Below are positions 1 to 64,000 of a DNA stretch of 64,000 bases, in pieces. Origin of the DNA: Olsenella uli (GTDB taxonomy: Bacteria; Actinomycetota; Coriobacteriia; Coriobacteriales; Atopobiaceae); NCBI RefSeq assembly GCF_016899935.1, contig NZ_JACJJK010000006.1, forward strand, positions 62,001 to 126,000, given 5' to 3'. The notes under the pieces were generated by a model. The model was not told the DNA's origin. It saw only the letters and a list, made by a program, of their open reading frames with translations, and ran no database searches. The position numbers and the translations under genes were made by a program. How positions within the stretch are numbered: position 1 is the first letter of the stretch; the number at the start of each line of letters is the position of its first letter.

Positions 1-369
1 CTGCTGGGTGCGCAGGAACTCGCGGGTCTGGCGCTTCTTCTGCATCGGGTAGTCCGGCGCGGAGGCCCCGGCCACCGTGATCTGGGCAGCCTGGAGCTCA
101 AAGGGCTGCGGGCGCTCCGGCGTGAGAGCGAGCGTGCCCGTGACTACGAGGGCCGAGCCCACGCCCGTGGCGGCGATCTCGTCGTAGTTGGCGAGCTTCT
201 CGCGGTTCATGACGACCTGCAGGTCCTTGAAGCAGGAGCCGTCGTTGAGCATCACGAAGCCAAAGTTCTTCATGTCGCGGACCGAGCGGACCCAGCCGGC
301 CACCGTGACGGTGGTGCCGCCGAGGGCCTCCATGTCGGCAAAGAGCTGAGAGATGTGGGTGCGTTCCAC
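1..369 (-). CDS. asnS: Asparaginyl-tRNA synthetase, N-terminal part (cut by window edge)
   Basis: The visible 123 residues form the OB-fold anticodon-binding domain of an AsnRS. They include the stretch VAGWVRSVRDMKNFGFV followed by NDGSCFKDLQVV and NYDEIAATGVGSAL, which is the class IIb N-terminal signature with the Asn-type NDGSCF segment. The catalytic domain lies beyond base 1. The start is a GTG at 369-367 behind GGAGGAACGCCC, a good ribosome binding site. Decamer motif copy 385-394 lies just upstream. The enzyme charges tRNA-Asn in the cytoplasm. AspRS is excluded mainly by the NDGS(C)F element, and the assignment is good despite the truncation. Confidence 0.9.
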   Translation of the reverse strand, partial: MERTHISQLFADMEALGGTTVTVAGWVRSVRDMKNFGFVMLNDGSCFKDLQVVMNREKLANYDEIAATGVGSALVVTGTLALTPERPQPFELQAAQITVAGASAPDYPMQKKRQTREFLRTQQ

Positions 370-445
370 GGGCGTTCCTCCGAGGTTCTTCTCGCCTGTT
401 TTCCAGCCACTTACTCTAGCGCATCGCATGCGGCGACGCTGGCGC

Positions 446-997
446 TCACGTGAACTCGACGCGCAGCTCCCGCCCCAGGGCGCGCGCCAGGCGCTCCAAC
501 GTGCGCATCGTCGGGTTGCCGCCGCCGCGCTCGAGCACGCTGATCGCCTCCTGGGAGATGCCGCTTCGACGCGCGAGCTCCTCCTGAGACAGCCCCGCTG
601 CGGCACGCGCCGCAAGAAGCCGCCTCCCCAGCGATCGCCCGCCCAGGTACGGCTCGCCGACCTCCCTGAGATAGAACCCGTCCTGCGTGCTCCTCCCCCG
701 TCCGCTGGCGAGAAGCGCGGCGGCGTCGTAGGCCTCCAGCCCATGCGAGCGCAGCACCTCGCCGACGTTCTGGCGCGAGGGCGGGGCTATGCGCTCGGCC
801 ACCCAGGCCTCGACCCAGCGGGCAGGGACCGTTCGCTGGCCGCGCGCGACAAAGGGGGCGAACATGGCCGGAACGTCACGCGACGTCGCGTCCGACGTCG
901 CCACAAACGAGAAGGACCGCGTTGCGGGGTCATAGGTCAGCTCGCCGCAGGGACGCCTGGTCCGGCCCTCCCCGTTGATGACCTCAAAGCGACGCAT
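446..997 (-). CDS. HipB-like XRE regulator with an extra N-terminal domain
   Basis: The protein has 183 residues. The last ~65 are a clear XRE helix-turn-helix, with AAGLSQEELARRSGISQEAISVLERG followed by NPTMRTLERLARALG (split here for length). The first ~110 residues (CGELTYDPATRSFSF ... WVAERIAPPSRQNV ... GRGRSTQD) resemble the small N-terminal subdomain of HipA, the part that is a separate HipS protein in HipBST systems; this likeness is by eye. The ATG at 997-995 overlaps the kinase gene upstream by 14 bases, so the two are translationally coupled, kinase first. The likely role is antitoxin and autorepressor. The fusion of a HipS-like part to the DNA-binding part is inferred. Confidence 0.7.
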   Translation of the reverse strand: MRRFEVINGEGRTRRPCGELTYDPATRSFSFVATSDATSRDVPAMFAPFVARGQRTVPARWVEAWVAERIAPPSRQNVGEVLRSHGLEAYDAAALLASGRGRSTQDGFYLREVGEPYLGGRSLGRRLLAARAAAGLSQEELARRSGISQEAISVLERGGGNPTMRTLERLARALGRELRVEFT

Positions 998-1790
998 ACC
1001 AGCACCACCTCTCCCAGACGATCTGCCAGATCTTGTCGAGAAGAACCGGCGAGGCCGCGCCCTCGAGCCCCGCGAGCAGGAACTCCCGGTCCCGTGCCGC
1101 GAGGGGCCGCGCCACCTCGACGGGAGCCACGGACCTGACGTTCTCCTCGAGGGAGCGCGACCCGAGGAAGTTGGTGGTCGCAACCGGCATCAGCGGGTCA
1201 AACGCCGCGATACGCTCCACGTCGTCGCCATAGGGCGCCACGAGCGAGAGCCCGTTGTCGAAGATGGGCGCGAGGCGCGGCTGCCCGGCGCGGTCTATGA
1301 GGACCTCGATGTTGGAGCCGTGGCGGTCTCGGTTCGCGATGAGGTAGTCGACCAGCATCATCTGCGCGACACCGGCCGCCCAGCCCATGCGCTCGCAGAA
1401 GGACAGCGGGCTCTCGTCCTTCTCGCGGTAGAGCTCGTAATAGTTGCCAAGACCCATCTTCTGCTCCCCGGGCCGGCGGAAGTTCCGCGACGAGTTGAGC
1501 CAGGTCTCGTGCTCGGCACCATCGATCGTCACGCGCGCGTGCACGAGCCGATAGGGAACATGGTCGATGCCGAGGAGCTCCATGAGACGGCTCGCGACGA
1601 GCTCGTTTATGCACTCGGTCCCGTCTATGCGCGCCCCGTTATAGCGCGAGAGCTTGAGGTAGCGCGCCCGCGCGCCGCTCCCCACGCGCGCCTTGAGATA
1701 GGTCCCCGCCGTCCCGGAGCTGTTGACCCGCTCGCTCCAGAGGATGTCACGGTAATCCTGCAGGCTGGAAACAACGTCATAGCGCCTCAT
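984..1790 (-). CDS. HipA/CtkA-like serine-threonine kinase (toxin candidate)
   Basis: This 268-residue protein matches the C-terminal kinase core of HipA-like proteins and lacks the usual HipA N-terminal subdomain. The catalytic loop reads LIANRDRHGSNIEVL and the metal-binding segment is PIFDNGLSL, equivalent to HRD-like and DFG motifs. HipA-family kinases phosphorylate translation factors or tRNA synthetases; the target here is unknown. Interestingly, asnS lies just downstream of the pair. The gene is the first of a two-gene unit with the XRE protein at 446-997. The start codon follows GAGGTGGAGAT, and an AT-rich promoter region lies at 1820-1843. Confidence 0.75.
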   Translation of the reverse strand: MRRYDVVSSLQDYRDILWSERVNSSGTAGTYLKARVGSGARARYLKLSRYNGARIDGTECINELVASRLMELLGIDHVPYRLVHARVTIDGAEHETWLNSSRNFRRPGEQKMGLGNYYELYREKDESPLSFCERMGWAAGVAQMMLVDYLIANRDRHGSNIEVLIDRAGQPRLAPIFDNGLSLVAPYGDDVERIAAFDPLMPVATTNFLGSRSLEENVRSVAPVEVARPLAARDREFLLAGLEGAASPVLLDKIWQIVWERWCWYASL

Positions 1791-1819
1791 ATCTCCACCT
1801 CATCACCATAGTGAGTCTT

Positions 1820-1843
1820 CACATAATATAATATATACATATG
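1820..1843. promoter_or_regulatory. AT-rich intergenic promoter/operator region between the kinase operon and pyrE
   Basis: An almost pure A/T run with repeated ATA units (CATAATATAATATATACAT) stands out in this G+C-rich sequence. Read leftward it offers several TATATT/TATTAT -10 candidates about 30-45 bases upstream of the kinase ATG at 1790. The repeated ATA pattern could be bound by the XRE protein as an autoregulatory operator. That is inferred from position only. Confidence 0.4.
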
Positions 1844-1870
1844 CACCATGTTGGACGGCGGGCAAGGGGA

Positions 1871-1876
1871 TAGAAT
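1871..1876 (+). promoter_or_regulatory. -10 box of pyrE
   Basis: TAGAAT lies 35 bases before the pyrE start. The same hexamer precedes the helicase (4628), purL (17264) and the kinase at 63631, so it looks like the housekeeping -10 form of this genome. No convincing -35 is visible (ATGTTG lies 17 bases upstream). Confidence 0.45.
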
Positions 1877-1911
1877 TACACTGACCCCGCCACGCCCCCG
1901 GAAGGAGCAGC

Positions 1912-2574
1912 ATGGAAGCCTACAAGCGCGAGTTCATCGACTTCATGGTCGAGTCCCAGGTCCTCAAGTTCGGCGAGTTCACGCTCAAGAGCGGCCGTAA
2001 GTCCCCGTTCTTCATGAATGCGGGCGCCTACGTCACCGGCAGCCAGCTCAAGCGCCTGGGCGAGTACTACGCCCACGCGATCAACGACAACTTTGGCCTG
2101 GACTTTGACGTGCTCTTTGGGCCGGCGTACAAGGGCATCCCCCTGTCCGTGACCACCGCGATCGCCCTGCACGACCTCTTTGGCAAGGAGGTCCGCTACT
2201 GCTCCGACCGCAAGGAGGAGAAGGACCACGGCGCGGACAAGGGCGGCTTCCTCGGCTCGGCGCTCGCCGACGGCGACCGCGTGGTCATGATCGAGGACGT
2301 GACCACCTCGGGCAAGTCCATCGACGAGACCTACCCCAAGGTGACCGGCGCCGCGAACGTGGAGGTCAAGGGCCTCATCGTCTCGCTGAACCGCATGGAG
2401 GTCGGCAAGGGCGGTGTCGTGACCGCGCAGCAGGAGATCCAGGAGCGCTACGGCTTCCCGGTGGCGAGCATCGTCTCCATGGCCGAGGTCGTGGAGGCGC
2501 TCGACGGCACCGTGATCACGCCGGAGCTGCGCGCCGCGATCGACGCCTACTACGAGCAGTACGGCGTCAAGTAG
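1912..2574 (+). CDS. pyrE: Orotate phosphoribosyltransferase
   Basis: The 220-residue protein has the family's usual length. The PRPP-binding loop reads VVMIEDVTTSGKS, and the N-terminal LKSGRKSPFFMN and FGPAYKGIPL segments are typical of bacterial OPRT. It transfers ribose 5-phosphate from PRPP to orotate in de novo pyrimidine synthesis. The ATG follows GGAAGGAG by a normal distance. It stands alone, with no other pyr gene in the window, and is divergent from the HipA-like module. Decamer copy 2575-2584 begins one base after the stop codon. Confidence 0.97.
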   Translation: MEAYKREFIDFMVESQVLKFGEFTLKSGRKSPFFMNAGAYVTGSQLKRLGEYYAHAINDNFGLDFDVLFGPAYKGIPLSVTTAIALHDLFGKEVRYCSDRKEEKDHGADKGGFLGSALADGDRVVMIEDVTTSGKSIDETYPKVTGAANVEVKGLIVSLNRMEVGKGGVVTAQQEIQERYGFPVASIVSMAEVVEALDGTVITPELRAAIDAYYEQYGVK

Positions 2575-2623
2575 CGAGAAGAACCGCGCCGCCGCGCCGC
2601 TTCCCTGCCACCCCGCCGCGCCG

Positions 2624-3940
2624 CTACTCGCTCGCCAGCTCCGTGGGCCAGACCGCGTCCTCGGGCATGACGGCGCTTCCGGACGCAACGTCGGCGGGGA
2701 TGCGGCTGTCGGCGGCCATGAGCTCGTTGATCGTCACAAAGCGGTAGCCCTTCGCCTGGAGGGCCTCGATGATCTTGGGTAGCGCCTCGAGGTCCTGGTC
2801 GCGGTTGCCGCCTCCATCGTGCATGAGGACGATCGCGCCCGGGTACGCCCCGTTCGTGCAGTTGGACACGATCGCGTCCGGGCCGGGGAGGCGCCAGTCC
2901 TCGCTGTCCAGGTTCCAAATCACGGAGGCCGAGAAGCACCCGCCGGACGCGAGCCAGGTCTCGGGCGTGAGGTCACCGTACGGCGGGCGCAGGACCGTCG
3001 TCGCCGGGGCGCCCGCGCCGCTGATCGCCGAGAACGCGTCATTGACCTCGGAGCGCAGCGCGTCCGCGTCGAGGGTCGTGAGCTGCTGGTGGTTCTGGGT
3101 GTGCGAGGCGACCTGCGAGCCCTGGTCCTCGATCGCCTTCACAAGATCGGGCTTGGCCGCAGCGGCCGACCCCAGGCAGAAGAATGTCGCGCGGGCGTCG
3201 TACTTGCTCAGGATGTCGAGGTAGCGCTGCGTGTAGTCGCTCGGGCCGTCGTCGAAGGTCAGCGCGATCAGCTTGGAGCCGTCGTCGGGGGTCGGGTTGA
3301 CGCTCTGGAGCACCGCGTTGCTGACGGGCTCCAGCTCCTCCCCGGGCACCGCCTCGCCCGAGACGTCGCCCACGGTGAACATCTGCCGGCCGGGGCGGCC
3401 CCACTGGGACACAAAGGTGATGGCGCCCACCTGCTCGTAGGGCTGGAGCTTGGGCATGACCACGCGCTCCTCCTGGTGGGAGGCCTCCGTCACGTCCGCG
3501 CCGTCCGAGAAGACGATCTCCTCGTTGCCCTCCGCGCGGAAGTCCTTCGTCTGCTGCTCGTCGAGCTCCTGCCCGCCCACCGTGGCGGAGAACGGCTCGC
3601 CGGCGCCCTCCGTGAGCACCGTGCCGCCCACCGAGACGAGGTCGCCGGGCGTGACCTCGATCTTCTCGGCCGCAAAGATGTCGGCGAGGGTCGCCTCGGC
3701 GCGCACCTGCGTGAGCGTGCCGTTGACGCGCACGCTCACCGTCCGGTTGGTCCACAGCAGCACGCCGCCGCCCACAAAGGCGACGAGGGCGAGAAGGGCC
3801 ACGACGACGAACCTCCGGGCGCCCCGGGAGAGCCGGTGCCTGGTGCGCGAGGTGGGCCGACGGGCCATCCGCGACGTTGCGTGCGCTACCCGTCGCGTGG
3901 GCGCCGGGGCGCTGTGACGAGGTGTTCCATCCTTCTTCAT
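2624..3940 (-). CDS. Membrane-anchored polysaccharide deacetylase (CE4/NodB domain)
   Basis: The 438-residue protein has a basic cytoplasmic start, one membrane segment (about 43-63), an extracytoplasmic linker region (about 65-215) and a NodB deacetylase domain from about 225. Catalytic motifs are TFDDGP (228-233), the metal-binding SHTQNH (279-284) and RPPYGD (318-323). Such enzymes deacetylate peptidoglycan or another wall polymer outside the cell, often giving lysozyme resistance. The substrate cannot be told from sequence. The segment VSVRVNGTLTQVRAEATLADI looks like a G5/DUF348-type fold seen in cell-wall proteins (shown as 21 residues only in outline: VSVRVNG to TLADI). The gene stands alone and is convergent with pyrE. 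Confidence 0.85.
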   Translation of the reverse strand: MKKDGTPRHSAPAPTRRVAHATSRMARRPTSRTRHRLSRGARRFVVVALLALVAFVGGGVLLWTNRTVSVRVNGTLTQVRAEATLADIFAAEKIEVTPGDLVSVGGTVLTEGAGEPFSATVGGQELDEQQTKDFRAEGNEEIVFSDGADVTEASHQEERVVMPKLQPYEQVGAITFVSQWGRPGRQMFTVGDVSGEAVPGEELEPVSNAVLQSVNPTPDDGSKLIALTFDDGPSDYTQRYLDILSKYDARATFFCLGSAAAAKPDLVKAIEDQGSQVASHTQNHQQLTTLDADALRSEVNDAFSAISGAGAPATTVLRPPYGDLTPETWLASGGCFSASVIWNLDSEDWRLPGPDAIVSNCTNGAYPGAIVLMHDGGGNRDQDLEALPKIIEALQAKGYRFVTINELMAADSRIPADVASGSAVMPEDAVWPTELASE

Positions 3941-4066
3941 GGGTCCATCCGTATGACGAGATCAGTTCGGCGGCTGCCGCCCTCCGGGGAGGCGGGACCC
4001 ACAGCGTAGCAGCTCGTCCCTTTCAGCGGCGTGACGCTCCTGTCACTCAACCGCCGCTCACCGCGC

Positions 4067-4582
4067 TCACACCCGCGTCACGAGCTCCTCGACGGGCTTG
4101 CGCTCGAAGTGCTTGGCCGCAGGCTCCGCGTTTGCGGCGGGGTAGCCGATCGGGAAGAGCGCCACGAGGTCGTAGCCTGCGGTCTCCGGGAAGGCCTCGT
4201 GGACCGCCGGCGCGTCGAAGTGACCGACCCACGTGGTGCCCAGGCCCAGGTCGTGCGCCGCGAGCATGATGTGGGTGCCCACGATGGAGGCGTCCACGTC
4301 CGCGAAGTTGCGGGCGTCGTACTTGCGGACCCACGCCTCGTCCGCGCGGGCGCCCAGCATGAGGATCACCTGCGCGCCAAACGAGAAGCGCGTGAGGGCC
4401 GAGAGGCGCGCCACGGCCTCCGGGCTCTCCACGACCCACAGGTGCCACGGCTGCTTGTCGACCGCCGTGGGCGCGGCGACGGCGGCGTCCACGAGCGCGC
4501 GGATTTTCTCGGCCTCCACCGGTGCGTCGGAGAAGGCGCGGACGGAGTAGCGGTCGCGCGCGAGCTGCAGGAAGTCGGTCAT
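4067..4582 (-). CDS. Nitroreductase-family FMN oxidoreductase
   Basis: The 171-residue protein is short, as in the NfsB-like minimal nitroreductases. It has the N-terminal FMN-binding RYSVRAFSD, the APTAVDKQPWHLWVV segment, and GLGTTWVGHF followed by FPIGYPA near the end. These enzymes are FMN-bound NAD(P)H oxidoreductases; the substrate is unknown. I chose the ATG at 4582-4580 because AAAGGGG precedes it and the family starts here; the frame stays open upstream without any homology. A TATACT -10 box (complement of 4610-4615) serves it. Confidence 0.85.
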   Translation of the reverse strand: MTDFLQLARDRYSVRAFSDAPVEAEKIRALVDAAVAAPTAVDKQPWHLWVVESPEAVARLSALTRFSFGAQVILMLGARADEAWVRKYDARNFADVDASIVGTHIMLAAHDLGLGTTWVGHFDAPAVHEAFPETAGYDLVALFPIGYPAANAEPAAKHFERKPVEELVTRV

Positions 4583-4609
4583 GGGAGCCCCTTTCGTCGG
4601 CATGCCCCG

Positions 4610-4633
4610 AGTATAGTCCCGCCGCGCTAGAAT
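4610..4633. promoter_or_regulatory. Divergent -10 boxes between nitroreductase and helicase genes
   Basis: AGTATA at 4610-4615 gives TATACT on the minus strand for the nitroreductase. TAGAAT at 4628-4633 gives the plus-strand -10 for the helicase. The boxes are only 12 bases apart, so the two promoters overlap back to back. Confidence 0.45.
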
Positions 4634-4657
4634 GGATGCCCGCACGAGAGGAGTCAC

Positions 4658-7249
4658 ATGCCCGTAACACCCGCACCCGAGGCCGTCGACGAGGGCCCCA
4701 ACGCCCCCGGCTCGCTGGGCCGCCTCATCCCCTGGCCCGACGACGAGACCTATCCCAACATCGGCGCCGAGGAGGCGCTCGACCTCTTCCTGGAGTGGGT
4801 GGAGTCGCGCGGCATCGAGCTCTGGCCGCACCAGGAGGAGGCGCTGCTCTCCCTTGCGGCGGGCGACCACCTGATCCTGGGCACGCCCACGGGCTCGGGC
4901 AAGTCCCTGGTGGCACTGGGGATGTGCTTCATGAGCGTCTGCACGGACCGGCGCGCCTACTACACCGCACCCATCAAGGCCCTGGTGAGCGAGAAGTTCT
5001 TTGACCTCGTGGACCTCTTTGGCCGCGAGAACGTGGGCATGATCACCGGAGACGCCGCGATCAACGCCGAGGCGCCGATCATCTGCTGCACGGCGGAGAT
5101 CCTGGCAAACCAGGCCCTGCGCGAGGGCGAGACGTGCGACGTGGGCTGCGTGGCCATGGACGAGTTCCACTTCTACGCGGACCCGGACCGCGGCTGGGCC
5201 TGGCAGGTGCCGCTGCTCACACTGCCGAACGCGCAGTTCCTGCTGATGAGCGCCACGCTCGGGGACACGAGCGCGATCGCGGCTGCCCTCTCCGAGCACA
5301 CCGGCGGGCGCACCGTGGACACGATCGCGGACGCCCCGCGCCCGGTGCCGCTCTCCTACGAGTTCGTGGACACGGCGCTGGAGGGGACCGTCGAGCTGGC
5401 GCTGCGCGCGGGCGAGGCGCCACTCTACATCGTGCACTTCTCGCAGGACGCGGCCCTCACGAGCGCGCAGAGCCTCGCGAGCTACGGCGTCTCCACCAAG
5501 GAGCAGCGCGAGGCCGTGAAGGAGGCCATCAAGGGCACGCGCTTCACCACGACCTTTGGCAAGACGCTGCAGCGCCTGCTGGGCTGCGGCGTGGGCGTGC
5601 ACCACGCGGGCATGCTGCCGCGCTATCGCCTCCTAGTGGAGAAGCTCGCGCAGCAGGGTCTGCTGCCGGTGATCTGCGGCACGGACACGCTGGGCGTGGG
5701 CATCAACGTGCCGATCCACACCGTGGTGCTCACGGCCCTCTCCAAGTTTGACGGCCGGCGGATGCGCCACCTCAACGCGCGCGAGTTCCACCAGATCGTG
5801 GGTCGTGCCGGGCGCGCCGGCTTTGACACCGAGGGCCATGTCATCGCCGAGGCAACCGAGTACGACATCGAGAACGCCCGGGCACTCCGCAAGGCCGGCG
5901 GCGACCCGAAGAAGGCCCGCAAGATCAAGACCAAGAAGCCGCCCGAGGGTTTTGTCGGCTGGAACAAGCAGACCTTCGAGCGGCTGATCGCCGCCGTGCC
6001 GGAGCCGCTGCGCCCGCGCATGAAGGTCACGCACTCGATGGTGCTCGCCGAGGTCGAGCAGGGCGGGGACGCCTGGGCCCGCGTGCACGCGCTCGTGGAG
6101 GAGTCGGCGCAGCCCGAGGCCGAGAAGGCCGCGCTCGCCACCCGCGCGGACGAGATCTTTGCCACGCTGCTGGACGCCGGCGTGGTCACGCGCGAGGAGC
6201 TGCCGGACGGGAGCGCGGCATGGAGCACCACGGTTGATCTTCCGGACGACTTTGCGCTGGACCAGCCCTTGTCGCCGTTCCTGCTGGCGGCGCTGGAGCT
6301 CCTGGACCCCGAGTCGGAGACCTACGCGCTCGACGTTATCTCGATGGCGGAGGCCACGCTCGAGGACCCGTGGCAGATCCTGCGCGCCCAGCAGCGCGTG
6401 GCGCGCGACCGCGCGATGAGCGAGATGAAGGCCGAGGGCATCGACTACGACGAGCGCATGGAGCGCCTGCAGGAGGTCACGTGGCCCAAGCCGCTGGAGG
6501 ACCTGCTGGAGCCCGCCTTCGAGCAATACTGCGAGGCGGTGCCCTGGGCGCGCGACTTTGCGCTCTCGCCCAAGTCCGTCCTGCGCGACATGGTGGAGAC
6601 CGCGAGCGACTTCAAGGAGTACGTAGGCCGCTACAACGTGGCGCGCTCCGAGGGGCTGCTCCTGCGCTACCTCTCCGAGGCGTTCCGCGCGCTCGACCGC
6701 ACCGTGCCGCTCGACAAGCGCGACGAGCGGCTGCGCGACATCATCGCGTGGCTGGGCCTCGTGGTGCGCACCGTAGACTCCTCGCTCGTGGACGAGTGGG
6801 CCGCCGCCGGCGAGGGCTCCTCGGAGGGGCTCGACGCCGCGCCGCCCGCTGCGGACGAGGTCGTGCGCGACCGGCGTGGCCTCACGCTGCTCGTGCGCAA
6901 CGCCCTGTTCGCCCGCGTGCGGCTGGCTGCGCACGAGGCGGTGGACGAGCTGGGCAAGCTCGACGCCGAGTGGGGCTGGCGCGCGCCGGTGTGGCGCCGC
7001 GCGCTGGACCGCCTCTACGACGCGCACGAGGAGGTTCTCCTGGACGGCGACGCCCGCAGCGCCGCGTACTTCTCGATCGACGAGAAGGACGAGAAGTCGG
7101 CGCACGTCTGGCACGTGCATCAGGTGTTCCGCGACTCCGATGACGACCGCGACTTTGGCATCTGGGGCGACGTGGACCTCGATGCCACGCAGGACGAGGG
7201 CGCGGTGGTGTTCTCCGCGTACCGCGCGGGCTTTGTGGACGACGAGTAG
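4658..7249 (+). CDS. Ski2-like DEAD/DEAH-box helicase with DUF3516-type C-terminus
   Basis: The 863-residue protein has a superfamily 2 helicase core: motif I GTPTGSGKS (75-83), Ia PIKALVSEKF, motif II DEFH (168-171), SAT motif III, and motif VI QIVGRAGRAG (from 379). The ~400-residue tail fits the actinobacterial DUF3516 extension. Ski2-like proteins unwind RNA or DNA; the bacterial actinobacterial branch is poorly characterised. The ATG follows AGAGGAG. Element E1 lies just downstream. The family assignment is secure; the biological role is not. Confidence 0.88.
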   Translation: MPVTPAPEAVDEGPNAPGSLGRLIPWPDDETYPNIGAEEALDLFLEWVESRGIELWPHQEEALLSLAAGDHLILGTPTGSGKSLVALGMCFMSVCTDRRAYYTAPIKALVSEKFFDLVDLFGRENVGMITGDAAINAEAPIICCTAEILANQALREGETCDVGCVAMDEFHFYADPDRGWAWQVPLLTLPNAQFLLMSATLGDTSAIAAALSEHTGGRTVDTIADAPRPVPLSYEFVDTALEGTVELALRAGEAPLYIVHFSQDAALTSAQSLASYGVSTKEQREAVKEAIKGTRFTTTFGKTLQRLLGCGVGVHHAGMLPRYRLLVEKLAQQGLLPVICGTDTLGVGINVPIHTVVLTALSKFDGRRMRHLNAREFHQIVGRAGRAGFDTEGHVIAEATEYDIENARALRKAGGDPKKARKIKTKKPPEGFVGWNKQTFERLIAAVPEPLRPRMKVTHSMVLAEVEQGGDAWARVHALVEESAQPEAEKAALATRADEIFATLLDAGVVTREELPDGSAAWSTTVDLPDDFALDQPLSPFLLAALELLDPESETYALDVISMAEATLEDPWQILRAQQRVARDRAMSEMKAEGIDYDERMERLQEVTWPKPLEDLLEPAFEQYCEAVPWARDFALSPKSVLRDMVETASDFKEYVGRYNVARSEGLLLRYLSEAFRALDRTVPLDKRDERLRDIIAWLGLVVRTVDSSLVDEWAAAGEGSSEGLDAAPPAADEVVRDRRGLTLLVRNALFARVRLAAHEAVDELGKLDAEWGWRAPVWRRALDRLYDAHEEVLLDGDARSAAYFSIDEKDEKSAHVWHVHQVFRDSDDDRDFGIWGDVDLDATQDEGAVVFSAYRAGFVDDE

Positions 7250-7285
7250 GGCGACGGACAGCGGCACTTTTGGGTTACCCCAGGA

Positions 7286-7361
7286 AATAACGCGCACAGT
7301 TTGCCATGCGCGTTATTCTTTCCTGCTGATATATGCCGTTGAAGCAAACCGTGCGCGTTAA
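7286..7361. repeat. E1: three-arm inverted repeat element
   Basis: Arm 1 (TAACGCGCACAGTTTGC, 7288-7304) can pair with a short inverted copy (ATGCGCGTTAT, 7306-7316) or with a longer distal inverted copy (GCAAACCGTGCGCGTTA, 7344-7360). The two pairings exclude each other. The centre holds TTCCTGCTGATATA, the complement of the GCAGG core seen in other elements. It lies between two tandem genes. E2 at 38849-38926 is a diverged copy of the same length. Confidence 0.75.
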
Positions 7362-7457
7362 TCTACACCCGACGGCACCCGCGCTCCTGTACCCGCACCT
7401 CGCGATGGCGTACCATTGATAGCTCGAAATTCCGCGCGTCAACGCCGAAGGAGCGCC

Positions 7458-9572
7458 ATGCCCATGCAGGACCAGGACCCCATCTTCCAGGCCGAGCAGG
7501 ACCACCTCTCCGAGCTCTACGCCAAGCTGCTGCAGATCCGCGACGCGATCTCCGCGGACCTGGAGTCCAACCACCAGGGCGCCAAGCAGGACCTCATTGC
7601 CATGAGCGAGGAGGTCCGCCTGGACTTTGGCGGCGCGGACGAGACCATCGAGACGCTCGCGGCCATCGAGACGCTCAACTCCATCATCGACGCGTACAAC
7701 CAGTACCACGACTTCAACGTGGACAAGCTGCGCCGCGTGACGCTGCTGCTCATGCAGCCCTACTTCGCGAAGGTCACGCTCGAGATGCGCCCGGGCCGCC
7801 CGCCGCGCGACGTCTACATCGGTGCCGCCGGCATGACCGACGAGCGCAGCCGCCCGCTCGTGGTGGACTGGCGCTCCCCCGTCGCGGAGACCTACTACAA
7901 CCAGCAGATGGGCCCCACGTCCTACCAGGTGGACGGCAAGACCCGCACCGTGAACCTCACGCTGCGCCGGCAGTTCGACATCGTGCGCGACGAGCTGCGC
8001 TCCTACTTCGACACCACGGTGGCGATCGAGGACTCACTGCTGCTTTCCGCCCTCAAGCGCCGCCACACCGAGAAGCTCCAGGCCATCACCGCCACGATCC
8101 AGCGCGAGCAGAACGAGGTCGTGCGCCACGCGGACGTGCCCGTGCTGCTGGTGAACGGCATCGCTGGCTCGGGCAAGACGTCGGTGCTGCTGCAGCGCAT
8201 CGCGTTTCTGCTCTACCAGGAGCGCAAGACGCTCGACCCCAGCCAGGTCTGGCTCTTCTCGCCCAACGACGTCTTTGAGAGCTACATCGACACGGTCCTG
8301 CCGAGCCTCGGCGAGTCCAACCCGCAGACCGTGACCTGGCGCGACTTCGTGGCCGCGCAGGGTGCCGGCGAGCGCGACCTCGGCCTTGCCACCACGCCCG
8401 AGACGCTGCGGCGCATGGACGAGGCGGCGCGCACGCTAAAGCTCGAGCCGGACGACCTGCGCGAAATCCGCCTCGGCGACGAGACGCTGCTCCGGGCGAC
8501 CCAGGTGGCGAGCGCGGTGGCCAAGTTCGCGGAGTTCGACGTGGGGCCCCGCTTCACCGCCCTCGTGAAGGAGGAGCTGCACGACCGCCTGAACCGCCGC
8601 CTGGCGCAGATGGCGCGCAACGACGAGCTCCAGGAGGAGATGCTCGGCCTGGACGTGGAGCGGCAGTACGAGATCTTTGGCGAGACGCTGGCACCGGACG
8701 ACGAGGACGAGACCCTCGCCTACGCGCGCCGCTACGTGGAGCACCTCTACGCGCCGGCGCACGAGAAGATCGAGCAGCTCGCGTGGCTGCGCCTCGACCG
8801 CATCGGCATGCGCCTGCTGGACACGAACGCGCTCTCGGCGACCGAGTGGCTGTGGCTGCGGCTCATCTTCACGGGCATCGGCAGCCGCGACGCGCGCTTC
8901 GTCATGGTCGACGAGGTCCAGGACTACACCGAGGCCCAGCTCATGGTGCTCGCACGGTTCTTCTCGCGCGCGCACTTCCTGCTGCTGGGAGACGAGCACC
9001 AGGCTATCTACGAGGGCACGGCCTCCTTCGCGCGGATTGCGGAGATCTTTAGCGCCTCGCACGGCAGCGTGGACGAGTGCCGCCTGCTCACGAGCTACCG
9101 CTCCTCGCCGGAGATCACCGAGCTCTTCTGCGGTCTGCTGGAGCCGGACGAGCGGCGGCGCCTCTCCTCGGTGCAGCGCGCGGGCGTGGCGCCCGTCATC
9201 CGCGCGTTTGACGAGAAGGACGACTACCTCGCGGCGCTGCGCGCGGCGGTGGCCGAGCCCGGCGAGGGCCTCACGGCCGTCGTGGCCGAGAGCGACGCGC
9301 GCGTGAGCTGGCTCGCCAAGCAGCTGGGCGACGCGGCGACGGTGATCCGCGGCGGAATGTCGCTGCCGGCCGAGGGCGTGGTGCTGCTGCCGCTGCGCGT
9401 GGCCAAGGGCCTGGAGTTCGACCACGTGATCGTGCCGGACGCGCAGGCTGAGGTCTACCCGGACACGCCGCTCGCGCGCCGCCGGCTCTACACGGCGCTC
9501 TCGCGCGCGATGCACCGCGTGACCGTGCTGGCGCAGGGGCCGCTCACGCCGTTGCTGCGCGCGCAAATCTAA
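7458..9572 (+). CDS. helD: HelD-like superfamily 1 helicase (RNA polymerase recycling factor type)
   Basis: The 704-residue protein has an N-terminal helical region (EQDHLSELYAKLLQIRDAI) typical of the HelD arm that enters RNA polymerase. A UvrD-type motor follows: Walker A GIAGSGKTS (~234-242), Walker B MVDEVQDY (~482), GDEHQAIYEG, TSYRSSPEI, and the C-terminal GLEFDHVIVPDA and YTALSRAMHRV. HelD proteins remove stalled RNA polymerase from DNA. I chose the ATG at 7458 because GAAGGAG lies six bases upstream; the open frame reaches further back without homology. The TAA stop shares its last base with element E3. Confidence 0.85.
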   Translation: MPMQDQDPIFQAEQDHLSELYAKLLQIRDAISADLESNHQGAKQDLIAMSEEVRLDFGGADETIETLAAIETLNSIIDAYNQYHDFNVDKLRRVTLLLMQPYFAKVTLEMRPGRPPRDVYIGAAGMTDERSRPLVVDWRSPVAETYYNQQMGPTSYQVDGKTRTVNLTLRRQFDIVRDELRSYFDTTVAIEDSLLLSALKRRHTEKLQAITATIQREQNEVVRHADVPVLLVNGIAGSGKTSVLLQRIAFLLYQERKTLDPSQVWLFSPNDVFESYIDTVLPSLGESNPQTVTWRDFVAAQGAGERDLGLATTPETLRRMDEAARTLKLEPDDLREIRLGDETLLRATQVASAVAKFAEFDVGPRFTALVKEELHDRLNRRLAQMARNDELQEEMLGLDVERQYEIFGETLAPDDEDETLAYARRYVEHLYAPAHEKIEQLAWLRLDRIGMRLLDTNALSATEWLWLRLIFTGIGSRDARFVMVDEVQDYTEAQLMVLARFFSRAHFLLLGDEHQAIYEGTASFARIAEIFSASHGSVDECRLLTSYRSSPEITELFCGLLEPDERRRLSSVQRAGVAPVIRAFDEKDDYLAALRAAVAEPGEGLTAVVAESDARVSWLAKQLGDAATVIRGGMSLPAEGVVLLPLRVAKGLEFDHVIVPDAQAEVYPDTPLARRRLYTALSRAMHRVTVLAQGPLTPLLRAQI

Positions 9573-9660
9573 CAGGTGGTGGATCTCTTCTCGCAATGCG
9601 TTTAAAAATTTAACCTGCAACGATTATTGCATTAAATTGACTTCCACCACCTGTGAGGTT
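9572..9660. repeat. E3: inverted repeat element, inverted relative of E4
   Basis: The outer arms ACAGGTGGTGGA (9572-9583) and TCCACCACCTGT (9643-9654) are a perfect 12-bp inverted repeat, continued by GAGGTTTC. The interior is A/T-rich and contains TTAACCTGCAA, the complement of TTGCAGGTTAA. The reverse complement aligns with E4 (11984-12098) over most of its length: GGAAGTCAATTT and CCACCACCTGT are shared. The element starts on the last base of the helD stop codon. Confidence 0.75.
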
Positions 9661-9688
9661 TCAGACACAGAAGGCAGGGCGTGCGGCC

Positions 9689-10486
9689 CTAGATCAGGCC
9701 GAAGTGGCGCAGGGCCGTGACCACGCCGTCGTCGCGGACGTCGTCGGTGACGTAGTCGGCGTGGGCCTTGACGGAGTCGCAGGCGTTGCCCATGACCACG
9801 GCGGTGTCGGCCAGGCGCAGGATCTCGAGGTCGTTCTCGGAGTCGCCGAACGCGAAGACGCGGGAGGGCGAGAAGGGCAGCGCGTCGAGCAGGGCCCGGC
9901 CGCCCACGCCCTTGCTCGTGCCGGGGATGGTGAGCTCGTGGTTGCCGTCCGCCACGTCGAGGTGGACGTAGGTGCTCATGAGGTAGTCGCTCGCGAGGCA
10001 GGCCTCGAGGCACTCGTCGGTGAAGTCGATCTTGCCGAAGTCCATGCGCCCGCCGGCGCGCTCGTAGTCCTCCACGTTCACGACGTCGTCGCAGTAGGGC
10101 ATGAGGCCGCGCCCGCAGCGCACCATGACGTTGCCGTAGGTGCCCTCGAACAGCGCCTCCATGCGGATCCGGCGCATCTCGTCCATCGTGCGGCGCAGCG
10201 TCTCCCGCCCGATCGTGCGGTCGTAGACGACCCGGCCGTCGAGGACCACGTGCGTACCGGCGAGCGTCACGTAGCCGGAGAAGGGCAGGTGGCGCAGGTC
10301 CTCCACGTTGAGGATGCTGCGGCCGGTGCACACCACCGCCACGTTGCCGGCGTCGACGAAGGCGCGCACCGCGTCCTGGACGGCCGCAGTGGGGACGACG
10401 TGCAGTCCGTCGTTGAGGTCGCGGCACGTGAGCGTGCCGTCCACGTCAAAGAACGCGACGACGGGACCCTGGTTCTTCTCGGCCAC
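9689..10486 (-). CDS. Cof-type HAD phosphatase
   Basis: The 265-residue protein is a class IIB haloacid dehalogenase-like phosphatase. Motif 1 is FFDVDGTLT, motif 2 VVCTGRS, and motifs 3/4 GDSENDLEIL near the C-terminus. Such Cof/YbiV-like enzymes hydrolyse sugar phosphates, FMN or pyridoxal phosphate; the substrate is unassigned. The start is GTG at 10486-10484 with AAGGAGG upstream. The frame is open further upstream, but no better start exists. A decamer copy (10472-10481) is read here as Ala-Glu-Lys-Asn. It is divergent from the UPF0210 gene; E3 and E4 flank the pair. Confidence 0.85.
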   Translation of the reverse strand: MAEKNQGPVVAFFDVDGTLTCRDLNDGLHVVPTAAVQDAVRAFVDAGNVAVVCTGRSILNVEDLRHLPFSGYVTLAGTHVVLDGRVVYDRTIGRETLRRTMDEMRRIRMEALFEGTYGNVMVRCGRGLMPYCDDVVNVEDYERAGGRMDFGKIDFTDECLEACLASDYLMSTYVHLDVADGNHELTIPGTSKGVGGRALLDALPFSPSRVFAFGDSENDLEILRLADTAVVMGNACDSVKAHADYVTDDVRDDGVVTALRHFGLI

Positions 10487-10554
10487 GCAGCCTCCTTGCT
10501 CTGGGGTTGTTCCGTGAGAGAGGATACCGTATCGCCCGGCCCGCACGCCTCTTC

Positions 10555-10560
10555 TATAAT
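10555..10560 (+). promoter_or_regulatory. -10 box of the UPF0210 gene
   Basis: A perfect TATAAT lies 35 bases before the GTG start at 10596. No recognisable -35 hexamer is present at the usual distance. Confidence 0.5.
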
Positions 10561-10595
10561 GGGCTGCCAGAATCCGCCACAACGAAAGGCCCGCC

Positions 10596-11960
10596 GTGGA
10601 CATCACCCCGCAGGAAGTCGCCGAGACCCTCTCGATGGTCTCCGAGCAGAACCTCGACCTTCGCACCATCACGATGGGCATCTCGCTCGCGGGATGTGCC
10701 GACGAGGACATGGGGCGCATGTGCGACAAGGTCTACGACCGCATCACGCGCACGGCCGAGCACCTCGTGGAGACCGCCGAGGAACTGGAGGCGGAGTACG
10801 GCATCCCCATCGCCAACAAGCGCGTCTCGGTGACGCCGATCGCGCAGGTCGCGGCCGGCTGCGCCGACGAGGACCTTTCCCCGCTCGCGCACGCCATGGA
10901 CCGCGCGGCGGAGACCCTGGGCATCGACTTCATGGGCGGCTTCTCCGCGCTCGTGCAGAAGGGCATGGGCGCCACGGACCGCCGCCTCATCGCGTCCATC
11001 CCCGAGGCGCTGGCCACGACCGAGCGGGTGTGCTCCTCGCTCAACATCGCGTCAACGCGCGCCGGCATCAACATGGACGCCGTGCTGCTCTCCGCCGAGA
11101 CCATCCTCGAGTGCGCGCGCCGCACGGTGGACATCGACTGCTACGGCGCGGCCAAGTTCGTCGTCTTTGCCAACATGGTGGAGGACTCGCCGTTCATGGC
11201 GGGCGCCGTGCACGGCTCCGGCGAGGCCGACGCGGTGATCAACGTGGGCGTCTCCGGCCCGGGCGTCATGGCGGCGGCGCTGGCGGAGCTGCCGGAGTCC
11301 GCGAGCCTCATGGACGTGGCCGAGAAGATCAAGCAGACCGCCTTCAAGATCACGCGCGCCGGCGAGCTCATGAGCCGCGAGGCGTCGCGCCGGCTTGGGG
11401 TCGAGAAGGGCATCGTGGACCTGTCGCTCGCGCCGACGCCGGCGGCGGGCGACTCCGTGGCGCGCATCCTGGAGATCATCGGCGTGGGCGAGTGCGGCGG
11501 CCCCGGCACCACGTGCGCGCTGGCGCTACTGAACGACGCCGTCAAGAAGGGTGGCGTCATGGCGTCCTCCAGCGTGGGCGGGCTCTCCGGCGCGTTCATC
11601 CCCGTCTCCGAGGACGCCGGCATGATCCGCGCGGCCGTGGACGGCGCGCTCTCCATCGAGAAGCTCGAGGCCATGACCTGCGTGTGCTCGGTGGGCCTGG
11701 ACATGATCGCCGTGCCCGGGGACACCTCCGTTGAGGCCATCGCCGGCATCATCGCCGACGAGATGGCCATTGGCGTGATCAACACCAAGACCACGGCGGT
11801 GCGCCTCATCCCGGCCATCGGCCGGGCGGAGGGCGACATGCTCGAGTTCGGCGGCCTGTTCGGCTCCGCGCCGGTCATGCCGGTCAACCGCTTCGCCGGC
11901 AGCGTCTTCGCGCACCGCGGCGGCCGCTTCCCGGCGCCGCTGAACTCGCTCAAGAACTAG
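10596..11960 (+). CDS. UPF0210/DUF711 PFL-like protein
   Basis: The 454-residue protein matches the full-length UPF0210 family. It has the N-terminal [13 protein letters not shown], repeated glycine-rich loops ([40 protein letters not shown]) and the C-terminal [19 protein letters not shown]. It is distantly related to pyruvate formate-lyase folds; no activity is established. In most genomes it pairs with a small ACT-domain gene, but here no ACT gene is next to it. The start is GTG with a weak CGAAAGG site. Confidence 0.85.
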
Positions 11961-11983
11961 CGGCGGGAGGTTCCTCTCGGCGC

Positions 11984-12098
11984 GTGGTTCTTCTCGCTCA
12001 AAACCCCACAGGTCTCGGAAGTCAATTTTATTGATTTCATGTTTACAGTTGCGTTTATAACGGTTTGCCGAGAAAAGAACCACCACCTGTGAGGTTTC
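11984..12098. repeat. E4: inverted repeat element with interleaved arms
   Basis: Two arm pairs are interleaved. GTGGTTCTTCTCG (11984-11996) faces CGAGAAAAGAACCAC (12069-12083). AAACCCCACAGGT (12001-12013) faces ACCTGTGAGGTTT (12086-12098). One arm contains the decamer motif. The interior (GGAAGTCAATTTTATTG) matches the reverse complement of E3. Read leftward, its end encodes the last 14 residues and the stop of the gene remnant at 12055-12669. Confidence 0.75.
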
Positions 12099-12669
12099 GC
12101 ACCCTCGGCATGAGCTGAAGGTAGAGCTTCCGCCGCCGCAGGTCCTGCAGCGGCGTCGTGGGCTCGAGCTCGGCGCCCAGCGCGTGGGCGAGCTGGCGCG
12201 CGAGCAGCGTCAGACCCGGAAGCGTCCCGAGCGTCTGCGCCGTGGCACGGAACACGCGGTAGCCGAGCGTCGTCAGCGTGTTCGCGCGCACGGCGTCCGT
12301 CTCGAGCTGCGTCGCGCCGCACTCGGCGTGAAACCTGACGCTGTCGTACTCGAGGGCGACGCCGCGCGCCGCCCAGAGGAAGTCGGGGGTCACGACGTCG
12401 CGATCGGACAGCGAACCGCGCTGCCCGGAGACGTCGATGGGATGGTTGAGCTGCGGCTTCTCAAGACCGAAGCCCCCGTAGTCGACCGGGAGCGTGAGCA
12501 GGAGCCCCAGCACGGTCTCCATGGGGGACGCGGACCCCTCGAGCATGAGCTCGCACACGCGGCGGGCGCGGCTCGTTCCCTGGGTCGTCCCGACCTCGTC
12601 GGCCGCGCCCGCCAGACGGGCGGCGCTCAGGAGGCGCGGGGCCCGATAGCTGACGTCCTTCTCGCCCAC
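12055..12669 (-). pseudogene. 5'-truncated DUF559/AbiEi-like protein (remnant)
   Basis: The readable frame carries the C-terminal two thirds of a family I associate with Coriobacteriia. It has the segments SPMETVLGLLLTLPV, YGGFGLEKPQLNHPI, the nuclease-like TPDFLWAARGVALEYDS, and RANTLTTLGYRVFRAT, reminiscent of Vsr/DUF559 endonucleases. The frame stays open upstream to about 12830 (reading ...CEFAGTYRLPVGEKD) but holds no ATG or GTG before 12669, and the usual N-terminal ~80 residues are missing. The final RNLTGGGSFLGKPL is encoded by element E4. I read it as a decayed gene flanked by repeat sequence; a short functional product is possible but unlikely. Confidence 0.6.
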
Positions 12670-12793
12670 AGGAAGCCGATAGGTTCCCGCAAACTCGCAG
12701 GCAACTACCGTCGCAGCAACGAGGCGGCGAATGCGCTCCCAGTGAAGCGGGTGGTCGACGACCGGCCGCTCCGGCAGGTCGAGGACGGCCGGG

Positions 12794-12820
12794 CGAGAAG
12801 AACGACCCGGCGAGAAGAAC
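12794..12820. repeat. Tandem pair of the CGAGAAGAAC decamer
   Basis: Two exact copies of CGAGAAGAAC (12794-12803 and 12811-12820) lie 7 bases apart in the same orientation, just downstream of murB. They fall in the region where the DUF559-type remnant has lost its N-terminus. Confidence 0.7.
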
Positions 12821-12831
12821 GCCCGCGCGCC

Positions 12832-13752
12832 CTACCCCAGGAAGCGCACCTCGGGCTCCAGGCGCACGCCGAACTGGCGCTCCACCTCGTCCTGCACGTG
12901 CTCGATCACCGCGTGGACGTCGGCCGCCGTGGCGCCGCCCGTGTTGACCACGAAGCCCGCGTGCTTGCGCGAGACCTCGGCGCCGCCCACGCGATAGCCC
13001 TGCAGGCCCGCGTCCATGATCAACTTGCCGGCGAAGTGGCCCTCCGGCCGCTTGAACGTGCTGCCCGCGCTCGCCATCTCGAGCGGCTGCTTCTCCTCGC
13101 GCTGGCGCGTGAGGTCGTCCATCGTGGCGCGGATCTTCTCGGGGTCGCCCTTCTCGAGGGCAAACGTGGCCGAGAGCACCACTAGGCCATCCGACGCCAC
13201 GCGGCTGCGTCGGTACCCCAGGGCAAGCTCGTCGACCGCGAGCGTCTCCTGCGAGCCGTCCGACGTGAGCACGCGCACGCACTTGAGCACGTCCGCCACG
13301 CACCCGCCGTAGGCGCCCGCGTTCATGAAGCACGCGCCGCCGACCGAGCCCGGGATCCCACAGGCAAACTCCAGCCCGGAAAGGCCCAGCTCGCAGGCCA
13401 TCTCGGAGGCCTCGCGCAGGTCCACGCCCGCCTGGCAGGTCATCTCGGCGCCGTCCACGGAGACGCCCATGAGGCCCTCGCCCACCGCCACGATCACGCC
13501 GCGGTAGCCCTCGTCGGAGACCAGGAGGTCGGAGCCGCGCCCCAGCACAAAGCGCTCGACGCCCGCCTCGTCGCAGGCGAGCAGGACGTCACGCACCTCG
13601 TCGAAGCTCTCGGGGATCACGTAGAGGTCGGCCGGGCCGCCCACCTTGAACGTCGTGTGCTCGCTCAGGGGCTCGTCCACGAGGACGTTCTCCTCGCCAA
13701 CGATGGAACGCAGGCGCCACAGGGGTTCTCGACCGCTCTCGCTCTCGGACAT
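12832..13752 (-). CDS. murB: UDP-N-acetylenolpyruvoylglucosamine reductase
   Basis: The 306-residue protein is a complete MurB. FAD-binding segments are FVLGRGSDLLVSDEGY and GIPGSVGGACFMNAGAYGG. The catalytic serine lies in SAGSTFKRP, and the C-terminal Glu in EPEVRFLG; HAGFVVN is also conserved. It reduces UDP-GlcNAc-enolpyruvate to UDP-MurNAc with NADPH, the second step of peptidoglycan precursor synthesis. The start follows GAAAGG, and TATACT on the minus strand (13791-13786) is the probable -10. It is divergent from the riboflavin transporter operon. Confidence 0.96.
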   Translation of the reverse strand: MSESESGREPLWRLRSIVGEENVLVDEPLSEHTTFKVGGPADLYVIPESFDEVRDVLLACDEAGVERFVLGRGSDLLVSDEGYRGVIVAVGEGLMGVSVDGAEMTCQAGVDLREASEMACELGLSGLEFACGIPGSVGGACFMNAGAYGGCVADVLKCVRVLTSDGSQETLAVDELALGYRRSRVASDGLVVLSATFALEKGDPEKIRATMDDLTRQREEKQPLEMASAGSTFKRPEGHFAGKLIMDAGLQGYRVGGAEVSRKHAGFVVNTGGATAADVHAVIEHVQDEVERQFGVRLEPEVRFLG

Positions 13753-13785
13753 GTCGACCTTTCGTCGGGTTCAGGGCCAGGACCA

Positions 13786-13791
13786 AGTATA
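13786..13791 (-). promoter_or_regulatory. -10 box of murB
   Basis: The complement of AGTATA gives TATACT, 34 bases upstream of the murB ATG. A decamer copy (13796-13805) sits immediately upstream of the box. Confidence 0.45.
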
Positions 13792-13833
13792 GACGGTTCT
13801 TCTCGCCAGGAAGTGATACGCTGGACGGGTCAA

Positions 13834-13966
13834 GTTTCAGGGCGGGGTGAAAGTCCCCACTGGCGGTGACGGGCGGCCGAGCGGCGCCCCCAGTCCGCGA
13901 CCCGCGAAAAGGCGGCTGACCCGGTGCGACTCCGGGACCAACGGTCACAGTCCGGATGGAAGAAAC
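13834..13966 (+). ncRNA. FMN riboswitch (RFN element)
   Basis: All conserved blocks of the FMN aptamer are present in order: TTTCAGGGCGGGGTGAAAGT, CCCCACTGGCGGTGA, AGTCCGCGACCC, GCTGACCCGGTG, GACTCCGGGACC and ACGGTCACAGTCCGGATG. The closing stem P1 is GTTTC (13834-13838) with GAAAC (13962-13966). The Shine-Dalgarno GGAG (13967-13970) begins at the next base, so FMN-stabilised P1 probably occludes ribosome binding. No terminator hairpin lies between P1 and the start. The target is ribU. Confidence 0.95.
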
Positions 13967-13976
13967 GGAGGCCGTC

Positions 13977-14558
13977 ATGGCTACTTCCACGCACGCACGC
14001 GCATCGCACGACACCCACTCCACCACCGCCGGCGGGGCCTGGTCCACCCAGCGGATCGCCACGACGGCGCTGCTCTGCGCGCTGGCGTTCGTGCTCACGT
14101 TCGTCGAGGTGTCGATCTTCCCGCCCGCGCCGTGGCTCATGTACGACCCGTCCGCGATTGTGGCGTTTGTCGCCGCGCTCATCTACGGGCCGAGCACGGG
14201 CGCGCTGGTCGTGGTGCTGCCGTGGGTGCTCAAGACCCTCTTCAGCTTCAACCCGTGGGGCCACCTCATGGCGATCCTGGCCGGCGTGGCGCTCATCGTG
14301 CCCGCCGCGCTCGTCGCGCGCCGCGTGGGCGGGGCGCGCGGGCTCGTCCTGGGCATGGTCGTCGGCAGCGTCGTGGCGGTGGCGGCATGCGTGGTGGGCA
14401 ACATCTTTGTGACGCCGCTCTACACCGACACCACGGTCGAGGTGGTCATCCAGAGCATCGTCCCGGTCCTGCTGCCCTTCAACCTGCTCAAAGTCGTCAT
14501 CACGAGCGTTGCCACGGCCCTCATCCACAAGCCGGTCTCCGCGCTCGTCAACCGCTAG
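13977..14558 (+). CDS. ribU: ECF transporter substrate-binding subunit for riboflavin
   Basis: The 193-residue integral membrane protein has about six hydrophobic segments. The RibU-type signature MYDPSAIVAFVAALIYGP is present, with KTLFSFNPWGHL after it. The upstream FMN riboswitch supports riboflavin as ligand. I chose the ATG at 13977 because GGAGG lies six bases upstream; an in-frame ATG at 13956 falls inside the riboswitch. The ATPase and EcfT genes follow directly, which is unusual because many ECF S proteins are encoded away from a shared energising module. Confidence 0.9.
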   Translation: MATSTHARASHDTHSTTAGGAWSTQRIATTALLCALAFVLTFVEVSIFPPAPWLMYDPSAIVAFVAALIYGPSTGALVVVLPWVLKTLFSFNPWGHLMAILAGVALIVPAALVARRVGGARGLVLGMVVGSVVAVAACVVGNIFVTPLYTDTTVEVVIQSIVPVLLPFNLLKVVITSVATALIHKPVSALVNR

Positions 14559-14573
14559 GCCGCCGAGAAGAAC

Positions 14574-16298
14574 GTGGCATCGCGGCGTGACATCCTGGTG
14601 CGGCTCTCGCACGTGAGCCTCTTCTACGAGGGGGGCGTCACGGCGCTGAACGACGTCTCCCTCGAGGTGCGGCGCGGCGAGCGGGTCTGCGTGCTCGGGG
14701 CCAACGGCTCGGGCAAGTCCACGCTCGCCTCCGTGATCTGCGGGCTGCTCGCGCCCGACGAGGGCGAGGTCGTGCTCGTGGGCGAGCGGGTGTGCGCGGA
14801 CGGCGCGCCCGATCTCGAGGCGTACCGGCGCGCGCGGCGCTCGCTCGGCCTCGTGTTCCAGAACCCGGACGACCAGATCGTCACCACCGTCGTGGAGGAC
14901 GACGTGGCCTTCGGCCCGGAGAACCTCGGGCTGCCGCGCGCGGAGATCGCCACGCGCGTGACGCGTGAGCTGCACCGCGTTGCCATGGACGACTATGCGC
15001 AGGCGGACCCGTCGCGCCTCTCGGGCGGGCAGCGCCAGCGCGTGTGCATCGCCGGTGCGCTCGCGATGGAACCCGCCGTGCTCGTGCTCGACGAGCCGGC
15101 GTCGCTGCTGGACGTGCGCGGGCGCTCGGCCATCCTGCGCGTGATGGGGCGCCTCGCCGCCGCCGGCACCACGCTCGTCCACGTGACCCACTTCATGGAG
15201 GAGGCGCTCGAGGCCGACCGCGTGATCGTGCTCGACCGCGGGCGCGTGGCGCTCGCGGGCACGCCGGACGAGGTCTTCCGGCAGGGCGAGAAGCTCATGG
15301 AGCTGGGCCTCGAGGTGCCGTTCGCCGCGCGGCTCTCCCAGCGCCTGGGGCTCCCCTGGACCTGCGACGAGCCCACCCTCGTCTGTGAATTGGGGACAGC
15401 CCCCAATTCACAGAAAAGTTTTATGCCAGCACGCCCCCATATCAAAAATGTGTGTGAATTGGGGACTGTCCCCATTTTACAGGTCGAGGGGGCGTCGTTC
15501 TCGTACGGGAGGCGCGCCCGCGCGCTCGAGGGCGTGTCGTTTGAGGTCGCGGCCGGGACCTCCACCGCGATCGTCGGGCAGACGGGCTCCGGCAAGTCGA
15601 CCCTGCTGCGGCTGATCTGCGGCCTCGAGCGCCCGGACGAGGGGCGCGTCCTCGTGGACGGCAACGACACCTCCACGCGGCGCGGGCGCCGGGCGGCGCG
15701 GGCGGTCGTCGGCTACGTGATGCAGCACCCCGAGCGCCAGCTCTTCGCCGAGTCGGTCGAGAAGGACGTGGCGTTTGGCCCGCGCAACCTCGGCCTGCCG
15801 GAGGACGAGGTCGATCGGCGCGTGACGCGCGCCCTCGAGCTCGTGGGCCTCTCGGGCCGGCGCGCGGTCTCGCCGTTCAAGCTCTCCGGCGGCCAGCGCC
15901 GCCTCTGCGCGCTCGCCGGCGTCCTCGCCATGGAGCCGCGCGTGCTCGTGCTCGACGAGCCCACGGCCGGCCTCGACCCGCGCGGGCGCGCCATGCTGCG
16001 CCGCGTGCTCGCGCGTCTTCGCGAGCAGGGCGTCACGCTCGTCCAGGTCACGCACAGCATGGAGGACGCCGCACGAGCCGACCGCGTCATCGCGCTCGAC
16101 CAGGCGCGCCTCGTCGCCGACGGCACGCCCGCCGAGGTCTTCTCGCGCGAGAACGAGCGCCGTCTCACCGAGAGCGGCCTCGGGATCCCGCGCGCGCTGC
16201 GCGTGGCCCGCGAGCTGGAGCGACGCGGCTGGCCACCCCTCGGCGACCCCCTCACCACCGACGAGCTGGTCGCCCGTCTCCAGGGGGGCGAGGCCTGA
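14574..16298 (+). CDS. ecfA: ECF transporter ATPase, two fused ABC domains with repeat insertion
   Basis: The 574-residue protein contains two complete ABC domains, EcfA1 plus EcfA2 in one chain. Domain 1 has Walker A GANGSGKST (42-50), Q-loop VFQNPDDQIV, signature LSGGQRQRV and Walker B VLVLDEPAS. Domain 2 has GQTGSGKST (about 335-343), LSGGQRRLC and VLVLDEPTAGLD. The linker contains two copies of CELGTxP encoded by palindromic repeats (15383-15482), which keep the frame open. The start is GTG at 14574, immediately after a decamer copy that supplies the only purine-rich ribosome-binding sequence. It powers RibU and possibly other S subunits. Confidence 0.92.
   Translation: MASRRDILVRLSHVSLFYEGGVTALNDVSLEVRRGERVCVLGANGSGKSTLASVICGLLAPDEGEVVLVGERVCADGAPDLEAYRRARRSLGLVFQNPDDQIVTTVVEDDVAFGPENLGLPRAEIATRVTRELHRVAMDDYAQADPSRLSGGQRQRVCIAGALAMEPAVLVLDEPASLLDVRGRSAILRVMGRLAAAGTTLVHVTHFMEEALEADRVIVLDRGRVALAGTPDEVFRQGEKLMELGLEVPFAARLSQRLGLPWTCDEPTLVCELGTAPNSQKSFMPARPHIKNVCELGTVPILQVEGASFSYGRRARALEGVSFEVAAGTSTAIVGQTGSGKSTLLRLICGLERPDEGRVLVDGNDTSTRRGRRAARAVVGYVMQHPERQLFAESVEKDVAFGPRNLGLPEDEVDRRVTRALELVGLSGRRAVSPFKLSGGQRRLCALAGVLAMEPRVLVLDEPTAGLDPRGRAMLRRVLARLREQGVTLVQVTHSMEDAARADRVIALDQARLVADGTPAEVFSRENERRLTESGLGIPRALRVARELERRGWPPLGDPLTTDELVARLQGGEA
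15383..15482. repeat. Two GGGGAC palindromes inside the ecfA reading frame
   Basis: The first palindrome is CTGTGAATTGGGG with CCCCAATTCACAG (15383-15413). The second is TGTGAATTGGGG with CCCCATTTTACA (15453-15482). They are about 40 bases apart in the interdomain linker of the ATPase. The same family appears at 34873-34901 and, in one-armed form, at 54669-54699. The local base composition is much richer in A/T than the flanking gene. Confidence 0.85.
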
Positions 16299-17092
16299 TG
16301 GCGCTCAGGATAGAGATCGGCCAGTACTACGCCGCGGACTCCCCCGTCCACTCGCTCGACGCGCGCGCCAAGCTCTGCTGCGCGCTCGGGGCGCTCATCG
16401 CGCTGTTCTGCGTCTCCAACGCCGCGCAGCTCGCCGTCGCGGCGGCCTTCACCCTCGCCGTCCTCGTCGCCGCGCGCGTCCCGGCCGGCCGCGTCCTCGC
16501 CTCCGTCCGGCCGCTCGTGGTCTTTCTCGCCGTGCTCTCGCTCTTCAACCTCTTCTTCGTCCAGAGCGGCGACGTGCTCGTCCCCCTCGGACCGCTGGCG
16601 ATAACCACCGGCGGCATCCGGGCGGCGGTCCTCTACACGGCGCGCTTCGCCCTCGCCCTCGTGCTCGGCTCGCTCGTCCTGCTCACCACCACGCCCACGC
16701 AGCTCGCCGACGCCTTCGACGCGATGCTCTCCCCGCTCTCGCGCGTGGGCCTGCCCGGCCACGAGATCGCGATGGTCTTCTCGCTCATGCTGCGCTTCGT
16801 CCCCACGATCGCCGACGAGACATCCGCCATCATGGACGCCCAGGCGCTGCGCGGCGGCGCCTTCGACGAGGGCGGGCCGGTGCGGCGCGTCCGCTCGGTC
16901 GTACCGGTGGTCGTGGCGCTTCTCGCCAGCGGCCTGCGTCACGCCGACGGCCTCGCCCGCGCCCTCGACGCCCGCTGCTACGAGGGCGGCGCCGGCCGCA
17001 CCCACTACCACGAGCAGCGCCTCACCGTCCGCGACCTCATCGCCGCCGCCCTCACGGCCGCGTTCATCCTCGCGCTCGCCCTTCTCGGTTAA
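16298..17092 (+). CDS. ecfT: ECF transporter transmembrane subunit EcfT
   Basis: The 264-residue protein has five to six membrane segments. The cytoplasmic coupling region has DAQALRGGAFDEGG and later ARALDARCYEGG, the paired Ala-Arg-containing motifs by which EcfT contacts the ATPases. Its ATG overlaps the ecfA stop by one base (TGATG), so the two are coupled. Together with ecfA and ribU it makes a complete riboflavin ECF transporter in one operon. Confidence 0.92.
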   Translation: MALRIEIGQYYAADSPVHSLDARAKLCCALGALIALFCVSNAAQLAVAAAFTLAVLVAARVPAGRVLASVRPLVVFLAVLSLFNLFFVQSGDVLVPLGPLAITTGGIRAAVLYTARFALALVLGSLVLLTTTPTQLADAFDAMLSPLSRVGLPGHEIAMVFSLMLRFVPTIADETSAIMDAQALRGGAFDEGGPVRRVRSVVPVVVALLASGLRHADGLARALDARCYEGGAGRTHYHEQRLTVRDLIAAALTAAFILALALLG

Positions 17093-17165
17093 CCCACTGC
17101 CTGCTTCCGGCCGGCACGGGGTCCCACCGGGGCCTCCCGCACGCAACGCCATCTCAACCTGGATG

Positions 17166-17232
17166 GGCCGTCCCGACGTTCCGCAGAGAAGTTCCGCGAC
17201 AGCGCACTTCTCGGAGGAACGTCGGGGCGGCC
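17166..17232. terminator. Nested hairpin between ecfT and purL
   Basis: The outer arms are GGCCGTCCCGACGTTCC (17166-17182) and GGAACGTCGGGGCGGCC (17216-17232). The inner arms GAGAAGT and ACTTCTC surround TCCGCGACAGCGC. No U-tract follows, so it may end or insulate transcription. The inner part matches the hairpins at 38988-39053 and, inverted, at 21078-21145, although the outer arms differ. Confidence 0.7.
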
Positions 17233-17263
17233 ACCCCACGGTACGCATGTCCGCCCTTTGCCG

Positions 17264-17269
17264 TAGAAT
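17264..17269 (+). promoter_or_regulatory. -10 box of purL
   Basis: TAGAAT lies 45 bases before the purL start, the same hexamer found upstream of several genes here. No PurR-like operator was recognised. Confidence 0.4.
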
Positions 17270-17314
17270 AGAGGCCCCTATGGAACCCCGTGCACACACC
17301 GGAGGTAGCAGCGC

Positions 17315-20300
17315 ATGGTCTCTCGCATCTACGTGGAGAAGAAGCCGGGCTTTGACGTGGAGGCGCAGCAGCTCAGAGCCGAGCTCGCCAACGTCGTCAC
17401 CGAGGGGCTGGACCCCGACGCGCGGCTGCGCATCGTCAACCGCTACGACGTGGAGGGCACGAGCGACGAGCTCTTCGAGCGCTGCGTCCCCATCGTCTTC
17501 AGCGAGCCGCAGGTCGACGCCACCTCGCGAGAGCTCCCCGCCGACCCGGACGCCGCCGACGTGCGCGTCTTCGCCGTGGAGGCACTGCCCGGCCAGTTCG
17601 ACCAGCGCGCCGACTCCGCCGCCGAGTGCGTGCAGCTCGTCTCCCAGGGCGAGCGCCCCACCGTGCGCTGCGCCAAGGTCTACGTGATCGAGGGCGCCTG
17701 CACCGACGAGGCGCTGGCCGCCATCAAGCACTACGTGATCAACCCCGTCGAGGCGCGCGAGGCGAGCCTCGAGGAGCGCGCCACGCTGCGCCAGAGCTAC
17801 CCCGAGCCGGCCGACGTCGAGGTGCTGGACGGCTTCCTCGAGCTCGACCAGAAGGAGCTCCAGGCCATGATCGACCGCCTGGGCCTGGCCATGGACCTCG
17901 CGGACATCACCTTCTGCCAGCAGTACTTCGCGGGCGAGGAGCGCGTGCCCACGATCACCGAGATCCGCATGATCGACACCTACTGGTCCGACCACTGCCG
18001 CCACACCACCTTCGGCACCGCCCTCGAGCACCTGCAGTTCGACGACAAGGTCGTGGCCGCCGCCTTTGACCGCTACCTGGCCATGCGTCGCGAGCTCGGC
18101 CGCGACGACCGCCCCGTCACCCTCATGGACATGGGCACCATCGGCGCCAAGTACCTCAAGCACACCGGGCAGCTCAAGGGCCTCGACGAATCCGAGGAGA
18201 TCAACGCCTGCACCGTCAAGGTCACCGTGGACGTGGACGGCGAGGACCAGGACTGGCTCTTCCTCTTCAAGAACGAGACCCACAACCACCCGACCGAGAT
18301 CGAGCCCTTCGGCGGCGCTGCCACCTGCATCGGCGGCGCCATCCGCGACCCGCTCTCCGGCCGCAGCTACGTCTACCAGGCCATGCGCGTGACCGGCGCG
18401 GCCGACCCCACGGTCCCCGTGTCCGAGACCATGCCCGGCAAGCTCCCGCAGCGCAAGCTCGTGACCACCGCCGCGGCCGGCTACTCCAGCTACGGCAACC
18501 AGATCGGTCTGGCCACGGGGCAGGTGAGCGAGCTCTACCACCCCGGCTATGTGGCCAAGCGCATGGAGATCGGCGCCGTCGTGGGCGCCACGCCGGCCTC
18601 CCACGTGCGCCGCGAGTGCCCGGCGCCGGGCGACAAGATCGTGCTTCTCGGCGGGCGCACCGGCCGCGACGGCATCGGCGGCGCCACCGGCTCCTCCAAG
18701 GCCCACAACGTCGAGTCCCTCGAGAAGGACGGCGCGGAGGTCCAGAAGGGCAACCCGCCGATCGAGCGCAAGCTCCAGCGCCTCTTCCGCCGTGAGGACG
18801 CGTGCCGCCTCATCAAGCGCTGCAACGACTTTGGCGCGGGCGGCGTCTCCGTGGCGATCGGCGAGCTGGCCGACGGCCTGGACATCGACCTCGACCTCGT
18901 GCCCAAGAAGTACGAAGGCCTCGACGGCACCGAGCTCGCGATTTCCGAGTCCCAGGAGCGCATGGCCGTGGCCCTGGCGCCCGAGGACGTCGACGAGTTC
19001 ATGCGCTACGCCCACGAGGAGAACCTCGAGGCCACAGTCGTGGCCACCGTCACCGAGGAGCCCCGCCTGCGCATGAGCTGGCGCGGCAAGACCATCGTGG
19101 ACGTGAGCCGCGCGTTCCTGAGCTCCAACGGCGCACCCAAGTCCACCTCCGTGCGCGTGGAGGCCCCGACGGACTACGAGCGCACCTGGGCGGGCGACAC
19201 CCTCGCCGAGAAGATGCGCTCCCTCGTGACCGACCTCAACGTGGCCTCCAACAAGGGCCTCTCCGAGCGCTTTGACTCCACGATCGGCGCGGCCACCGTG
19301 CTCATGCCGTTCGGCGGGCGTGCGCAGCTCACGCCGCCCATGGCCATGGTCGCCAAGCTCCCCGTGGACGGCGAGACCACCACGTGCTCCGGCATGGCCT
19401 GGGGCTTCAACCCCTACCTGATGAGCGCCAACTGCTACACCGGCGCCTACCTCTCCGTCGTGGAGTCCGTGAGCCGCATGGTGGCGGCCGGCTTTGAGCA
19501 CGAGGACCTCTACCTCACGTTCCAGGAGTACTTCGAGCGCCTGCGCGACGTGCCCAGCCGCTGGGGCAAGCCCACCGCAGCGCTTCTCGGCGCCCTCATG
19601 GCTCAGGTTGACCTGGGCATCGCCTCGATCGGCGGCAAGGACTCCATGTCCGGCAGCTTCGAGGACCTCGACGTGCCGCCCACGCTGGTCTCCTTTGCCA
19701 CGGGCCTCGGACAGGTGGACCGCGTGACCTCGCCCGAGTTCAAGGAGGCCGGCCACCGCGTCGTCGTGCTCGTGCCCGACTACGCCGATGACGGGCTCAC
19801 GCCCGATACCGAGGCGCTTCTCGCCACCTATCGTCTGGTCGAGGAGCTGGTCGGTCGTGGCGACGCCCTCGCCGTCTCCACGCTGGGCTACGGCGGAGCC
19901 GCAGAGGCCGCGTTCAAGATGTGCGTCGGCAACCGCCTGGGCATCGAGGTCGCCCCGGCCTTCGGCGCTGACGCCCTCTTCTGCCCGTCCTACGGCAGCT
20001 TCCTCGTGGAGCTCTCCGACGAGGCGGAGCAGCCCGAGGTGCCCGCAGGCGTCACGGCGTCGTACTTCGGCACGACGACCGAGGTCTACGAGCTCGTCGC
20101 GGGCGACGAGCGCCTGGACCTTGCCGAGCTGCAGGACGCCTGGGAGGGCGCGCTGGAGTCCGTCTTCCCGTACCGCGCGGAGGGCGAGAAGGTCGAGGCG
20201 CTCTCGTTCGACGTCGCGAGCGCAGGGGTTTCTCGCCCGGCGCCGGCCGTCCGCGTGGCGCGCCCGCGCGTCATCATCCCCGTGTTCCCGGGCACCAACT

Positions 20301-21061
20301 GCGAGTACGACACCGCGCACGCCTTCGAGCGCGCCGGCGCCGAGGCGGACGTCTTCGTGATCAACAACCTCACGCCCGAGGCCGTGGCCGAGAGCACCCA
20401 CGAGCTGGCGCGCCGCATCCGCGAGTCGCAGATCGTCATGATCCCCGGCGGCTTCTCCGGCGGAGACGAGCCCGAGGGCTCGGCCAAGTTCATCACCGCG
20501 TTCTTCCGCGCGCCCGAGGTCACCGAGGCGGTGCGCGACCTGCTGCATGCCCGCGACGGCCTCATGCTGGGCATCTGCAACGGCTTCCAGGCGCTGATCA
20601 AGCTGGGCCTCGTGCCCTACGGCGACATCGTTGAGGCCACGCCCGACGCACCCACGCTGACGTTCAACACCATCGGCCGCCACCAGAGCCGCCTCGTGCG
20701 CACGCGCGTGGCGAGCAACCTCAGCCCCTGGCTCTCCAAGTGCGCGGTCGGCGACGTCCACAACATCGCGATCTCCCACGGCGAGGGGCGCTTCGTGGCG
20801 GACGACCAGGTGGTGCGCGCACTCGTGGCCGCCGGCCAGGTGGCCACGCAGTACGTGGACGAGAGCGGTATTCCGGGCATGTCGCTCGACGTGAACCCCA
20901 ACGGCTCCGTTCTTGCCATCGAGGGCATCACCTCGCCGGACGGCCGCGTCCTCGGCAAGATGGGCCACACCGAGCGCTCCGGCGCCGGGCTCTACAAGAA
21001 CGTGCCGGGCAACGCGTACCAGCCGCTCATCGAAGGCGGGGTTGCGTACTTCACCGAGTAA
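17315..21061 (+). CDS. purL: Phosphoribosylformylglycinamidine synthase, single-chain form
   Basis: The 1248-residue chain fuses the PurS-like N-terminus, the PurL synthetase core and the PurQ glutaminase. The core has TYWSDHCRHTTF, the ATP-binding KNETHNHPTEIEPFGGAATC and, in the second half, SIGGKDSMSGSFEDLDVPPT. The glutaminase has PVFPGTNCEYDT, a nucleophile Cys1088 in GICNGFQ, and a catalytic-type ISHGEGRF. It converts FGAR to FGAM in purine synthesis with glutamine as nitrogen donor. The start follows GGAGGTAGCAGC. It stands alone with hairpins on both sides. Confidence 0.97.
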   Translation: MVSRIYVEKKPGFDVEAQQLRAELANVVTEGLDPDARLRIVNRYDVEGTSDELFERCVPIVFSEPQVDATSRELPADPDAADVRVFAVEALPGQFDQRADSAAECVQLVSQGERPTVRCAKVYVIEGACTDEALAAIKHYVINPVEAREASLEERATLRQSYPEPADVEVLDGFLELDQKELQAMIDRLGLAMDLADITFCQQYFAGEERVPTITEIRMIDTYWSDHCRHTTFGTALEHLQFDDKVVAAAFDRYLAMRRELGRDDRPVTLMDMGTIGAKYLKHTGQLKGLDESEEINACTVKVTVDVDGEDQDWLFLFKNETHNHPTEIEPFGGAATCIGGAIRDPLSGRSYVYQAMRVTGAADPTVPVSETMPGKLPQRKLVTTAAAGYSSYGNQIGLATGQVSELYHPGYVAKRMEIGAVVGATPASHVRRECPAPGDKIVLLGGRTGRDGIGGATGSSKAHNVESLEKDGAEVQKGNPPIERKLQRLFRREDACRLIKRCNDFGAGGVSVAIGELADGLDIDLDLVPKKYEGLDGTELAISESQERMAVALAPEDVDEFMRYAHEENLEATVVATVTEEPRLRMSWRGKTIVDVSRAFLSSNGAPKSTSVRVEAPTDYERTWAGDTLAEKMRSLVTDLNVASNKGLSERFDSTIGAATVLMPFGGRAQLTPPMAMVAKLPVDGETTTCSGMAWGFNPYLMSANCYTGAYLSVVESVSRMVAAGFEHEDLYLTFQEYFERLRDVPSRWGKPTAALLGALMAQVDLGIASIGGKDSMSGSFEDLDVPPTLVSFATGLGQVDRVTSPEFKEAGHRVVVLVPDYADDGLTPDTEALLATYRLVEELVGRGDALAVSTLGYGGAAEAAFKMCVGNRLGIEVAPAFGADALFCPSYGSFLVELSDEAEQPEVPAGVTASYFGTTTEVYELVAGDERLDLAELQDAWEGALESVFPYRAEGEKVEALSFDVASAGVSRPAPAVRVARPRVIIPVFPGTNCEYDTAHAFERAGAEADVFVINNLTPEAVAESTHELARRIRESQIVMIPGGFSGGDEPEGSAKFITAFFRAPEVTEAVRDLLHARDGLMLGICNGFQALIKLGLVPYGDIVEATPDAPTLTFNTIGRHQSRLVRTRVASNLSPWLSKCAVGDVHNIAISHGEGRFVADDQVVRALVAAGQVATQYVDESGIPGMSLDVNPNGSVLAIEGITSPDGRVLGKMGHTERSGAGLYKNVPGNAYQPLIEGGVAYFTE

Positions 21062-21077
21062 GCTCACCTGTAAGGAC

Positions 21078-21145
21078 GGCCGCCCCGACTTTCACGCAGG
21101 AACTGCGCTTCGCGGAAGATTCCTGCTTAGAAAGTCGGGGCGGCC
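21078..21145. terminator. Nested hairpin after purL
   Basis: The outer arms GGCCGCCCCGACTTTC (21078-21093) and GAAAGTCGGGGCGGCC (21130-21145) are perfect. The inner arms GCAGGAA and TTCCTGC surround CTGCGCTTCGCGGAAGA. The inner part is an inverted relative of the core in the 17166 and 38988 hairpins. It probably terminates purL, although no U-tract follows. Confidence 0.7.
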
Positions 21146-21197
21146 TGCTGCTGACACGTTATTCGCACAGCTACAGCCGCCGCCGGAGGGTCTGGAC

Positions 21198-22151
21198 GTG
21201 ATTGCTGAAAAGAAAAGTGTGTCCTTTCTCGCCACGACGCCGGGGATGGTGTTGGCGTGCTTGGCTGCCTGCTTTTTGTGGGGGTCGGCGTTTCCGTGCG
21301 TGAAGATCGGCTACGAGCTTTTTGGAATTGATGCGACGGACGTGCCCTCGATCCTGGCGTTTGCGGGGCTGCGGTTCACGATCGCAGGGGCGATGGTGGC
21401 GGTGGGCATGAGCCTCGCCACACGTCGCGCGTACGTGCCCGAGCGTCGCGACCTGCCCGCGATTGGCGCGCTCTCGCTGGCGCAGACAATCGTGCAGTAC
21501 GTCTTCTTCTATGTGGGGCTTGCGAACTGCGCAGGCGTCACGAGCTCCATCCTTGAGGCGAGCAACTCGTTTCTGTGCGTGCTCATTGCGGCGCTCGTGT
21601 TTCGCTTCGAGCGGCTCACGGGGCGCAAGGTGCTGGGCTGCCTCATTGGCTTTGCGGGCGTCGTGCTCGTCAACGTGACAGGCGAGTCGGGAGGGCTCTC
21701 GTTCTCGCTTGCCGGCGAGGGCATGGTGCTGCTCTCCACTGTTGCCGCCGCTGCGTCGAGCAACCTGGCAAAGCTCTTCTCGCGCGATCACGACCCAGTT
21801 CTGCTCTCTGGCTGGCAGTTCTTCTTCGGCGGGCTGGTCATGCTTGCTGTGGGTCTTGCGGCGGGCGGTCGCGTGGCACCGGCCGATCTTGCGCATCCCC
21901 TGCCAGCGCTCGTTCTTCTCGCCTACCTGGGGTTTATTTCTGCTGCTGCCTATTCGCTCTGGTCCGCGACGCTTGCCGTGAACCCCGTCTCGCGCGTGGC
22001 GGTCTTTGGCTTCATGAACCCGGTCTTTGGCGTCCTGCTCTCAGCCGTGCTGCTCGGCGAGACCAACGTGGTGAGCCCGCTTGTCGCGGTGGCGGCTCTG
22101 GTGCTTGTGAGCGCGGGCATCGTCATCGTGAATCGACCGGAACGAGCGTAG
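21198..22151 (+). CDS. EamA-family (DMT superfamily) membrane exporter
   Basis: The 317-residue protein has ten predicted membrane segments in two EamA halves. It opens with LACLAACFLWGSAFPCVKIGY and the second half has SAAAYSLWSATLAVNPVSR (segments split here for length). Such proteins export amino acids or other metabolites; the substrate is unknown. I chose GTG at 21198 because CGGAGGG precedes it; the frame runs far upstream into purL sequence in another frame. A decamer copy (21912-21921) is read as Val-Leu-Leu-Ala. T-ending codons are more common here than in purL. Confidence 0.85.
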   Translation: MIAEKKSVSFLATTPGMVLACLAACFLWGSAFPCVKIGYELFGIDATDVPSILAFAGLRFTIAGAMVAVGMSLATRRAYVPERRDLPAIGALSLAQTIVQYVFFYVGLANCAGVTSSILEASNSFLCVLIAALVFRFERLTGRKVLGCLIGFAGVVLVNVTGESGGLSFSLAGEGMVLLSTVAAAASSNLAKLFSRDHDPVLLSGWQFFFGGLVMLAVGLAAGGRVAPADLAHPLPALVLLAYLGFISAAAYSLWSATLAVNPVSRVAVFGFMNPVFGVLLSAVLLGETNVVSPLVAVAALVLVSAGIVIVNRPERA

Positions 22152-22157
22152 ATCCAA

Positions 22158-22278
22158 CTTGTCTGTACTTTTTTGCGCCAGCTCGAAGTACAGACAAGAC
22201 GTGCGAAGCTGCTACCTGCGCTTTTTCCGACCGATTTCTCGTCTGTACTCTCCCATGCCAGAAAAAACTACAGACAAG
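22158..22278. repeat. E5: four-arm element with CTTGTCTGTA arms
   Basis: Four copies of one arm alternate in orientation: CTTGTCTGTAC (+), GTACAGACAAG (-), CGTCTGTACT (+) and CTACAGACAAG (-). Two local hairpins or one long outer stem plus one inner stem can form. The middle has CTACCTGCG, complement of the CGCAGGTAG core of E6. It separates the tandem exporter and serpin genes. Confidence 0.8.
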
Positions 22279-22361
22279 TCAGGGGACGCTCGCCGAAAGG
22301 CAGTCCGCTGTGCCGCGCGCGGTGAGAAACTAGTGCACAAGGTCGTCCGGGAGGAGGGGTC

Positions 22362-23624
22362 ATGTGCCACAAACGCCGCTCGTTCGTTGCTCTCGCCCTT
22401 GTTCCGCTCCTTGCGCTTGCATTGACGGCCTGCCGTCAAGGGGTACAAACCACCGCCGCGGAGCTCACCTCCGGCCGAACGCTTGCCGAGCAGGGATCGC
22501 TCGAGCTTGCGCCCGCCGATCCAGCCATCTACGACTTCTCGCTTGACCTGCTGCGCGCCTGTGCCGAGGAGGAGCCGAGCGAGAACACGCTCGTCTCGCC
22601 GCTCTCTGTGCTCTATGCGCTCTCGATGGTCGAGAACGGCGCCTCGGGCGAGACGCTTGCCCAGATAGAGACTGCCACGGGCATGAGCGCGGACGCGCTC
22701 ACCGAGACGCTTCAGGCCCGCGCGCTGCGCGCCGCAGGCGACGATTCCCAGCTCTCGCTCGCCAACTCGATCTGGCTTCGCGACTCTGAGGAACTGTACG
22801 TGAGCGACAACTACCTTGACGCCTGCGCCGCAAGCCTCGGCGCACAGGCGTACGCCGCTCCCTTTGACGAGACCACGGCAGATGACATCAACGGCTGGGT
22901 GAGCGACCACACCCACGAGATGATTCCGAGCATCGTCGGGGACATTCCCGACGAGGCACAGCTCTACCTTGTGAACGCCCTTGCGCTCGAGGCGCCGTGG
23001 CAGGATCCCTACGATGCTGCGCTCGTTGTGTCAGACACCTTTACCTGCGAGGACGGGACCACGCAGACCGTCGACATGATGCTCTCGACGGAGCACTCCT
23101 ATCTTGAGAACGAGTTGGCGACCGGCTTCGTGCGCCCGTACGAAGGCTATGAGTACGGCTTTGTTGGCCTTCTGCCCAACGAGGGCGTCACGATGAGCGA
23201 GCTGCTCGCGAGCCTCGATGGCACCAGCCTCCAAGCGCTGCTCGAGCCGCGCGACAACACCGTCGTGGACGTGGGGCTTCCTCAGTTCAGCGTCACCTAC
23301 GACAACGAGCTCTCGGGGGAGCTTGCCTCTCTTGGCGTGACGGACGTCTTTGACCAGGAGCGCGCCGACCTCACGCGCATGGGCAGCTCCGACAACGGCC
23401 CGCTCTACGCAAGCGCCGTGCTGCACAAGACGTTCATTGACGTCAATGAGGAGGGCACGAGCGCCGCAGCGGCAACGGTCGTTGAGGTGGAGGCCGGCGC
23501 GTCGGCACCCGGCGAGCCACCCGAGGTCAAGGAGGTCATCCTCGACCGCCCCTTTGTCTACCTCATCGTTGATTACGCCACGATGACGCCGGTATTCATC
23601 GGCACCATCATGAGCGTCGAATAG
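22362..23624 (+). CDS. Serpin-family protease inhibitor, lipoprotein
   Basis: The 420-residue protein has a lipoprotein signal with LTAC and Cys24 as the lipidated residue. A full serpin fold follows: NTLVSPLSVLYALSMVENGA, LANSIWLRD, LVNALALEAPW and, at the end, RPFVYLIVDYATMTPVFIGT (20 or fewer shown). The reactive-loop hinge is EEGTSAAAATVVE (about 363-375) with small residues throughout, which predicts an inhibitory serpin. The exposed loop then reads VEAGASAPGEPPEVKEV, so the P1 residue is not obvious. Anchored outside the cell, it probably blocks host or competitor serine proteases. The start follows GGGAGGAGGGG. Confidence 0.9.
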   Translation: MCHKRRSFVALALVPLLALALTACRQGVQTTAAELTSGRTLAEQGSLELAPADPAIYDFSLDLLRACAEEEPSENTLVSPLSVLYALSMVENGASGETLAQIETATGMSADALTETLQARALRAAGDDSQLSLANSIWLRDSEELYVSDNYLDACAASLGAQAYAAPFDETTADDINGWVSDHTHEMIPSIVGDIPDEAQLYLVNALALEAPWQDPYDAALVVSDTFTCEDGTTQTVDMMLSTEHSYLENELATGFVRPYEGYEYGFVGLLPNEGVTMSELLASLDGTSLQALLEPRDNTVVDVGLPQFSVTYDNELSGELASLGVTDVFDQERADLTRMGSSDNGPLYASAVLHKTFIDVNEEGTSAAAATVVEVEAGASAPGEPPEVKEVILDRPFVYLIVDYATMTPVFIGTIMSVE

Positions 23625-23634
23625 CCCCATCGCG

Positions 23635-23758
23635 AAGGTTGGGTACTTTTTTAGACACACCCTGAGTATCGAAGCAATTGAGCCATGAGTTTTCGCAGGT
23701 AGAAAAATGGCACCAACGCGGTCGTACTTTGAGGCCCTACGAAAAAGTACCCAACCTT
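23635..23758. repeat. E6: inverted repeat element with AAGGTTGGGTAC arms
   Basis: The outer arms AAGGTTGGGTACTTTTT (23635-23651) and AAAAAGTACCCAACCTT (23742-23758) match over 17 bp. A partial third copy, GGTCGTACTTTGAGG, lies just before the right arm. The centre reads ACCCTGAGTATCGAAGC, then TTTTCGCAGGTAGA. Both centre blocks recur in E9 with small changes although the arms are unrelated. It lies between convergent genes. Confidence 0.8.
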
Positions 23759-23762
23759 TGAC

Positions 23763-23936
23763 TCAGCGACCCGGCCGTCGGTGCGTGAGGTGCCAACCGC
23801 CGCAGTACGGACACTCGTAGACGAAGATCTTGGGTGCGTCCTTGCGGCGCGAGCTCTTCTCGGCCGCCTTCTTGGCGTCCACGCGCGTGTCGTAGCGCTT
23901 CTTGCGTCCGCACGCCCTGAACTCCCGCTCGTCCAT
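23763..23936 (-). CDS. Small CPxC zinc-ribbon-like protein
   Basis: The protein has 57 residues: a basic middle (RKKRYDTRVDAKKAAEKSS) and a C-terminal YECPYCGGWHLT. That CPxCxxWHLT block is seen in many small bacterial and phage proteins of unknown function; the Cys pair plus His could bind zinc. The start follows GGAGGG. The TGA stop lies a few bases beyond the end of E6. It is divergent from the ECF sigma gene. Function unknown. Confidence 0.7.
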   Translation of the reverse strand: MDEREFRACGRKKRYDTRVDAKKAAEKSSRRKDAPKIFVYECPYCGGWHLTHRRPGR

Positions 23937-23975
23937 CGACCCTCCGCCACAATGCAAAATGACCCATGCTTCCGG

Positions 23976-23980
23976 GGAAC
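23976..23980 (+). promoter_or_regulatory. Possible ECF-type promoter (GGAAC -35) of the sigma factor
   Basis: GGGGAAC followed by ATTATGCGAC lies about 45 bases upstream of the sigma factor ATG. GGAAC is the usual -35 core of ECF promoters, which are often autoregulated. The -10 is not clear, so this is tentative. Confidence 0.3.
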
Positions 23981-24023
23981 ATTATGCGACGCCGGCGCAT
24001 GTAAGGGGCAAGGAGGTGAGGGC

Positions 24024-24584
24024 ATGACCGACAAAAGGATCCAACGCACCGAGAGGTTCATGCGGCACGCGATGGCCGCGCACGGCAGCTCGGTCTACCT
24101 CGTGGCCCTCGCGCAGACGCGCTCCGAGGCCGACGCCCAGGACGTGGCCCAGGACGTCTTCTGCCGCCTGCTCACGGACGGCACGGCGTTCACCAGCGAC
24201 GAGCACCTGCGCGCCTGGCTTCTGCGCGTGACCGTCAACCGATGCCGCGAGCTCTGGCGCGCGCCGTGGCGGCGCCGGGTGGAGAGCGCGGACGAGCTTG
24301 CCCAGCTGCCAGCACCAGACGCGCCCGCAGAGGACGCTGCCCTCCTTGAACTGCGCGCCAACCCGGTCTGGCAGGCGCTCCAGGCCCTGCCGGAAAAGCT
24401 CCGCGTGGTAGCGCTGCTTCACTACGTGGAGGAGTACACCACCGAGGAGATCGCCCGCATCGTGGGCAGCCCGCCGGCGACGGTGCGCACGCGCCTGCAC
24501 CGGGCGCGCAAGCAGATGAGAGAGATGCTCGAGCCCCCCGCGAGCACCGCAAAGGAGGAGAACTATGGACAGGCACACGCTTGA
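24024..24584 (+). CDS. ECF-family RNA polymerase sigma factor
   Basis: The 186-residue protein has region 2 (ARTRSEADAQDVAQDVFCRLL-like: QTRSEADAQDVAQDVF, then RAWLLRVTVNRCRELWR) and region 4 (LPEKLRVVALLHYVEEYTTE and EIARIVGSPPATVRTRLHRA). It lacks regions 1 and 3, as in ECF factors. The ATG at 24024 follows AGGAGGTGAGGGC. It overlaps the next gene by 20 bases, the usual arrangement for a sigma factor and its membrane partner. The signal and regulon are unknown. Confidence 0.93.
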   Translation: MTDKRIQRTERFMRHAMAAHGSSVYLVALAQTRSEADAQDVAQDVFCRLLTDGTAFTSDEHLRAWLLRVTVNRCRELWRAPWRRRVESADELAQLPAPDAPAEDAALLELRANPVWQALQALPEKLRVVALLHYVEEYTTEEIARIVGSPPATVRTRLHRARKQMREMLEPPASTAKEENYGQAHA

Positions 24585-25599
24585 GCAGTTCCGCACGCGA
24601 GCGCGCAAGGTCACGCTGCCCGAGGACGTGCGCGAGTCCGTGCTGGACGAGATCAGGGTCGATAGGGGCGAGCGCGCCCGCGGGCCGCGCAGGCCTCGCC
24701 GCGAGCGGCGGGTCGTCACGCGGCGGACCTTCGTGCGCGTGGGGGCCGTGGCGGCCGGCGGCGTCGTGGCGTTTCTCGGCGCGAACGCCCTGGTGAACCA
24801 CGCTGCCGGCAAGAGGGGCAACTGGTTCGCGCTCACCGCCTACGCCGAGGGCACCGAGGAGCCTGACGGCTCGCGCCTAGCGCTCGGCGAGACGTTTGGC
24901 GGGCACATCAGCTGGGCCGGCGGCGTGGACCCAGAGAGCGACGGAGACGACCTGCTCATGGTGCACACCGAGCTCAACCTCTCGTGCACGGGCGACAACG
25001 TGGACACCCTCACGTACCAGCTCGAGGGCGACAGCGTTGGCCCCAGCGTGGACGTCTACTTCAAGCCCGGGATCTGGATCTTCCAGTCCGACTACGAGGG
25101 CAGCGGTCCCGTAGCCAACTTCACCGTTGACTACGACAGCCAGGACACTCAGAGTCTCCAGGCCCTTCTCACCGGGCGCCTTGCCTACTACGCCGTCTAC
25201 GCCAACATTCCTGTCCCGGACGACCTCGTTCCCGTCTTCCTTGAGATGCAGGAGATCAGCGAGACCGTTGCCAAGCGCTCGGAGGGAAGCGAGACCATCA
25301 TCGAGACGGACGAGGAGCAGCAGCGCAATACGGAGCTGAGGAACCAGGTGGGCGTGCGCGTCGCCGAGCTCTTTGCCGAGGAGCTCGCCAAGACCACGCT
25401 CGTGATGACGGCAACGTTCAACGACGGCAGCGAGCAGACCAAGCACTACTCGTTCTCCCCGCGCGAGGACTACACGCAGATCTACGCCGACTACCTCGAA
25501 GAGGACTGGGAGGCCTACCTCGCCGGCGACGATGCCCGCCGCACCGAGCTCACGCAGAACCCGCCGAGCCTCTACCTGATCACGGAGACGGCAGGGTAA
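24565..25599 (+). CDS. Membrane-anchored partner of the ECF sigma factor (anti-sigma candidate)
   Basis: The 344-residue protein has a ~50-residue charged cytoplasmic start, a hydrophobic segment at about 56-77 and an extracytoplasmic domain of about 265 residues with no family I recognise. The segment TRRTFVRVGAVAAGG resembles a twin-arginine signal, with arginines 53-54. By position and topology it should bind or control the sigma factor. The short N-terminus (EDVRESVLDEI) may be the sigma-binding part; no zinc-type HxxxCxxC anti-sigma motif is present. The start follows AAAGGAGGAGAACT. It ends with paired hairpins. Confidence 0.65.
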   Translation: MDRHTLEQFRTRARKVTLPEDVRESVLDEIRVDRGERARGPRRPRRERRVVTRRTFVRVGAVAAGGVVAFLGANALVNHAAGKRGNWFALTAYAEGTEEPDGSRLALGETFGGHISWAGGVDPESDGDDLLMVHTELNLSCTGDNVDTLTYQLEGDSVGPSVDVYFKPGIWIFQSDYEGSGPVANFTVDYDSQDTQSLQALLTGRLAYYAVYANIPVPDDLVPVFLEMQEISETVAKRSEGSETIIETDEEQQRNTELRNQVGVRVAELFAEELAKTTLVMTATFNDGSEQTKHYSFSPREDYTQIYADYLEEDWEAYLAGDDARRTELTQNPPSLYLITETAG

Positions 25600-25608
25600 A
25601 ACGAGGTC

Positions 25609-25643
25609 GCCCCGACGTCCTTCTCGCGAAGGAGCGTCGGGGC
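25609..25643. terminator. Hairpin terminator between the anti-sigma candidate and malic enzyme
   Basis: GCCCCGACG (25609-25617) pairs with CGTCGGGGC (25635-25643), and inside them TCCTTC pairs with GAAGGA around TCGC. It lies between convergent genes and can act in both directions. Confidence 0.7.
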
Positions 25644-25650
25644 GGCACAT

Positions 25651-25677
25651 GTTACGAAGGGACTGTCCCTTCGTAAC
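25651..25677. repeat. Palindrome of the GGGAC-GTCCC family
   Basis: GTTACGAAGGGAC and GTCCCTTCGTAAC are perfect arms around a T. The layout matches the GGGGACWGTCCCC repeats at 15383, 15453 and 34873, but the arms are a different sequence. It ends two bases before the malic enzyme stop codon. Confidence 0.7.
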
Positions 25678-25679
25678 GT

Positions 25680-26858
25680 CTAGAGGCGGGCGACGCCGGA
25701 CTTGCGGGCGGCCTCGGCCACGGCGGCGGCGACGGCGGGCGCCACGCGCTCGTCGAAGGCGCCGGGAATGATGTAGTCGGCGGCGCGGTGCTCGTCGTCG
25801 ACGAGGCCGGCGATCGCGTAGGCCGCGGCCTCCATCATGTCGTCGTTGATGTCGGACGCGCGCACGTCGAGGGCGCCGCGGAAGATGCCCGGGAACGCGA
25901 GCACGTTGTTGATCTGGTTGGGGAAGTCGGAGCGGCCCGTGGCGGCCACGGCGGCCCCTGCGGCCAGCGCCTCGTCCGGCATGATCTCCGGCACGGGGTT
26001 GGCGCAGGCGAAAACAATCGGGTCGGCGGCCATCGTGCGGACCATGTCCTGGGTGAGCACGCCAGGGGCGGACACGCCCACGAAGACGTCGGCGCCGCGC
26101 ACGGCGTCGGCGAGCGTGCCGGTGACGCCCTCGCGGTTGGTCCACGTGGCGATCTCGGCCTTCTCAGGGTTGAGGCCCTCGCGGCCCTCGTAGATGGCGC
26201 CCGTGCGGTCGCAGATGATGACGTCGTCGACGCCCATGCGCTGCATGAGCTTGGCGATGGAGATGCCCGCGGCGCCGGCGCCGGAGAAGACCACGCGCAC
26301 GTCTGCGAGCTCACGCCCGGTGAGGCGGCACGCGTTGATGAGCGCGGCGCAGGTCACGACCGCCGTGCCGTGCTGGTCGTCGTGGAAGACGGGGATGTCG
26401 CAGGACTCCTTGAGGCGGCGCTCGATCTCAAAGCAGCGCGGCGCGGAGATGTCCTCCAGGTTGATGCCGCCGAAGCTGCCGGCGACGAGCTCGACGGTGC
26501 GCACGATCTCGTCCACGTCCTTGGAGCGCACGCACAGGGGGAACGCGTCCACGTCGGCGAAGGTCTTGAACAGGGCGCACTTGCCCTCCATGACGGGCAT
26601 GCCCGCCTCGGGGCCGATGTCGCCGAGGCCCAGCACCGCGGTGCCGTCCGTGACCACGGCCACGAGGTTGCCGCGGCGGGTGTAAGTGTAGGAGTCCTCC
26701 ACGTTCTCGGAGATCTTGAGGCACGGCTCGGCGACGCCCGGCGTGTAGGCCACGGCCAGCTCCTCGGGCGTGGTGATCGGCGCGCGGGTGATCACCTCGA
26801 TCTTGCCCTTCCACTCGCGGTGCTTGTCCAGCGCGTACTGCTTGGCGTCCTCGGCCAT
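25680..26858 (-). CDS. NAD(P)-dependent malic enzyme
   Basis: The 392-residue protein is the short bacterial malic enzyme without a phosphotransacetylase domain. It has AVAYTPGVAEPCLKI, VVTDGTAVLGLGDIGPEAG, the metal site DIPVFHDDQHGTAVV, the nucleotide fold VVFSGAGAAGISIAKLM, and GRSDFPNQINNVLAFPGIF. It decarboxylates malate to pyruvate, making NAD(P)H. The ATG at 26858 follows ATAGGAGC. The probable -10 is TACACT on the minus strand (26916-26911). The frame remains open upstream but without homology. Confidence 0.95.
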   Translation of the reverse strand: MAEDAKQYALDKHREWKGKIEVITRAPITTPEELAVAYTPGVAEPCLKISENVEDSYTYTRRGNLVAVVTDGTAVLGLGDIGPEAGMPVMEGKCALFKTFADVDAFPLCVRSKDVDEIVRTVELVAGSFGGINLEDISAPRCFEIERRLKESCDIPVFHDDQHGTAVVTCAALINACRLTGRELADVRVVFSGAGAAGISIAKLMQRMGVDDVIICDRTGAIYEGREGLNPEKAEIATWTNREGVTGTLADAVRGADVFVGVSAPGVLTQDMVRTMAADPIVFACANPVPEIMPDEALAAGAAVAATGRSDFPNQINNVLAFPGIFRGALDVRASDINDDMMEAAAYAIAGLVDDEHRAADYIIPGAFDERVAPAVAAAVAEAARKSGVARL

Positions 26859-26964
26859 GGATGCTCCTATCTCGCGGGCCGGCCCTGCCGGCGTTTTCAC
26901 ACCGGTTACCAGTGTAGTCTTGCCGGACCCGGCGGCGCGCAAGAATTCGCCGTGGCGAGCCGAC

Positions 26965-26995
26965 GTTCTTCTCGGCGCACCTGACGTTCTTCTCG
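26965..26995. repeat. Tandem pair of the GTTCTTCTCG decamer
   Basis: Exact copies at 26965-26974 and 26986-26995, 11 bases apart in the same orientation, lie upstream of malic enzyme. The remaining non-coding stretch 26859-27221 holds the malic enzyme promoter, element E7 and a G-rich region with another copy at 27195-27204; I see no gene in it. Confidence 0.7.
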
Positions 26996-27019
26996 TCGCG
27001 TCCCGCCTGGGCCCCGGTG

Positions 27020-27145
27020 CTTGTCTGGGCAAAGAAGTTGAATCATATCGACCCAGATAGGCGGGCTGTTTTACGTTTTCCCAGCTAGTGGCGACCCAGA
27101 TAAGCCGAGAAGAACCTGTTGGTTAAGAGTCTTTGCCCAGACAAG
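27020..27145. repeat. E7: inverted repeat element with CTTGTCTGGGCAAAGA arms
   Basis: The outer arms (27020-27035 and 27130-27145) are a perfect 16-bp inverted repeat. Two direct inner copies, CGACCCAGATAGGC and CGACCCAGATAAGCC, match the complement of the arm (TTATCTGGGTCG). The first eight bases, CTTGTCTG, are the same as in E5. A decamer copy (27106-27115) overlaps AACCTGTTGG, the complement of the CAGGT core. Confidence 0.78.
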
Positions 27146-27221
27146 GCTGGGGGGCGGGGCAGGGCGGGGCCGGGCAGGGCAGGTGGGGCGGAGCCGAGAA
27201 GAACGTCGGACCCGCCGGCCG

Positions 27222-27755
27222 CTACGCCGCCAGGTCGACGGCGCCGAGCCAGCCCCAGCGCGGCTCGTCCGCCACGCCGTACGCGGAGAGCCACGCCACG
27301 AGGGGCACCCGTCGCACGCGCCCACCCGCGCAGTCCATGACGGCGCCATCCCCCACGTAGAGCCCCACGTGACCGTGGTCCCAGCCATCCGCCCCGTACG
27401 GGTGCCGCCCCACGGCGACGATCATCCCCACGAGCAGGTCTCGCGTGTCGGTGAGGTGGCAGAAGCCCTCGTGGAGCTCGCGCGCGTCCCCGCTCACGTA
27501 CCCCATGCCCAGCCGGGAAAACGCGCGCTCGACCCACGCGGCACACAGGCCCTCGCCCATCGGCGCCGTCCCGTGCGCGCACTCCACCAGGCGGCGCTGG
27601 AGCGGCGTCGCGTCGAGCAGCGCCTGCGGCTCGTGGCCCGCCGCCACCTCGCGCAGCGCGGGGCGCCCGTAGACGGTCGTGACGCCGTCGTCGGCGAGAA
27701 GCCCGCGGGCGCACAGCGCCGTCAGCAGCCGCGACCGCATCTCGCTCTCGTCCAT
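27222..27755 (-). CDS. NlpC/P60-like cysteine hydrolase
   Basis: The 177-residue protein has a candidate nucleophile in GEGLCAAWVERAF and a histidine in WDHGHVGLYVGDG, followed by VMDCAGGRVRRVPL. This is the Cys-His order of NlpC/P60 and CHAP-like hydrolases, which cleave peptidoglycan peptides. No signal peptide is visible, so it may act inside the cell or leave by another route. I chose the ATG at 27755 (MDESEM); an upstream ATG at 27794 would add 13 residues that look non-conserved. It is divergent from galE. Confidence 0.6.
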   Translation of the reverse strand: MDESEMRSRLLTALCARGLLADDGVTTVYGRPALREVAAGHEPQALLDATPLQRRLVECAHGTAPMGEGLCAAWVERAFSRLGMGYVSGDARELHEGFCHLTDTRDLLVGMIVAVGRHPYGADGWDHGHVGLYVGDGAVMDCAGGRVRRVPLVAWLSAYGVADEPRWGWLGAVDLAA

Positions 27756-27811
27756 CTCACCCGCCCCTCGCCGATTGCCGGGAGCCCGAGGCATCCCGCC
27801 CGTCTCCGACG

Positions 27812-27817
27812 TATACT
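27812..27817 (+). promoter_or_regulatory. -10 box of galE
   Basis: TATACT lies 52 bases before galE. The same A/T patch read leftward gives TAGTAT and may serve the NlpC/P60-like gene. Confidence 0.4.
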
Positions 27818-27868
27818 AAAAGATGCGGATATCGGAGCGGAACGCTCGTCACGGGGAAGGGACCCATC

Positions 27869-28924
27869 ATGAGTGAGAAGATCGCGCCTCAGGACACCTG
27901 CGTGCTCGTGACCGGCGGCGCCGGCTTCATCGGCAGCCACACCGTCGTGGAGCTGCTCCAGGCCGGCTACCAGGCTGTCATCGTGGACGACCTCTCCAAC
28001 GCCTCCGCCAAGGTGCTCGACCGCATCCGCACCATCGTGGGTGACGAGGCCGCCGCGCGCATGACCTTCTACGAGGCCGACGTCAACGACCGCGCCGCGC
28101 TCACCAAGATCTTTGACGCCCACCGCCCCGACCGCGTGATCCACTTCGCCGGCTTCAAGGCCGTGGGCGAGTCCGTCACCAAGCCCATCGAGTACTACTC
28201 CAACAACATCGGCAACACGCTCACGCTGGTGGACGTCATGCGCGAGCACGGCTGCAAGTCCATCATCTTCTCCAGCTCGGCCACCGTCTACGGCGACCCG
28301 GACTCCCTGCCGCTCACCGAGGAGAGCCCCAAGAAGCCGGCCACCAACCCCTACGGCTGGACCAAGTGGATGATCGAGCAGATCCTCACCGACCTCCACA
28401 CGGCCGACCCGGAGTGGAACGTCGTGCTGCTGCGCTACTTCAACCCCATCGGCGCGCACCCCTCGGGCCTCATGGGCGAGGACCCCAAGGGCATCCCCAA
28501 CAACCTCGTGCCCTACGTCGCGCAGACCGCCATCGGCAAGCGCGACGCCGTCCACGTCTTTGGCAACGACTACGACACCCCCGACGGCACGGGCGTGCGC
28601 GACTACATCCACGTGGTCGACCTCGCGACGGGCCACGTGGCCGCGCTCGGCTGGATGAACGGCCGCACCGGCGTGGAGGTCTTCAACCTGGGCACCGGCA
28701 AGGGAACCTCGGTCCTGCAGATCATCGAGGCCTTCTCCAAGGCGTGCGGCCACGAGATCCCCTACGTCATCGAGCCGCGCCGCGCCGGCGACGTCACGGC
28801 CAACTACGCCGACTGCACCAAGGCGCGCGAGGAGATGGGCTGGGAGGCCAAGTTCGACATCGAGGACATGTGCCGCGACTCCTGGAACTGGCAGTCCAAG
28901 AACCCCAACGGCTACGAGGGATAG
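27869..28924 (+). CDS. galE: UDP-glucose 4-epimerase
   Basis: The 351-residue protein is a complete short-chain-type GalE. It has the NAD fold VLVTGGAGFIGSH, FSSSATVYGDP with the catalytic Ser, the YGWTK catalytic Tyr-Lys pair, RYFNPIGAH and GTGVRDYIHVVDLATGH. It interconverts UDP-glucose and UDP-galactose. The ATG follows GGGGAAGGG. The gene is closely followed by a polyprenyl synthase gene 15 bases away, with only a decamer copy between them. Confidence 0.96.
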   Translation: MSEKIAPQDTCVLVTGGAGFIGSHTVVELLQAGYQAVIVDDLSNASAKVLDRIRTIVGDEAAARMTFYEADVNDRAALTKIFDAHRPDRVIHFAGFKAVGESVTKPIEYYSNNIGNTLTLVDVMREHGCKSIIFSSSATVYGDPDSLPLTEESPKKPATNPYGWTKWMIEQILTDLHTADPEWNVVLLRYFNPIGAHPSGLMGEDPKGIPNNLVPYVAQTAIGKRDAVHVFGNDYDTPDGTGVRDYIHVVDLATGHVAALGWMNGRTGVEVFNLGTGKGTSVLQIIEAFSKACGHEIPYVIEPRRAGDVTANYADCTKAREEMGWEAKFDIEDMCRDSWNWQSKNPNGYEG

Positions 28925-28939
28925 GCGGACGAGAAGAAC

Positions 28940-29983
28940 ATGGCAGGCCTCTTCGTCGACTACCTCGCACGGCGGCTCCCCCTCGTCGAGCGGGCGCTCG
29001 CGGACTCCGCAGGCGCGCCCCTCACGTCGGAGGGCGTCGCGGGCGACCTCGCGCGCTACCTCTACGACCCGCTGACGCGCTTCACCGCGAGCGGCGGCAA
29101 GCGCGTGCGCCCCGTGCTCGCGCTGCTCGGCGCCGAGGCCGTGGGCGGCGCGCCCGAGGACGCGCTCTCGTGCGCGGTGGCCGTCGAGCTCTTCCAGAGC
29201 GCGGCCCTCGTCCACGACGACATCGCCGACGAGGGCGAGCTGCGGCGCGGCGAGCCGTGCCTGTACCGCACCGAGGGCACCGGCCTGGCGATAAACGCCG
29301 GCGACCTCGCGCTCACCCGCGTCTTTGAGGTGATTCTCGAGGACGGTCGGCTCGACGCCGACCGCAAGGCGCTCGTCCTCTCGGAGGTCGCCCGCATGGA
29401 GCGCCACACGCTCGAGGGGCAGGCGCTCGACCTCGGCTGGGTCCGCGACGGCCGCTGGGACGTGACGCCCGACGACTACGCCTACATGGTTCGCAGCAAG
29501 ACCGCGTGGTACACCGTCGCGAGCCCGCTCGTCCTGGGCGCGCTCGCCGCCGGGGCCGCGCGCGAGGCGGCGGAGGACCTCGTGCGGGTCGGCATCCCCG
29601 CCGGGCTCGCCTTCCAGATCCAGGACGACCTGCTCAACCTCACGGGCGACGCCGAGGCGCAGGGCAAGGACTTCCGCTCGGACGTCACCGAGGGCAAGCG
29701 CACGCTCGCGGTGGTCTGGGCGCTCGCGCATCTCGGACCCGAGGAGCGTGACGAGCTCGTCGGGCTTCTCGACGCGCACGTCACCGACGCGCGCGACCTC
29801 GAGCGGGCGGTCGAGCTGATCGGGCGCGGCGGCGGCCTCGATCGCTGCCGCGAGCTGGCGCGGCGTCACACGGACGAGGCGACGGGCGCCGCCCGGGCCC
29901 TCGCACAGGAGGGTCGCATCACGGTTGAGGCTCGCGACCTGCTGTGCTCTATGGCAGACTTCTTCGTGGAGCGCGCCAGCTAG
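28940..29983 (+). CDS. Polyprenyl (isoprenyl) diphosphate synthase
   Basis: The 347-residue protein is an all-helical trans-prenyltransferase. The first Asp-rich motif is LVHDDIADEGELRRG (DDIAD), with the upstream GGKRVRP and downstream GKDFRSDVTEGKRT. The second Asp-rich motif is QIQDDLLNLTGD, where the last Asp of DDxxD is Asn. It condenses isopentenyl diphosphate on allylic primers; the chain length cannot be predicted with confidence. The ATG follows CGAGAAGAAC directly, so the decamer itself is the only ribosome-binding-like sequence. Confidence 0.88.
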   Translation: MAGLFVDYLARRLPLVERALADSAGAPLTSEGVAGDLARYLYDPLTRFTASGGKRVRPVLALLGAEAVGGAPEDALSCAVAVELFQSAALVHDDIADEGELRRGEPCLYRTEGTGLAINAGDLALTRVFEVILEDGRLDADRKALVLSEVARMERHTLEGQALDLGWVRDGRWDVTPDDYAYMVRSKTAWYTVASPLVLGALAAGAAREAAEDLVRVGIPAGLAFQIQDDLLNLTGDAEAQGKDFRSDVTEGKRTLAVVWALAHLGPEERDELVGLLDAHVTDARDLERAVELIGRGGGLDRCRELARRHTDEATGAARALAQEGRITVEARDLLCSMADFFVERAS

Positions 29984-30010
29984 GCGCGCGGGCCACGGTC
30001 AGGAGAGACG

Positions 30011-30928
30011 ATGGAAACGATACGCGAAGGGGCTACGGGCGTAGCCGTCGAGGACATACAGGAGCGCCTGGCGTCGCTCGGCTACGAGATCGACGCGACG
30101 GAGCGCGAGGGTCGCGCCTTCGGCCGCTCCACGGCCACGGCGGTCGCGCGCTTCCGTCTGGACCACGGCCTCTCGCTCGGCGACGCCGTGGACGCGCCGA
30201 CGTGGTCGGTCCTCGTCGACGAGTGCTACCAGCTCGGCGACAGGACGCTCTACCTGCGCCTTCCCAACTTCCATGGCAACGACGTGCGCCAGCTCCAGGA
30301 GCGGCTCAACGTGCTCGGGTTCTCCTGCGGTCCGGTCGACGGCGTCTACGGCGTCCACACCGAGGCGGCCGTCAAGCTCTTCCAGGAGAGCATCGGCGCG
30401 CTCGCCGACGGCATGGCGTTCCAGGACACCTTCGACGCGATCGAGCGCCTGCGCCACGTCTGGGCCGGCAAGCCCGCCGACGGACCGCACCCCCAGGGCG
30501 CGATGGGCTTCGCCCGGGCCGCGAGCGTGCTCGAGGCGGCCGGCATCGCCATCACCGCCGACGACCCGATCTCGCGCAACGTGGCCGGGCGCATCTGGAA
30601 CCTCGCCCACGCCACCGTCGACGACTGCGCGCTCGAGCTCGTCGACGCCCCCGCTGACGCCGGCGACGACACCCGCGTCCTCATCGTCCTCTCGACCGAG
30701 CCGCTCCCGGACAACGTGGCCGCCGGCGTGGGCAACCTCTCCCTCGACGACGTCGACACGCTGCCCCTGCGCCTGCGCACGGCGATCCAGAGCTCCGGCA
30801 CCACGCCGCGCGCCATCCGCATCGAGCTGCCCGTCGGCTCCGCCGCCTTCACCATGAGCGACGCGCAGACCTTCGCCGTGCTCCTGCTCGACGCCATCTG
30901 CGCCGCCTTCGACCACCTCGACCTGTAA
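30011..30928 (+). CDS. Peptidoglycan-binding domain protein without catalytic domain
   Basis: The 305-residue protein has two PG_binding_1 repeats: GATGVAVEDIQERLASLGY (about 6-25) and NDVRQLQERLNVLGFSCGP with VDGVYGVHTEAAVKLFQ (about 93-130). The following ~150 residues lack the zinc-binding residues of an amidase domain that I can recognise, though the layout resembles a decayed amidase_3. No signal peptide is visible. It could act as a cytoplasmic CwlM-like regulator or be exported otherwise; both are guesses. The start follows AGGAGAGACG. Confidence 0.65.
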   Translation: METIREGATGVAVEDIQERLASLGYEIDATEREGRAFGRSTATAVARFRLDHGLSLGDAVDAPTWSVLVDECYQLGDRTLYLRLPNFHGNDVRQLQERLNVLGFSCGPVDGVYGVHTEAAVKLFQESIGALADGMAFQDTFDAIERLRHVWAGKPADGPHPQGAMGFARAASVLEAAGIAITADDPISRNVAGRIWNLAHATVDDCALELVDAPADAGDDTRVLIVLSTEPLPDNVAAGVGNLSLDDVDTLPLRLRTAIQSSGTTPRAIRIELPVGSAAFTMSDAQTFAVLLLDAICAAFDHLDL

Positions 30929-30968
30929 GCGGGTCGCCGGGGAGCCCCGGCGACAGACGGGAGGGCCC

Positions 30969-32249
30969 ATGTTCAGCCCGTTCCGAGACGCAGACGGCAC
31001 GCCCAAGGCCCTGGCCGAGGTGGCGTGGGACGACCTCTCCCAGCTCGCCGACCTCGACGAGGGCTTCGTGCTCGAGTTCAAGCGCGACTACACCTCATCC
31101 GTCCAGCGCAAGATACCCAAGATCATCGCCTCGTTCGCCAACTCGCGCGGCGGCTGGCTCGTGATCGGCATCTCCGACGAGGAGCACGCCGTCTGCCCCG
31201 TCGCGCGGCGCGACGCGGACTTCGGCCAGATCATCGGCGAGCTCTGCCGCCGCCATGTCTCGCCCGCTCCGCCCTTTGACGTGCGCTTCCTGCCCGACCC
31301 CGCCGACGAGGCGCGCGGCGTCGTCATCGTGCGCGTAGACGAGGGCGGGTTTCCGCCCTACATCGCCGACGGCGTGGTTGAGATCCGCGAGGGCTCCACG
31401 TCCGGCCCCGCCACGGGGGCGGCCCTCGTGGAGCTCTACGGGAAGGCGACCGGCCGGCGACGCGAGATCGCGGAGTTCTGCAACAGGACCGTCTTCTATC
31501 CCGCCACGGGCCCCGACGGTCAGCCGCTGCCGCTCTTTGACCTCTACCTCTACCGGATGGCGCGCCCCGAGGGCGTCCCCTCTCGCGAGGAGGTCGCCGT
31601 CCACGTGGGGGCCATGCGCGCCGCGTTCGCCCAGCAGGGCGTCACCTGCCACGTGAGCCACGCCCACGACTCCCTCATCCTCCGCACGGCCCTGCCCGCC
31701 GGCCCGCGCGACGTCCACTCCGCGATCGAGCTCCTTCCCGACGAGTCGATGAAGCTCACCGTCCCCGCCGTCCTTCTCGACGAGGGAGAGCGCGGCCGGG
31801 CCGTGACGCGCATGCGGAGCCTCGGGCTCTTCTCGCCCGAGGAGGGCCACCTCATCGACGCGCGAGCCACGATGCGCCGCGTCTCGCGCATGGCCTCGCT
31901 GCTCGACCGCTACGTCCGCGCGCGCAGGATCGCCTGGCAGGGCTACGCCGTGGCCTACGAGCTGGAGAACATGGCCGGCATCATCCTGTGGAGCGACTCC
32001 CCCGTCTACCAGGACTACATTGCCGAGAAGGGCGTGCTCTCGTGCGGGACCACGGACTGCCGCAGCCGCGTGCGCTACCTCGACGACGGCGCGCACGACT
32101 CGTTCCGCGCGCGGCAGTTCGCGGGGAGCCACTTCTTCGAGGCGTGCGGCCTGCCGCTCGGCTCCCCCGACCCCCAGGACGCCGCGCTCGTGGACGCGCT
32201 GCTCAGCACCGCGGGCGAGCCGCGACGCGCTGCCACGAATCCCGAGTGA
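30969..32249 (+). CDS. AlbA_2 (Schlafen-like) domain putative ATP-binding protein
   Basis: The 426-residue protein begins with an AlbA_2 domain: DEGFVLEFKRDYTSS, KIPKIIASFANSRGGWLVIGI and VCPVARRDADFGQIIGE. The catalytic-like Glu/Asp residues LEFK and the N-S-x-G-G-W loop are present. The rest has no domain I recognise, with two Cys near CGTTDCRSR. Such proteins are often annotated as transcriptional regulators or ATP-binding proteins with little evidence. The start follows CGGGAGGGCCC, and the gene is in line with the peptidoglycan-binding gene 40 bases upstream. Confidence 0.7.
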   Translation: MFSPFRDADGTPKALAEVAWDDLSQLADLDEGFVLEFKRDYTSSVQRKIPKIIASFANSRGGWLVIGISDEEHAVCPVARRDADFGQIIGELCRRHVSPAPPFDVRFLPDPADEARGVVIVRVDEGGFPPYIADGVVEIREGSTSGPATGAALVELYGKATGRRREIAEFCNRTVFYPATGPDGQPLPLFDLYLYRMARPEGVPSREEVAVHVGAMRAAFAQQGVTCHVSHAHDSLILRTALPAGPRDVHSAIELLPDESMKLTVPAVLLDEGERGRAVTRMRSLGLFSPEEGHLIDARATMRRVSRMASLLDRYVRARRIAWQGYAVAYELENMAGIILWSDSPVYQDYIAEKGVLSCGTTDCRSRVRYLDDGAHDSFRARQFAGSHFFEACGLPLGSPDPQDAALVDALLSTAGEPRRAATNPE

Positions 32250-32335
32250 CGCGCGTTCTTCTCGCCGTTCCTGGCGCGCCTCGGCCCCCGGTACCGCCCG
32301 CGCGCCCCTTCCTGCTACAATGGCCCCGGCGGCAC

Positions 32336-32410
32336 AGGGGTATCGTCCAATGGTTAGGACAGTGGTTTTTGGTGCCATCAATGTGGGTTCGAATCCTACT
32401 ACCCCTGCCA
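32336..32410 (+). tRNA. tRNA-Gln (TTG anticodon)
   Basis: The 75-nt sequence includes an encoded CCA. The acceptor stem is AGGGGTA with TACCCCT and discriminator G. The D arm is GTCC-AATGGTTA-GGAC, the anticodon loop is TTTTGGT (34-36 = TTG), and the T arm has GGGTTCGAATCC. The anticodon stem contains two G-T pairs. A TACAAT -10 lies at 32316-32321. Confidence 0.94.
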
Positions 32411-32469
32411 CCGCTGCCTCGCGTTATCATGTTTGTGTAAGGGACTCACGCGTCGCTTGGAGGCTACCT

Positions 32470-33864
32470 ATGCCCATGACCGCGATCGTCCTCGCCGCCG
32501 GCGAGGGAACGCGCATGAAGTCCCGTCACCCCAAGGTTATGCACAAGCTCCTCGATCGACCGCTCGTCTCCTGGGTCACGCGCGCCGCGCGCGAGGCCGG
32601 GGCCGAGCGCATCGTCGTGGTCGTGGGGCATGGCGCCGACGAGGTGCGGGCACATCTTGCAAACGAGAAGGACGTCGAGTGCGTCGAGCAGACGGAGCGC
32701 CTGGGCACCGGCCACGCCGTGCGCGTGGCGCTCGAGGGCGCGGGCGTCTCCGAGGGCCCGCTGCTCGTCCTCAACGGCGACGGCCCGCTCGTGGAGCCGG
32801 AGACCCTGCGCCGCCTGATCGCCCCCGTCGAGGCGGGCGAGGCTGCGGCGGCGATTCTCACCTGGACGCCCGAGGACCCCACCGGCTACGGCCGCCTGGA
32901 GTTCGACGCCGAGGGCTCCGTCACGCGCATCATCGAGCAGAAGGACTGCACGCCCGAGCAGGCGGCGTCCCTCACCGCCTGCAACCCCGGCTTCTACGCC
33001 TTCGACGCCGCGCTTCTCGCCGCCCACATCGGCGAGCTCTCCACGGAGAACGTCCAGCACGAGTACTACCTCACGGACATGGTCTCCGTCCTGCGCGGCC
33101 ACGACCACAAGGTTGCCGCCGTCTCCACCGACGACGCCGACGAGCTGCTCGGCGTCAACAGCCGCGCCCAGCTCGCCGAGCTCTCCGCCATCGCGCGCGA
33201 CCGCATCAACGCCCGCCTCATGGCCGAGGGCGTCACGATGCTCGACCCCGCGACCACCTGGGTGGGCCCCGACGTCACCGTCGGGCGCGACACCGTCCTG
33301 CTCCCCATGACCATGCTCTGGGGCGCAACGACCGTGGGCGAGGAGTGCGTGCTCGGCCCCAACACGCGCCTCACGAACTGCACCGTAGCCGACCACGTCT
33401 CCCTGGAGGAGACCGTGGGCACGGACGTCACCATCGAGCGTGACGTCACCTGCGGCCCGCGCGCGTACCTGCGCGGCGGCGCGCACGTGCTGGCCGGCGC
33501 GCACGTGGGCACGCACGTGGAGATCAAGAACTCCACGATCGGCGAGGGCTCCAAGGTGCCGCACCTCTCCTACATCGGCGACTGTACGATGGGCGCGGGC
33601 GTCAACATCGGCGGCGGCTCCATCACCTGCAACTACGACGGCGTGCACAAGAACCGCACCGTCATCGGCGACAACGTCTTCGTGGGCTCCGACACCATGA
33701 TGGTCGCACCCGTCACGATCGGCGACGGCGCGCTCGTGGGCGCGAGCTCCTGCGTCACCAAGGACGTCCCCGCCGACGCGCTCTACCTCGAGCGCAGCCA
33801 GGAGCGCATTGTTGAGGGGTACGCCTCGCGGCGGCTCGAGAGACTCAAGAGAGATGAGGCCTAG
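32470..33864 (+). CDS. glmU: Bifunctional UDP-GlcNAc pyrophosphorylase / glucosamine-1-P acetyltransferase
   Basis: The 464-residue protein has an N-terminal uridyltransferase domain (AIVLAAGEGTRMKS, then QTERLGTGHAV and VLNGDGPLV) and a C-terminal left-handed beta-helix. The latter has hexapeptide repeats and the acetyltransferase motif GGGSITCNYDGVHKN. It makes UDP-GlcNAc for peptidoglycan after GlmS and GlmM, encoded at 59-62 kb. I chose ATG 32470 because GGAGG lies six bases upstream. Its stop touches the prs start (TAGATG), so the two are cotranslated. Confidence 0.96.
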   Translation: MPMTAIVLAAGEGTRMKSRHPKVMHKLLDRPLVSWVTRAAREAGAERIVVVVGHGADEVRAHLANEKDVECVEQTERLGTGHAVRVALEGAGVSEGPLLVLNGDGPLVEPETLRRLIAPVEAGEAAAAILTWTPEDPTGYGRLEFDAEGSVTRIIEQKDCTPEQAASLTACNPGFYAFDAALLAAHIGELSTENVQHEYYLTDMVSVLRGHDHKVAAVSTDDADELLGVNSRAQLAELSAIARDRINARLMAEGVTMLDPATTWVGPDVTVGRDTVLLPMTMLWGATTVGEECVLGPNTRLTNCTVADHVSLEETVGTDVTIERDVTCGPRAYLRGGAHVLAGAHVGTHVEIKNSTIGEGSKVPHLSYIGDCTMGAGVNIGGGSITCNYDGVHKNRTVIGDNVFVGSDTMMVAPVTIGDGALVGASSCVTKDVPADALYLERSQERIVEGYASRRLERLKRDEA

Positions 33865-34863
33865 ATGTACGAGAACCTGAGCGAGCCCATGCCGCTGAAG
33901 AAGGAAATCAAGCTCTACACCGGTACGGGCAACCCCGCTCTGGCCGAGAAGGTCGCGGACATCCTGCACCTCGAGCTCCAGGGCCTCAAGATCGAGAAGT
34001 TCGCCAACGGCGAGATCTACGCCCGCTTCGACGAGTCCGTCCGCGGCGACGACGTCTTCTTCATCCAGTCGCTCTCCGGCGTCAACGTGAACGACCTGCT
34101 GATGGAGACCCTCGTCGTGGCCGACGCGGCCAAGCGCGCCTCCGTCTCCAAGTTCACCGCCGTGCTCCCCCACTACTGCTACGCCCGCCAGGACCGCAAG
34201 GCGTCCGCGCGCGAGCCGATCACCGCGCGCCTCGTGGCCAACATCCTCGAGGCGGCCGGCGTCGACCAGGTCATCACCATCGACCTGCACCAGGGCCAGA
34301 TCCAGGGCTTCTTCGACATCCCCGTGACGCACCTCACGGCCCTGTACCTGATCGGCGACTACTTCCGCGCCAAGGACTTCGACTGGGACAACACCGTTGT
34401 GGTCTCCCCCGACATGGGCCGCGCCAAGGTCGCCAAGCGCCTCTCCGACTACCTGGGCTGCGAGTTCGCCATCGCCCACAAGAGCCGCCCCAAGCACAAC
34501 GCGTCCGAGGTCATGGGCATCATCGGCAACATCGAGGGCAAGACCTGCATCGTCAACGACGACATGATCGACACCGCCGGGACCCTCTGCGGCACCGTCC
34601 GCAAGCTCAAGGAGATGGGCGCCGGCGACATCTACGTCTCCGCGACCCACGGCATCTTCTCCGGCCCCGCCATCGAGCGCCTCGAGGACGCGCCGCTCGA
34701 GGAGTGCGTCGTCACCGACATCATCCCCTGCGAGGCCGCCAACAAGCCCGGCTCCAAGATTCGCGCCATCTCCGTGGCCAACGAGCTTGCCGAGGCCATC
34801 CACAGCGTCTACATGCGCCAGTCCGTCTCCGAGATCTTCGGGGGTCGCGGCGCCGAGATCTGA
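33865..34863 (+). CDS. prs: Ribose-phosphate pyrophosphokinase
   Basis: The 332-residue protein is a class I PRPP synthase. It has FANGEIYARFDESVRGDD, the flexible-loop YARQDRKASAREPI, DLHQGQIQGFFDIPV and the PRPP loop VNDDMIDTAGTL. In the last, Asn replaces the usual first Asp (VDDMIDTAGT), a small change. It makes PRPP for purL, pyrE and NAD pathways. The ATG directly follows the glmU stop. The palindrome at 34873 and a hairpin at 34919-34944 follow. Confidence 0.95.
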   Translation: MYENLSEPMPLKKEIKLYTGTGNPALAEKVADILHLELQGLKIEKFANGEIYARFDESVRGDDVFFIQSLSGVNVNDLLMETLVVADAAKRASVSKFTAVLPHYCYARQDRKASAREPITARLVANILEAAGVDQVITIDLHQGQIQGFFDIPVTHLTALYLIGDYFRAKDFDWDNTVVVSPDMGRAKVAKRLSDYLGCEFAIAHKSRPKHNASEVMGIIGNIEGKTCIVNDDMIDTAGTLCGTVRKLKEMGAGDIYVSATHGIFSGPAIERLEDAPLEECVVTDIIPCEAANKPGSKIRAISVANELAEAIHSVYMRQSVSEIFGGRGAEI

Positions 34864-34872
34864 TGGAAAAGG

Positions 34873-34901
34873 TGTTAATTGGGGACAGTCCCCAATTAAC
34901 A
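34873..34901. repeat. Palindrome of the GGGGACAGTCCCC family
   Basis: TGTTAATTGGGGA and TCCCCAATTAACA are perfect 13-bp arms around CAG. The first arm differs from those inside ecfA only at TTAA versus GAAT. It lies 9 bases after the prs stop. Confidence 0.85.
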
Positions 34902-34918
34902 GAAACGTTTGATGTTTG

Positions 34919-34944
34919 GCGGGGTCGCCTTCGGGCGGCCCCGC
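34919..34944 (+). terminator. G+C-rich hairpin between prs and pth
   Basis: GCGGGGTCGCC and GGCGGCCCCGC pair around TTCG, a stable tetraloop, with one mismatch. It ends 17 bases before the pth start. With no U-tract it may attenuate rather than fully stop transcription. Confidence 0.5.
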
Positions 34945-34961
34945 ATCCCATGAGGAGCAGC

Positions 34962-35537
34962 ATGCCCGCCCAGAAACCCGCAGCAAAACCCACCGCCATC
35001 AAGATTGTCTGCGGCCTCGGCAACCCGGACGCCGAGTACGCCCGCACCCGGCACAACGCCGGCTTCGCCACGATCGACGCCGTGGCCGCGCGCCGGGGCG
35101 TGCGCTACTGGAAGTCCGAGGCCGGCGCGCAGGTGGCCTCCATCACGGTGTCTGACAAGGACGGCGAGAGGCGCGAGGTCCTTCTCGCCAAGCCGATGAG
35201 CTACATGAACACCTCGGGCGGGCCGCTCTCCAAGCTGGCGCGCGCCCACCACGTGAGGCCCGCCGAGATCCTGGTGGTCCACGACGAGGTCGACCTGGCC
35301 GCAGGCGAGGTCAAGCTCAAGCTAGGCGGCGGTCTCAACGCGCACAACGGCCTGCGCTCCGTCGCCGACAAGCTCGGCAGCCGCGACTTCGCGCGCGTGC
35401 AGTTTGGCATCGGCCGTCCGCCCGGACGCATGGCCGTGGCCGACTACGTGCTGCGCGAGCTCAAGGGCTCCTTCCTCGAGGACTTCGAGCTCACCGTCGA
35501 GCGCGCCGCCGACCTCGTGGAGCAGACGCTGGCATAG
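34962..35537 (+). CDS. pth: Peptidyl-tRNA hydrolase
   Basis: The 191-residue protein has the Pth signatures VCGLGNPDAEYARTRHNAGF, with the catalytic His in RHNAGF, KPMSYMNTSGGPL, VVHDEVDLAAGEVKLKLGGG and NGLRSV. It releases peptides from stalled peptidyl-tRNA. I chose the ATG at 34962 behind GAGGAGC. The gene order glmU-prs-pth is common in bacteria with low or high G+C. It is convergent with the hepT-mntA module. Confidence 0.95.
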   Translation: MPAQKPAAKPTAIKIVCGLGNPDAEYARTRHNAGFATIDAVAARRGVRYWKSEAGAQVASITVSDKDGERREVLLAKPMSYMNTSGGPLSKLARAHHVRPAEILVVHDEVDLAAGEVKLKLGGGLNAHNGLRSVADKLGSRDFARVQFGIGRPPGRMAVADYVLRELKGSFLEDFELTVERAADLVEQTLA

Positions 35538-35553
35538 GGGCCGCGCGGCAGGT

Positions 35554-35907
35554 CTAGGGCTTTCGTTTGGCCAGCTCCTCGCACAGGGCCGGAATGTCCC
35601 TGCTCACGATGTCCCAAGCCATCTCCTTGTCGGCTTGGTAATAGACATGTGCAAGCAGGTTGCGAAATCCTTTGATGTTTCTCCAAGGCTGGTCGGGGAG
35701 GGCCTCCTTGAGATCATCGGATAGCATTCCGGCATCTTCAACAATCTGAAGCACCAGTATCATGATGGCGTCATAGGCCAGCAGGACGGCTTCGGAATCA
35801 TCGTTGATGAACGAATCGCGCGTCGTAGCGGTAAACGAGATGCGGGCAGCCAGGCGTTCGCCGTTCTTCACTATCCGGTCGATGCGTCGCTGGTCCTTAT
35901 CGAGCAT
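35554..35907 (-). CDS. hepT: HepT-like HEPN-domain toxin (DUF86)
   Basis: The 117-residue protein is an all-helical HEPN protein. The catalytic motif is RNLLAHVY, fitting R-x4-H-x-Y, where Tyr is the residue AMPylated in characterised systems. It is probably a ribonuclease toxin. The upstream gene encodes the MNT nucleotidyltransferase antitoxin, but here it is frameshifted so that its frame runs directly into the hepT ATG (35907) without a stop. T-ending codons and base composition are less G+C-rich than the neighbours, which suggests acquisition. Confidence 0.85.
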   Translation of the reverse strand: MLDKDQRRIDRIVKNGERLAARISFTATTRDSFINDDSEAVLLAYDAIMILVLQIVEDAGMLSDDLKEALPDQPWRNIKGFRNLLAHVYYQADKEMAWDIVSRDIPALCEELAKRKP

Positions 35908-36276
35908 AGACGAGCACCTGCTCCCGCTCGATCTGCGCAAGAAAGTCGGCGTCAAAGTCCTTGTCGCGCGCGCGCGCACAACGTCTACGCTGGCGCCGCA
36001 CTGACGGGAGAACTCCTCCCGTATCTCATCCAGGTCGCCAAAATCGAGACTGGCGCCCCGCTCGATGCGCAGGTCAAGATCGCTCTCGTCGGTGGCATCG
36101 CCGCGCGCTTGAGACCCAAAGACGTAGGCACGGGTCACATCAAAGCGCGGGAGAATGCGCGCCGCCGCTTCGGCATGGCACGTCTTTCTCTCTGCCCGCG
36201 CCCGGTCACCTTTGCCAAGAATCCCGAGTAGCGCGTACCCAAATGGCTCCTGAGGCGCGCGTAAACCCGGATTCAT
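35897..36276 (-). pseudogene. mntA: MntA-like nucleotidyltransferase antitoxin, frameshifted in a CG repeat
   Basis: The catalytic GSQARGDATDESDLD fits GS-x10-D-x-D of MNT nucleotidyltransferases, preceded by RAYVFG. After VDVVRAR the frame crosses a (CG)6 tract (35965-35976). With one CG unit fewer the protein would end RDKDFDADFLAQIEREQ and VLVYAR, with its TAA (35899-35897) overlapping the hepT start. As sequenced it instead fuses in frame to HepT. No start codon lies just upstream; the first in-frame ATG (36276) is inside element E8, so the N-terminus may have been replaced by the element. Confidence 0.7.
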
Positions 36277-36340
36277 GGTCGTCCGGACAAGAATCCCGAC
36301 TAGCGCACGGCGAGAAGAGCGCGCTACTCGGGATTCTTGG
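36215..36340. repeat. E8: four-arm element with CCAAGAATCCCGAGTAGCGCG arms
   Basis: The outer arms (36215-36235 and 36320-36340) are a perfect 21-bp inverted repeat. Inside are an inverted copy (GCGCGTAAACCCGGATTCATG) spanning 36258-36278 and a direct copy (CAAGAATCCCGACTAGCGCA) at about 36288-36307, so the order is + - + -. The centre GGTCGTCCGGACAAG resembles GGTCTTTTGGACATG in E10. It abuts the mntA remnant. Confidence 0.8.
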
Positions 36341-36350
36341 TAGCGCCGTC

Positions 36351-36374
36351 GCCGAGAAGACCGCACTTCTCGGC
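36351..36374. repeat. Hairpin made from inverted GCCGAGAAG copies
   Basis: GCCGAGAAG (36351-36359) and CTTCTCGGC (36366-36374) form a perfect 9-bp stem around ACCGCA. It is built from the core of the decamer family in inverted orientation. Further GAGAAG-type copies follow to about 36430. Confidence 0.65.
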
Positions 36375-36455
36375 CGCTGCGGCGCACGCGGCGAACACGC
36401 CTCGCCGCCCGCCGCTCTTCTCGGCCGCCCGCGCCGGAATGCGCCAGCGCTAGGC

Positions 36456-36461
36456 TACAAT
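36456..36461 (+). promoter_or_regulatory. -10 box of nfnAB
   Basis: TACAAT lies 61 bases before the nfnA start. The leader contains GGGGCCGCGCGGCCCC (36474-36489), a hairpin that could influence transcription. Confidence 0.4.
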
Positions 36462-36521
36462 GGCTTGTTGGAGGGGCCGCGCGGCCCCACAACGAGGGAA
36501 TGCAGGAGAGGAGTGCGGTTA

Positions 36522-37364
36522 ATGTACAAGATCCTCGAAAAGACGCAGTTCTCGGAGAAGGTGTTCAAGTTCCGCATCGAGGCGCCCCGGATGGCCAAGC
36601 ACGCTCACGCCGGCCAGTTCCTGATGGTGCGCGCCAACGAGACGGGCGAGCGCGTCCCGTTCACGCTCGCGGGCTGGAACGCCGACGAGGGCTGGGTCGA
36701 GTTCATCTTCATGGTGATCGGCAAGACCACGGAGATGCTGTCCACCTACAACGAGGGCGACTCCATCAAGGACGTCACCGGCCCGCTGGGCATGCCCACC
36801 GAGATGGACGAGGGCCCCTGCGCGGTCATCGGCGGCGGCGTGGGCCTGGCCATCGCCTACCCCGTTGCCAAGCACCTGGTGGAGACCGGCCACGAGGTCC
36901 ACGCCATCATGGGCGCGCGCACCAAGGACCTGCTGCTGCTTGAGGAGCAGTTCCGCGAGCTCCTGCCGGCCGACCACATCCACATCACCACCGACGACGG
37001 CTCCTACGGCGAGAAGGGCGTGGTCACCGCGCCGCTCGAGCGCCTGCTGCAGGAGAAGGCCGTCTCCCAGGTCTTCTGCGTCGGCCCCGTGCCGATGATG
37101 AAGTTCTCCGCCCTCACGGCCGAGAAGTACAACACGCCGATCACCGCGTCGCTCAACCCGATCATGGTCGACGGCACCGGCATGTGCGGCTGCTGCCGCG
37201 TCGAGGTCGACGGCCAGACGAAGTTCGCCTGCGTCGACGGCCCCGACTTCGACGCCACCAAGGTCGACTGGAACGACCTTCGCGCGCGTCAGGCCGCGTA
37301 TCTCACCGAGGAGGGCCAGTCCCTCAAGGCCTACGAGGAGGCGAACTGCGCATGCCACAGGTAA
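36522..37364 (+). CDS. nfnA: NADH-dependent ferredoxin:NADP oxidoreductase, small subunit
   Basis: The 280-residue protein has an FAD-binding ferredoxin reductase fold (ERVPFTLAGWN), an NAD-binding domain (AVIGGGVGLAIAYPVAK) and a C-terminal [2Fe-2S] site in GTGMCGCCRVEVDGQTKFAC. This is the NfnA layout, also seen in PyrK-like and sulfide dehydrogenase subunits. With NfnB it couples ferredoxin, NAD and NADP pools by electron bifurcation. The start follows GGAGAGGAG. The adjacent nfnB supports the assignment. Confidence 0.9.
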   Translation: MYKILEKTQFSEKVFKFRIEAPRMAKHAHAGQFLMVRANETGERVPFTLAGWNADEGWVEFIFMVIGKTTEMLSTYNEGDSIKDVTGPLGMPTEMDEGPCAVIGGGVGLAIAYPVAKHLVETGHEVHAIMGARTKDLLLLEEQFRELLPADHIHITTDDGSYGEKGVVTAPLERLLQEKAVSQVFCVGPVPMMKFSALTAEKYNTPITASLNPIMVDGTGMCGCCRVEVDGQTKFACVDGPDFDATKVDWNDLRARQAAYLTEEGQSLKAYEEANCACHR

Positions 37365-38752
37365 ACGGTCGCTTTGTTCCGGACATGAAGTCCCCGCGCA
37401 CCCCGGACAACGAGGAGCCGGCCGCCGAGCGCGCGTGCGACTTCCGCCCCGTTGACAAGGGCTTCACCAAGGAGATGGCGCTTGCCGAGGCCGAGCGCTG
37501 CATGGACTGCAAGAAGCCGTTCTGCGTCGAGGGCTGCCCCGTCAACATCAACATCCCCAAGTTCATCGAGAAGATCCGCGAGGAGAAGTTCGGCGAGGCG
37601 CTGGACATCATCCGCGAGGACTCGATGCTGCCCGCCATCTGCGGCCGCGTGTGCCCGCAGGAGAACCAGTGCGAGGGCAAGTGCATCCGCGGCAAGAAGG
37701 GCGAGCCGGTGGCCATCGGCCAGCTGGAGCGCTTCCTCGGCGACCAGCCCGAGCTCGCCTCCCAGCCCAAGATGGCGCCCAAGAACGGCAAGAAGGTCGC
37801 CGTGGTGGGCTCCGGCCCCTCCGGCATCACCTGCGCCGGCGAGCTGGCCCGCAACGGCTTTGACGTCACCGTCTTCGAGGCCTTCTTCACCGGCGGCGGC
37901 GTGCTCGTCTACGGCATCCCCGAGTTCCGTCTACCCAAGGCCGTCGTCAAGCGCGAGATCGACGGCCTGGAGGAGATGGGCGTCAAGTTTGAGTACAACT
38001 CCGTCGTGGGCCGCATCACGGACGCCGAGGAGCTCTTCGCAGAGGGCTACGACGCCATCTACATCGCCACGGGCGCGGGCCTGCCCAAGTTCCTCAACGT
38101 CCCGGGCGAGAACCTCCCCAACGTCTTCTTTGCCAACGAGTACCTCACGCGCGTGAACCTCATGAAGGCGAACAAGTTCCCCGAGTACGACACGCCCACC
38201 AAGCACGGCAAGAACGTCGTGGTCTTTGGCGGCGGCAACGTTGCCATGGACGCGGTGCGCACCGCCAAGCGCCTCGGCGCCGAGCGCGCGATCATTGCCT
38301 ACCGCCGCACCGAGGCCGAGATGCCCGCCCGTCGCGCGGAGCTGCACCACGCCAAGGCCGAGGGCGTCGAGGTCATGCCGCTCGTGGCGCCGCTCGAGTT
38401 CGTGAAGGGCGAGGACGGCGCCGTCTGTGCCGTGCGCGTGCAGAAGATGGAGCTCGGCGAGCCCGACGCCTCCGGGCGCCGTCGCCCGGTGCCCATCGAG
38501 GGCGCCATCGAGGAGATCCCCTGCGACGTGGCCATCTCCGCCATCGGCACCAACGCCAACCCGTTCGCCAAGATGATCGGCGACATCAAGCTCAACAAGT
38601 GGGGCTACATCATCGCCGACGAGGACGGCCGCACGTCCGACCCGCGCATCTGGGCCGGCGGCGACATCGTCACCGGAGCGGCCACGGTCATCCTGGCCAT
38701 GGGCGCCGGCAAGACCGCGGCGGCGAGCATCACCAAGGCGCTCGTCGGGTAA
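37352..38752 (+). CDS. nfnB: NADH-dependent ferredoxin:NADP oxidoreductase, large subunit (GltA-like)
   Basis: The 466-residue protein has two [4Fe-4S] sites near the N-terminus (CMDCKKPFCVEGCP and CGRVCPQENQCEGKC), an FAD fold (VAVVGSGPSGITCAGELA) and an NADPH fold (VVVFGGGNVAMDAVRTAKR). The C-terminus has WAGGDIVTGAATVILAMGAG. It is related to the glutamate synthase small subunit, but the partner nfnA and lack of gltB favour NfnB. The ATG lies 13 bases inside the end of nfnA after GAGGAGG. Confidence 0.92.
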   Translation: MPQVNGRFVPDMKSPRTPDNEEPAAERACDFRPVDKGFTKEMALAEAERCMDCKKPFCVEGCPVNINIPKFIEKIREEKFGEALDIIREDSMLPAICGRVCPQENQCEGKCIRGKKGEPVAIGQLERFLGDQPELASQPKMAPKNGKKVAVVGSGPSGITCAGELARNGFDVTVFEAFFTGGGVLVYGIPEFRLPKAVVKREIDGLEEMGVKFEYNSVVGRITDAEELFAEGYDAIYIATGAGLPKFLNVPGENLPNVFFANEYLTRVNLMKANKFPEYDTPTKHGKNVVVFGGGNVAMDAVRTAKRLGAERAIIAYRRTEAEMPARRAELHHAKAEGVEVMPLVAPLEFVKGEDGAVCAVRVQKMELGEPDASGRRRPVPIEGAIEEIPCDVAISAIGTNANPFAKMIGDIKLNKWGYIIADEDGRTSDPRIWAGGDIVTGAATVILAMGAGKTAAASITKALVG

Positions 38753-38785
38753 CACGGGCGAGAAGAACGCCCGACCGCACGGTTC

Positions 38786-38824
38786 GGCCCTCCCGGTTTC
38801 CAGAAACCGGGAGGGCCTTCTCTT
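38786..38824 (+). terminator. Intrinsic terminator of nfnAB
   Basis: GGCCCTCCCGGTTTC and GAAACCGGGAGGGCC form a perfect stem around CA, followed by TTCTCTT. A decamer copy precedes it (38759-38768) and another follows (38835-38844). Confidence 0.85.
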
Positions 38825-38848
38825 ACAGCGCGACGTTCTTCTCGCCAG

Positions 38849-38926
38849 AATTAACGCGCATCGTTTGCAGTGCGCGTTAATCTCACCTGCAGACATACGA
38901 CATGAAAACAAACCGTGCGCATTACT
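38849..38926. repeat. E2: three-arm element, diverged copy of E1
   Basis: ATTAACGCGCATCGTTTGC, then GTGCGCGTTAAT, then ACAAACCGTGCGCATTAC have the same order, spacing and length as E1. The central CTCACCTGCAGACATA matches TTCCTGCTGATATA of E1. The element lies between the nfnAB terminator and the groEL terminator. The rest of 38753-39083 has no gene. Confidence 0.78.
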
Positions 38927-38965
38927 CGATGCCCAACAACCCAAACCCCTCAAGGTAGAGGACCT

Positions 38966-39080
38966 TCGCGCCTGAACTAAACGAGAAGAGCCCCCGGGTG
39001 TTCCGGAGAGAAGTTCCGCGCAGCGCACTTCTCGAAGGAACACCCGGGGGCTCCCCGAGTCAGGTCAGTTCAGGCGCGAG
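38966..39080. terminator. Large nested terminator between nfnB and groEL
   Basis: The inner hairpin is GAGCCCCCGGGTGTTCC (38988-39004) with GGAACACCCGGGGGCTC (39037-39053), and inside it GAGAAGT faces ACTTCTC around TCCGCGCAGCGC. An outer pair, CGCGCCTGAACT and AGTTCAGGCGCG, flanks it. The inner core matches the 17166 hairpin. It follows groEL on the minus strand. Confidence 0.75.
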
Positions 39081-39083
39081 CCT

Positions 39084-40766
<1,683 letters not shown>

Positions 40767-41057
40767 TTAGTCCTCGATGACGGCGTAGATGTCGTCGGCG
40801 CGGAGCAGCAGGAAGTCCTCGCCGTCGATCTTGACCTCGTTGCCGCCGAACTTGCCGTAGTAGACCTCGTCGCCGACCTTCACGTCGATGGCGATGCGCT
40901 CGCCCTTGTCGTTCATCTTGCCGGCGCCGACGGCCACGACCTGGCCACGCTGCGGCTTCTCCTGGGCGCCACTGGAGATGTAGAGACCCGTGGAGGTCTT
41001 CTCCTCCTTGGGAGCGGGCTTCACGAGGACGCGGTCACCAAGCGGCTTGAGAGTCAT
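40767..41057 (-). CDS. groS: Co-chaperonin GroES
   Basis: The 96-residue protein is a complete Gro[22 protein letters not shown], the mobile loop [16 protein letters not shown], and [20 protein letters not shown] with [14 protein letters not shown]. It caps GroEL. The start follows AGGAGGTACTTGAAC. I found no CIRCE (TTAGCACTC-N9-GAGTGCTAA) or HAIR box upstream; a possible -10 is TATCAT on the minus strand (41137-41132). Confidence 0.98.
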
Positions 41058-41523
41058 GTTCAAGTACCTCCTTCTTGTGCCCGAGGGCACGTCTGCGGCG
41101 CCGATGCGCGCCGCCATAGCCAACGTTGAGAATGATACCCACCCGCGCGGACTTATACCACTGAGATAGAAAAAATCTTCCAACACGCACTTAGATTTTC
41201 TGCGGCGGCGGCGCGCACGGCGAGCAGGCCGGACGGACCGTCGAGAATCGAGGCTCACAAAAGTGCCCGGACGAGCGGCGCCTAGAGCGAGAAGGCACGT
41301 TTTAGGCAGATTAATCCGGAACCCTCGGGTATCGAAGCGCCATCGCTCACAAAACCGCAGGCAGACGGCGTGACATTTAGGCGGTACTTCGGCCTCCCGC
41401 ATCAATCTGCCTAAAACCGTAGCAAAGGTGAACCCCCGCACGCCCGCGCCATGGATGCCGCTCGCCGAGCGCGCGCCACCTCCAAGGCCCGACGGGTACC
41501 CTATAGGCGGGAGGCGAGCTGCC
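41058..41523. other. Divergent intergenic region between groES and a lipoprotein gene
   Basis: This 466-base stretch has no gene that I can support. It holds the groES leader and possible promoter, an A/T patch GATAGAAAAAATC (41165-41177), and element E9. It is one of the longest non-coding stretches in the window and the only clear case of an element between divergently transcribed genes. Confidence 0.6.
41299..41417. repeat. E9: inverted repeat element with GTTTTAGGCAGATT arms
   Basis: The outer arms GTTTTAGGCAGATT (41299-41312) and AATCTGCCTAAAAC (41404-41417) are perfect. A partial direct copy, ATTTAGGCGGTAC, lies before the right arm. The centre ACCCTCGGGTATCGAAGC followed by ACCGCAGGCAGA closely resembles the centre of E6 although the arms do not match. 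Confidence 0.8.
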
Positions 41524-42090
41524 ATGAAGCCCACGACATCTCGCAACGTTGCGATCCTGGCGATCGTGGCCATCTTTGTCGTCACGGTCGTCTCGTGCGT
41601 CACGCTGCCGAGCGCGACGCCGCCCGTCCCGGAGGCGGACGTCCCCGAGGCGCACCTCAGCGCCGTTGGCTCCAAGGACGAGCTCACCCTCACCTTTGGC
41701 AGCTACGACTGGAGCTACACCGTGGACGGCCAGGACTACGGGGCGCAGCTGCTGCAGGTCGGCCCGCAGCAGTGGGACGTGAGCGAGCTGGCGCAGCTGG
41801 ACGCGGGCGGCACGACCCCCGTCACCGTGTGCTTTGACGAGACACCGATCACCGCCTATGTGCGCGGCTGGAACGAGGACGAGCTGGGCGCGGAATCGAT
41901 CCAGGACTCGCCCCTCTTCCGGCGGGTCCGACCCGTGCTCAACGACTTTGACTCGCTGGGTGACGAGGTTCCCTCGACCTACAAGGACGGCCGGCTCGCC
42001 TTTGAGGTGGAGCCCGGCCGGCGCTACGCCGTGCGCACGACCTTTGGGTCCGGCAGCAACCACGTGGAGTACGTCTTCACCGTGCGGTAA
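41524..42090 (+). CDS. Hypothetical lipoprotein
   Basis: The 188-residue protein starts with a hydrophobic signal ([17 protein letters not shown]) whose VVSC fits a relaxed lipobox, giving Cys25. The mature part is acidic, with a [10 protein letters not shown]-type stretch and a C-terminal beta-rich [20 protein letters not shown] recognise no family. The start follows GGGAGGCGAGCTGCC. It is convergent with nadE, 17 bases apart. Confidence 0.6.
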
Positions 42091-42107
42091 CCGCGACGCG
42101 GTCTTCC

Positions 42108-44048
42108 CTACAGCGCCTCCAGCTCCGCAAGCCAGAGCGTCGCGCAGGCGTCCGACGGCATGCGCAGGTCGCCGCGCGGGCTCACGGCCGCCGAGCCCAC
42201 CTTGGGCCCGTCCGGCAGGCAGCTGCGCTTGAACTGCTGCGCGAAGTAGCGGCGATAGAAGACCTTGAGCCAGGAGAGGATCGTGGTGTCGTCGTACTTC
42301 TCGCCCAGGGCGTAGCGGGCCAGGCGGTAGACCTTGGCCGGGCTGGTCCCGCGGCGCAGCACCTCGTAGAGGAAGAAGTCGTGCAGCTCGTAGGGACCCA
42401 CGAGGTCCTCGGTCCTCTGCGCGATCTGGCCGTCGCCCGTCGCGGGCAGGAGCTCCGGCGAGACCGGCGTGTCCAGCACGTCGAGAAGAACGGTCCTCTC
42501 GGCCTCGTCCCCGCAGGTGTCCGCCACGTAGCGCACGAGGTGGCGCACCAGCGTCTTGGGCACGCTCGCGTTGACCGCGTACATGGACATGTGGTCGCCG
42601 TTGTAGGTGGCCCAGCCGAGGGCCAGCTCGGAGAGGTCGCCGGTGCCGATGACCAGGCCGCCCTCCTGGTTGGCCACGTCCATGAGGATCTGCGTGCGCT
42701 CGCGGGCCTGGGAGTTCTCGTAGGTGACGTCGTGGACGGCCTCGTCGTGGCCGATGTCGGCGAAGTGCTGGCGCACGGCGGCCGCGATGCTGACCTCCCG
42801 CAGCTCTGCGCCGACGGTCCGAGCGAGCTCGCAGGCGTTGTTGTAGGTGCGGTCCGTGGTGCCAAAGCCCGGCATGGTCACGGCCACGACGCCCGCGCGG
42901 TCGAGCCCGAGCAGGTCGAAGGCGCGCACGGTCACGAGCAGGGCGAGCGTGGAGTCCAGCCCGCCGGAGAGGCCGATCACGGCGCGGCGGGAGCGCGTGT
43001 GCGCGAGGCGCTTGGCGAGACCGTGAGCCTGGATGGCAAAGACGTCCTCGCAGCGCTCCGCGCGGCGGGCGGCGTCGGACGGCACGAAGGGGTGCGGGTC
43101 CACCCAGCGCGTGAGCGGGGTCTCGCGCACGGCGACGTCCGCGCCGAGGGAGAAGGACGCCACGGCGTAGCCAGCCGCCTCGGGCGAGGGCGCGGCCTCG
43201 AAGGAGGACATGCGGGTGCGCTCCTGGGCCAGGAGGCGCACGTCGACCTCGGAGACGGCGCAGCCGCTGCCGAAGGGCGCGCCCTCCGCGAGCAGGCGGC
43301 CGTTCTCGGCCACGAGGTCGTGTCCGGAGAAGACGAGGTCCTGCGTGGACTCGCCGGCGCCGGCGCTCGCGTAGACGTAGCCGCAGACGAGGCGCGCGCT
43401 CTGGCCGCGCACCAGCTCGCGGCGGTAGTCCGCCTTGCCGACGACGGCGTTGGAGGCGCTCAGGTTGCAGATCAGCGTGGCGCCCGCCTGAGCGTGCGCG
43501 ACCGAGGGCGGGGCCGGCACCCAGAGGTCCTCGCAGATCTCCGCCGCCACCACGAGCTCGGGAAGCTCCTCGCAGGCGAAGAGCAGGTCCGTGCCGAAGG
43601 GGACGTCCGGGTTGCCGGCGAACGAGACGAGCGTGACCTCGGCGGGGCCGGGGACGAAGTGGCGGCCCTCGTAGAACTCGTTGTAGGTGGGGATGTGCGT
43701 CTTGGGCACCAGGCCCAGGACCTCCCCGCGCGAGACGGCCGCCGCGCAGTTGTAGAGCTTGCCGCCCGCACGCATGGGCACGCCCACGAGCAGGAGCGCG
43801 TCGAGGTCGGCGGTTCGCGCGGCAAAGTCCGCGAGGCCGCGCTCAGCGGCGCGCAACAGCGCCTCCTGCCAGAAGAGGTCCTCGCAGGTGTAGCCCGTGA
43901 TCGCGAGCTCCGGCAGCACGATGACGACGGCGCCGTCATTCTCGGCGGCCCGGCGCGCCGCGGCCATGCAGGCGTCCACGTTGAAGGAGACGTCCGCCAC
44001 GCGAACCTCCGGCGTCACCGCCGCGACCTTGACGAACCCATCCCTCAT
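42108..44048 (-). CDS. nadE: Glutamine-dependent NAD synthetase
   Basis: The 646-residue protein has an N-terminal nitrilase-like amidase with the catalytic triad Glu47 (LPELAITGY), Lys116 (PKTHIP) and Cys172 (EICEDLWVP). The C-terminal synthetase domain has the P-loop [13 protein letters not shown] and [22 protein letters not shown] (split for length). It makes NAD from deamido-NAD using glutamine ammonia. I chose the ATG at 44048 behind AAGGGG; 20 more codons upstream are open but not conserved. A decamer copy (42482-42491) encodes Val-Leu-Leu-Asp. Confidence 0.96.
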
Positions 44049-44202
44049 CTGCGTCCCCTTCTCGCGCGACGCGCCTGCGGGCGCGCCGCCCTTCTCGCCG
44101 ACCGCCAAAATCGTACCATGCGCGCCGTCCGACCACGCGTTGACGCGAGCGCGACAAACTTGAAAGTCGCATACTTAGGCCATCCGAACGAGAGGAGTCT
44201 TC

Positions 44203-44883
44203 ATGTTCTGTCCCAAGTGCGGCAACCAGCAGCCCGACGGCACGCGGTTCTGCGGGGTGTGCGGCGCTCCCCTGGGCGCCCCGACCACCGGAGCGCCCGC
44301 CGGCGGCGCCCCGACCCCGGGTCCCTTCGTGCCTCCCCAGCAGCCCTTCTCGCCTGCGGGCGCGCGGGGCGCGTCGGGCGTGAACGTCTACGGCCTCATC
44401 GCCGCCGTCGTCGCGGTCCTGGCGGTCGTCTTCCTCAACCAGCCGTGGCTCACGGTGTCGGGCTTTGGCGCGTCGATGGAGCTGACCGTCGGCCAGATGA
44501 ACGACTACGTCGGCCGCCTGGCGGGCCTGGCGTCGTCGTTCGGCGGCAGCAGCAGCTCCGAGGTCGGCATGGTCACGTTCTTCCTGGGCCTGCTCAACGT
44601 GCTCGTCATCGTGTCGATGATCGTCTGCGTGCTCTCCGCCGTCGTCCGCGTGGCCGCGCTCGTCCCCTCCCCTGATGTCCAGGGCCTCGTGGCGAAGGTT
44701 CCCGCCGCCCTCCACACGGCAGCCGGCTCCCTCGTCTGTCTCGACGTCCTCCTCTGGCTGGTGGGCCTGATGATCGCCGCTGAGGGCCTCGAGGCGTTCG
44801 AGGTCGTGGGCGCTGGCACCTACCTCTCCCTCATCGCCGGCGTCGCGCTCATCGTGCTGAACAACCTCGCCGCCAAGAAGTAG
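44203..44883 (+). CDS. Zinc-ribbon integral membrane protein
   Basis: The 226-residue protein starts with a two-CxxC zinc ribbon (MFCPKCGNQQPDGTRFCGVC), then a Pro/Gly/Ala-rich linker to about residue 58 and four membrane segments. This is a common layout for small membrane proteins of unknown role in gram-positive and actinobacterial genomes. The start follows GAGAGGAGTCTTC. A strong terminator follows. It does not form an operon with its neighbours. Confidence 0.75.
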   Translation: MFCPKCGNQQPDGTRFCGVCGAPLGAPTTGAPAGGAPTPGPFVPPQQPFSPAGARGASGVNVYGLIAAVVAVLAVVFLNQPWLTVSGFGASMELTVGQMNDYVGRLAGLASSFGGSSSSEVGMVTFFLGLLNVLVIVSMIVCVLSAVVRVAALVPSPDVQGLVAKVPAALHTAAGSLVCLDVLLWLVGLMIAAEGLEAFEVVGAGTYLSLIAGVALIVLNNLAAKK

Positions 44884-44907
44884 CTTCCTGCAAGTCCGGA
44901 CGCAAAA

Positions 44908-44954
44908 GGGGCGCCGCCGCGCGAAGCAACTGCTCCTTCGCGCGGCGGCGCCCC
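44908..44954. terminator. Bidirectional intrinsic terminator
   Basis: GGGGCGCCGCCGCGCGAAG and CTTCGCGCGGCGGCGCCCC form a perfect 19-bp stem around CAACTGCTC with shorter inner pairing. AAAA precedes it (a U-tract on the minus strand). It serves the zinc-ribbon gene and the ABC operon on the opposite strand. Confidence 0.88.
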
Positions 44955-44982
44955 TGTCTCTCGGCGCGTCTTCGACCGGTCG

Positions 44983-45759
44983 CTACCCCTCGAGGTAGCG
45001 GGCGAGGAACTCGCGGGTGCGCGGGTGCTCGGGCGCCGTGAAGATTTTCGACGGCGCACCCTTCTCGGCGATGACGCCCTTGTCCATGAAGACGACCTCG
45101 TCGGAGACGTTCTTGGCGAAGGCCATCTCGTGCGTGACCACGACCATCGTCATGCCCTCGGCCGCCAGTCGGCGCATGACCTCCAGCACCTCGCCCACGA
45201 TCTCCGGGTCGAGCGCCGAGGTGGGCTCGTCGAAGAGCATGAGGTCAGGCTGCATGCAGAGGGCGCGCGCGATGGCCACGCGCTGCTTCTGGCCACCGGA
45301 GAGGTTGTTCACGTCCGCGCGCGCGAACTGCGCGAGGCCCACGGACTCCAGGTGGCGCAGAGCGACCTCCTCGGCCTCGGCCTTGCCCATTTTCTTGAGC
45401 GTCACGGGCGCGAGCGTGCAGTTGTCGAGCACGTTCATGTTGTTGAACAGGTTGAAGCCCTGGAACACCATGCCGATCTTCTCGCGCAGGCGGTTCACGT
45501 CCACGTGTTCGGCCGCGAGGTCGGCGCCGTGGAACCACACGTGGCCGGCGTCGGGCGTCTCGAGCAGGTTGATGCAGCGCAGAAGCGTGGACTTGCCGGA
45601 GCCCGAGGCGCCGATGATCGTGACCACCTGACCGGGCATGACGTCGAGGTTGATGTCGCGCAGGACCTCCAGGCTGCCGAAGGACTTGCGCAGGCCCTCG
45701 ATGCGGACCATGGGCTCGGCGGCCGTTGTGGCGGCGCCTGCCGTTGCGGTGTGAGACAT
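44983..45759 (-). CDS. Polar amino-acid ABC transporter ATPase (GlnQ/HisP type)
   Basis: The 258-residue protein has Walker [11 protein letters not shown]-loop VFQGFNLF, signature [16 protein letters not shown], Walker [15 protein letters not shown] and switch His in VVTHEM. The family energises uptake of polar amino acids and cystine. Its gene follows the permease gene with one base between them, and a substrate-binding protein gene lies upstream. The divergent cyuA makes cysteine/cystine a likely substrate, although sequence alone does not show this. Confidence 0.92.
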
Positions 45760-45760
45760 G

Positions 45761-47008
45761 CTAGTGCTCCGTCCTGTCGTTCTCGGCCTTGATGAGCTGC
45801 GCCTTCACGGGCTGGTCCGACGTGCTGCCGACGGCCTCCATCTTCACGTCAAAGCGGCGCGCAAAACGCCCGAGCAGCCACGACGCCACCATCGTGAGGA
45901 TGAGATAGGCCACCGTGGAGATGAGGGCCGTCTGGAACTGCTGGTAGTAGATGCCGGCCACGGTGGTGGTGGCGAACATGAGGTCAAACGTGCCGATCAC
46001 GGAGAGCACCGACGAGTCCTTGATGTTGATGACGAGCTCGTTGGAGAGGCCGGGGATCGAGTACTTGATGCCCTGCGGGAAGACGACCTTGGCCATGGCC
46101 TGCCACTGCGAGAGGCCGAGCGAGCGCGCCGCCTCCGCCTGACCCTTGTCCACCGACTCGATGCCGCCGCGCAGGACCTCCATCATGTAGGCGGTGGAGT
46201 TGAGCGTGATGGTCACCAGGCCGGCGAGAAACGTCGTCCAGATGCCGTTGATCTGCGTGGTGGTGAGCGCCGTCATGCGCAGGATGCCAAAGACGCCGTA
46301 GTAGATGATCATGGCCTGGACCATCATCGGCGTGCCGCGCACCACGGTGGAGTAGACCTTGGCAAAGCCCGAGCCCACGACCTTCCAGAAGCGCACGAAG
46401 TCGTTGTCCGGCCGGTCGACGGTCTGGATGCGCGCAAAGACCAGCAGCAGCGCCAGGAAAAACGCGATCACGGTACCAAAGACGGCCAGCTCGACGGTGG
46501 TGACAAGACCGGTGAAGAACGTGTCGCGCCCCTGGTAGAGGATGTAGCACATGCTCTCCAGCATGGGCTCCGGGCGCTTGGGGTTGGCCATGCTGGCGGC
46601 CGCCACGGCCACGTTCCAGGCGGAGGCCACGCCCATGACCACGCGGTCCACAAAGAGCACGAGCACCATCGCCCAGACCACGTAGGACGCGCAGCGCAGC
46701 ACGCGCCGCACGGCGGGCTTGGCAAACGGCGAGACGGACGCGTAGTCGCGCCACTTGACGAGCTTCACCACGAGCGCGACGGCGCTCACCACGAGCCATG
46801 CCACGAGCAGGTAGTACATCACCAGCTCGACCGTGAACGCCTGGGCCAGAAAGCTCATCGCGGGGCGCGGCGAGCTCGAGAGCAGCATGCCCACGAAGGC
46901 CGCCGCGCTCGTTCCGAGAAGAACGTAGCGATGGTCGTCAAGGAAGAACGAGGCCACGCGACCGCGCGGTCTTCTCGTCGTCGGCTCTCCTGAGGGGGCA
47001 GAGCTCAT
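45761..47008 (-). CDS. Polar amino-acid ABC transporter permease, with extended N-terminus
   Basis: The 415-residue protein is much longer than the usual ~220-residue HisM/GlnP permease. The C-terminal half has the HisMQ domain with [15 protein letters not shown] and the EAA loop [20 protein letters not shown]. The N-terminal ~190 residues add three or four membrane segments. The start at 47008 follows GAAGGAGAGAGAAC. A decamer copy (46915-46924) is read as Val-Leu-Leu-Gly. Confidence 0.9.
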
Positions 47009-47095
47009 GTTCTCTCTCCTTCTCGTTTCATGCGTGCGGGCGCACGCCGTCACCTGCGGCGTGCGCCCCTCATCTTACGTGATTGTGTGCCGTCG

Positions 47096-48019
47096 CTACG
47101 CGGGCTGACGGTCCATGCAGTCGTTCCACATCTGCTGGCGCTCGTCCTCGGGGATGCCGCCGATGATCTCGTTGATCTTCTCAAGCGCCGCGTCCTGGCC
47201 CTTGGCGATGGCCGCGTTGTCGGGCATGACCGAGCCCTCGAACTTGTCGGTCATCTCGAGCTCCACGAAGTCGGGGTAGGTCTCCAGCAGCTTGGGCACG
47301 GAGAGCATCGAGTAGGTGATGACGTCGCTCGTGCCGGAGGCGAGGCTCTCCACGACCACGGGCACGGTCTCGCCCGGGGTCATGTGGTTGATGTCGGGGA
47401 TCTGGTCGATCACGGTGTCGTACATCGTGGCGGCCTGGCCCATGATCGAGGCGCCCGCGAGGTCGGCGAAAGTGGTGGCGCCGGCGTAGGCGGAATCCTT
47501 GGTGGTAATCATCACGATGTCGTCGTCGATGTAGGAGTCGGAGAAGTCCGCGGACTGCGCGCGGTCGGGGTCGACGGACATGCCGGCGCAGACGATGTCG
47601 ATCTGACCGGTGTTGAGCGCGTCGATCAGGCCGGCAAAGTCGAGCTTCACGGCCACGGGTTCCATGCCCAGGCCCTCGGCGATCATCTTGGCCACCTGGA
47701 CGTCGTAGCCGTCGGCAAAGGCACCGGAGACGTTCTCGATGGGGATGGTGTACTCGGACTCCTCGGAGACCTGCCAGTTGTACGGGGCGTAGGCCGCCTC
47801 CATGCCAACGCGCAGGGTCGCGCCGTCGCCGAGCGTGGCCTCGCCGGCGTCGGCGGCCGCGTCGTCGATCGCGGCGTCATCGGTGGTGGCATCCTGCGCG
47901 GCGGGGCCGCAGCCGGAAAGGACCATCACGCCTCCCATGCCCGCCACGAGGCTCGAGAGCTTGAGGAAGTCGCGGCGAGAGACTCTGTCAGATACGTACA
48001 CGTGCGGGGTGGCCTTCAT
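47096..48019 (-). CDS. Amino-acid ABC transporter substrate-binding lipoprotein, Tat-type signal
   Basis: The 307-residue protein has a twin-arginine motif SRRDFLKLSS (Arg15-Arg16) and a lipobox LSGC with Cys37, so it is probably exported folded by Tat and lipidated. The mature protein is an SBP_bac_3 domain: LRVGMEAAYAPYNW, ADGYDVQVAKMIAEGLGM, DIVCAGMSVDPDRAQ and FSDSYIDDD. It feeds the permease and ATPase. The start follows AAGGAACCACC. The ligand is not certain. Confidence 0.92.
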   Translation of the reverse strand: MKATPHVYVSDRVSRRDFLKLSSLVAGMGGVMVLSGCGPAAQDATTDDAAIDDAAADAGEATLGDGATLRVGMEAAYAPYNWQVSEESEYTIPIENVSGAFADGYDVQVAKMIAEGLGMEPVAVKLDFAGLIDALNTGQIDIVCAGMSVDPDRAQSADFSDSYIDDDIVMITTKDSAYAGATTFADLAGASIMGQAATMYDTVIDQIPDINHMTPGETVPVVVESLASGTSDVITYSMLSVPKLLETYPDFVELEMTDKFEGSVMPDNAAIAKGQDAALEKINEIIGGIPEDERQQMWNDCMDRQPA

Positions 48020-48227
48020 GGTGGTTCCTTTCCCTTGTGTGGTAATCCCCTTCCGCGCGACGCAACCGGAGGGGACCCATTCCCCTCCCCCTTGCAAGCG
48101 GGCCGCGGCACACGGCCCGATGCGAGAAAGTTACGCGCACGTCAGCAGAATAGCGTGGGGCGAGAAGGACCGCGAGCTGATAGACTGCTGAGAAACACCG
48201 CCGTAACGGGTCGCCCAGGAGGCCTTC
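48020..48227. promoter_or_regulatory. Divergent promoter region between the ABC operon and cyuA
   Basis: The region has two short hairpins, GGAGGGGA-CCCA-TTCCCCTCC (48070-48091 approx.) and GGGCCG-CGGCACA-CGGCCC (48099-48118 approx.). A possible -10 for cyuA is GATAGACT near 48179. One variant of the decamer, GGCGAGAAGGAC, lies at about 48160. No known riboswitch or T-box was recognised, so a protein regulator is the likelier control. Confidence 0.35.
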
Positions 48228-49514
48228 ATGGACCAGGAAACCTACGACGCCTACGTCGCCATTCTCGAGGAGGAGCTCGTCTGCGCGATGGGCTGCACCG
48301 AGCCCATCGCCGTGGCCTACTGCGCCGCGCTCGCACGCCAGACGCTCGGAGCGCTGCCCGAGCGCGTGGAGGTGGCCGCGAGCGCCAACATCATCAAGAA
48401 CGTGAAGAGCGTCGTCGTGCCCAACACGGGCGGCGCACGCGGCATCGAGGCGGCTGCCGCGGCGGGCGCGGTCGCCGGAGACGCGGACGCCCAGCTCGAG
48501 GTCCTGGCCGGCGTCACGCCCGAGCAGATCGAGGAGATGCATGCGTTTCTCGCCGAGCACGAGGTCGCCGTGGCGCCGAGCGAGCGGCCGTGGATCTTCG
48601 ACATCCAGGTGCGCGTCTCGGCCGGCGGCCACACGGCGCTCTGCGAGATCGCCGGCTCGCACACCAACGTCATCCGCGTGGAGCGCGACGGCGAGGTCCT
48701 TCTCAGCGAGCCCTTCGAGGAGACCGCAGGCGAGAAGGACGCCGGCACGGACCGCAGCTACCTCTCCATCGAGAGGATCGTCGAGTTTGCCGGCGCGGTG
48801 GACCTGGAGGACGTGAAGCAGGTCCTGGGCCGGCAGATCGCCTGCAACATGGCCATCGCGCGCGAGGGGCTCGAGGGCGAGTGGGGCGCCAACATCGGCA
48901 GCGTTCTGCTCTCCGCGTACGGCGACGGCGTGGCCAACCGCGCCAAGGCCTGGGCGGCCGCCGGCTCCGACGCGCGCATGGGCGGCTGCGAGCTGCCGGT
49001 GGTCATCAACTCCGGCAGCGGCAACCAGGGCCTCACGGCGAGCGTCCCCGTGATCGTCTACGCGCAGGAGCTGGGCGTCTCCCACGAGGAGCTGCTGCGC
49101 GCGCTCGTGGTGTCAAACCTCGTGACCATCCACCTCAAGACCGGCATCGGCCGGCTCTCCGCCTACTGCGGCGCCACGAGCGCGGGCGCGGGCGCGGCGG
49201 CCGGCATCACCTACCTCCACGGCGGGCGCGCGGACGAGGTGGCGCACACCGTGGTGAACGCGATCGCCATCGACTCCGGCATGGTCTGCGACGGCGCCAA
49301 GGCGAGCTGCGCGGCCAAGATCGCGAGCGCGGTGGAGGCGGGGCTTCTGGGCATGCAGATGCAGCAACAGGGCAAGCAGTTCTACGGCGGCGACGGCATC
49401 GTGGTCAAGGGCGTGGAGAACACGATCCGCAACGTAGGCGTGCTCGCGGCGCAGGGCATGCGCGAGACGGACCGGACGATCATCTCCCTCATGTGCGGGT
49501 CCGGCGCGTGCTAG
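48228..49514 (+). CDS. cyuA: L-cysteine desulfidase / L-serine dehydratase-like Fe-S enzyme (UPF0597)
   Basis: The 428-residue protein matches the CyuA/YhaM family. Conserved cysteines lie in CAMGCTEPIAVAYC, KASCAAKI and the final MCGSGAC, probably holding an oxygen-sensitive Fe-S cluster. Other family blocks are NIIKNVKSVVVPNTGG and INSGSGNQGLTASVPVI. It degrades cysteine to pyruvate, ammonia and sulfide. In enterobacteria it pairs with a cysteine importer; here the divergent ABC transporter would play that part. The start follows CAGGAGGCCTTC. Confidence 0.9.
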   Translation: MDQETYDAYVAILEEELVCAMGCTEPIAVAYCAALARQTLGALPERVEVAASANIIKNVKSVVVPNTGGARGIEAAAAAGAVAGDADAQLEVLAGVTPEQIEEMHAFLAEHEVAVAPSERPWIFDIQVRVSAGGHTALCEIAGSHTNVIRVERDGEVLLSEPFEETAGEKDAGTDRSYLSIERIVEFAGAVDLEDVKQVLGRQIACNMAIAREGLEGEWGANIGSVLLSAYGDGVANRAKAWAAAGSDARMGGCELPVVINSGSGNQGLTASVPVIVYAQELGVSHEELLRALVVSNLVTIHLKTGIGRLSAYCGATSAGAGAAAGITYLHGGRADEVAHTVVNAIAIDSGMVCDGAKASCAAKIASAVEAGLLGMQMQQQGKQFYGGDGIVVKGVENTIRNVGVLAAQGMRETDRTIISLMCGSGAC

Positions 49515-49677
49515 GTCGCCATGGGGCGGCCGGGCGACAAGGTCCGGCGCTCGGACAGCTTGCCGCAAAACGCGCGGCAAGAACTCGCGGAGGGCCTTGT
49601 CGGCAAACCGCCGGTGGCGTTAGGCACCTTGGGCGAGAATCCTAGCCTGCACGTACGTCTGAGGTCGGCGCGACTAC

Positions 49678-49795
49678 GAATCCCGAGTTACGCACGGCGA
49701 GAAGGGTGCGCAAGTCGGGATTTATGGTCTTTTGGACATGTTTCCCGAGCTACGCGCGCGAGGACATCAACCCGGGCGCGCGTAGCTCGGGATTC
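49678..49795. repeat. E10: four-arm element related to E8
   Basis: Four alternating arm copies: GAATCCCGAGTTACGCAC (+), GTGCGCAAGTCGGGATT (-), TTTCCCGAGCTACGCGCGC (+) and GCGCGCGTAGCTCGGGATTC (-). The centre, ATGGTCTTTTGGACATG, matches E8. The right part lies inside the ogt frame and encodes its last ~15 residues and stop. Confidence 0.82.
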
Positions 49796-50289
49796 TTGGC
49801 GGACGGCGACGGGAGGATGCCCTCAAGCTCGAGAAGGGCCCGCTTGCGGCTGAGGCCGCCGGCGTAGCCGGTGAGGGAGCCGTTCGCGCCGAGCACGCGG
49901 TGGCAGGGAACGATCACGCTGATGGGGTTCTTGCCCACCGCAGCACCCACGGCGCGCGGCGACGAACCCAGCGCAGCTGCAAGCTCGCCGTACGTACGCG
50001 TCTCCCCGTACGGGATGGCGAGAAGCGCATTCCACACGCGACGTTGGAAGGCGGTGCCGTGCGGGGCCAGCGGCATGTCCGCAACATCGGGACGCCCGCC
50101 CGCGAAGTACGCGTCCAGCCAGCGGCGCGCGGCCGCCAGCGCGGGCGCCTCGGCCTCCACGTTCTTCTCGGCATCCTCCAGCCCACGCGCAAAGGAGCGC
50201 TGGCCATAGAACCATGCGCCCGTCAGGCTGGTATCATCGGCCGCGAGCAGCATCCGCCCAAGAGGGGACTCGTAGTCGCAGACGAACAT
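49750..50289 (-). CDS. ogt: Methylated-DNA-protein-cysteine methyltransferase
   Basis: The 179-residue protein has the full alkyltransferase domain: FQRRVWNALLAIPYGETRTY, RAVGAAVGKNPISVIVPCHR with the acceptor Cys, and GSLTGYAGGLSRKRALLELE. It repairs O6-methylguanine. The natural end is about ELEGILPSP. The last residues, AKNPELRAPGLMSSRA, are encoded by element E10, which also supplies the TAG stop. The ATG follows the tsaBD stop by one base (TGAGATG), so the two are coupled. Confidence 0.93.
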   Translation of the reverse strand: MFVCDYESPLGRMLLAADDTSLTGAWFYGQRSFARGLEDAEKNVEAEAPALAAARRWLDAYFAGGRPDVADMPLAPHGTAFQRRVWNALLAIPYGETRTYGELAAALGSSPRAVGAAVGKNPISVIVPCHRVLGANGSLTGYAGGLSRKRALLELEGILPSPSAKNPELRAPGLMSSRA

Positions 50290-50290
50290 C

Positions 50291-52726
50291 TCACTCCCAC
50301 GTGGGCGGAACCGGGGCGTTGGGGGTGGCCCATGCTCCCAAAGGCGCGTTGGGGTCCGCGTCCAGCGTGAGGGGCGAGAAGGACCCGGCGTTGTAGCTCC
50401 GCAGGGCCGCGATGCCGATCATGGCCGCGTTGTCACCGCAGGCGCGCATGGGCGGCACGGTCACGCGCACGCCGCGCTTCTCGAGTTCGCGCTTGTACGC
50501 CGCGCGGAGTCCCGGGTTGGCCGCCACGCCGCCGCCGACGCAGAAGTCGGAGACGCCCGTCTCCTCCACCGCCGTCACGGCCTTGGCCACCTGCACGTCG
50601 ATCACGGCCGCCTCAAAGCTCGCGGCAAGGTCGGGCAGATTGATGGCGCGCCCGGCGCGGTTCTCGCCCTCGATGTAGGTGATGACGGCGGTCTTGAGAC
50701 CAGAGAGGCTGAACGAGTAGTCCCCGCTGTGCAGCATCGCGCGCGGGAAGTGAATGGCCTTGGGGTTGCCCTGCGCGGAGAGCTTGGAGATTACGGGGCC
50801 ACCGGGATAGCCCAGCCCAAGCGCCTTGGCCACCTTGTCAAAGGCCTCGCCCACCGCGTCGTCGATCGTAGCGCCCAGAAGTACGTAGTCGCCCCAGGCG
50901 CGCACGTGGACGAGCATGGTGTTGCCGCCGGAGACGATGCTCGCCACGAAGGGCGGCTCGAGGTCCGGCGTCTCAAAGAGGTTGGCCATGAGGTGGCCCT
51001 CGAGGTGGTGCACGGCAATGAGCGGCAGGTCAGCGGCCGCGCAGAGGCCCTTGGCAAAGGCCACGCCCACCACGAGCGCGCCCACGAGACCCGGGCCCGC
51101 CGTCACGCCCACGGCCGCGAGGTCCGCCGGCGTCAGCGTGTCCACGCCAAAGTGCTCGCCGGCGCGCGCGAGCGTCTCCTCGAAGACGCCCACGATGGCC
51201 TCGGTGTGCTTGCGGGAGGCGATCTCGGGAACCACGCCGCCAAAGCGCGCGTGAAAGTCAATCTGCGTGGCCACGACGCTTGCGCAGACCACGCCGTGGC
51301 TGTCCGTCACGGCCATGGCGGTCTCGTCGCAGGAGGATTCGATCGAAAGGATGAGCGGACCGGCGGCGGCGAGCGCGGCCGTGGCCTCGGGCGTGCGCGA
51401 CGCGGCCTCGATCGGCCACGGGCGGATGGACGGCGCCGGCTCCGGACGGCCGGTCGCGATCACGGCGTCCGCCGCGAGCGGCAGCGGGGCGCGCAGGATG
51501 AGGGCGTCGTGGCCGGCGCCGTAGTAGCCCGGGCGCCGCCCCTCCTCCGCGAGGCCGAGCGCGCCGTAGAGGGCACGAGCCGGCCCGTTCTTCTCGTCCA
51601 CCTCAAGGGAAATCGTCTGCGCGCCGAGCATCTGCGCGTCGTAGGCCACGCGGGCAACCAGGCGCGTGGCGATGCCCTCGCGCCGGCGCGCCGCGTCCAC
51701 GACGACCTCCTCGACCTCAAAGTCCGCCCCCGCGAGCACGCCGCCCGCAAAGCCGATGACCCGACCCTGGTCATGCGCGACCCACCAGCTGCGCCCGGGC
51801 TGGGAGAGCTCCTCGTAGAACATGCGCTCCGTCCACGGCGTGTGCGCGGAGCCCTCGTAGGCGGCGGCCTCGAGCGCGGCCACCGCGGCAGTGTCGTTCA
51901 GCGTCATCGGGCGCAGCTGCAGGTGGATGCCCGCGAGCGCGTCGTCCACGCCGGTGAGCTCCACGGTCGCCGGAGCCTTGAGGCCCAACCTCGTGCGCTC
52001 GGCCTCCTCGGCATCGGAGAGGCGCGTGTAGATGGGCAGGACCAGCGCCGGATCGCCGGGCTGCGCGGCGGGACCGTCAAAGACGCCGGCCTCCACGGCG
52101 GCGCGGAGCAGCCCCTCGCCGGTGGGATACCACGCCTCCTCGGGCGAGAAGGACGTCAGACCCGCCGCCTCAAAGCGCGCCCGGTACTTGACCAGGCCGT
52201 TGCCCGTGAGCGTGAGCTCGGCCGCGTCCGCGCGCTCCGCCCAGGCGGCCACGCAGGCGTCCGCCTTGAGCACGGTCTCCGCCGGAAAGGTGCGGTGCGC
52301 GCCGGCCTCGTCCAGCTCGTAGATGCCGGGGTAGACCTCGCCGCGCATGGCGTCTCCCGCCACGGCGAGCGTGCCGCGCGCGCCGGCGGCATGCGCGGAC
52401 CACGCCATCGCATCGAGCGCCGAGGTGCCGTAGAGCGGCAGGCCCGCGCCGCACGCGAGGCCCTTGGCCGTGGCGATGCCGATTCGCACGCCCGTGAACG
52501 AGCCCGGGCCACGCCCCACGAGCACGGCATCGAGGTCGCCCATCGCAAGGCCCGCCTCGGCGAGCGCCTCCTGCGCCGTGGTCACAAGCTCCACGTTGGC
52601 TCGCCGGCGGCACAGGTGGTCGCGCGAGGACAGCACCTCCACGGCACCGTCCGCGCCCACGCGCCCGACGGCGCAGGCCAGCATGTCCGTGGACGTGTCC
52701 AGCGCAAGGATGATCTTCTCGGCCAT
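50291..52726 (-). CDS. tsaD: TsaB-RimI-TsaD triple fusion (tRNA t6A synthesis plus acetyltransferase)
   Basis: The 811-residue chain joins three proteins. Residues 1-240 are TsaB-like (ALDTSTDMLACAV, VGRGPGSFTGVRIG). Residues 266-415 are a RimI-type GNAT (VVVDAARRREGIATRL with the acetyl-CoA loop). Residues 456-800 are TsaD (SIESSCDETAMAV, the metal-binding HHLEGH at 573-578, VCVGGGVAANPGLR-like CVGGGVAANPGLR). TsaD and TsaB attach threonylcarbamoyl to A37 of ANN-decoding tRNAs; RimI acetylates S18 in other bacteria. TsaE is encoded at 54693. The start follows GCGAGAAGAG, a decamer variant. Confidence 0.95.
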   Translation of the reverse strand: MAEKIILALDTSTDMLACAVGRVGADGAVEVLSSRDHLCRRRANVELVTTAQEALAEAGLAMGDLDAVLVGRGPGSFTGVRIGIATAKGLACGAGLPLYGTSALDAMAWSAHAAGARGTLAVAGDAMRGEVYPGIYELDEAGAHRTFPAETVLKADACVAAWAERADAAELTLTGNGLVKYRARFEAAGLTSFSPEEAWYPTGEGLLRAAVEAGVFDGPAAQPGDPALVLPIYTRLSDAEEAERTRLGLKAPATVELTGVDDALAGIHLQLRPMTLNDTAAVAALEAAAYEGSAHTPWTERMFYEELSQPGRSWWVAHDQGRVIGFAGGVLAGADFEVEEVVVDAARRREGIATRLVARVAYDAQMLGAQTISLEVDEKNGPARALYGALGLAEEGRRPGYYGAGHDALILRAPLPLAADAVIATGRPEPAPSIRPWPIEAASRTPEATAALAAAGPLILSIESSCDETAMAVTDSHGVVCASVVATQIDFHARFGGVVPEIASRKHTEAIVGVFEETLARAGEHFGVDTLTPADLAAVGVTAGPGLVGALVVGVAFAKGLCAAADLPLIAVHHLEGHLMANLFETPDLEPPFVASIVSGGNTMLVHVRAWGDYVLLGATIDDAVGEAFDKVAKALGLGYPGGPVISKLSAQGNPKAIHFPRAMLHSGDYSFSLSGLKTAVITYIEGENRAGRAINLPDLAASFEAAVIDVQVAKAVTAVEETGVSDFCVGGGVAANPGLRAAYKRELEKRGVRVTVPPMRACGDNAAMIGIAALRSYNAGSFSPLTLDADPNAPLGAWATPNAPVPPTWE

Positions 52727-52802
52727 TCACAGCTCTTCTCGCTCGGAGGTTCAACTCGTCTAGTGTAGTCAAATCGCAGCATGGCGGGAGCGCGCCATCA
52801 GC

Positions 52803-53008
52803 TGCACAAAAGGCCCGACTTGGCAGAGATGCGCGGGGTGGCGCGCACAAAGATGCCGACTTGGCAGAGAATCGCCTGCCAAGTCGGCTAGTTTGTGCAG
52901 TGGGCGAGAAGAACGCCCAGTTGGCGGCTCGCCCGGCAGGCCGGCGCCCTGCCAAGTCGGGCCTTTTGTGCAGACCGGCGGCCGAGTCTCTGCCAAGTCG
53001 GCAGTTTT
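52803..53008. repeat. E11: long element with five or more arm copies
   Basis: The arm family is TGCACAAA-n-GCCCGACTTGGCAGAG. Direct copies start at 52803 and near 52840; inverted copies read TGCCAAGTCGGCTAGTTTGTGCAG (about 52877-52900; given here as TGCCAAGTCGG and TTTGTGCAG), CTGCCAAGTCGGGCCTTTTG (about 52950) and CTGCCAAGTCGGCAGTTTTTT. Exact decamer copy 52904-52913 lies in the middle. It ends on the stop codon of the DUF3783 gene. Confidence 0.78.
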
Positions 53009-53467
53009 TTACGCGGCGCCGTCCCCGCCGCCCATCTGGGCGTGCTCGGCGACAACCGCCTCGATGAGCTTCGCGAGCGGCCAGGCGCGGTTGACCTTGG
53101 TGAGCAGCGCCTTGTGCCCCACCACGCACCCCGCCTCGCGCGAGTGGGCGAGAAACTCGTTCACCTGCGCGTCCGTCAGGCCGCAGAGCAGCACGAACTC
53201 ATCCGCCACTGGCGCCGGCCCGGCGTACGGCACGGGCGCCGGCCGGAACCCCGGCAGCCGCGCGAACGCACCCGCCGCGTCCCCCAGGCGCTCCGGCAAT
53301 GCCGTCCGCGCCACCACGCCCATCTCGCGCAGGACCCCGCGCACCGCCGCGCCCTTCTCGCCAGAGGGGTCAAGCCCCCAGAGCACCGCGCACGGCACGG
53401 GCCCTGAGGGCTTGACCTTCTTCGATCGGGCGGATCCGGCGGCCTTCTTCCTGGGCCGGCCGGCCAT
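53009..53467 (-). CDS. DUF3783-domain protein
   Basis: The 152-residue protein starts with a Lys/Arg-rich tail, then a compact domain with PCAVLWGL, EFVLLCGLTDAQVNEFL and GCVVGHKALLTKVNRAWPLAKLI. This fits DUF3783, a small domain of unknown function found in anaerobes. Its ATG shares one base with the rubrerythrin stop (TAATG), so it is coupled to the oxidative-stress genes. The TAA stop falls at the end of element E11. Confidence 0.72.
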   Translation of the reverse strand: MAGRPRKKAAGSARSKKVKPSGPVPCAVLWGLDPSGEKGAAVRGVLREMGVVARTALPERLGDAAGAFARLPGFRPAPVPYAGPAPVADEFVLLCGLTDAQVNEFLAHSREAGCVVGHKALLTKVNRAWPLAKLIEAVVAEHAQMGGGDGAA

Positions 53468-54054
53468 TAGCCGAAGTAGCGCTCGAGCAGGCCCTTGAGA
53501 GCCTTGCCGTGGCGGGCCTCGTCACGAGCCATCTCGTGAACGGTGTCGTGAATGGCGTCGAGGCCGTTCTTCTTGGCGCAGGCGGCGAGCTCCGTCTTGC
53601 CGGCGGTGGCGCCGAACTCGCAGTCGACGCGCCAGGCCAGGTTGGCCTTGGTGTCGGCCTTCATGTTGGGCTCAAGCTCCTCGCCCAGCAGCTCGGCGAA
53701 CTTGGAGGCGTGCTCGGCCTCCTCGTAGGCGGCCTTCTCCCAGTAAAGGCCGATCTCGGGGTAGCCCTCGCGGTGCGCGATGCGCGCCATGCAGAGGTAC
53801 ATGCCGACCTCGGAGCACTCGCCGGTGAAGTTGGCCTTGAGCTGCTCGAGGATGTAGGCCTTGTCCTCGTCGGAGATGTCGGGGTTGTCCTTCACGGTCT
53901 TGGCGTAGATGCCGTACTCGTGCTCGGCGGCGAGCTTGAGCTCACCCTCGACCTTCTCGAACTGGCTCGCGGGAGCCTTGCAGACCGGGCACTCCGCCGG
54001 CGGCTCGGCGCCCTCGTAGATGTAACCGCAGACCTTGCAGACCCACTTGTCCAT
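53467..54054 (-). CDS. rbr: Reverse rubrerythrin (rubredoxin domain first)
   Basis: The 195-residue protein starts with a rubredoxin-like iron site ([12 protein letters not shown] ... ECPVCKAP) and continues with a ferritin-like diiron domain. The latter has [40 protein letters not shown] and [19 protein letters not shown] as ligand-bearing helices. The rubredoxin-first order is the reverse of the classical protein. It reduces hydrogen peroxide in anaerobes. A PerR-like gene lies 63 bases upstream on the same strand. Confidence 0.95.
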
Positions 54055-54117
54055 CGTGAAACCTCCTCGTTTGTCGGTGGCGGAGCCGCGGCCCCGCCCC
54101 TCTCCTATGCACGCGGC

Positions 54118-54543
54118 TCAGGCGCTCGCCCGGGCCGTTGATGCCTCGTCCTGCCGCTCGGCCGCCTGGCACGCGGGGCACACGCCGTCGAACTGCAGCG
54201 TGTGGCCGCAGATCCGGTAGCCGGAGGTGCGCTCCGCCGCCCGCTCCGCGCCCTCGTCGAGCACGGGGACCATCACGTCGTCCACCCGGCCGCAGTGCGT
54301 GCAGCGCACGTGGTAGTGGGCGAACGTCTGGTGGTCAAAGCGGTCGGCGCCGTTGTTGATGCGGACGCGGCCGATCGCGCCCTCGTCGGCGAGCCTCCCC
54401 AACGTACGATAGACGGTCGCCCGTCCGATGCCGGGGTGCTCCGCGTGAACGGCCTCGTAGACGTCGTCGGCGGTGGGATGGTTGGCAAGGCGCCGCAGCG
54501 CACCCTCGATGACCTGGCGCTGCACGGTGTTTCTCGCTGGCAT
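54118..54543 (-). CDS. perR: Fur/PerR-family metalloregulator
   Basis: The 141-residue protein has a winged helix (TADDVYEAVHAEHPGIGRAT, VYRTLGRLADEGAIGRV) and the dimerisation domain with DHQTFAHYHVRCTHCGRVDD and CPAC, giving two CxxC zinc pairs. Linkage to rubrerythrin favours a PerR-like peroxide sensor over Fur or Zur. It probably represses its own operon and rbr. The start follows GGGAGGTGGGAC. Confidence 0.88.
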   Translation of the reverse strand: MPARNTVQRQVIEGALRRLANHPTADDVYEAVHAEHPGIGRATVYRTLGRLADEGAIGRVRINNGADRFDHQTFAHYHVRCTHCGRVDDVMVPVLDEGAERAAERTSGYRICGHTLQFDGVCPACQAAERQDEASTARASA

Positions 54544-54569
54544 GTCCCACCTCCCTCTCGTCTGAGGGA

Positions 54570-54597
54570 ATCATAGCATAGTGAGACTGAGTATCAA
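54570..54597 (-). promoter_or_regulatory. Promoter of perR-rbr with possible operator
   Basis: On the minus strand TTGATA (54597-54592) and TATGAT (54575-54570) are 16 bases apart, the best -35/-10 pair in the window. TGAGAATTTCTCTCA just upstream (near 54599-54613) is partly palindromic and could be a regulator site. It does not match the Bacillus PerR box closely. Confidence 0.5.
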
Positions 54598-54668
54598 CTG
54601 AGAATTTCTCTCATTTTCTGTCAAAGGGGTGCCAAAGAGGACGTGTTCCTTTTCACATAAAAGTTTTC

Positions 54669-54699
54669 TGTAAAAAAGAACCTGTCCCCAATTTACAGG
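54669..54699. repeat. CTGTCCCCAATT repeat forming a CTGTAAA/TTTACAG hairpin
   Basis: CTGTAAA (54669-54675 approx.) and TTTACAG (54693-54699) flank AAAGAACCTGTCCCCAA. The block CTGTCCCCAATTTACAG is nearly the second half of the palindrome at 15453. Its last bases hold the TAA stop of tsaE. Confidence 0.7.
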
Positions 54700-55172
54700 C
54701 TGGCGAGAAGGGCGTCGCCTCGGGCGTCGTGCGCGACCAGCCGGACCTCGCGCGGGGGCTCCTCGCCCGGCGCGGCCTCATCGTCCAGGCGCGTCACGAA
54801 GACGTCCACGCGCGCGTCGCCGATCTCGTCAGCGAACTGCTCGCCCCACTCGATCACGCACACGCCGTCGGCGCCGAGCACGTCAAAGATGCCGGTGTCC
54901 TCCAGCTGCTCCGCGGAGTCGAGCCGGTAGAGGTCGAAGTGGCAGAGCGGCATCTCGGCGCCCTCGTAGACCATCTCGATCGTGAACGTGGGGCTCGTCA
55001 CGTCGGCCTCCACGCCCATGCCCGCCGCGATGCCCTTGGTGAGCTGGGTCTTGCCCGCCCCGAGGTCGCCGGTCAGCACGAGCACGTCCCCAGCGACGAG
55101 CGCACGGCCCAGCCGCTCGCCCAGCGCGATCGTCTCCTCGCGCGAGCCCGTGCGAAAGCTCCGCTCGCCCAT
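54693..55172 (-). CDS. tsaE: tRNA t6A synthesis ATPase TsaE
   Basis: The 159-residue protein has Walker A LTGDLGAGKTQLTKGIA, SPTFTIEMVYEG, HFDLYRL and VIEWGEQF, the TsaE signature set. It is the ATPase of the threonylcarbamoyl complex with TsaB and TsaD, which are fused in one chain at 50291-52726. The start directly follows the udg stop (TAGATG). The stop codon is inside the repeat at 54669-54699. Confidence 0.95.
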   Translation of the reverse strand: MGERSFRTGSREETIALGERLGRALVAGDVLVLTGDLGAGKTQLTKGIAAGMGVEADVTSPTFTIEMVYEGAEMPLCHFDLYRLDSAEQLEDTGIFDVLGADGVCVIEWGEQFADEIGDARVDVFVTRLDDEAAPGEEPPREVRLVAHDARGDALLASL

Positions 55173-55787
55173 CTACGCCTCCGTCCCGGCCGGGTGCTCC
55201 GCGAGCCACGCGCCCACCATCTTGAGGTCCGCCTCCAGCAGCGGCTGCCAGTCCGAGTGGTAGATGCAGGCCGCCGGGTGGAACGTCGGGCACACGGTGA
55301 AGTGGCCGGTCTGGTAGAGCTGGCCGCGCAGCGACGTCACGCCCGCGCTCGTGCGCAGCACGAACTGCGAGGCGAAGTTGCCCAGGCACACGATCACGTC
55401 AGGCCAGATCGATCGGATCTGCTCGCGCAAAAACGGCGCGCAGGCCTCGATCTCCTCCGGCTTGGGGTTGCGGTTTCCGGGCGGGCGGCACTTCACCACG
55501 TTGGCGATGTAGATCTCGTCGCGCGTGAGGCCCGCGCAGCCGAGAAGCGCGTCCAGCTTGTGGCCGGCGGCGCCGACGAACGGCTCGCCCTGCAGGTCCT
55601 CGTTGCGCCCGGGCCCCTCGCCGATGAACATCACGCGCGCGTGCGGGTTGCCCACGCCGAAGACGAGGTTCGTGCGCGTGGCCCCGAGCGGGCAGAGCTG
55701 GCAGTTGCCCATGAGGTCGCGGATCTCCTGCAGCGTGACCTCGCGCGGCCCCTGATGCTCGTGGCCGGGTATGTGCATGACGGACAT
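55173..55787 (-). CDS. udg: Uracil-DNA glycosylase, family 4 (Fe-S)
   Basis: The 204-residue protein fits family 4/5. It has [16 protein letters not shown] with two cluster cysteines, [19 protein letters not shown] as motif [16 protein letters not shown] with another cysteine, and the second active-site motif in TFHPAACIY. It removes uracil from DNA. I chose the ATG at 55787 because AAGGGGG lies upstream; a TTG 69 bases earlier would overlap alr. tsaE follows in the same operon. Confidence 0.9.
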
Positions 55788-55836
55788 GAGGTCGAGCCCC
55801 CTTCTCTCGGCGGCGGTGCCACCTGCGGCCGTCCCC

Positions 55837-56997
55837 TTACGTGTAGATCTTCTCAAGTCTCATCCCAAAGTCGCACACGACCTCGTAGTTAATCGTGTTT
55901 CTCAGCCCGGCCATCTCCTCCGCCGTGATGCGCTCGTCGTCGTCCGCGCCCAGGACGGTGACCACGTCGCCGTACTCCACCGGCCGCGTGGGGCGATAGG
56001 AGCGCGCGCCGTTCACGTCCATTGCGAACATGAACTGGTCCATGCAGATGTTGCCCACCTGGCGGCAGCGCATGCCGTTGACGATGACGTCCATCTGGTT
56101 GGAGAGCTCGCGCGCGAGGCCGTCCGCGTAGCCGATCGGCACGGTGGCGACCTGGATGTTCTGCTTGGGCACGCGCCAGGTGAGCCCGTAGCCCACGCCG
56201 TCGCCCACGTTGGGGTAGACGACGCGCGTGACGCGGCCGCGCACGCTCATGACCGGCTCGAGGTCCAGGTAGGAGCGGGTAGCCTCCGCCGGGTGCAGGC
56301 CGTAGAGCCCGATGCCCACGCGGCACATGTCGAAGTGGCACTCCGGGTGCATGATCGTGCCCGGCGTGTTGTCGCAGTGGATGAGCCCCGTGTCCAGCCC
56401 GGCGCCGCGCAGGGCCTCCACGGTCTCGCGGAAGCGGTTGAGCTGCAGGGCAAAGTCCCAGTCGTCGGGCACGTCTGCGGTGGCGAAGTGGGTGAAGGTG
56501 CCCGCGCACTCCAGCCCCCGGTGGAAGTCGATCGTGCGGCGCAGCTCCACCGCGTCCGAGCGGCGCACGCCGATGCGCGTCATGCCCGTGTCCACGGCCA
56601 GGTGATAGCGGGCCACGCGGTTCTGCGCGGCGGCCGCCTCGCCCAGCGCGAGCGCGAAGTCGGCCGTGTAGACCGACGGCATGAGGTCGTGCTCCACGAG
56701 TGTGCGCACGCAGTCCACGGGCGGCTCGGAGAGCACGAGGATGGGCCACTCGATGCCGGCCTCGCGCAGGGCCACGCCCTCCGCGACGGTCGCCACGGCG
56801 AACTGGCTCGCGCCCGCCGAGTGCATGACCTTCATGCACGGCACAGCGCCGTGCCCGTAGGCGTCCGCCTTGACGACGCACATCATCTGGACGCCGCGCT
56901 CGAGCCGCCTCCTGAAGGCGGTCGTGTTGCGCCTCAGCGCCGCGAGGTTGACCTCGACCCACGACCAGCGGCTCTCCGGACCTTGGACCCTCTCCAC
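55837..56997 (-). CDS. alr: Alanine racemase
   Basis: The 386-residue protein has the PLP lysine in VVKADAYGHG and the catalytic Tyr region in GVGYGLTWRV. It also has TFTHFATAD and MCRVGIGLYGLHP. It supplies D-alanine for peptidoglycan. The start is GTG at 56997-56995 behind GGGGGAAGC. It follows the nnr gene by 27 bases in what appears to be a glmM-glmS-acpS-nnr-alr-udg-tsaE operon. Confidence 0.95.
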   Translation of the reverse strand: MERVQGPESRWSWVEVNLAALRRNTTAFRRRLERGVQMMCVVKADAYGHGAVPCMKVMHSAGASQFAVATVAEGVALREAGIEWPILVLSEPPVDCVRTLVEHDLMPSVYTADFALALGEAAAAQNRVARYHLAVDTGMTRIGVRRSDAVELRRTIDFHRGLECAGTFTHFATADVPDDWDFALQLNRFRETVEALRGAGLDTGLIHCDNTPGTIMHPECHFDMCRVGIGLYGLHPAEATRSYLDLEPVMSVRGRVTRVVYPNVGDGVGYGLTWRVPKQNIQVATVPIGYADGLARELSNQMDVIVNGMRCRQVGNICMDQFMFAMDVNGARSYRPTRPVEYGDVVTVLGADDDERITAEEMAGLRNTINYEVVCDFGMRLEKIYT

Positions 56998-57024
56998 GCT
57001 GCTTCCCCCTCCCGGCGCGCCGCG

Positions 57025-58641
57025 CTACTCCCCGGACGGGACCTCGGGGTAGGCGACGTGCTCGTCGACGGCATCGCTGGCGATCCCGATCACGTCGATG
57101 ACGTCCCCCGCCATGACGGCACGCGAGCCGACGCGCTCCGCCGCGAGCGAGCCCGCATACGCGTGCACCTCGCAGACGTAGGCCGCCAGCAGCGCAAGAT
57201 CGACGTCCTCGCCGTGCCGCTGCGCGAGGGCCGATGCCATCATACCAGCAAGCACGTCGCCGGAGCCCGCCGTGGCGAGCGCCGCGGGGCCGGGCTTGGG
57301 GAGCACGGCCTTCTCGACGCTCACGCAGGCCGTCGCCGTGCCCTTGCTCACGACCACGAGCTCGGAGCCGCCGTCGGACCACACGATCTCGCGCGCAGCG
57401 GCAAGCTGCTCCACGAGCGAGGAGGGCGCCGCACCGCCGCGACGGCCCACGAGCCGGCCGAGCTCGCCGCGGTGCGGGGTGAGCACGAGCGGGGCGTCCC
57501 GGCGGATGACCTCGGGAAGGCTGGGCAGAGCGCCGTTGGTGAGGCGCGCCAGGCAGTTGAGGCCGTCGGCGTCCACGACCAGCGGCACGTCGCACTCGAG
57601 CAGGGCCGAGACGATCGCGGCCGTGCCGCCGCTCACGCGCATGCCCGGGCCCACGAGCACCGCGCTCGCGCGCTCGGCGAGGGCACGGACCACGTCGCAC
57701 GCCTCGGCGGTGAAGGTGCCGTCCGCGTCCTCGGACAGCGGGACGACGGGGATCTCCAGCAGGTGGGCCTGGGCGACCGGCGCGGCGGAGGCGGGCGTGG
57801 CCAGCGTCACGTAGCCGGCGCCCATGCGCGCCGCGGCACGGGCCGCCATGATCGCGGCGCCCGGGTAGCGGCGCGACCCGCCCACGACGAGCACCGAGCC
57901 GCGCGCGAACTTGTCCACCGAGGCGGTGCGCGGCGCCAGGGCGTCGAGGTAGTCGATGAGGTCGGTGCGCCAGGCGACCGGGTCCTCGTCGATCACGAGA
58001 CGCTCGGTCTGCTCGGCGAGCGGCGCGACAACGATGGCGCCGGTCACGTCGCGGCCGTCGTCGGCGAGCAGGCCCGGCTTGAGGGAGAGCATCGTCACGG
58101 TCATGTCCGCAACCACGCACGGGCCCTCCGCGCGCCCGGTCTCGGCCGAAAGGCCGCTCGGCACGTCGACGGCGACCACGCGGGCGGCGCAGGCGTTCAC
58201 GCACTCGATCCAGATGTCAAAGGGCGGCCGCACGTTGCCGTGAAAGCCGGTCCCCAGCATGCAGTCCAGGACGACGTCCGCCGTGGCGAGAAGAACCTCG
58301 AGCTCGTCGCGGGACGGCCCCACGAGCACCGAGACGCCCGCGCGCTCGGCGCTCTGGGCGACCTGACGGGCGAGGTCCCCCGAGAGCGCGTCCGGCTCGA
58401 TCGGGCTCACCACCGTCACGTTGACACCGCGCGCGTGGAGGGCCTCGGCGGCGACCCAGCCGTCGCCGCCGTTGTTGCCCAGGCCCACGAGCACGACCAC
58501 GTTCTCGACCTCGCCGAGCTCCAGGGACTCCCGGGCCGCCGCGAGCCCGGCGCGGCGCATGAGCTCGGCGACGCTCACGCCCTCGCGGGTGAGCGCCACC
58601 TCGACGCGCTTGACGTCGTCTATGTTCAGCACAGGCTGCAT
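57025..58641 (-). CDS. nnr: Bifunctional NAD(P)H-hydrate epimerase/dehydratase
   Basis: The 538-residue protein has an N-terminal YjeF epimerase domain (VVVLVGLGNNGGDGWVAAE, DCMLGTGFHG, VAVDVPSGLSAETG) and a C-terminal ribokinase-like dehydratase domain (VLVVGGSRRYPGAAIMAARA, VLVGPGM, LTPHRGELGRL, TAGSGDVLAGM). It repairs hydrated NAD(P)H. The ATG at 58641 follows AAGGAGCGGAAGAC. It is between acpS and alr in the operon. A decamer copy (58287-58296) encodes Val-Leu-Leu-Ala. Confidence 0.95.
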   Translation of the reverse strand: MQPVLNIDDVKRVEVALTREGVSVAELMRRAGLAAARESLELGEVENVVVLVGLGNNGGDGWVAAEALHARGVNVTVVSPIEPDALSGDLARQVAQSAERAGVSVLVGPSRDELEVLLATADVVLDCMLGTGFHGNVRPPFDIWIECVNACAARVVAVDVPSGLSAETGRAEGPCVVADMTVTMLSLKPGLLADDGRDVTGAIVVAPLAEQTERLVIDEDPVAWRTDLIDYLDALAPRTASVDKFARGSVLVVGGSRRYPGAAIMAARAAARMGAGYVTLATPASAAPVAQAHLLEIPVVPLSEDADGTFTAEACDVVRALAERASAVLVGPGMRVSGGTAAIVSALLECDVPLVVDADGLNCLARLTNGALPSLPEVIRRDAPLVLTPHRGELGRLVGRRGGAAPSSLVEQLAAAREIVWSDGGSELVVVSKGTATACVSVEKAVLPKPGPAALATAGSGDVLAGMMASALAQRHGEDVDLALLAAYVCEVHAYAGSLAAERVGSRAVMAGDVIDVIGIASDAVDEHVAYPEVPSGE

Positions 58642-58664
58642 GTCTTCCGCTCCTTCTCGGGAGG

Positions 58665-59174
58665 TCACTCCCGGATCTTGTCCAGCTCACTCTCCTGTAT
58701 GCGCTCGAGCTCGTCGAGGACGGCGCGCGCCTCCCTGAACGAGCTCGCGAGCGCGCGCTCGGCCTCGCGCCGGGCGTCCGGGGCGGGGCGCACGTCGTCG
58801 GTCACGGCGATCGCGTTGGCCACCGCGACGTCATGGGTGTGCGAGATGGAGAGCGCGATCTCCCGGATCCCCAGCTCGCGCGCGAGCTCGGCGGCGCGCC
58901 CGGTGAGCAGCGCCCGGGGCCGCCCGGCCTCGTCGCGCCCCACCGAGACGTCGCGGAAGCCCACGCCGTCCGCAAAGCCCGTCCCCAGCGCCTTGACCAC
59001 CGCCTCGCGCGCGGCGAAGCGCGCGGCGTAGTGCTCCGCGGGACGGGCGGTCTTCTCGCAGTAGGCGCGCTCGTCCTCGGTGAAGACGCGCCGCACGAAG
59101 TTGGGGGTCCGTGCGAGCACGCGCTCCATTCGAGAGATCTCGAGCATGTCCACGCCGATGCCAGCCGTCGCCAT
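58665..59174 (-). CDS. acpS: Holo-[acyl-carrier-protein] synthase with helical tail
   Basis: The 169-residue protein has the AcpS core (GIGVDMLEISRMERVL, metal-binding; FAAREAVVKALGTGF; ALSISHTHDVAVANAIAV). It transfers 4'-phosphopantetheine to acyl carrier protein. The core normally ends around residue 125; here about 40 more residues (REAERALASSFREARAVLDE) form a charged helical tail of unknown purpose. It lies 4 bases downstream of glmS, in line with the cell-envelope operon. Confidence 0.93.
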   Translation of the reverse strand: MATAGIGVDMLEISRMERVLARTPNFVRRVFTEDERAYCEKTARPAEHYAARFAAREAVVKALGTGFADGVGFRDVSVGRDEAGRPRALLTGRAAELARELGIREIALSISHTHDVAVANAIAVTDDVRPAPDARREAERALASSFREARAVLDELERIQESELDKIRE

Positions 59175-59178
59175 GGGG

Positions 59179-61029
59179 CTACTCCACGGTGACGGACTTG
59201 GCGAGGTTGCGCGGCTTGTCCACGTCGCAGCCGCGGGCGCGCGCCACGTAGCGGGCGAGCATCTGCAGGTGCACGACGGCCACGATGGGCACGAGCAGCT
59301 CGTCGGCCACGGGCGGGATCCACAGGACGTGCTCCACGAGCGAGGCCACGGCCTCGTCGCCGTCGGTGGCCACGGCCACGCAGACGGCGCCGCGCGCGAT
59401 GACCTCCTGGATGTTGGAGACCGTCTTGTCGTGCACCCGGTCCTCGGGGACGATCGCCACGACCGGGAAGCCCGGCTCGAGCAGTGCGATCGGCCCGTGC
59501 TTCATCTCCCCGGCGGGGTAGGCCTCCGCGTGCAGGTAGCTGATCTCCTTGAGCTTGAGCGCCCCCTCGTAGGCGGTCGTCGAGTTGACGCCCCGGCCGA
59601 GGAAGAGCGCCGAGTGCGCGCGACGGAAGACGGGCGCGGCCCGCTTGTCCTGCCAGGACCGGGAGATCACCTCGCGGATGAGGTCGGGCAGCGCGCGGAG
59701 GTCGCGGTAGTGGCGCTCCACCTCGGCGCGGTCCATCTCGCCGCGCGCCTGGGCGAGGCGCAGGGCGAGCAGCGCGCTCGCCACCATCTGCGCCGTGTAC
59801 GCCTTCGTGGAGGCCACGCAGACCTCGGGGCCCGCTTGCACGTAGAGCGTGCCGTCGGACTCGCGCGCGGCCGTGGAGCCGAGCACGTTGGTGATCGCGA
59901 AGACCTTGCAGCCCATGCCCCTCATGCGGCGCGCCGCCGTGAGCGTGTCCGCCGTCTCGCCGGACTGCGTGATGATCACGCAGAGCGTGTTGGGCGTCAC
60001 GATGACGTCCTGCTCGTAGTTGAACTCGGACGCGTAGTCGCAGATCACGGGCACCTTGGCCCAGGTCTGGATCAGCGTGCGGGCGATGAGGCTCACATGG
60101 TAGGACGTGCCGCAGGCGATGAGGTAGACGAGGTCGATCGAGGCGAGGTCCTCGCCGGTCATGGAGAGCTCGTCGAGGTAGATGCCCTTCTCGCCCAGGC
60201 GCCCCTCGAGCAGGCGCTCGATGGCCTCGGGCTGCTCGGCGATCTCCTTGGCCATGAAGTCGGAGTAGCCGCCGAGGGTCGCCGCCGAGGCGTCCCAGTC
60301 GATGTCGAGCGTCGTGGGGTGCTCCACGGGCGCGCCGTCCTCGTCGAAGACGCTCACGCGGCCGGAGGCCTCCAGGCGGGCGATCTGGCCGTTCTCGAGC
60401 TGGATGACGTGCGAGGTGACGCTTGCGAGCGGCGTCACGTCGGAGGCCGCGTAGGCGCCGGACTCCGTGGAGGCCACCACGAGCGGCGAGCCGTTGCGGG
60501 CGCAGACGATCTGGTCCGGGGCGTCGGCGCAGACGACCGCGAGCGCCCAGGAGCCCTCGAGGCGCCGGACCGCGTTGCGCACCGCCGCGACGAGGTCGCC
60601 GGCGGCCGGGCCCGCCCACGCCTCCTCGATGAGGTGGGCGATGACCTCGGAGTCGGTCTCGCTCACGAGCTCGTGGCCGGACCGCTTGAGATAGCCCCGC
60701 AGCTCGCGGAAGTTCTCGATGATGCCGTTGTGCACGATCGCGATGCGACCCGTGCAGTCGCGGTGCGGGTGGGAGTTGCGGTCGGTCGGCGCGCCGTGCG
60801 TCGCCCAGCGCGTGTGGGCGATGCCGGTGGTGCCGACGAGGTTGGCGGTCTCGCAGCGGTCCGCGAGGGTGGCCACGCGGCCGGCGCACTTGACGCCGTG
60901 CAGCTCGCCGTCCGTGCCCACGACCTCGACGCCCGCCGAGTCGTAGCCGCGGTACTCGAGCGTGCGCAGCCCCTCGATCAGGTAGCCCACGGCCTGGTCC
61001 CTACCGGTGTAGCCCACGATTCCGCACAT
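59179..61029 (-). CDS. glmS: Glutamine-fructose-6-phosphate aminotransferase
   Basis: The 616-residue protein starts with the Cys1-type glutaminase (MCGIVGYTGRDQAV) and has HTRWATHGAPTDRNSHPH and two SIS domains (ACGTSYHVSLIARTL, SQSGETADT-like ITQSGETADT, and GRGVNSTTAYEGALKLKEIS). It makes glucosamine 6-phosphate, the first step to UDP-GlcNAc. glmM lies 24 bases upstream and acpS 4 bases downstream. No glmS ribozyme precedes it. Confidence 0.97.
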   Translation of the reverse strand: MCGIVGYTGRDQAVGYLIEGLRTLEYRGYDSAGVEVVGTDGELHGVKCAGRVATLADRCETANLVGTTGIAHTRWATHGAPTDRNSHPHRDCTGRIAIVHNGIIENFRELRGYLKRSGHELVSETDSEVIAHLIEEAWAGPAAGDLVAAVRNAVRRLEGSWALAVVCADAPDQIVCARNGSPLVVASTESGAYAASDVTPLASVTSHVIQLENGQIARLEASGRVSVFDEDGAPVEHPTTLDIDWDASAATLGGYSDFMAKEIAEQPEAIERLLEGRLGEKGIYLDELSMTGEDLASIDLVYLIACGTSYHVSLIARTLIQTWAKVPVICDYASEFNYEQDVIVTPNTLCVIITQSGETADTLTAARRMRGMGCKVFAITNVLGSTAARESDGTLYVQAGPEVCVASTKAYTAQMVASALLALRLAQARGEMDRAEVERHYRDLRALPDLIREVISRSWQDKRAAPVFRRAHSALFLGRGVNSTTAYEGALKLKEISYLHAEAYPAGEMKHGPIALLEPGFPVVAIVPEDRVHDKTVSNIQEVIARGAVCVAVATDGDEAVASLVEHVLWIPPVADELLVPIVAVVHLQMLARYVARARGCDVDKPRNLAKSVTVE

Positions 61030-61053
61030 GAGATCCCCCTTCCGGGCCGCGCC

Positions 61054-62391
61054 CTACGCGCGGAACGGCTCGAGCGCCTCGAGCACGATGGCGTTTGCCT
61101 GGTCGCAGAGCTCGTCGGTCGGCGCCTCGGCGAGCACGCGCACGAGCGGCTCGGTGCCGGAGGCGCGCACGAGCACGCGGCCCTGGCCGGCGAGGAACTC
61201 CTCGGCCCTCTTGACGGCCGCGAGCACGGCCGCGTCGCCCATGGCGGCGTCCTTGTCCGTCACGCGGACGTTCACGAGCTCCTGCGGGTAGAGCTTCACC
61301 GGCGCGGCGAGCTGCGAGAGCTTCTCGCGCTCGGCGCGGTAGACCTCCATGATGCGCAGCGACGTCATGATGCCGTCGCCGGTGCACTCGATGTCGCCGA
61401 AGATGATGTGGCCGGACTGCTCGCCGCCCAGGCTGTAGCCGTTCTCGCGCATGCAGGCGTAGACGTTCTTGTCGCCCACCGCCGTGGTCTCGTAGGAGAG
61501 GTGCGCCTCGTCGAAGGCCTTGAACAGGCCGTAGTTGCTCATGACCGTAGGCACCACCGTGCCGGCCGTGAGGCGGCCGTGCTTGTTGAGATAGACGCCG
61601 CAGATGTAGAGGATGAGGTCGCCGTCCACCACGTTGCCGCGCTCGTCCACGGCCAGGCACCGGTCGGCGTCGCCGTCGTAGGCAAAGCCCACGTCCAGGC
61701 CCTGCTCCACCACGTGGCGGCGCAGGCGGTCGATGTGGGTGGAGCCGCAGTCCACGTTGATGTTGAAGCCGTCCGGCGCGTTGTTGATCACGCGGACGTC
61801 GGCGCCGAGCGCGTCGAAGACCGGCTTGGCCACGGAGGACGCGGCGCCGTTGGCACAGTCCAGGCCCACCTTCACGCCCTGGAGGGAGAAGTTCGCGCTC
61901 GCGATGAGGTGGGCGATGTAGCGGTTGCGGCCCTGCATGTAGTCCACGGTGCAGCCGATGGCGTCGCCCGTGGCGAGCGGCACCTCCACCTCGCCGTCGA
62001 TGTAGGCCTCGATAAGCTCCAGGACGTCCTCGTCCATCTTGAAGCCCTCGCCGTTCACGAGCTTGATGCCGTTGTCGGTGTAGGGGTTGTGGGAGGCGCT
62101 GATCATGATGCCGCAGTCGAAGCGGCCGTCCACCGTCTCGTAGGCCACGCCCGGCGTGGGGATGACGTGCAGCATGTAGGCGTCCGCGCCCGAGGCCACC
62201 AGGCCCGCGACCAGCGCGGACTCGAACATGTAGCTGGAGCGGCGCGTGTCCTTGCCCACGACGACGCGGGCCTTGCGCTCCTGGCGGGCGCCGTAGTACC
62301 AGCCCACGTAGCGACCGATCTTGAAGGCGTGGTCAACCGTCAGGCCCTTGTTGGCCTCGCCACGAAATCCGTCCGTGCCAAAGTACTTCAT
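61054..62391 (-). CDS. glmM: Phosphoglucosamine mutase
   Basis: The 445-residue protein has the phosphoserine loop MISASHNPYTDNGIKL, the metal loop DGDADRCLAVDE and the sugar-binding GGEQSGHIIF, ending with VRASGTEPLVRVL. It converts glucosamine 6-phosphate to the 1-phosphate. I chose the ATG at 62391 (MKYFGTDGFRGEAN), the canonical start; the purine-rich site CAGGGGG is 7 bases upstream. It opens the leftward cell-envelope operon. Confidence 0.97.
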   Translation of the reverse strand: MKYFGTDGFRGEANKGLTVDHAFKIGRYVGWYYGARQERKARVVVGKDTRRSSYMFESALVAGLVASGADAYMLHVIPTPGVAYETVDGRFDCGIMISASHNPYTDNGIKLVNGEGFKMDEDVLELIEAYIDGEVEVPLATGDAIGCTVDYMQGRNRYIAHLIASANFSLQGVKVGLDCANGAASSVAKPVFDALGADVRVINNAPDGFNINVDCGSTHIDRLRRHVVEQGLDVGFAYDGDADRCLAVDERGNVVDGDLILYICGVYLNKHGRLTAGTVVPTVMSNYGLFKAFDEAHLSYETTAVGDKNVYACMRENGYSLGGEQSGHIIFGDIECTGDGIMTSLRIMEVYRAEREKLSQLAAPVKLYPQELVNVRVTDKDAAMGDAAVLAAVKRAEEFLAGQGRVLVRASGTEPLVRVLAEAPTDELCDQANAIVLEALEPFRA

Positions 62392-62503
62392 TGCAACCCC
62401 CTGAGTGGTCTTGGCATAAAGACCCACCCATTGTTGCACAACCCCGGGCACGGGCGCGGTCGGGCGGTTCTTCTCGCCCGCATGACGGCAAATCTACGCA
62501 AAA

Positions 62504-62529
62504 GGACCCGCCGCAGCTGCGACGGGTCC
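62504..62529 (-). terminator. Terminator of the rplM-rpsI operon
   Basis: Read leftward, GGACCCGTCGCAG and CTGCGGCGGGTCC form a stem around no more than a few bases, followed by TTTTGCG. It lies 28 bases past the rpsI stop. Decamer copy 62467-62476 lies downstream, before glmM. Confidence 0.8.
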
Positions 62530-62556
62530 CAACAACGCAAAACCTGGCGAGAAGCG

Positions 62557-62952
<396 letters not shown>

Positions 62953-62955
62953 CGG

Positions 62956-63396
62956 TTAGGCCCTCCAATCGATCTTGACGGGGTTCTGGGCCGTGTGCGG
63001 GTGCTCGGGGCCGGCGTAGACCTTGAGCTTGGTGCCCTGCTTGCGGCCGAGGGTGGTCTTGGGGAGCATGCCCTTGATGGCGTGCTCGACGACGCGCTCG
63101 GGGTGCTTCTCCATGGCCTCGCGGAAGCTCTCGAGCTTGAGGCCGCCGAGATAGCCGGAGTAGCGCCAGTACTGCTTGTGGTCGGCCTTGACGCCCGTGA
63201 GGACGACCTTGTCGGCGTTGATCACGACGACGAAGTCACCGGTGTCGGCGTTGGGGGTGTACTGAGGCTTGTTCTTGCCACGAAGAATCATGGCGGCGGT
63301 GGTCGCCAGACGGCCGAGCGTCGCGCCCTCGGCGTCGATGAGCACCCACTTGCGCTCGACTTCGCCGGTCTTGGCGAACTGAGTCGACTTCTTCAC
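62956..63396 (-). CDS. rplM: Ribosomal protein L13 (uL13)
   Basis: The 146-residue protein has [36 protein letters not shown] and the [20 protein letters not shown] region. The gene starts the rplM-rpsI pair. A TATACT -10 on the minus strand lies near 63497-63492. The ~230 bases upstream hold no other feature I can support. Confidence 0.99.
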
Positions 63397-63590
63397 TTGA
63401 CTCCTCCTACGTGCCTGCTGAGATGACGGCTTCTGGACAAGCCGCCGCGCTTTTGTCAGAGATTACGGGGCTCTGTGGAAAAGCTGTAAGAGTATAGCGC
63501 AACGCCGCGTCCGGCAGCCTGTGATTTTTCCGCACACAACCTGCACAGACGCGCCCGCCGACACGCCCCTCGGCCGGGCGGGCGGCGGTC

Positions 63591-63596
63591 TAGAAT
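63591..63596 (+). promoter_or_regulatory. -10 box of the PfkB-type kinase gene
   Basis: TAGAAT lies 35 bases upstream of the start at 63631, the same spacing as at pyrE. Confidence 0.4.
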
Positions 63597-63630
63597 TGTG
63601 GCAACCATCGTCGCGCCAGAGGAGGACCCG

Positions 63631-64000
63631 ATGATCTACACCGTCACGCTCAACCCCGCCCTCGACAAGACCGTCCACATCCCCAACTTCACGCTCGACG
63701 TGGTGAACCGCATCACCGAGCTGCGGCGCGACGCCGGTGGCAAGGGCATCAACGTCTCCAAGGTCATCGCCAAGCTCGGCGGCACCTCCGAGGCCGTGGC
63801 CGTGCTCTCCGGCGACACCGGCAGCTGGATCGCCGGCGCCCTCAAGGAGGCCGGCATCCGCGTGAAGGCCTTCCCCGCCAACGGCGAGACCCGCACCAAC
63901 CTCAAGGTCATCGACCCCGAGCAGGGCACCCACACCGACATCAACGAGCCCGGCCCCGAAGTCACCGACGCCATGCTCAAGGAGATGCTCGACGTGCTGG
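63631..64000 (+). CDS. 1-phosphofructokinase/tagatose-6-phosphate kinase family, N-terminal part
   Basis: The visible 123 residues show the PfkB sugar-kinase start of the FruK/LacC branch: IYTVTLNPALDKTVHIPNF, RRDAGGKGINVSKVIAKLGG and GDTGSWIAGALKEAGI. It phosphorylates a sugar phosphate; fructose 1-phosphate is the commonest substrate, but the choice cannot be made from this part. The gene continues beyond the window. The start follows AGAGGAGGACCCG. Confidence 0.88.
   Translation, partial: MIYTVTLNPALDKTVHIPNFTLDVVNRITELRRDAGGKGINVSKVIAKLGGTSEAVAVLSGDTGSWIAGALKEAGIRVKAFPANGETRTNLKVIDPEQGTHTDINEPGPEVTDAMLKEMLDVL

Follow-up and report, generated by a model that had tools for sequence, protein, structure and literature searches.

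Apparent slip in a CG tract joins the mntA and hepT frames of a probably decaying MntA–HepT cassette in Olsenella uli

The closest described counterpart of the locus considered here is the type VII HepT–MntA toxin–antitoxin system of Shewanella oneidensis (SO_3166/SO_3165), in which an MNT antitoxin gene lies upstream of a HEPN toxin gene and shortly overlaps it. The description of the Shewanella complex defines the two proteins by the motifs GSx10DxD (MntA) and Rx4HxY (HepT), assigns the holding of metals to D39, D41, and D71 of MntA, and has adenosine contacting Q85 and Q87 (PMC7641770). HEPN domains of family PF01934 are described as "occasionally fused to MNT," as in the HEPN–MNT fusion on plasmid pAgK84 (PMC3710099, PMC2701414), and, according to PMC3710099, the RNase residues are as a rule missing from fused HEPN domains. 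Toxin and antitoxin are also covalently linked in one chain in the single-polypeptide toxin–antitoxin described in PMC4826407, as they would be in a product of the open frame reported here.

The window (the whole stretch of DNA that was analyzed, 64,000 nucleotides) carries an MntA–HepT pair on its minus strand (Table 1), in the antitoxin-first order expected of type VII pairs. The catalytic motifs that the original prediction claimed for both proteins are present in the translation, as GS-QARGDATDES-DLD in the MntA part and RNLLAHVY in the HepT part, and a third metal-binding Asp is present in MntA. All three metal-binding Asp codons lie upstream of the CG tract, the third having been placed by position rather than by superposition. 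The MntA part matched the Pfam models PF18765 (Polbeta; 35.3 bits) and PF01909 (28.4 bits) above their cut-offs, and the HepT part matched PF01934 (HepT-like) with 46.5 bits against a cut-off of 23.5. The locus differs from the Shewanella system in that a single joined frame replaces two adjacent complete genes, the 3' end of mntA is shifted so that the C terminus of MntA is replaced, and there is no normal mntA start. It also scores below the cut-off of 60 for each of the NCBIfam equivalog models NF047752 and NF047751 (37 and 24.6 bits), and PADLOC returned only the candidate families PDC-S09 and PDC-M05A. Translation from 36276 to 35554 encountered no internal stop, which confirms that with six CG units the frame is open into hepT.

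Table 1. Features of the MntA–HepT locus and its surroundings (window coordinates)
Feature	Position	Strand	Remarks
pth, left flank	34962..35537	+	presumably peptidyl-tRNA hydrolase
Joined MntA–HepT open frame	35554..36276	-	240 aa from ATG 36276; 312 aa from TTG 36492
hepT, uninterrupted frame	35554..35907	-	ATG 35907; Rx4HxY at 35664-35641
Former 3' end of mntA, now out-of-frame linker	35908..35964	-	orthologue comparison; pLDDT <50 at residues 106-118
(CG)6 tract	35965..35976	-	exceeds the corresponding L009 site, which lacks a CG run, by 2 bases
MntA core up to the tract, ancestral frame	35977..36156	-	GS codon 36117; DxD 36081 and 36075; third Asp 35985; PF18765/PF01909
Two dispersed hairpin repeats	36215..36340		AATCCCGA(G/C)TNGCGC ... 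GCGCNACTCGGGATT; immediately 5' of, and extending into, the start of the mntA frame
Reductase-like gene, right flank	36522..37364	+	presumably ferredoxin-NADP reductase type

The only close orthologue found, locus L009 on contig G019:C153, belongs to a different species of the same genus. A search of 31 genus genomes with the cassette DNA gave matches in five, two of which have the cassette (the window's own genome, G000, and G019), while G003, G008, and G016 gave short matches of 23 to 68 bases. The mntA gene of L009 is intact (99 aa), and its TAA overlaps the hepT ATG, the arrangement proposed for an mntA with five CG units in the window. Comparison with this intact gene confirmed that mntA of the window is out of frame, and the stretch between the tract and hepT still encodes an MntA-type tail when read in the frame of L009. 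Differences between the two copies at first, second, and third codon positions number 5/3/16 before the tract and, in the L009 frame, 3/1/7 after it. They number 3/4/6 in the first 22 codons of hepT, suggesting less constraint there, and 9/6/30 in the C-terminal part of hepT, suggesting coding constraint. This is the pattern of coding constraint that would have lasted until recently, the N terminus of HepT excepted, and the counts before and after the tract point to a recent slip. As their sequences read, the two copies are damaged at different places, hepT of L009 having lost its frame through an 83-bp deletion.

The cassette appears to be a newcomer at its site. The reductase gene is present in all 31 genus genomes, and 30 loci were compared, G020 having yielded just a 49-base match and no locus; 29 of the 30 reached pth and could be assessed (L093 begins close to the end of a contig). 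The cassette is present between pth and the reductase gene in 2 of these 29 genomes and absent from the other 27, in which the gap measures 120 to 330 bases. The L009 cassette (2974-3533) lies between the same two genes as the cassette of the window (35554-36276) but in the opposite orientation relative to them. The G+C content is 0.59 for the cassette frame and 0.55 for hepT versus 0.69 for the window. The rarity of the cassette, its opposite orientations, and its low G+C content favor acquisition; the gene pair was probably imported, and a mobile cassette is the natural reading. A single insertion followed by an inversion and two separate insertions are both compatible with the opposite orientations. 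A perfect 14-nt direct repeat, AGGGGCCGCGCGGC, at 35536-35549 and 36472-36485 brackets the cassette together with the hairpin repeats. It could be a footprint of insertion or inversion, or a chance product of G+C-rich DNA.

The normal start of mntA seems to have been lost. Ahead of its conserved core, mntA has a frame that contains two ATT codons and no ATG, GTG, or TTG before ATG 36276, the sole in-frame mntA ATG. This codon sits between hairpin-repeat arms, and roughly the first 20 codons from it consist of dispersed hairpin repeat without mntA-like sequence; residues 1 to 21 of the 240-residue frame have pLDDT values below 50 in an AlphaFold2 model. No Shine-Dalgarno-like stretch precedes ATG 36276, and the mntA ATG of L009 is preceded by GAGGGGAGG. 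A scan of the locus for promoters and terminators found none and was uninformative. The hairpins belong to a dispersed family, AATCCCGAGTNGCGC ... GCGCNACTCGGGATT, whose members often form tandem pairs of equal spacing. One arm, allowing up to two mismatches, has 8 matches in the own genome, 3 of them at the mntA 5' end, and family members also occur at C10:51738, C49:73861-73982, C49:223216, and C91:136. Among genus relatives, the family is found at the same site in L009 (3572-3732) and in L088, where similar repeats lie between pth and the reductase gene without the cassette.

To place the joined frame in context, 46 other non-redundant MntA–HepT pairs were surveyed, none of which is fused. 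The survey admitted loci with both halves within 700 bases, counted one row per distinct mntA ending, left out loci with one half, and covered part of all matches, with up to 30 loci per search. The offset of hepT relative to mntA is +1 in 27 pairs, +2 in 16, and 0 with an intervening stop in 3; these offsets describe the present state of the pairs, the damaged L003 (same contig as L009), L035, L099, and L119 included. For the frames to fuse, some 68 nt of open hepT frame must precede the former mntA stop; 13 of the 46 pairs have 70 nt or more of such open frame. Where hepT is offset by +1, slipping by +2 close to the end of mntA brings the ribosome into the hepT frame, so that the other 27 +1 pairs would be joined in the same way. 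The hepT start codon falls within the last part of mntA, in the +1 frame, and no stop separates the two; the fusion therefore looks like a by-product of the slip, and selection is unnecessary to explain it.

Broader searches gave the same picture. Matches were found in 25 of 140 genomes of the family and, at E 1e-8, in 35 of 396 genomes of the phylum, and among the matches listed there was no second one that spans both halves free of stops, which speaks against a natural fused family. Those in G117, G337, G164, G203, and G405 cover both halves but with one to three stops; in L103 (G337) both genes share one frame with a stop between them. Plasmid records matching the cassette numbered 1316, and among the 30 listed, two annotated features were present in 27, one in 1, and none in 2, counts that rest on incomplete annotation. 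Viral contigs, scanned with one 27-base word from near the mntA 5' end, gave nothing. The frame in the window resembles recorded MNT–HEPN fusion proteins in having two domains on a single chain but differs from the typical form described in PMC3710099 in that its HEPN domain retains the RNase residues (Rx4H is intact), and fusion is absent from the relatives surveyed; the retained RNase motif disfavors an established fusion. Lesions were also noted in other pairs: L035 has a frameshifted mntA and a stop within hepT, L099 has stops within hepT, and L101, judged by eye, may have shifted frame close to the mntA end.

The explanation to which we give somewhat better than even credence is that a horizontally acquired type VII MntA–HepT cassette, inserted between pth and the reductase gene, is decaying in this lineage and has recently undergone a slip in mntA. 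The frames, the tract, the intact orthologous mntA, and the occupancy of the site are observed. The slip would have lengthened mntA by one CG unit close to its 3' end. It may have gone uncorrected because no MutS_V domain was found in this genome (99.83% complete), a domain present in 11 of 14 control genomes. Given the position and offset of the hepT start, the slip would have fused the two frames automatically. The joined product, if made, would be a poor antitoxin because its adenosine-binding C terminus is replaced. With mntA lacking a normal start, and with translation no longer ending next to the start of hepT, very little native HepT would be made, and this reduction may explain why the toxin frame is tolerated next to a damaged antitoxin.

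Several observations favor this decay. The copy that L009 has at this site is broken too, at another place; the cassette is rare, differently oriented, and of atypical G+C content; no other surveyed pair is fused even where the offset is +1; and the start is weak, with neither a canonical start nor a Shine-Dalgarno-like stretch, while the MntA tail is replaced. Against it, hepT is uninterrupted, its RNase motif is intact, and its C-terminal part seems to have been under constraint. Selection should disfavor an intact toxin paired with a damaged antitoxin, unless expression has ceased. The decay reading also draws on two genomes with one close orthologue, and a recent slip would look no different from a base-calling error.

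The main rival is a sequencing or assembly error, in which case the true tract has one CG unit fewer and mntA and hepT are a normal pair of overlapping genes. The assembly is a 131-contig draft, and the tract is its sole (CG)6 and the longest CG run in its 2.13 Mb. The uninterrupted hepT and the MntA tail still legible after the tract are also what an error would leave. However, six CG units are short for sequencing or assembly errors, and an error would explain neither why mntA lacks a normal start nor why its 5' end carries hairpin repeats. We regard an error as unlikely. The original prediction, which proposed that the tract switches between separate and fused products, had itself allowed for a simple inactivating mutation or a sequencing error, and these prove to be the better readings: the locus has the appearance of a gene in ordinary decay, or of an assembly error, and not of a switch that has evolved.

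Another possibility is that the joined form is tolerated and retained as a single-chain antitoxin–toxin in which the tethered MntA core AMPylates the HepT tyrosine in cis. The AlphaFold2 model consists of two confident domains connected by a flexible, low-confidence linker (mean pLDDT, 84.0; pTM, 0.53), from an alignment of 30 sequences in which some MntA tails were placed over HepT. The metal-binding Asp codons that precede the tract, the intact Rx4HxY, and the MNT–HEPN fusions already on record (PMC3710099, PMC2701414) are compatible with such a protein. But the slip replaces about 22 C-terminal residues of MntA. Judged from spacing rather than superposition, the shift falls about six residues past the equivalent of D71, which would keep the metal site and replace the tail that makes the adenosine contacts in the Shewanella protein (PMC7641770). 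The weak start, the lack of a second fusion among the 46 other pairs, and the retention of RNase residues that recorded fused HEPN domains typically lack (PMC3710099) further weigh against a single-chain function, which we consider improbable. Foldseek returned no match to the model at E 0.001 or better; its top rows were mostly MNT proteins, including chains of HepT/MntA complexes (7bxo, 8xeh), plus unrelated chains, and decide nothing. Among solved structures, sequence search found 1wot only, an MNT. The single-polypeptide toxin–antitoxin mentioned above reportedly involves protein families unrelated to MntA and HepT, and its linked form is said to be the functional gene.

A reversible switch, in which the CG tract gains and loses units so that the population mixes separate and joined products, appears very improbable. 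A direct scan verified the tract, one unit more or fewer alters the relation between the mntA and hepT frames, and both its rank as the longest CG repeat of the assembly and the failure to find MutS_V would suit a switch. Yet CG runs in the window number 142 with exactly three units, 39 with four, 1 with five, and 1 with six, and dinucleotide shuffles of the 64-kb window yielded a mean of 1.01 (CG)6 tracts, with at least one in 59 of 100 shuffles. There are 41 other (CG)5 places in the assembly (43 overlapping matches, two of them from the tract itself). A lone (CG)6 in the genome is in keeping with the tail of the CG-run distribution, and one in a single window is unsurprising by composition. 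Six dinucleotide units are also short for a contingency locus. No second tract length was observed, and the repeat expected to be retained at the same place in relatives of a phase-variable gene is missing from L009, the one close orthologue. Tract length as a switch thus finds no support in the 31 genus genomes, at the homologous place in L009, or in the own assembly, and the titles and abstracts listed in literature searches contained no report of a CG-tract switch in mntA. The different lesion of L009, the lack of fusion in the survey, the lost MntA C terminus, and the missing normal start further count against it. A different disruption without tract variation was to speak against the switch if seen among strains; L009 comes close to this, but it represents another species rather than a strain. 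That the slip created a living single-chain antitoxin–toxin, whose truncated MntA AMPylates its own HepT in cis and whose tract could revert, in a genome where no MutS was found, to give a population mixing separate and joined forms, is likewise very improbable.

As it stands, the locus chiefly illustrates the turnover of such cassettes: the two genomes of the genus that carry this one have it at one and the same site but differ in its orientation and in the lesion. If the joined frame is expressed and harmless, an antitoxin enzyme would have been captured onto its toxin in one mutational step. This would offer a route to the MNT–HEPN fusions already on record, a step that the +1 offset in 27 of the 46 pairs would ease.

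An antitoxin acting in trans was also considered. The own genome contains no second PF01934 match and one other NTase match, at C91:14018 (37% over residues 37-110), which is too distant for cross-neutralization to be assumed. This gene, about 14 kb into contig C91, is of the MNT type and encodes 102 aa; in the region 1447-1870 of L127 it is followed by what, judged by eye, seems to be a truncated HEPN partner similar to that of L051.
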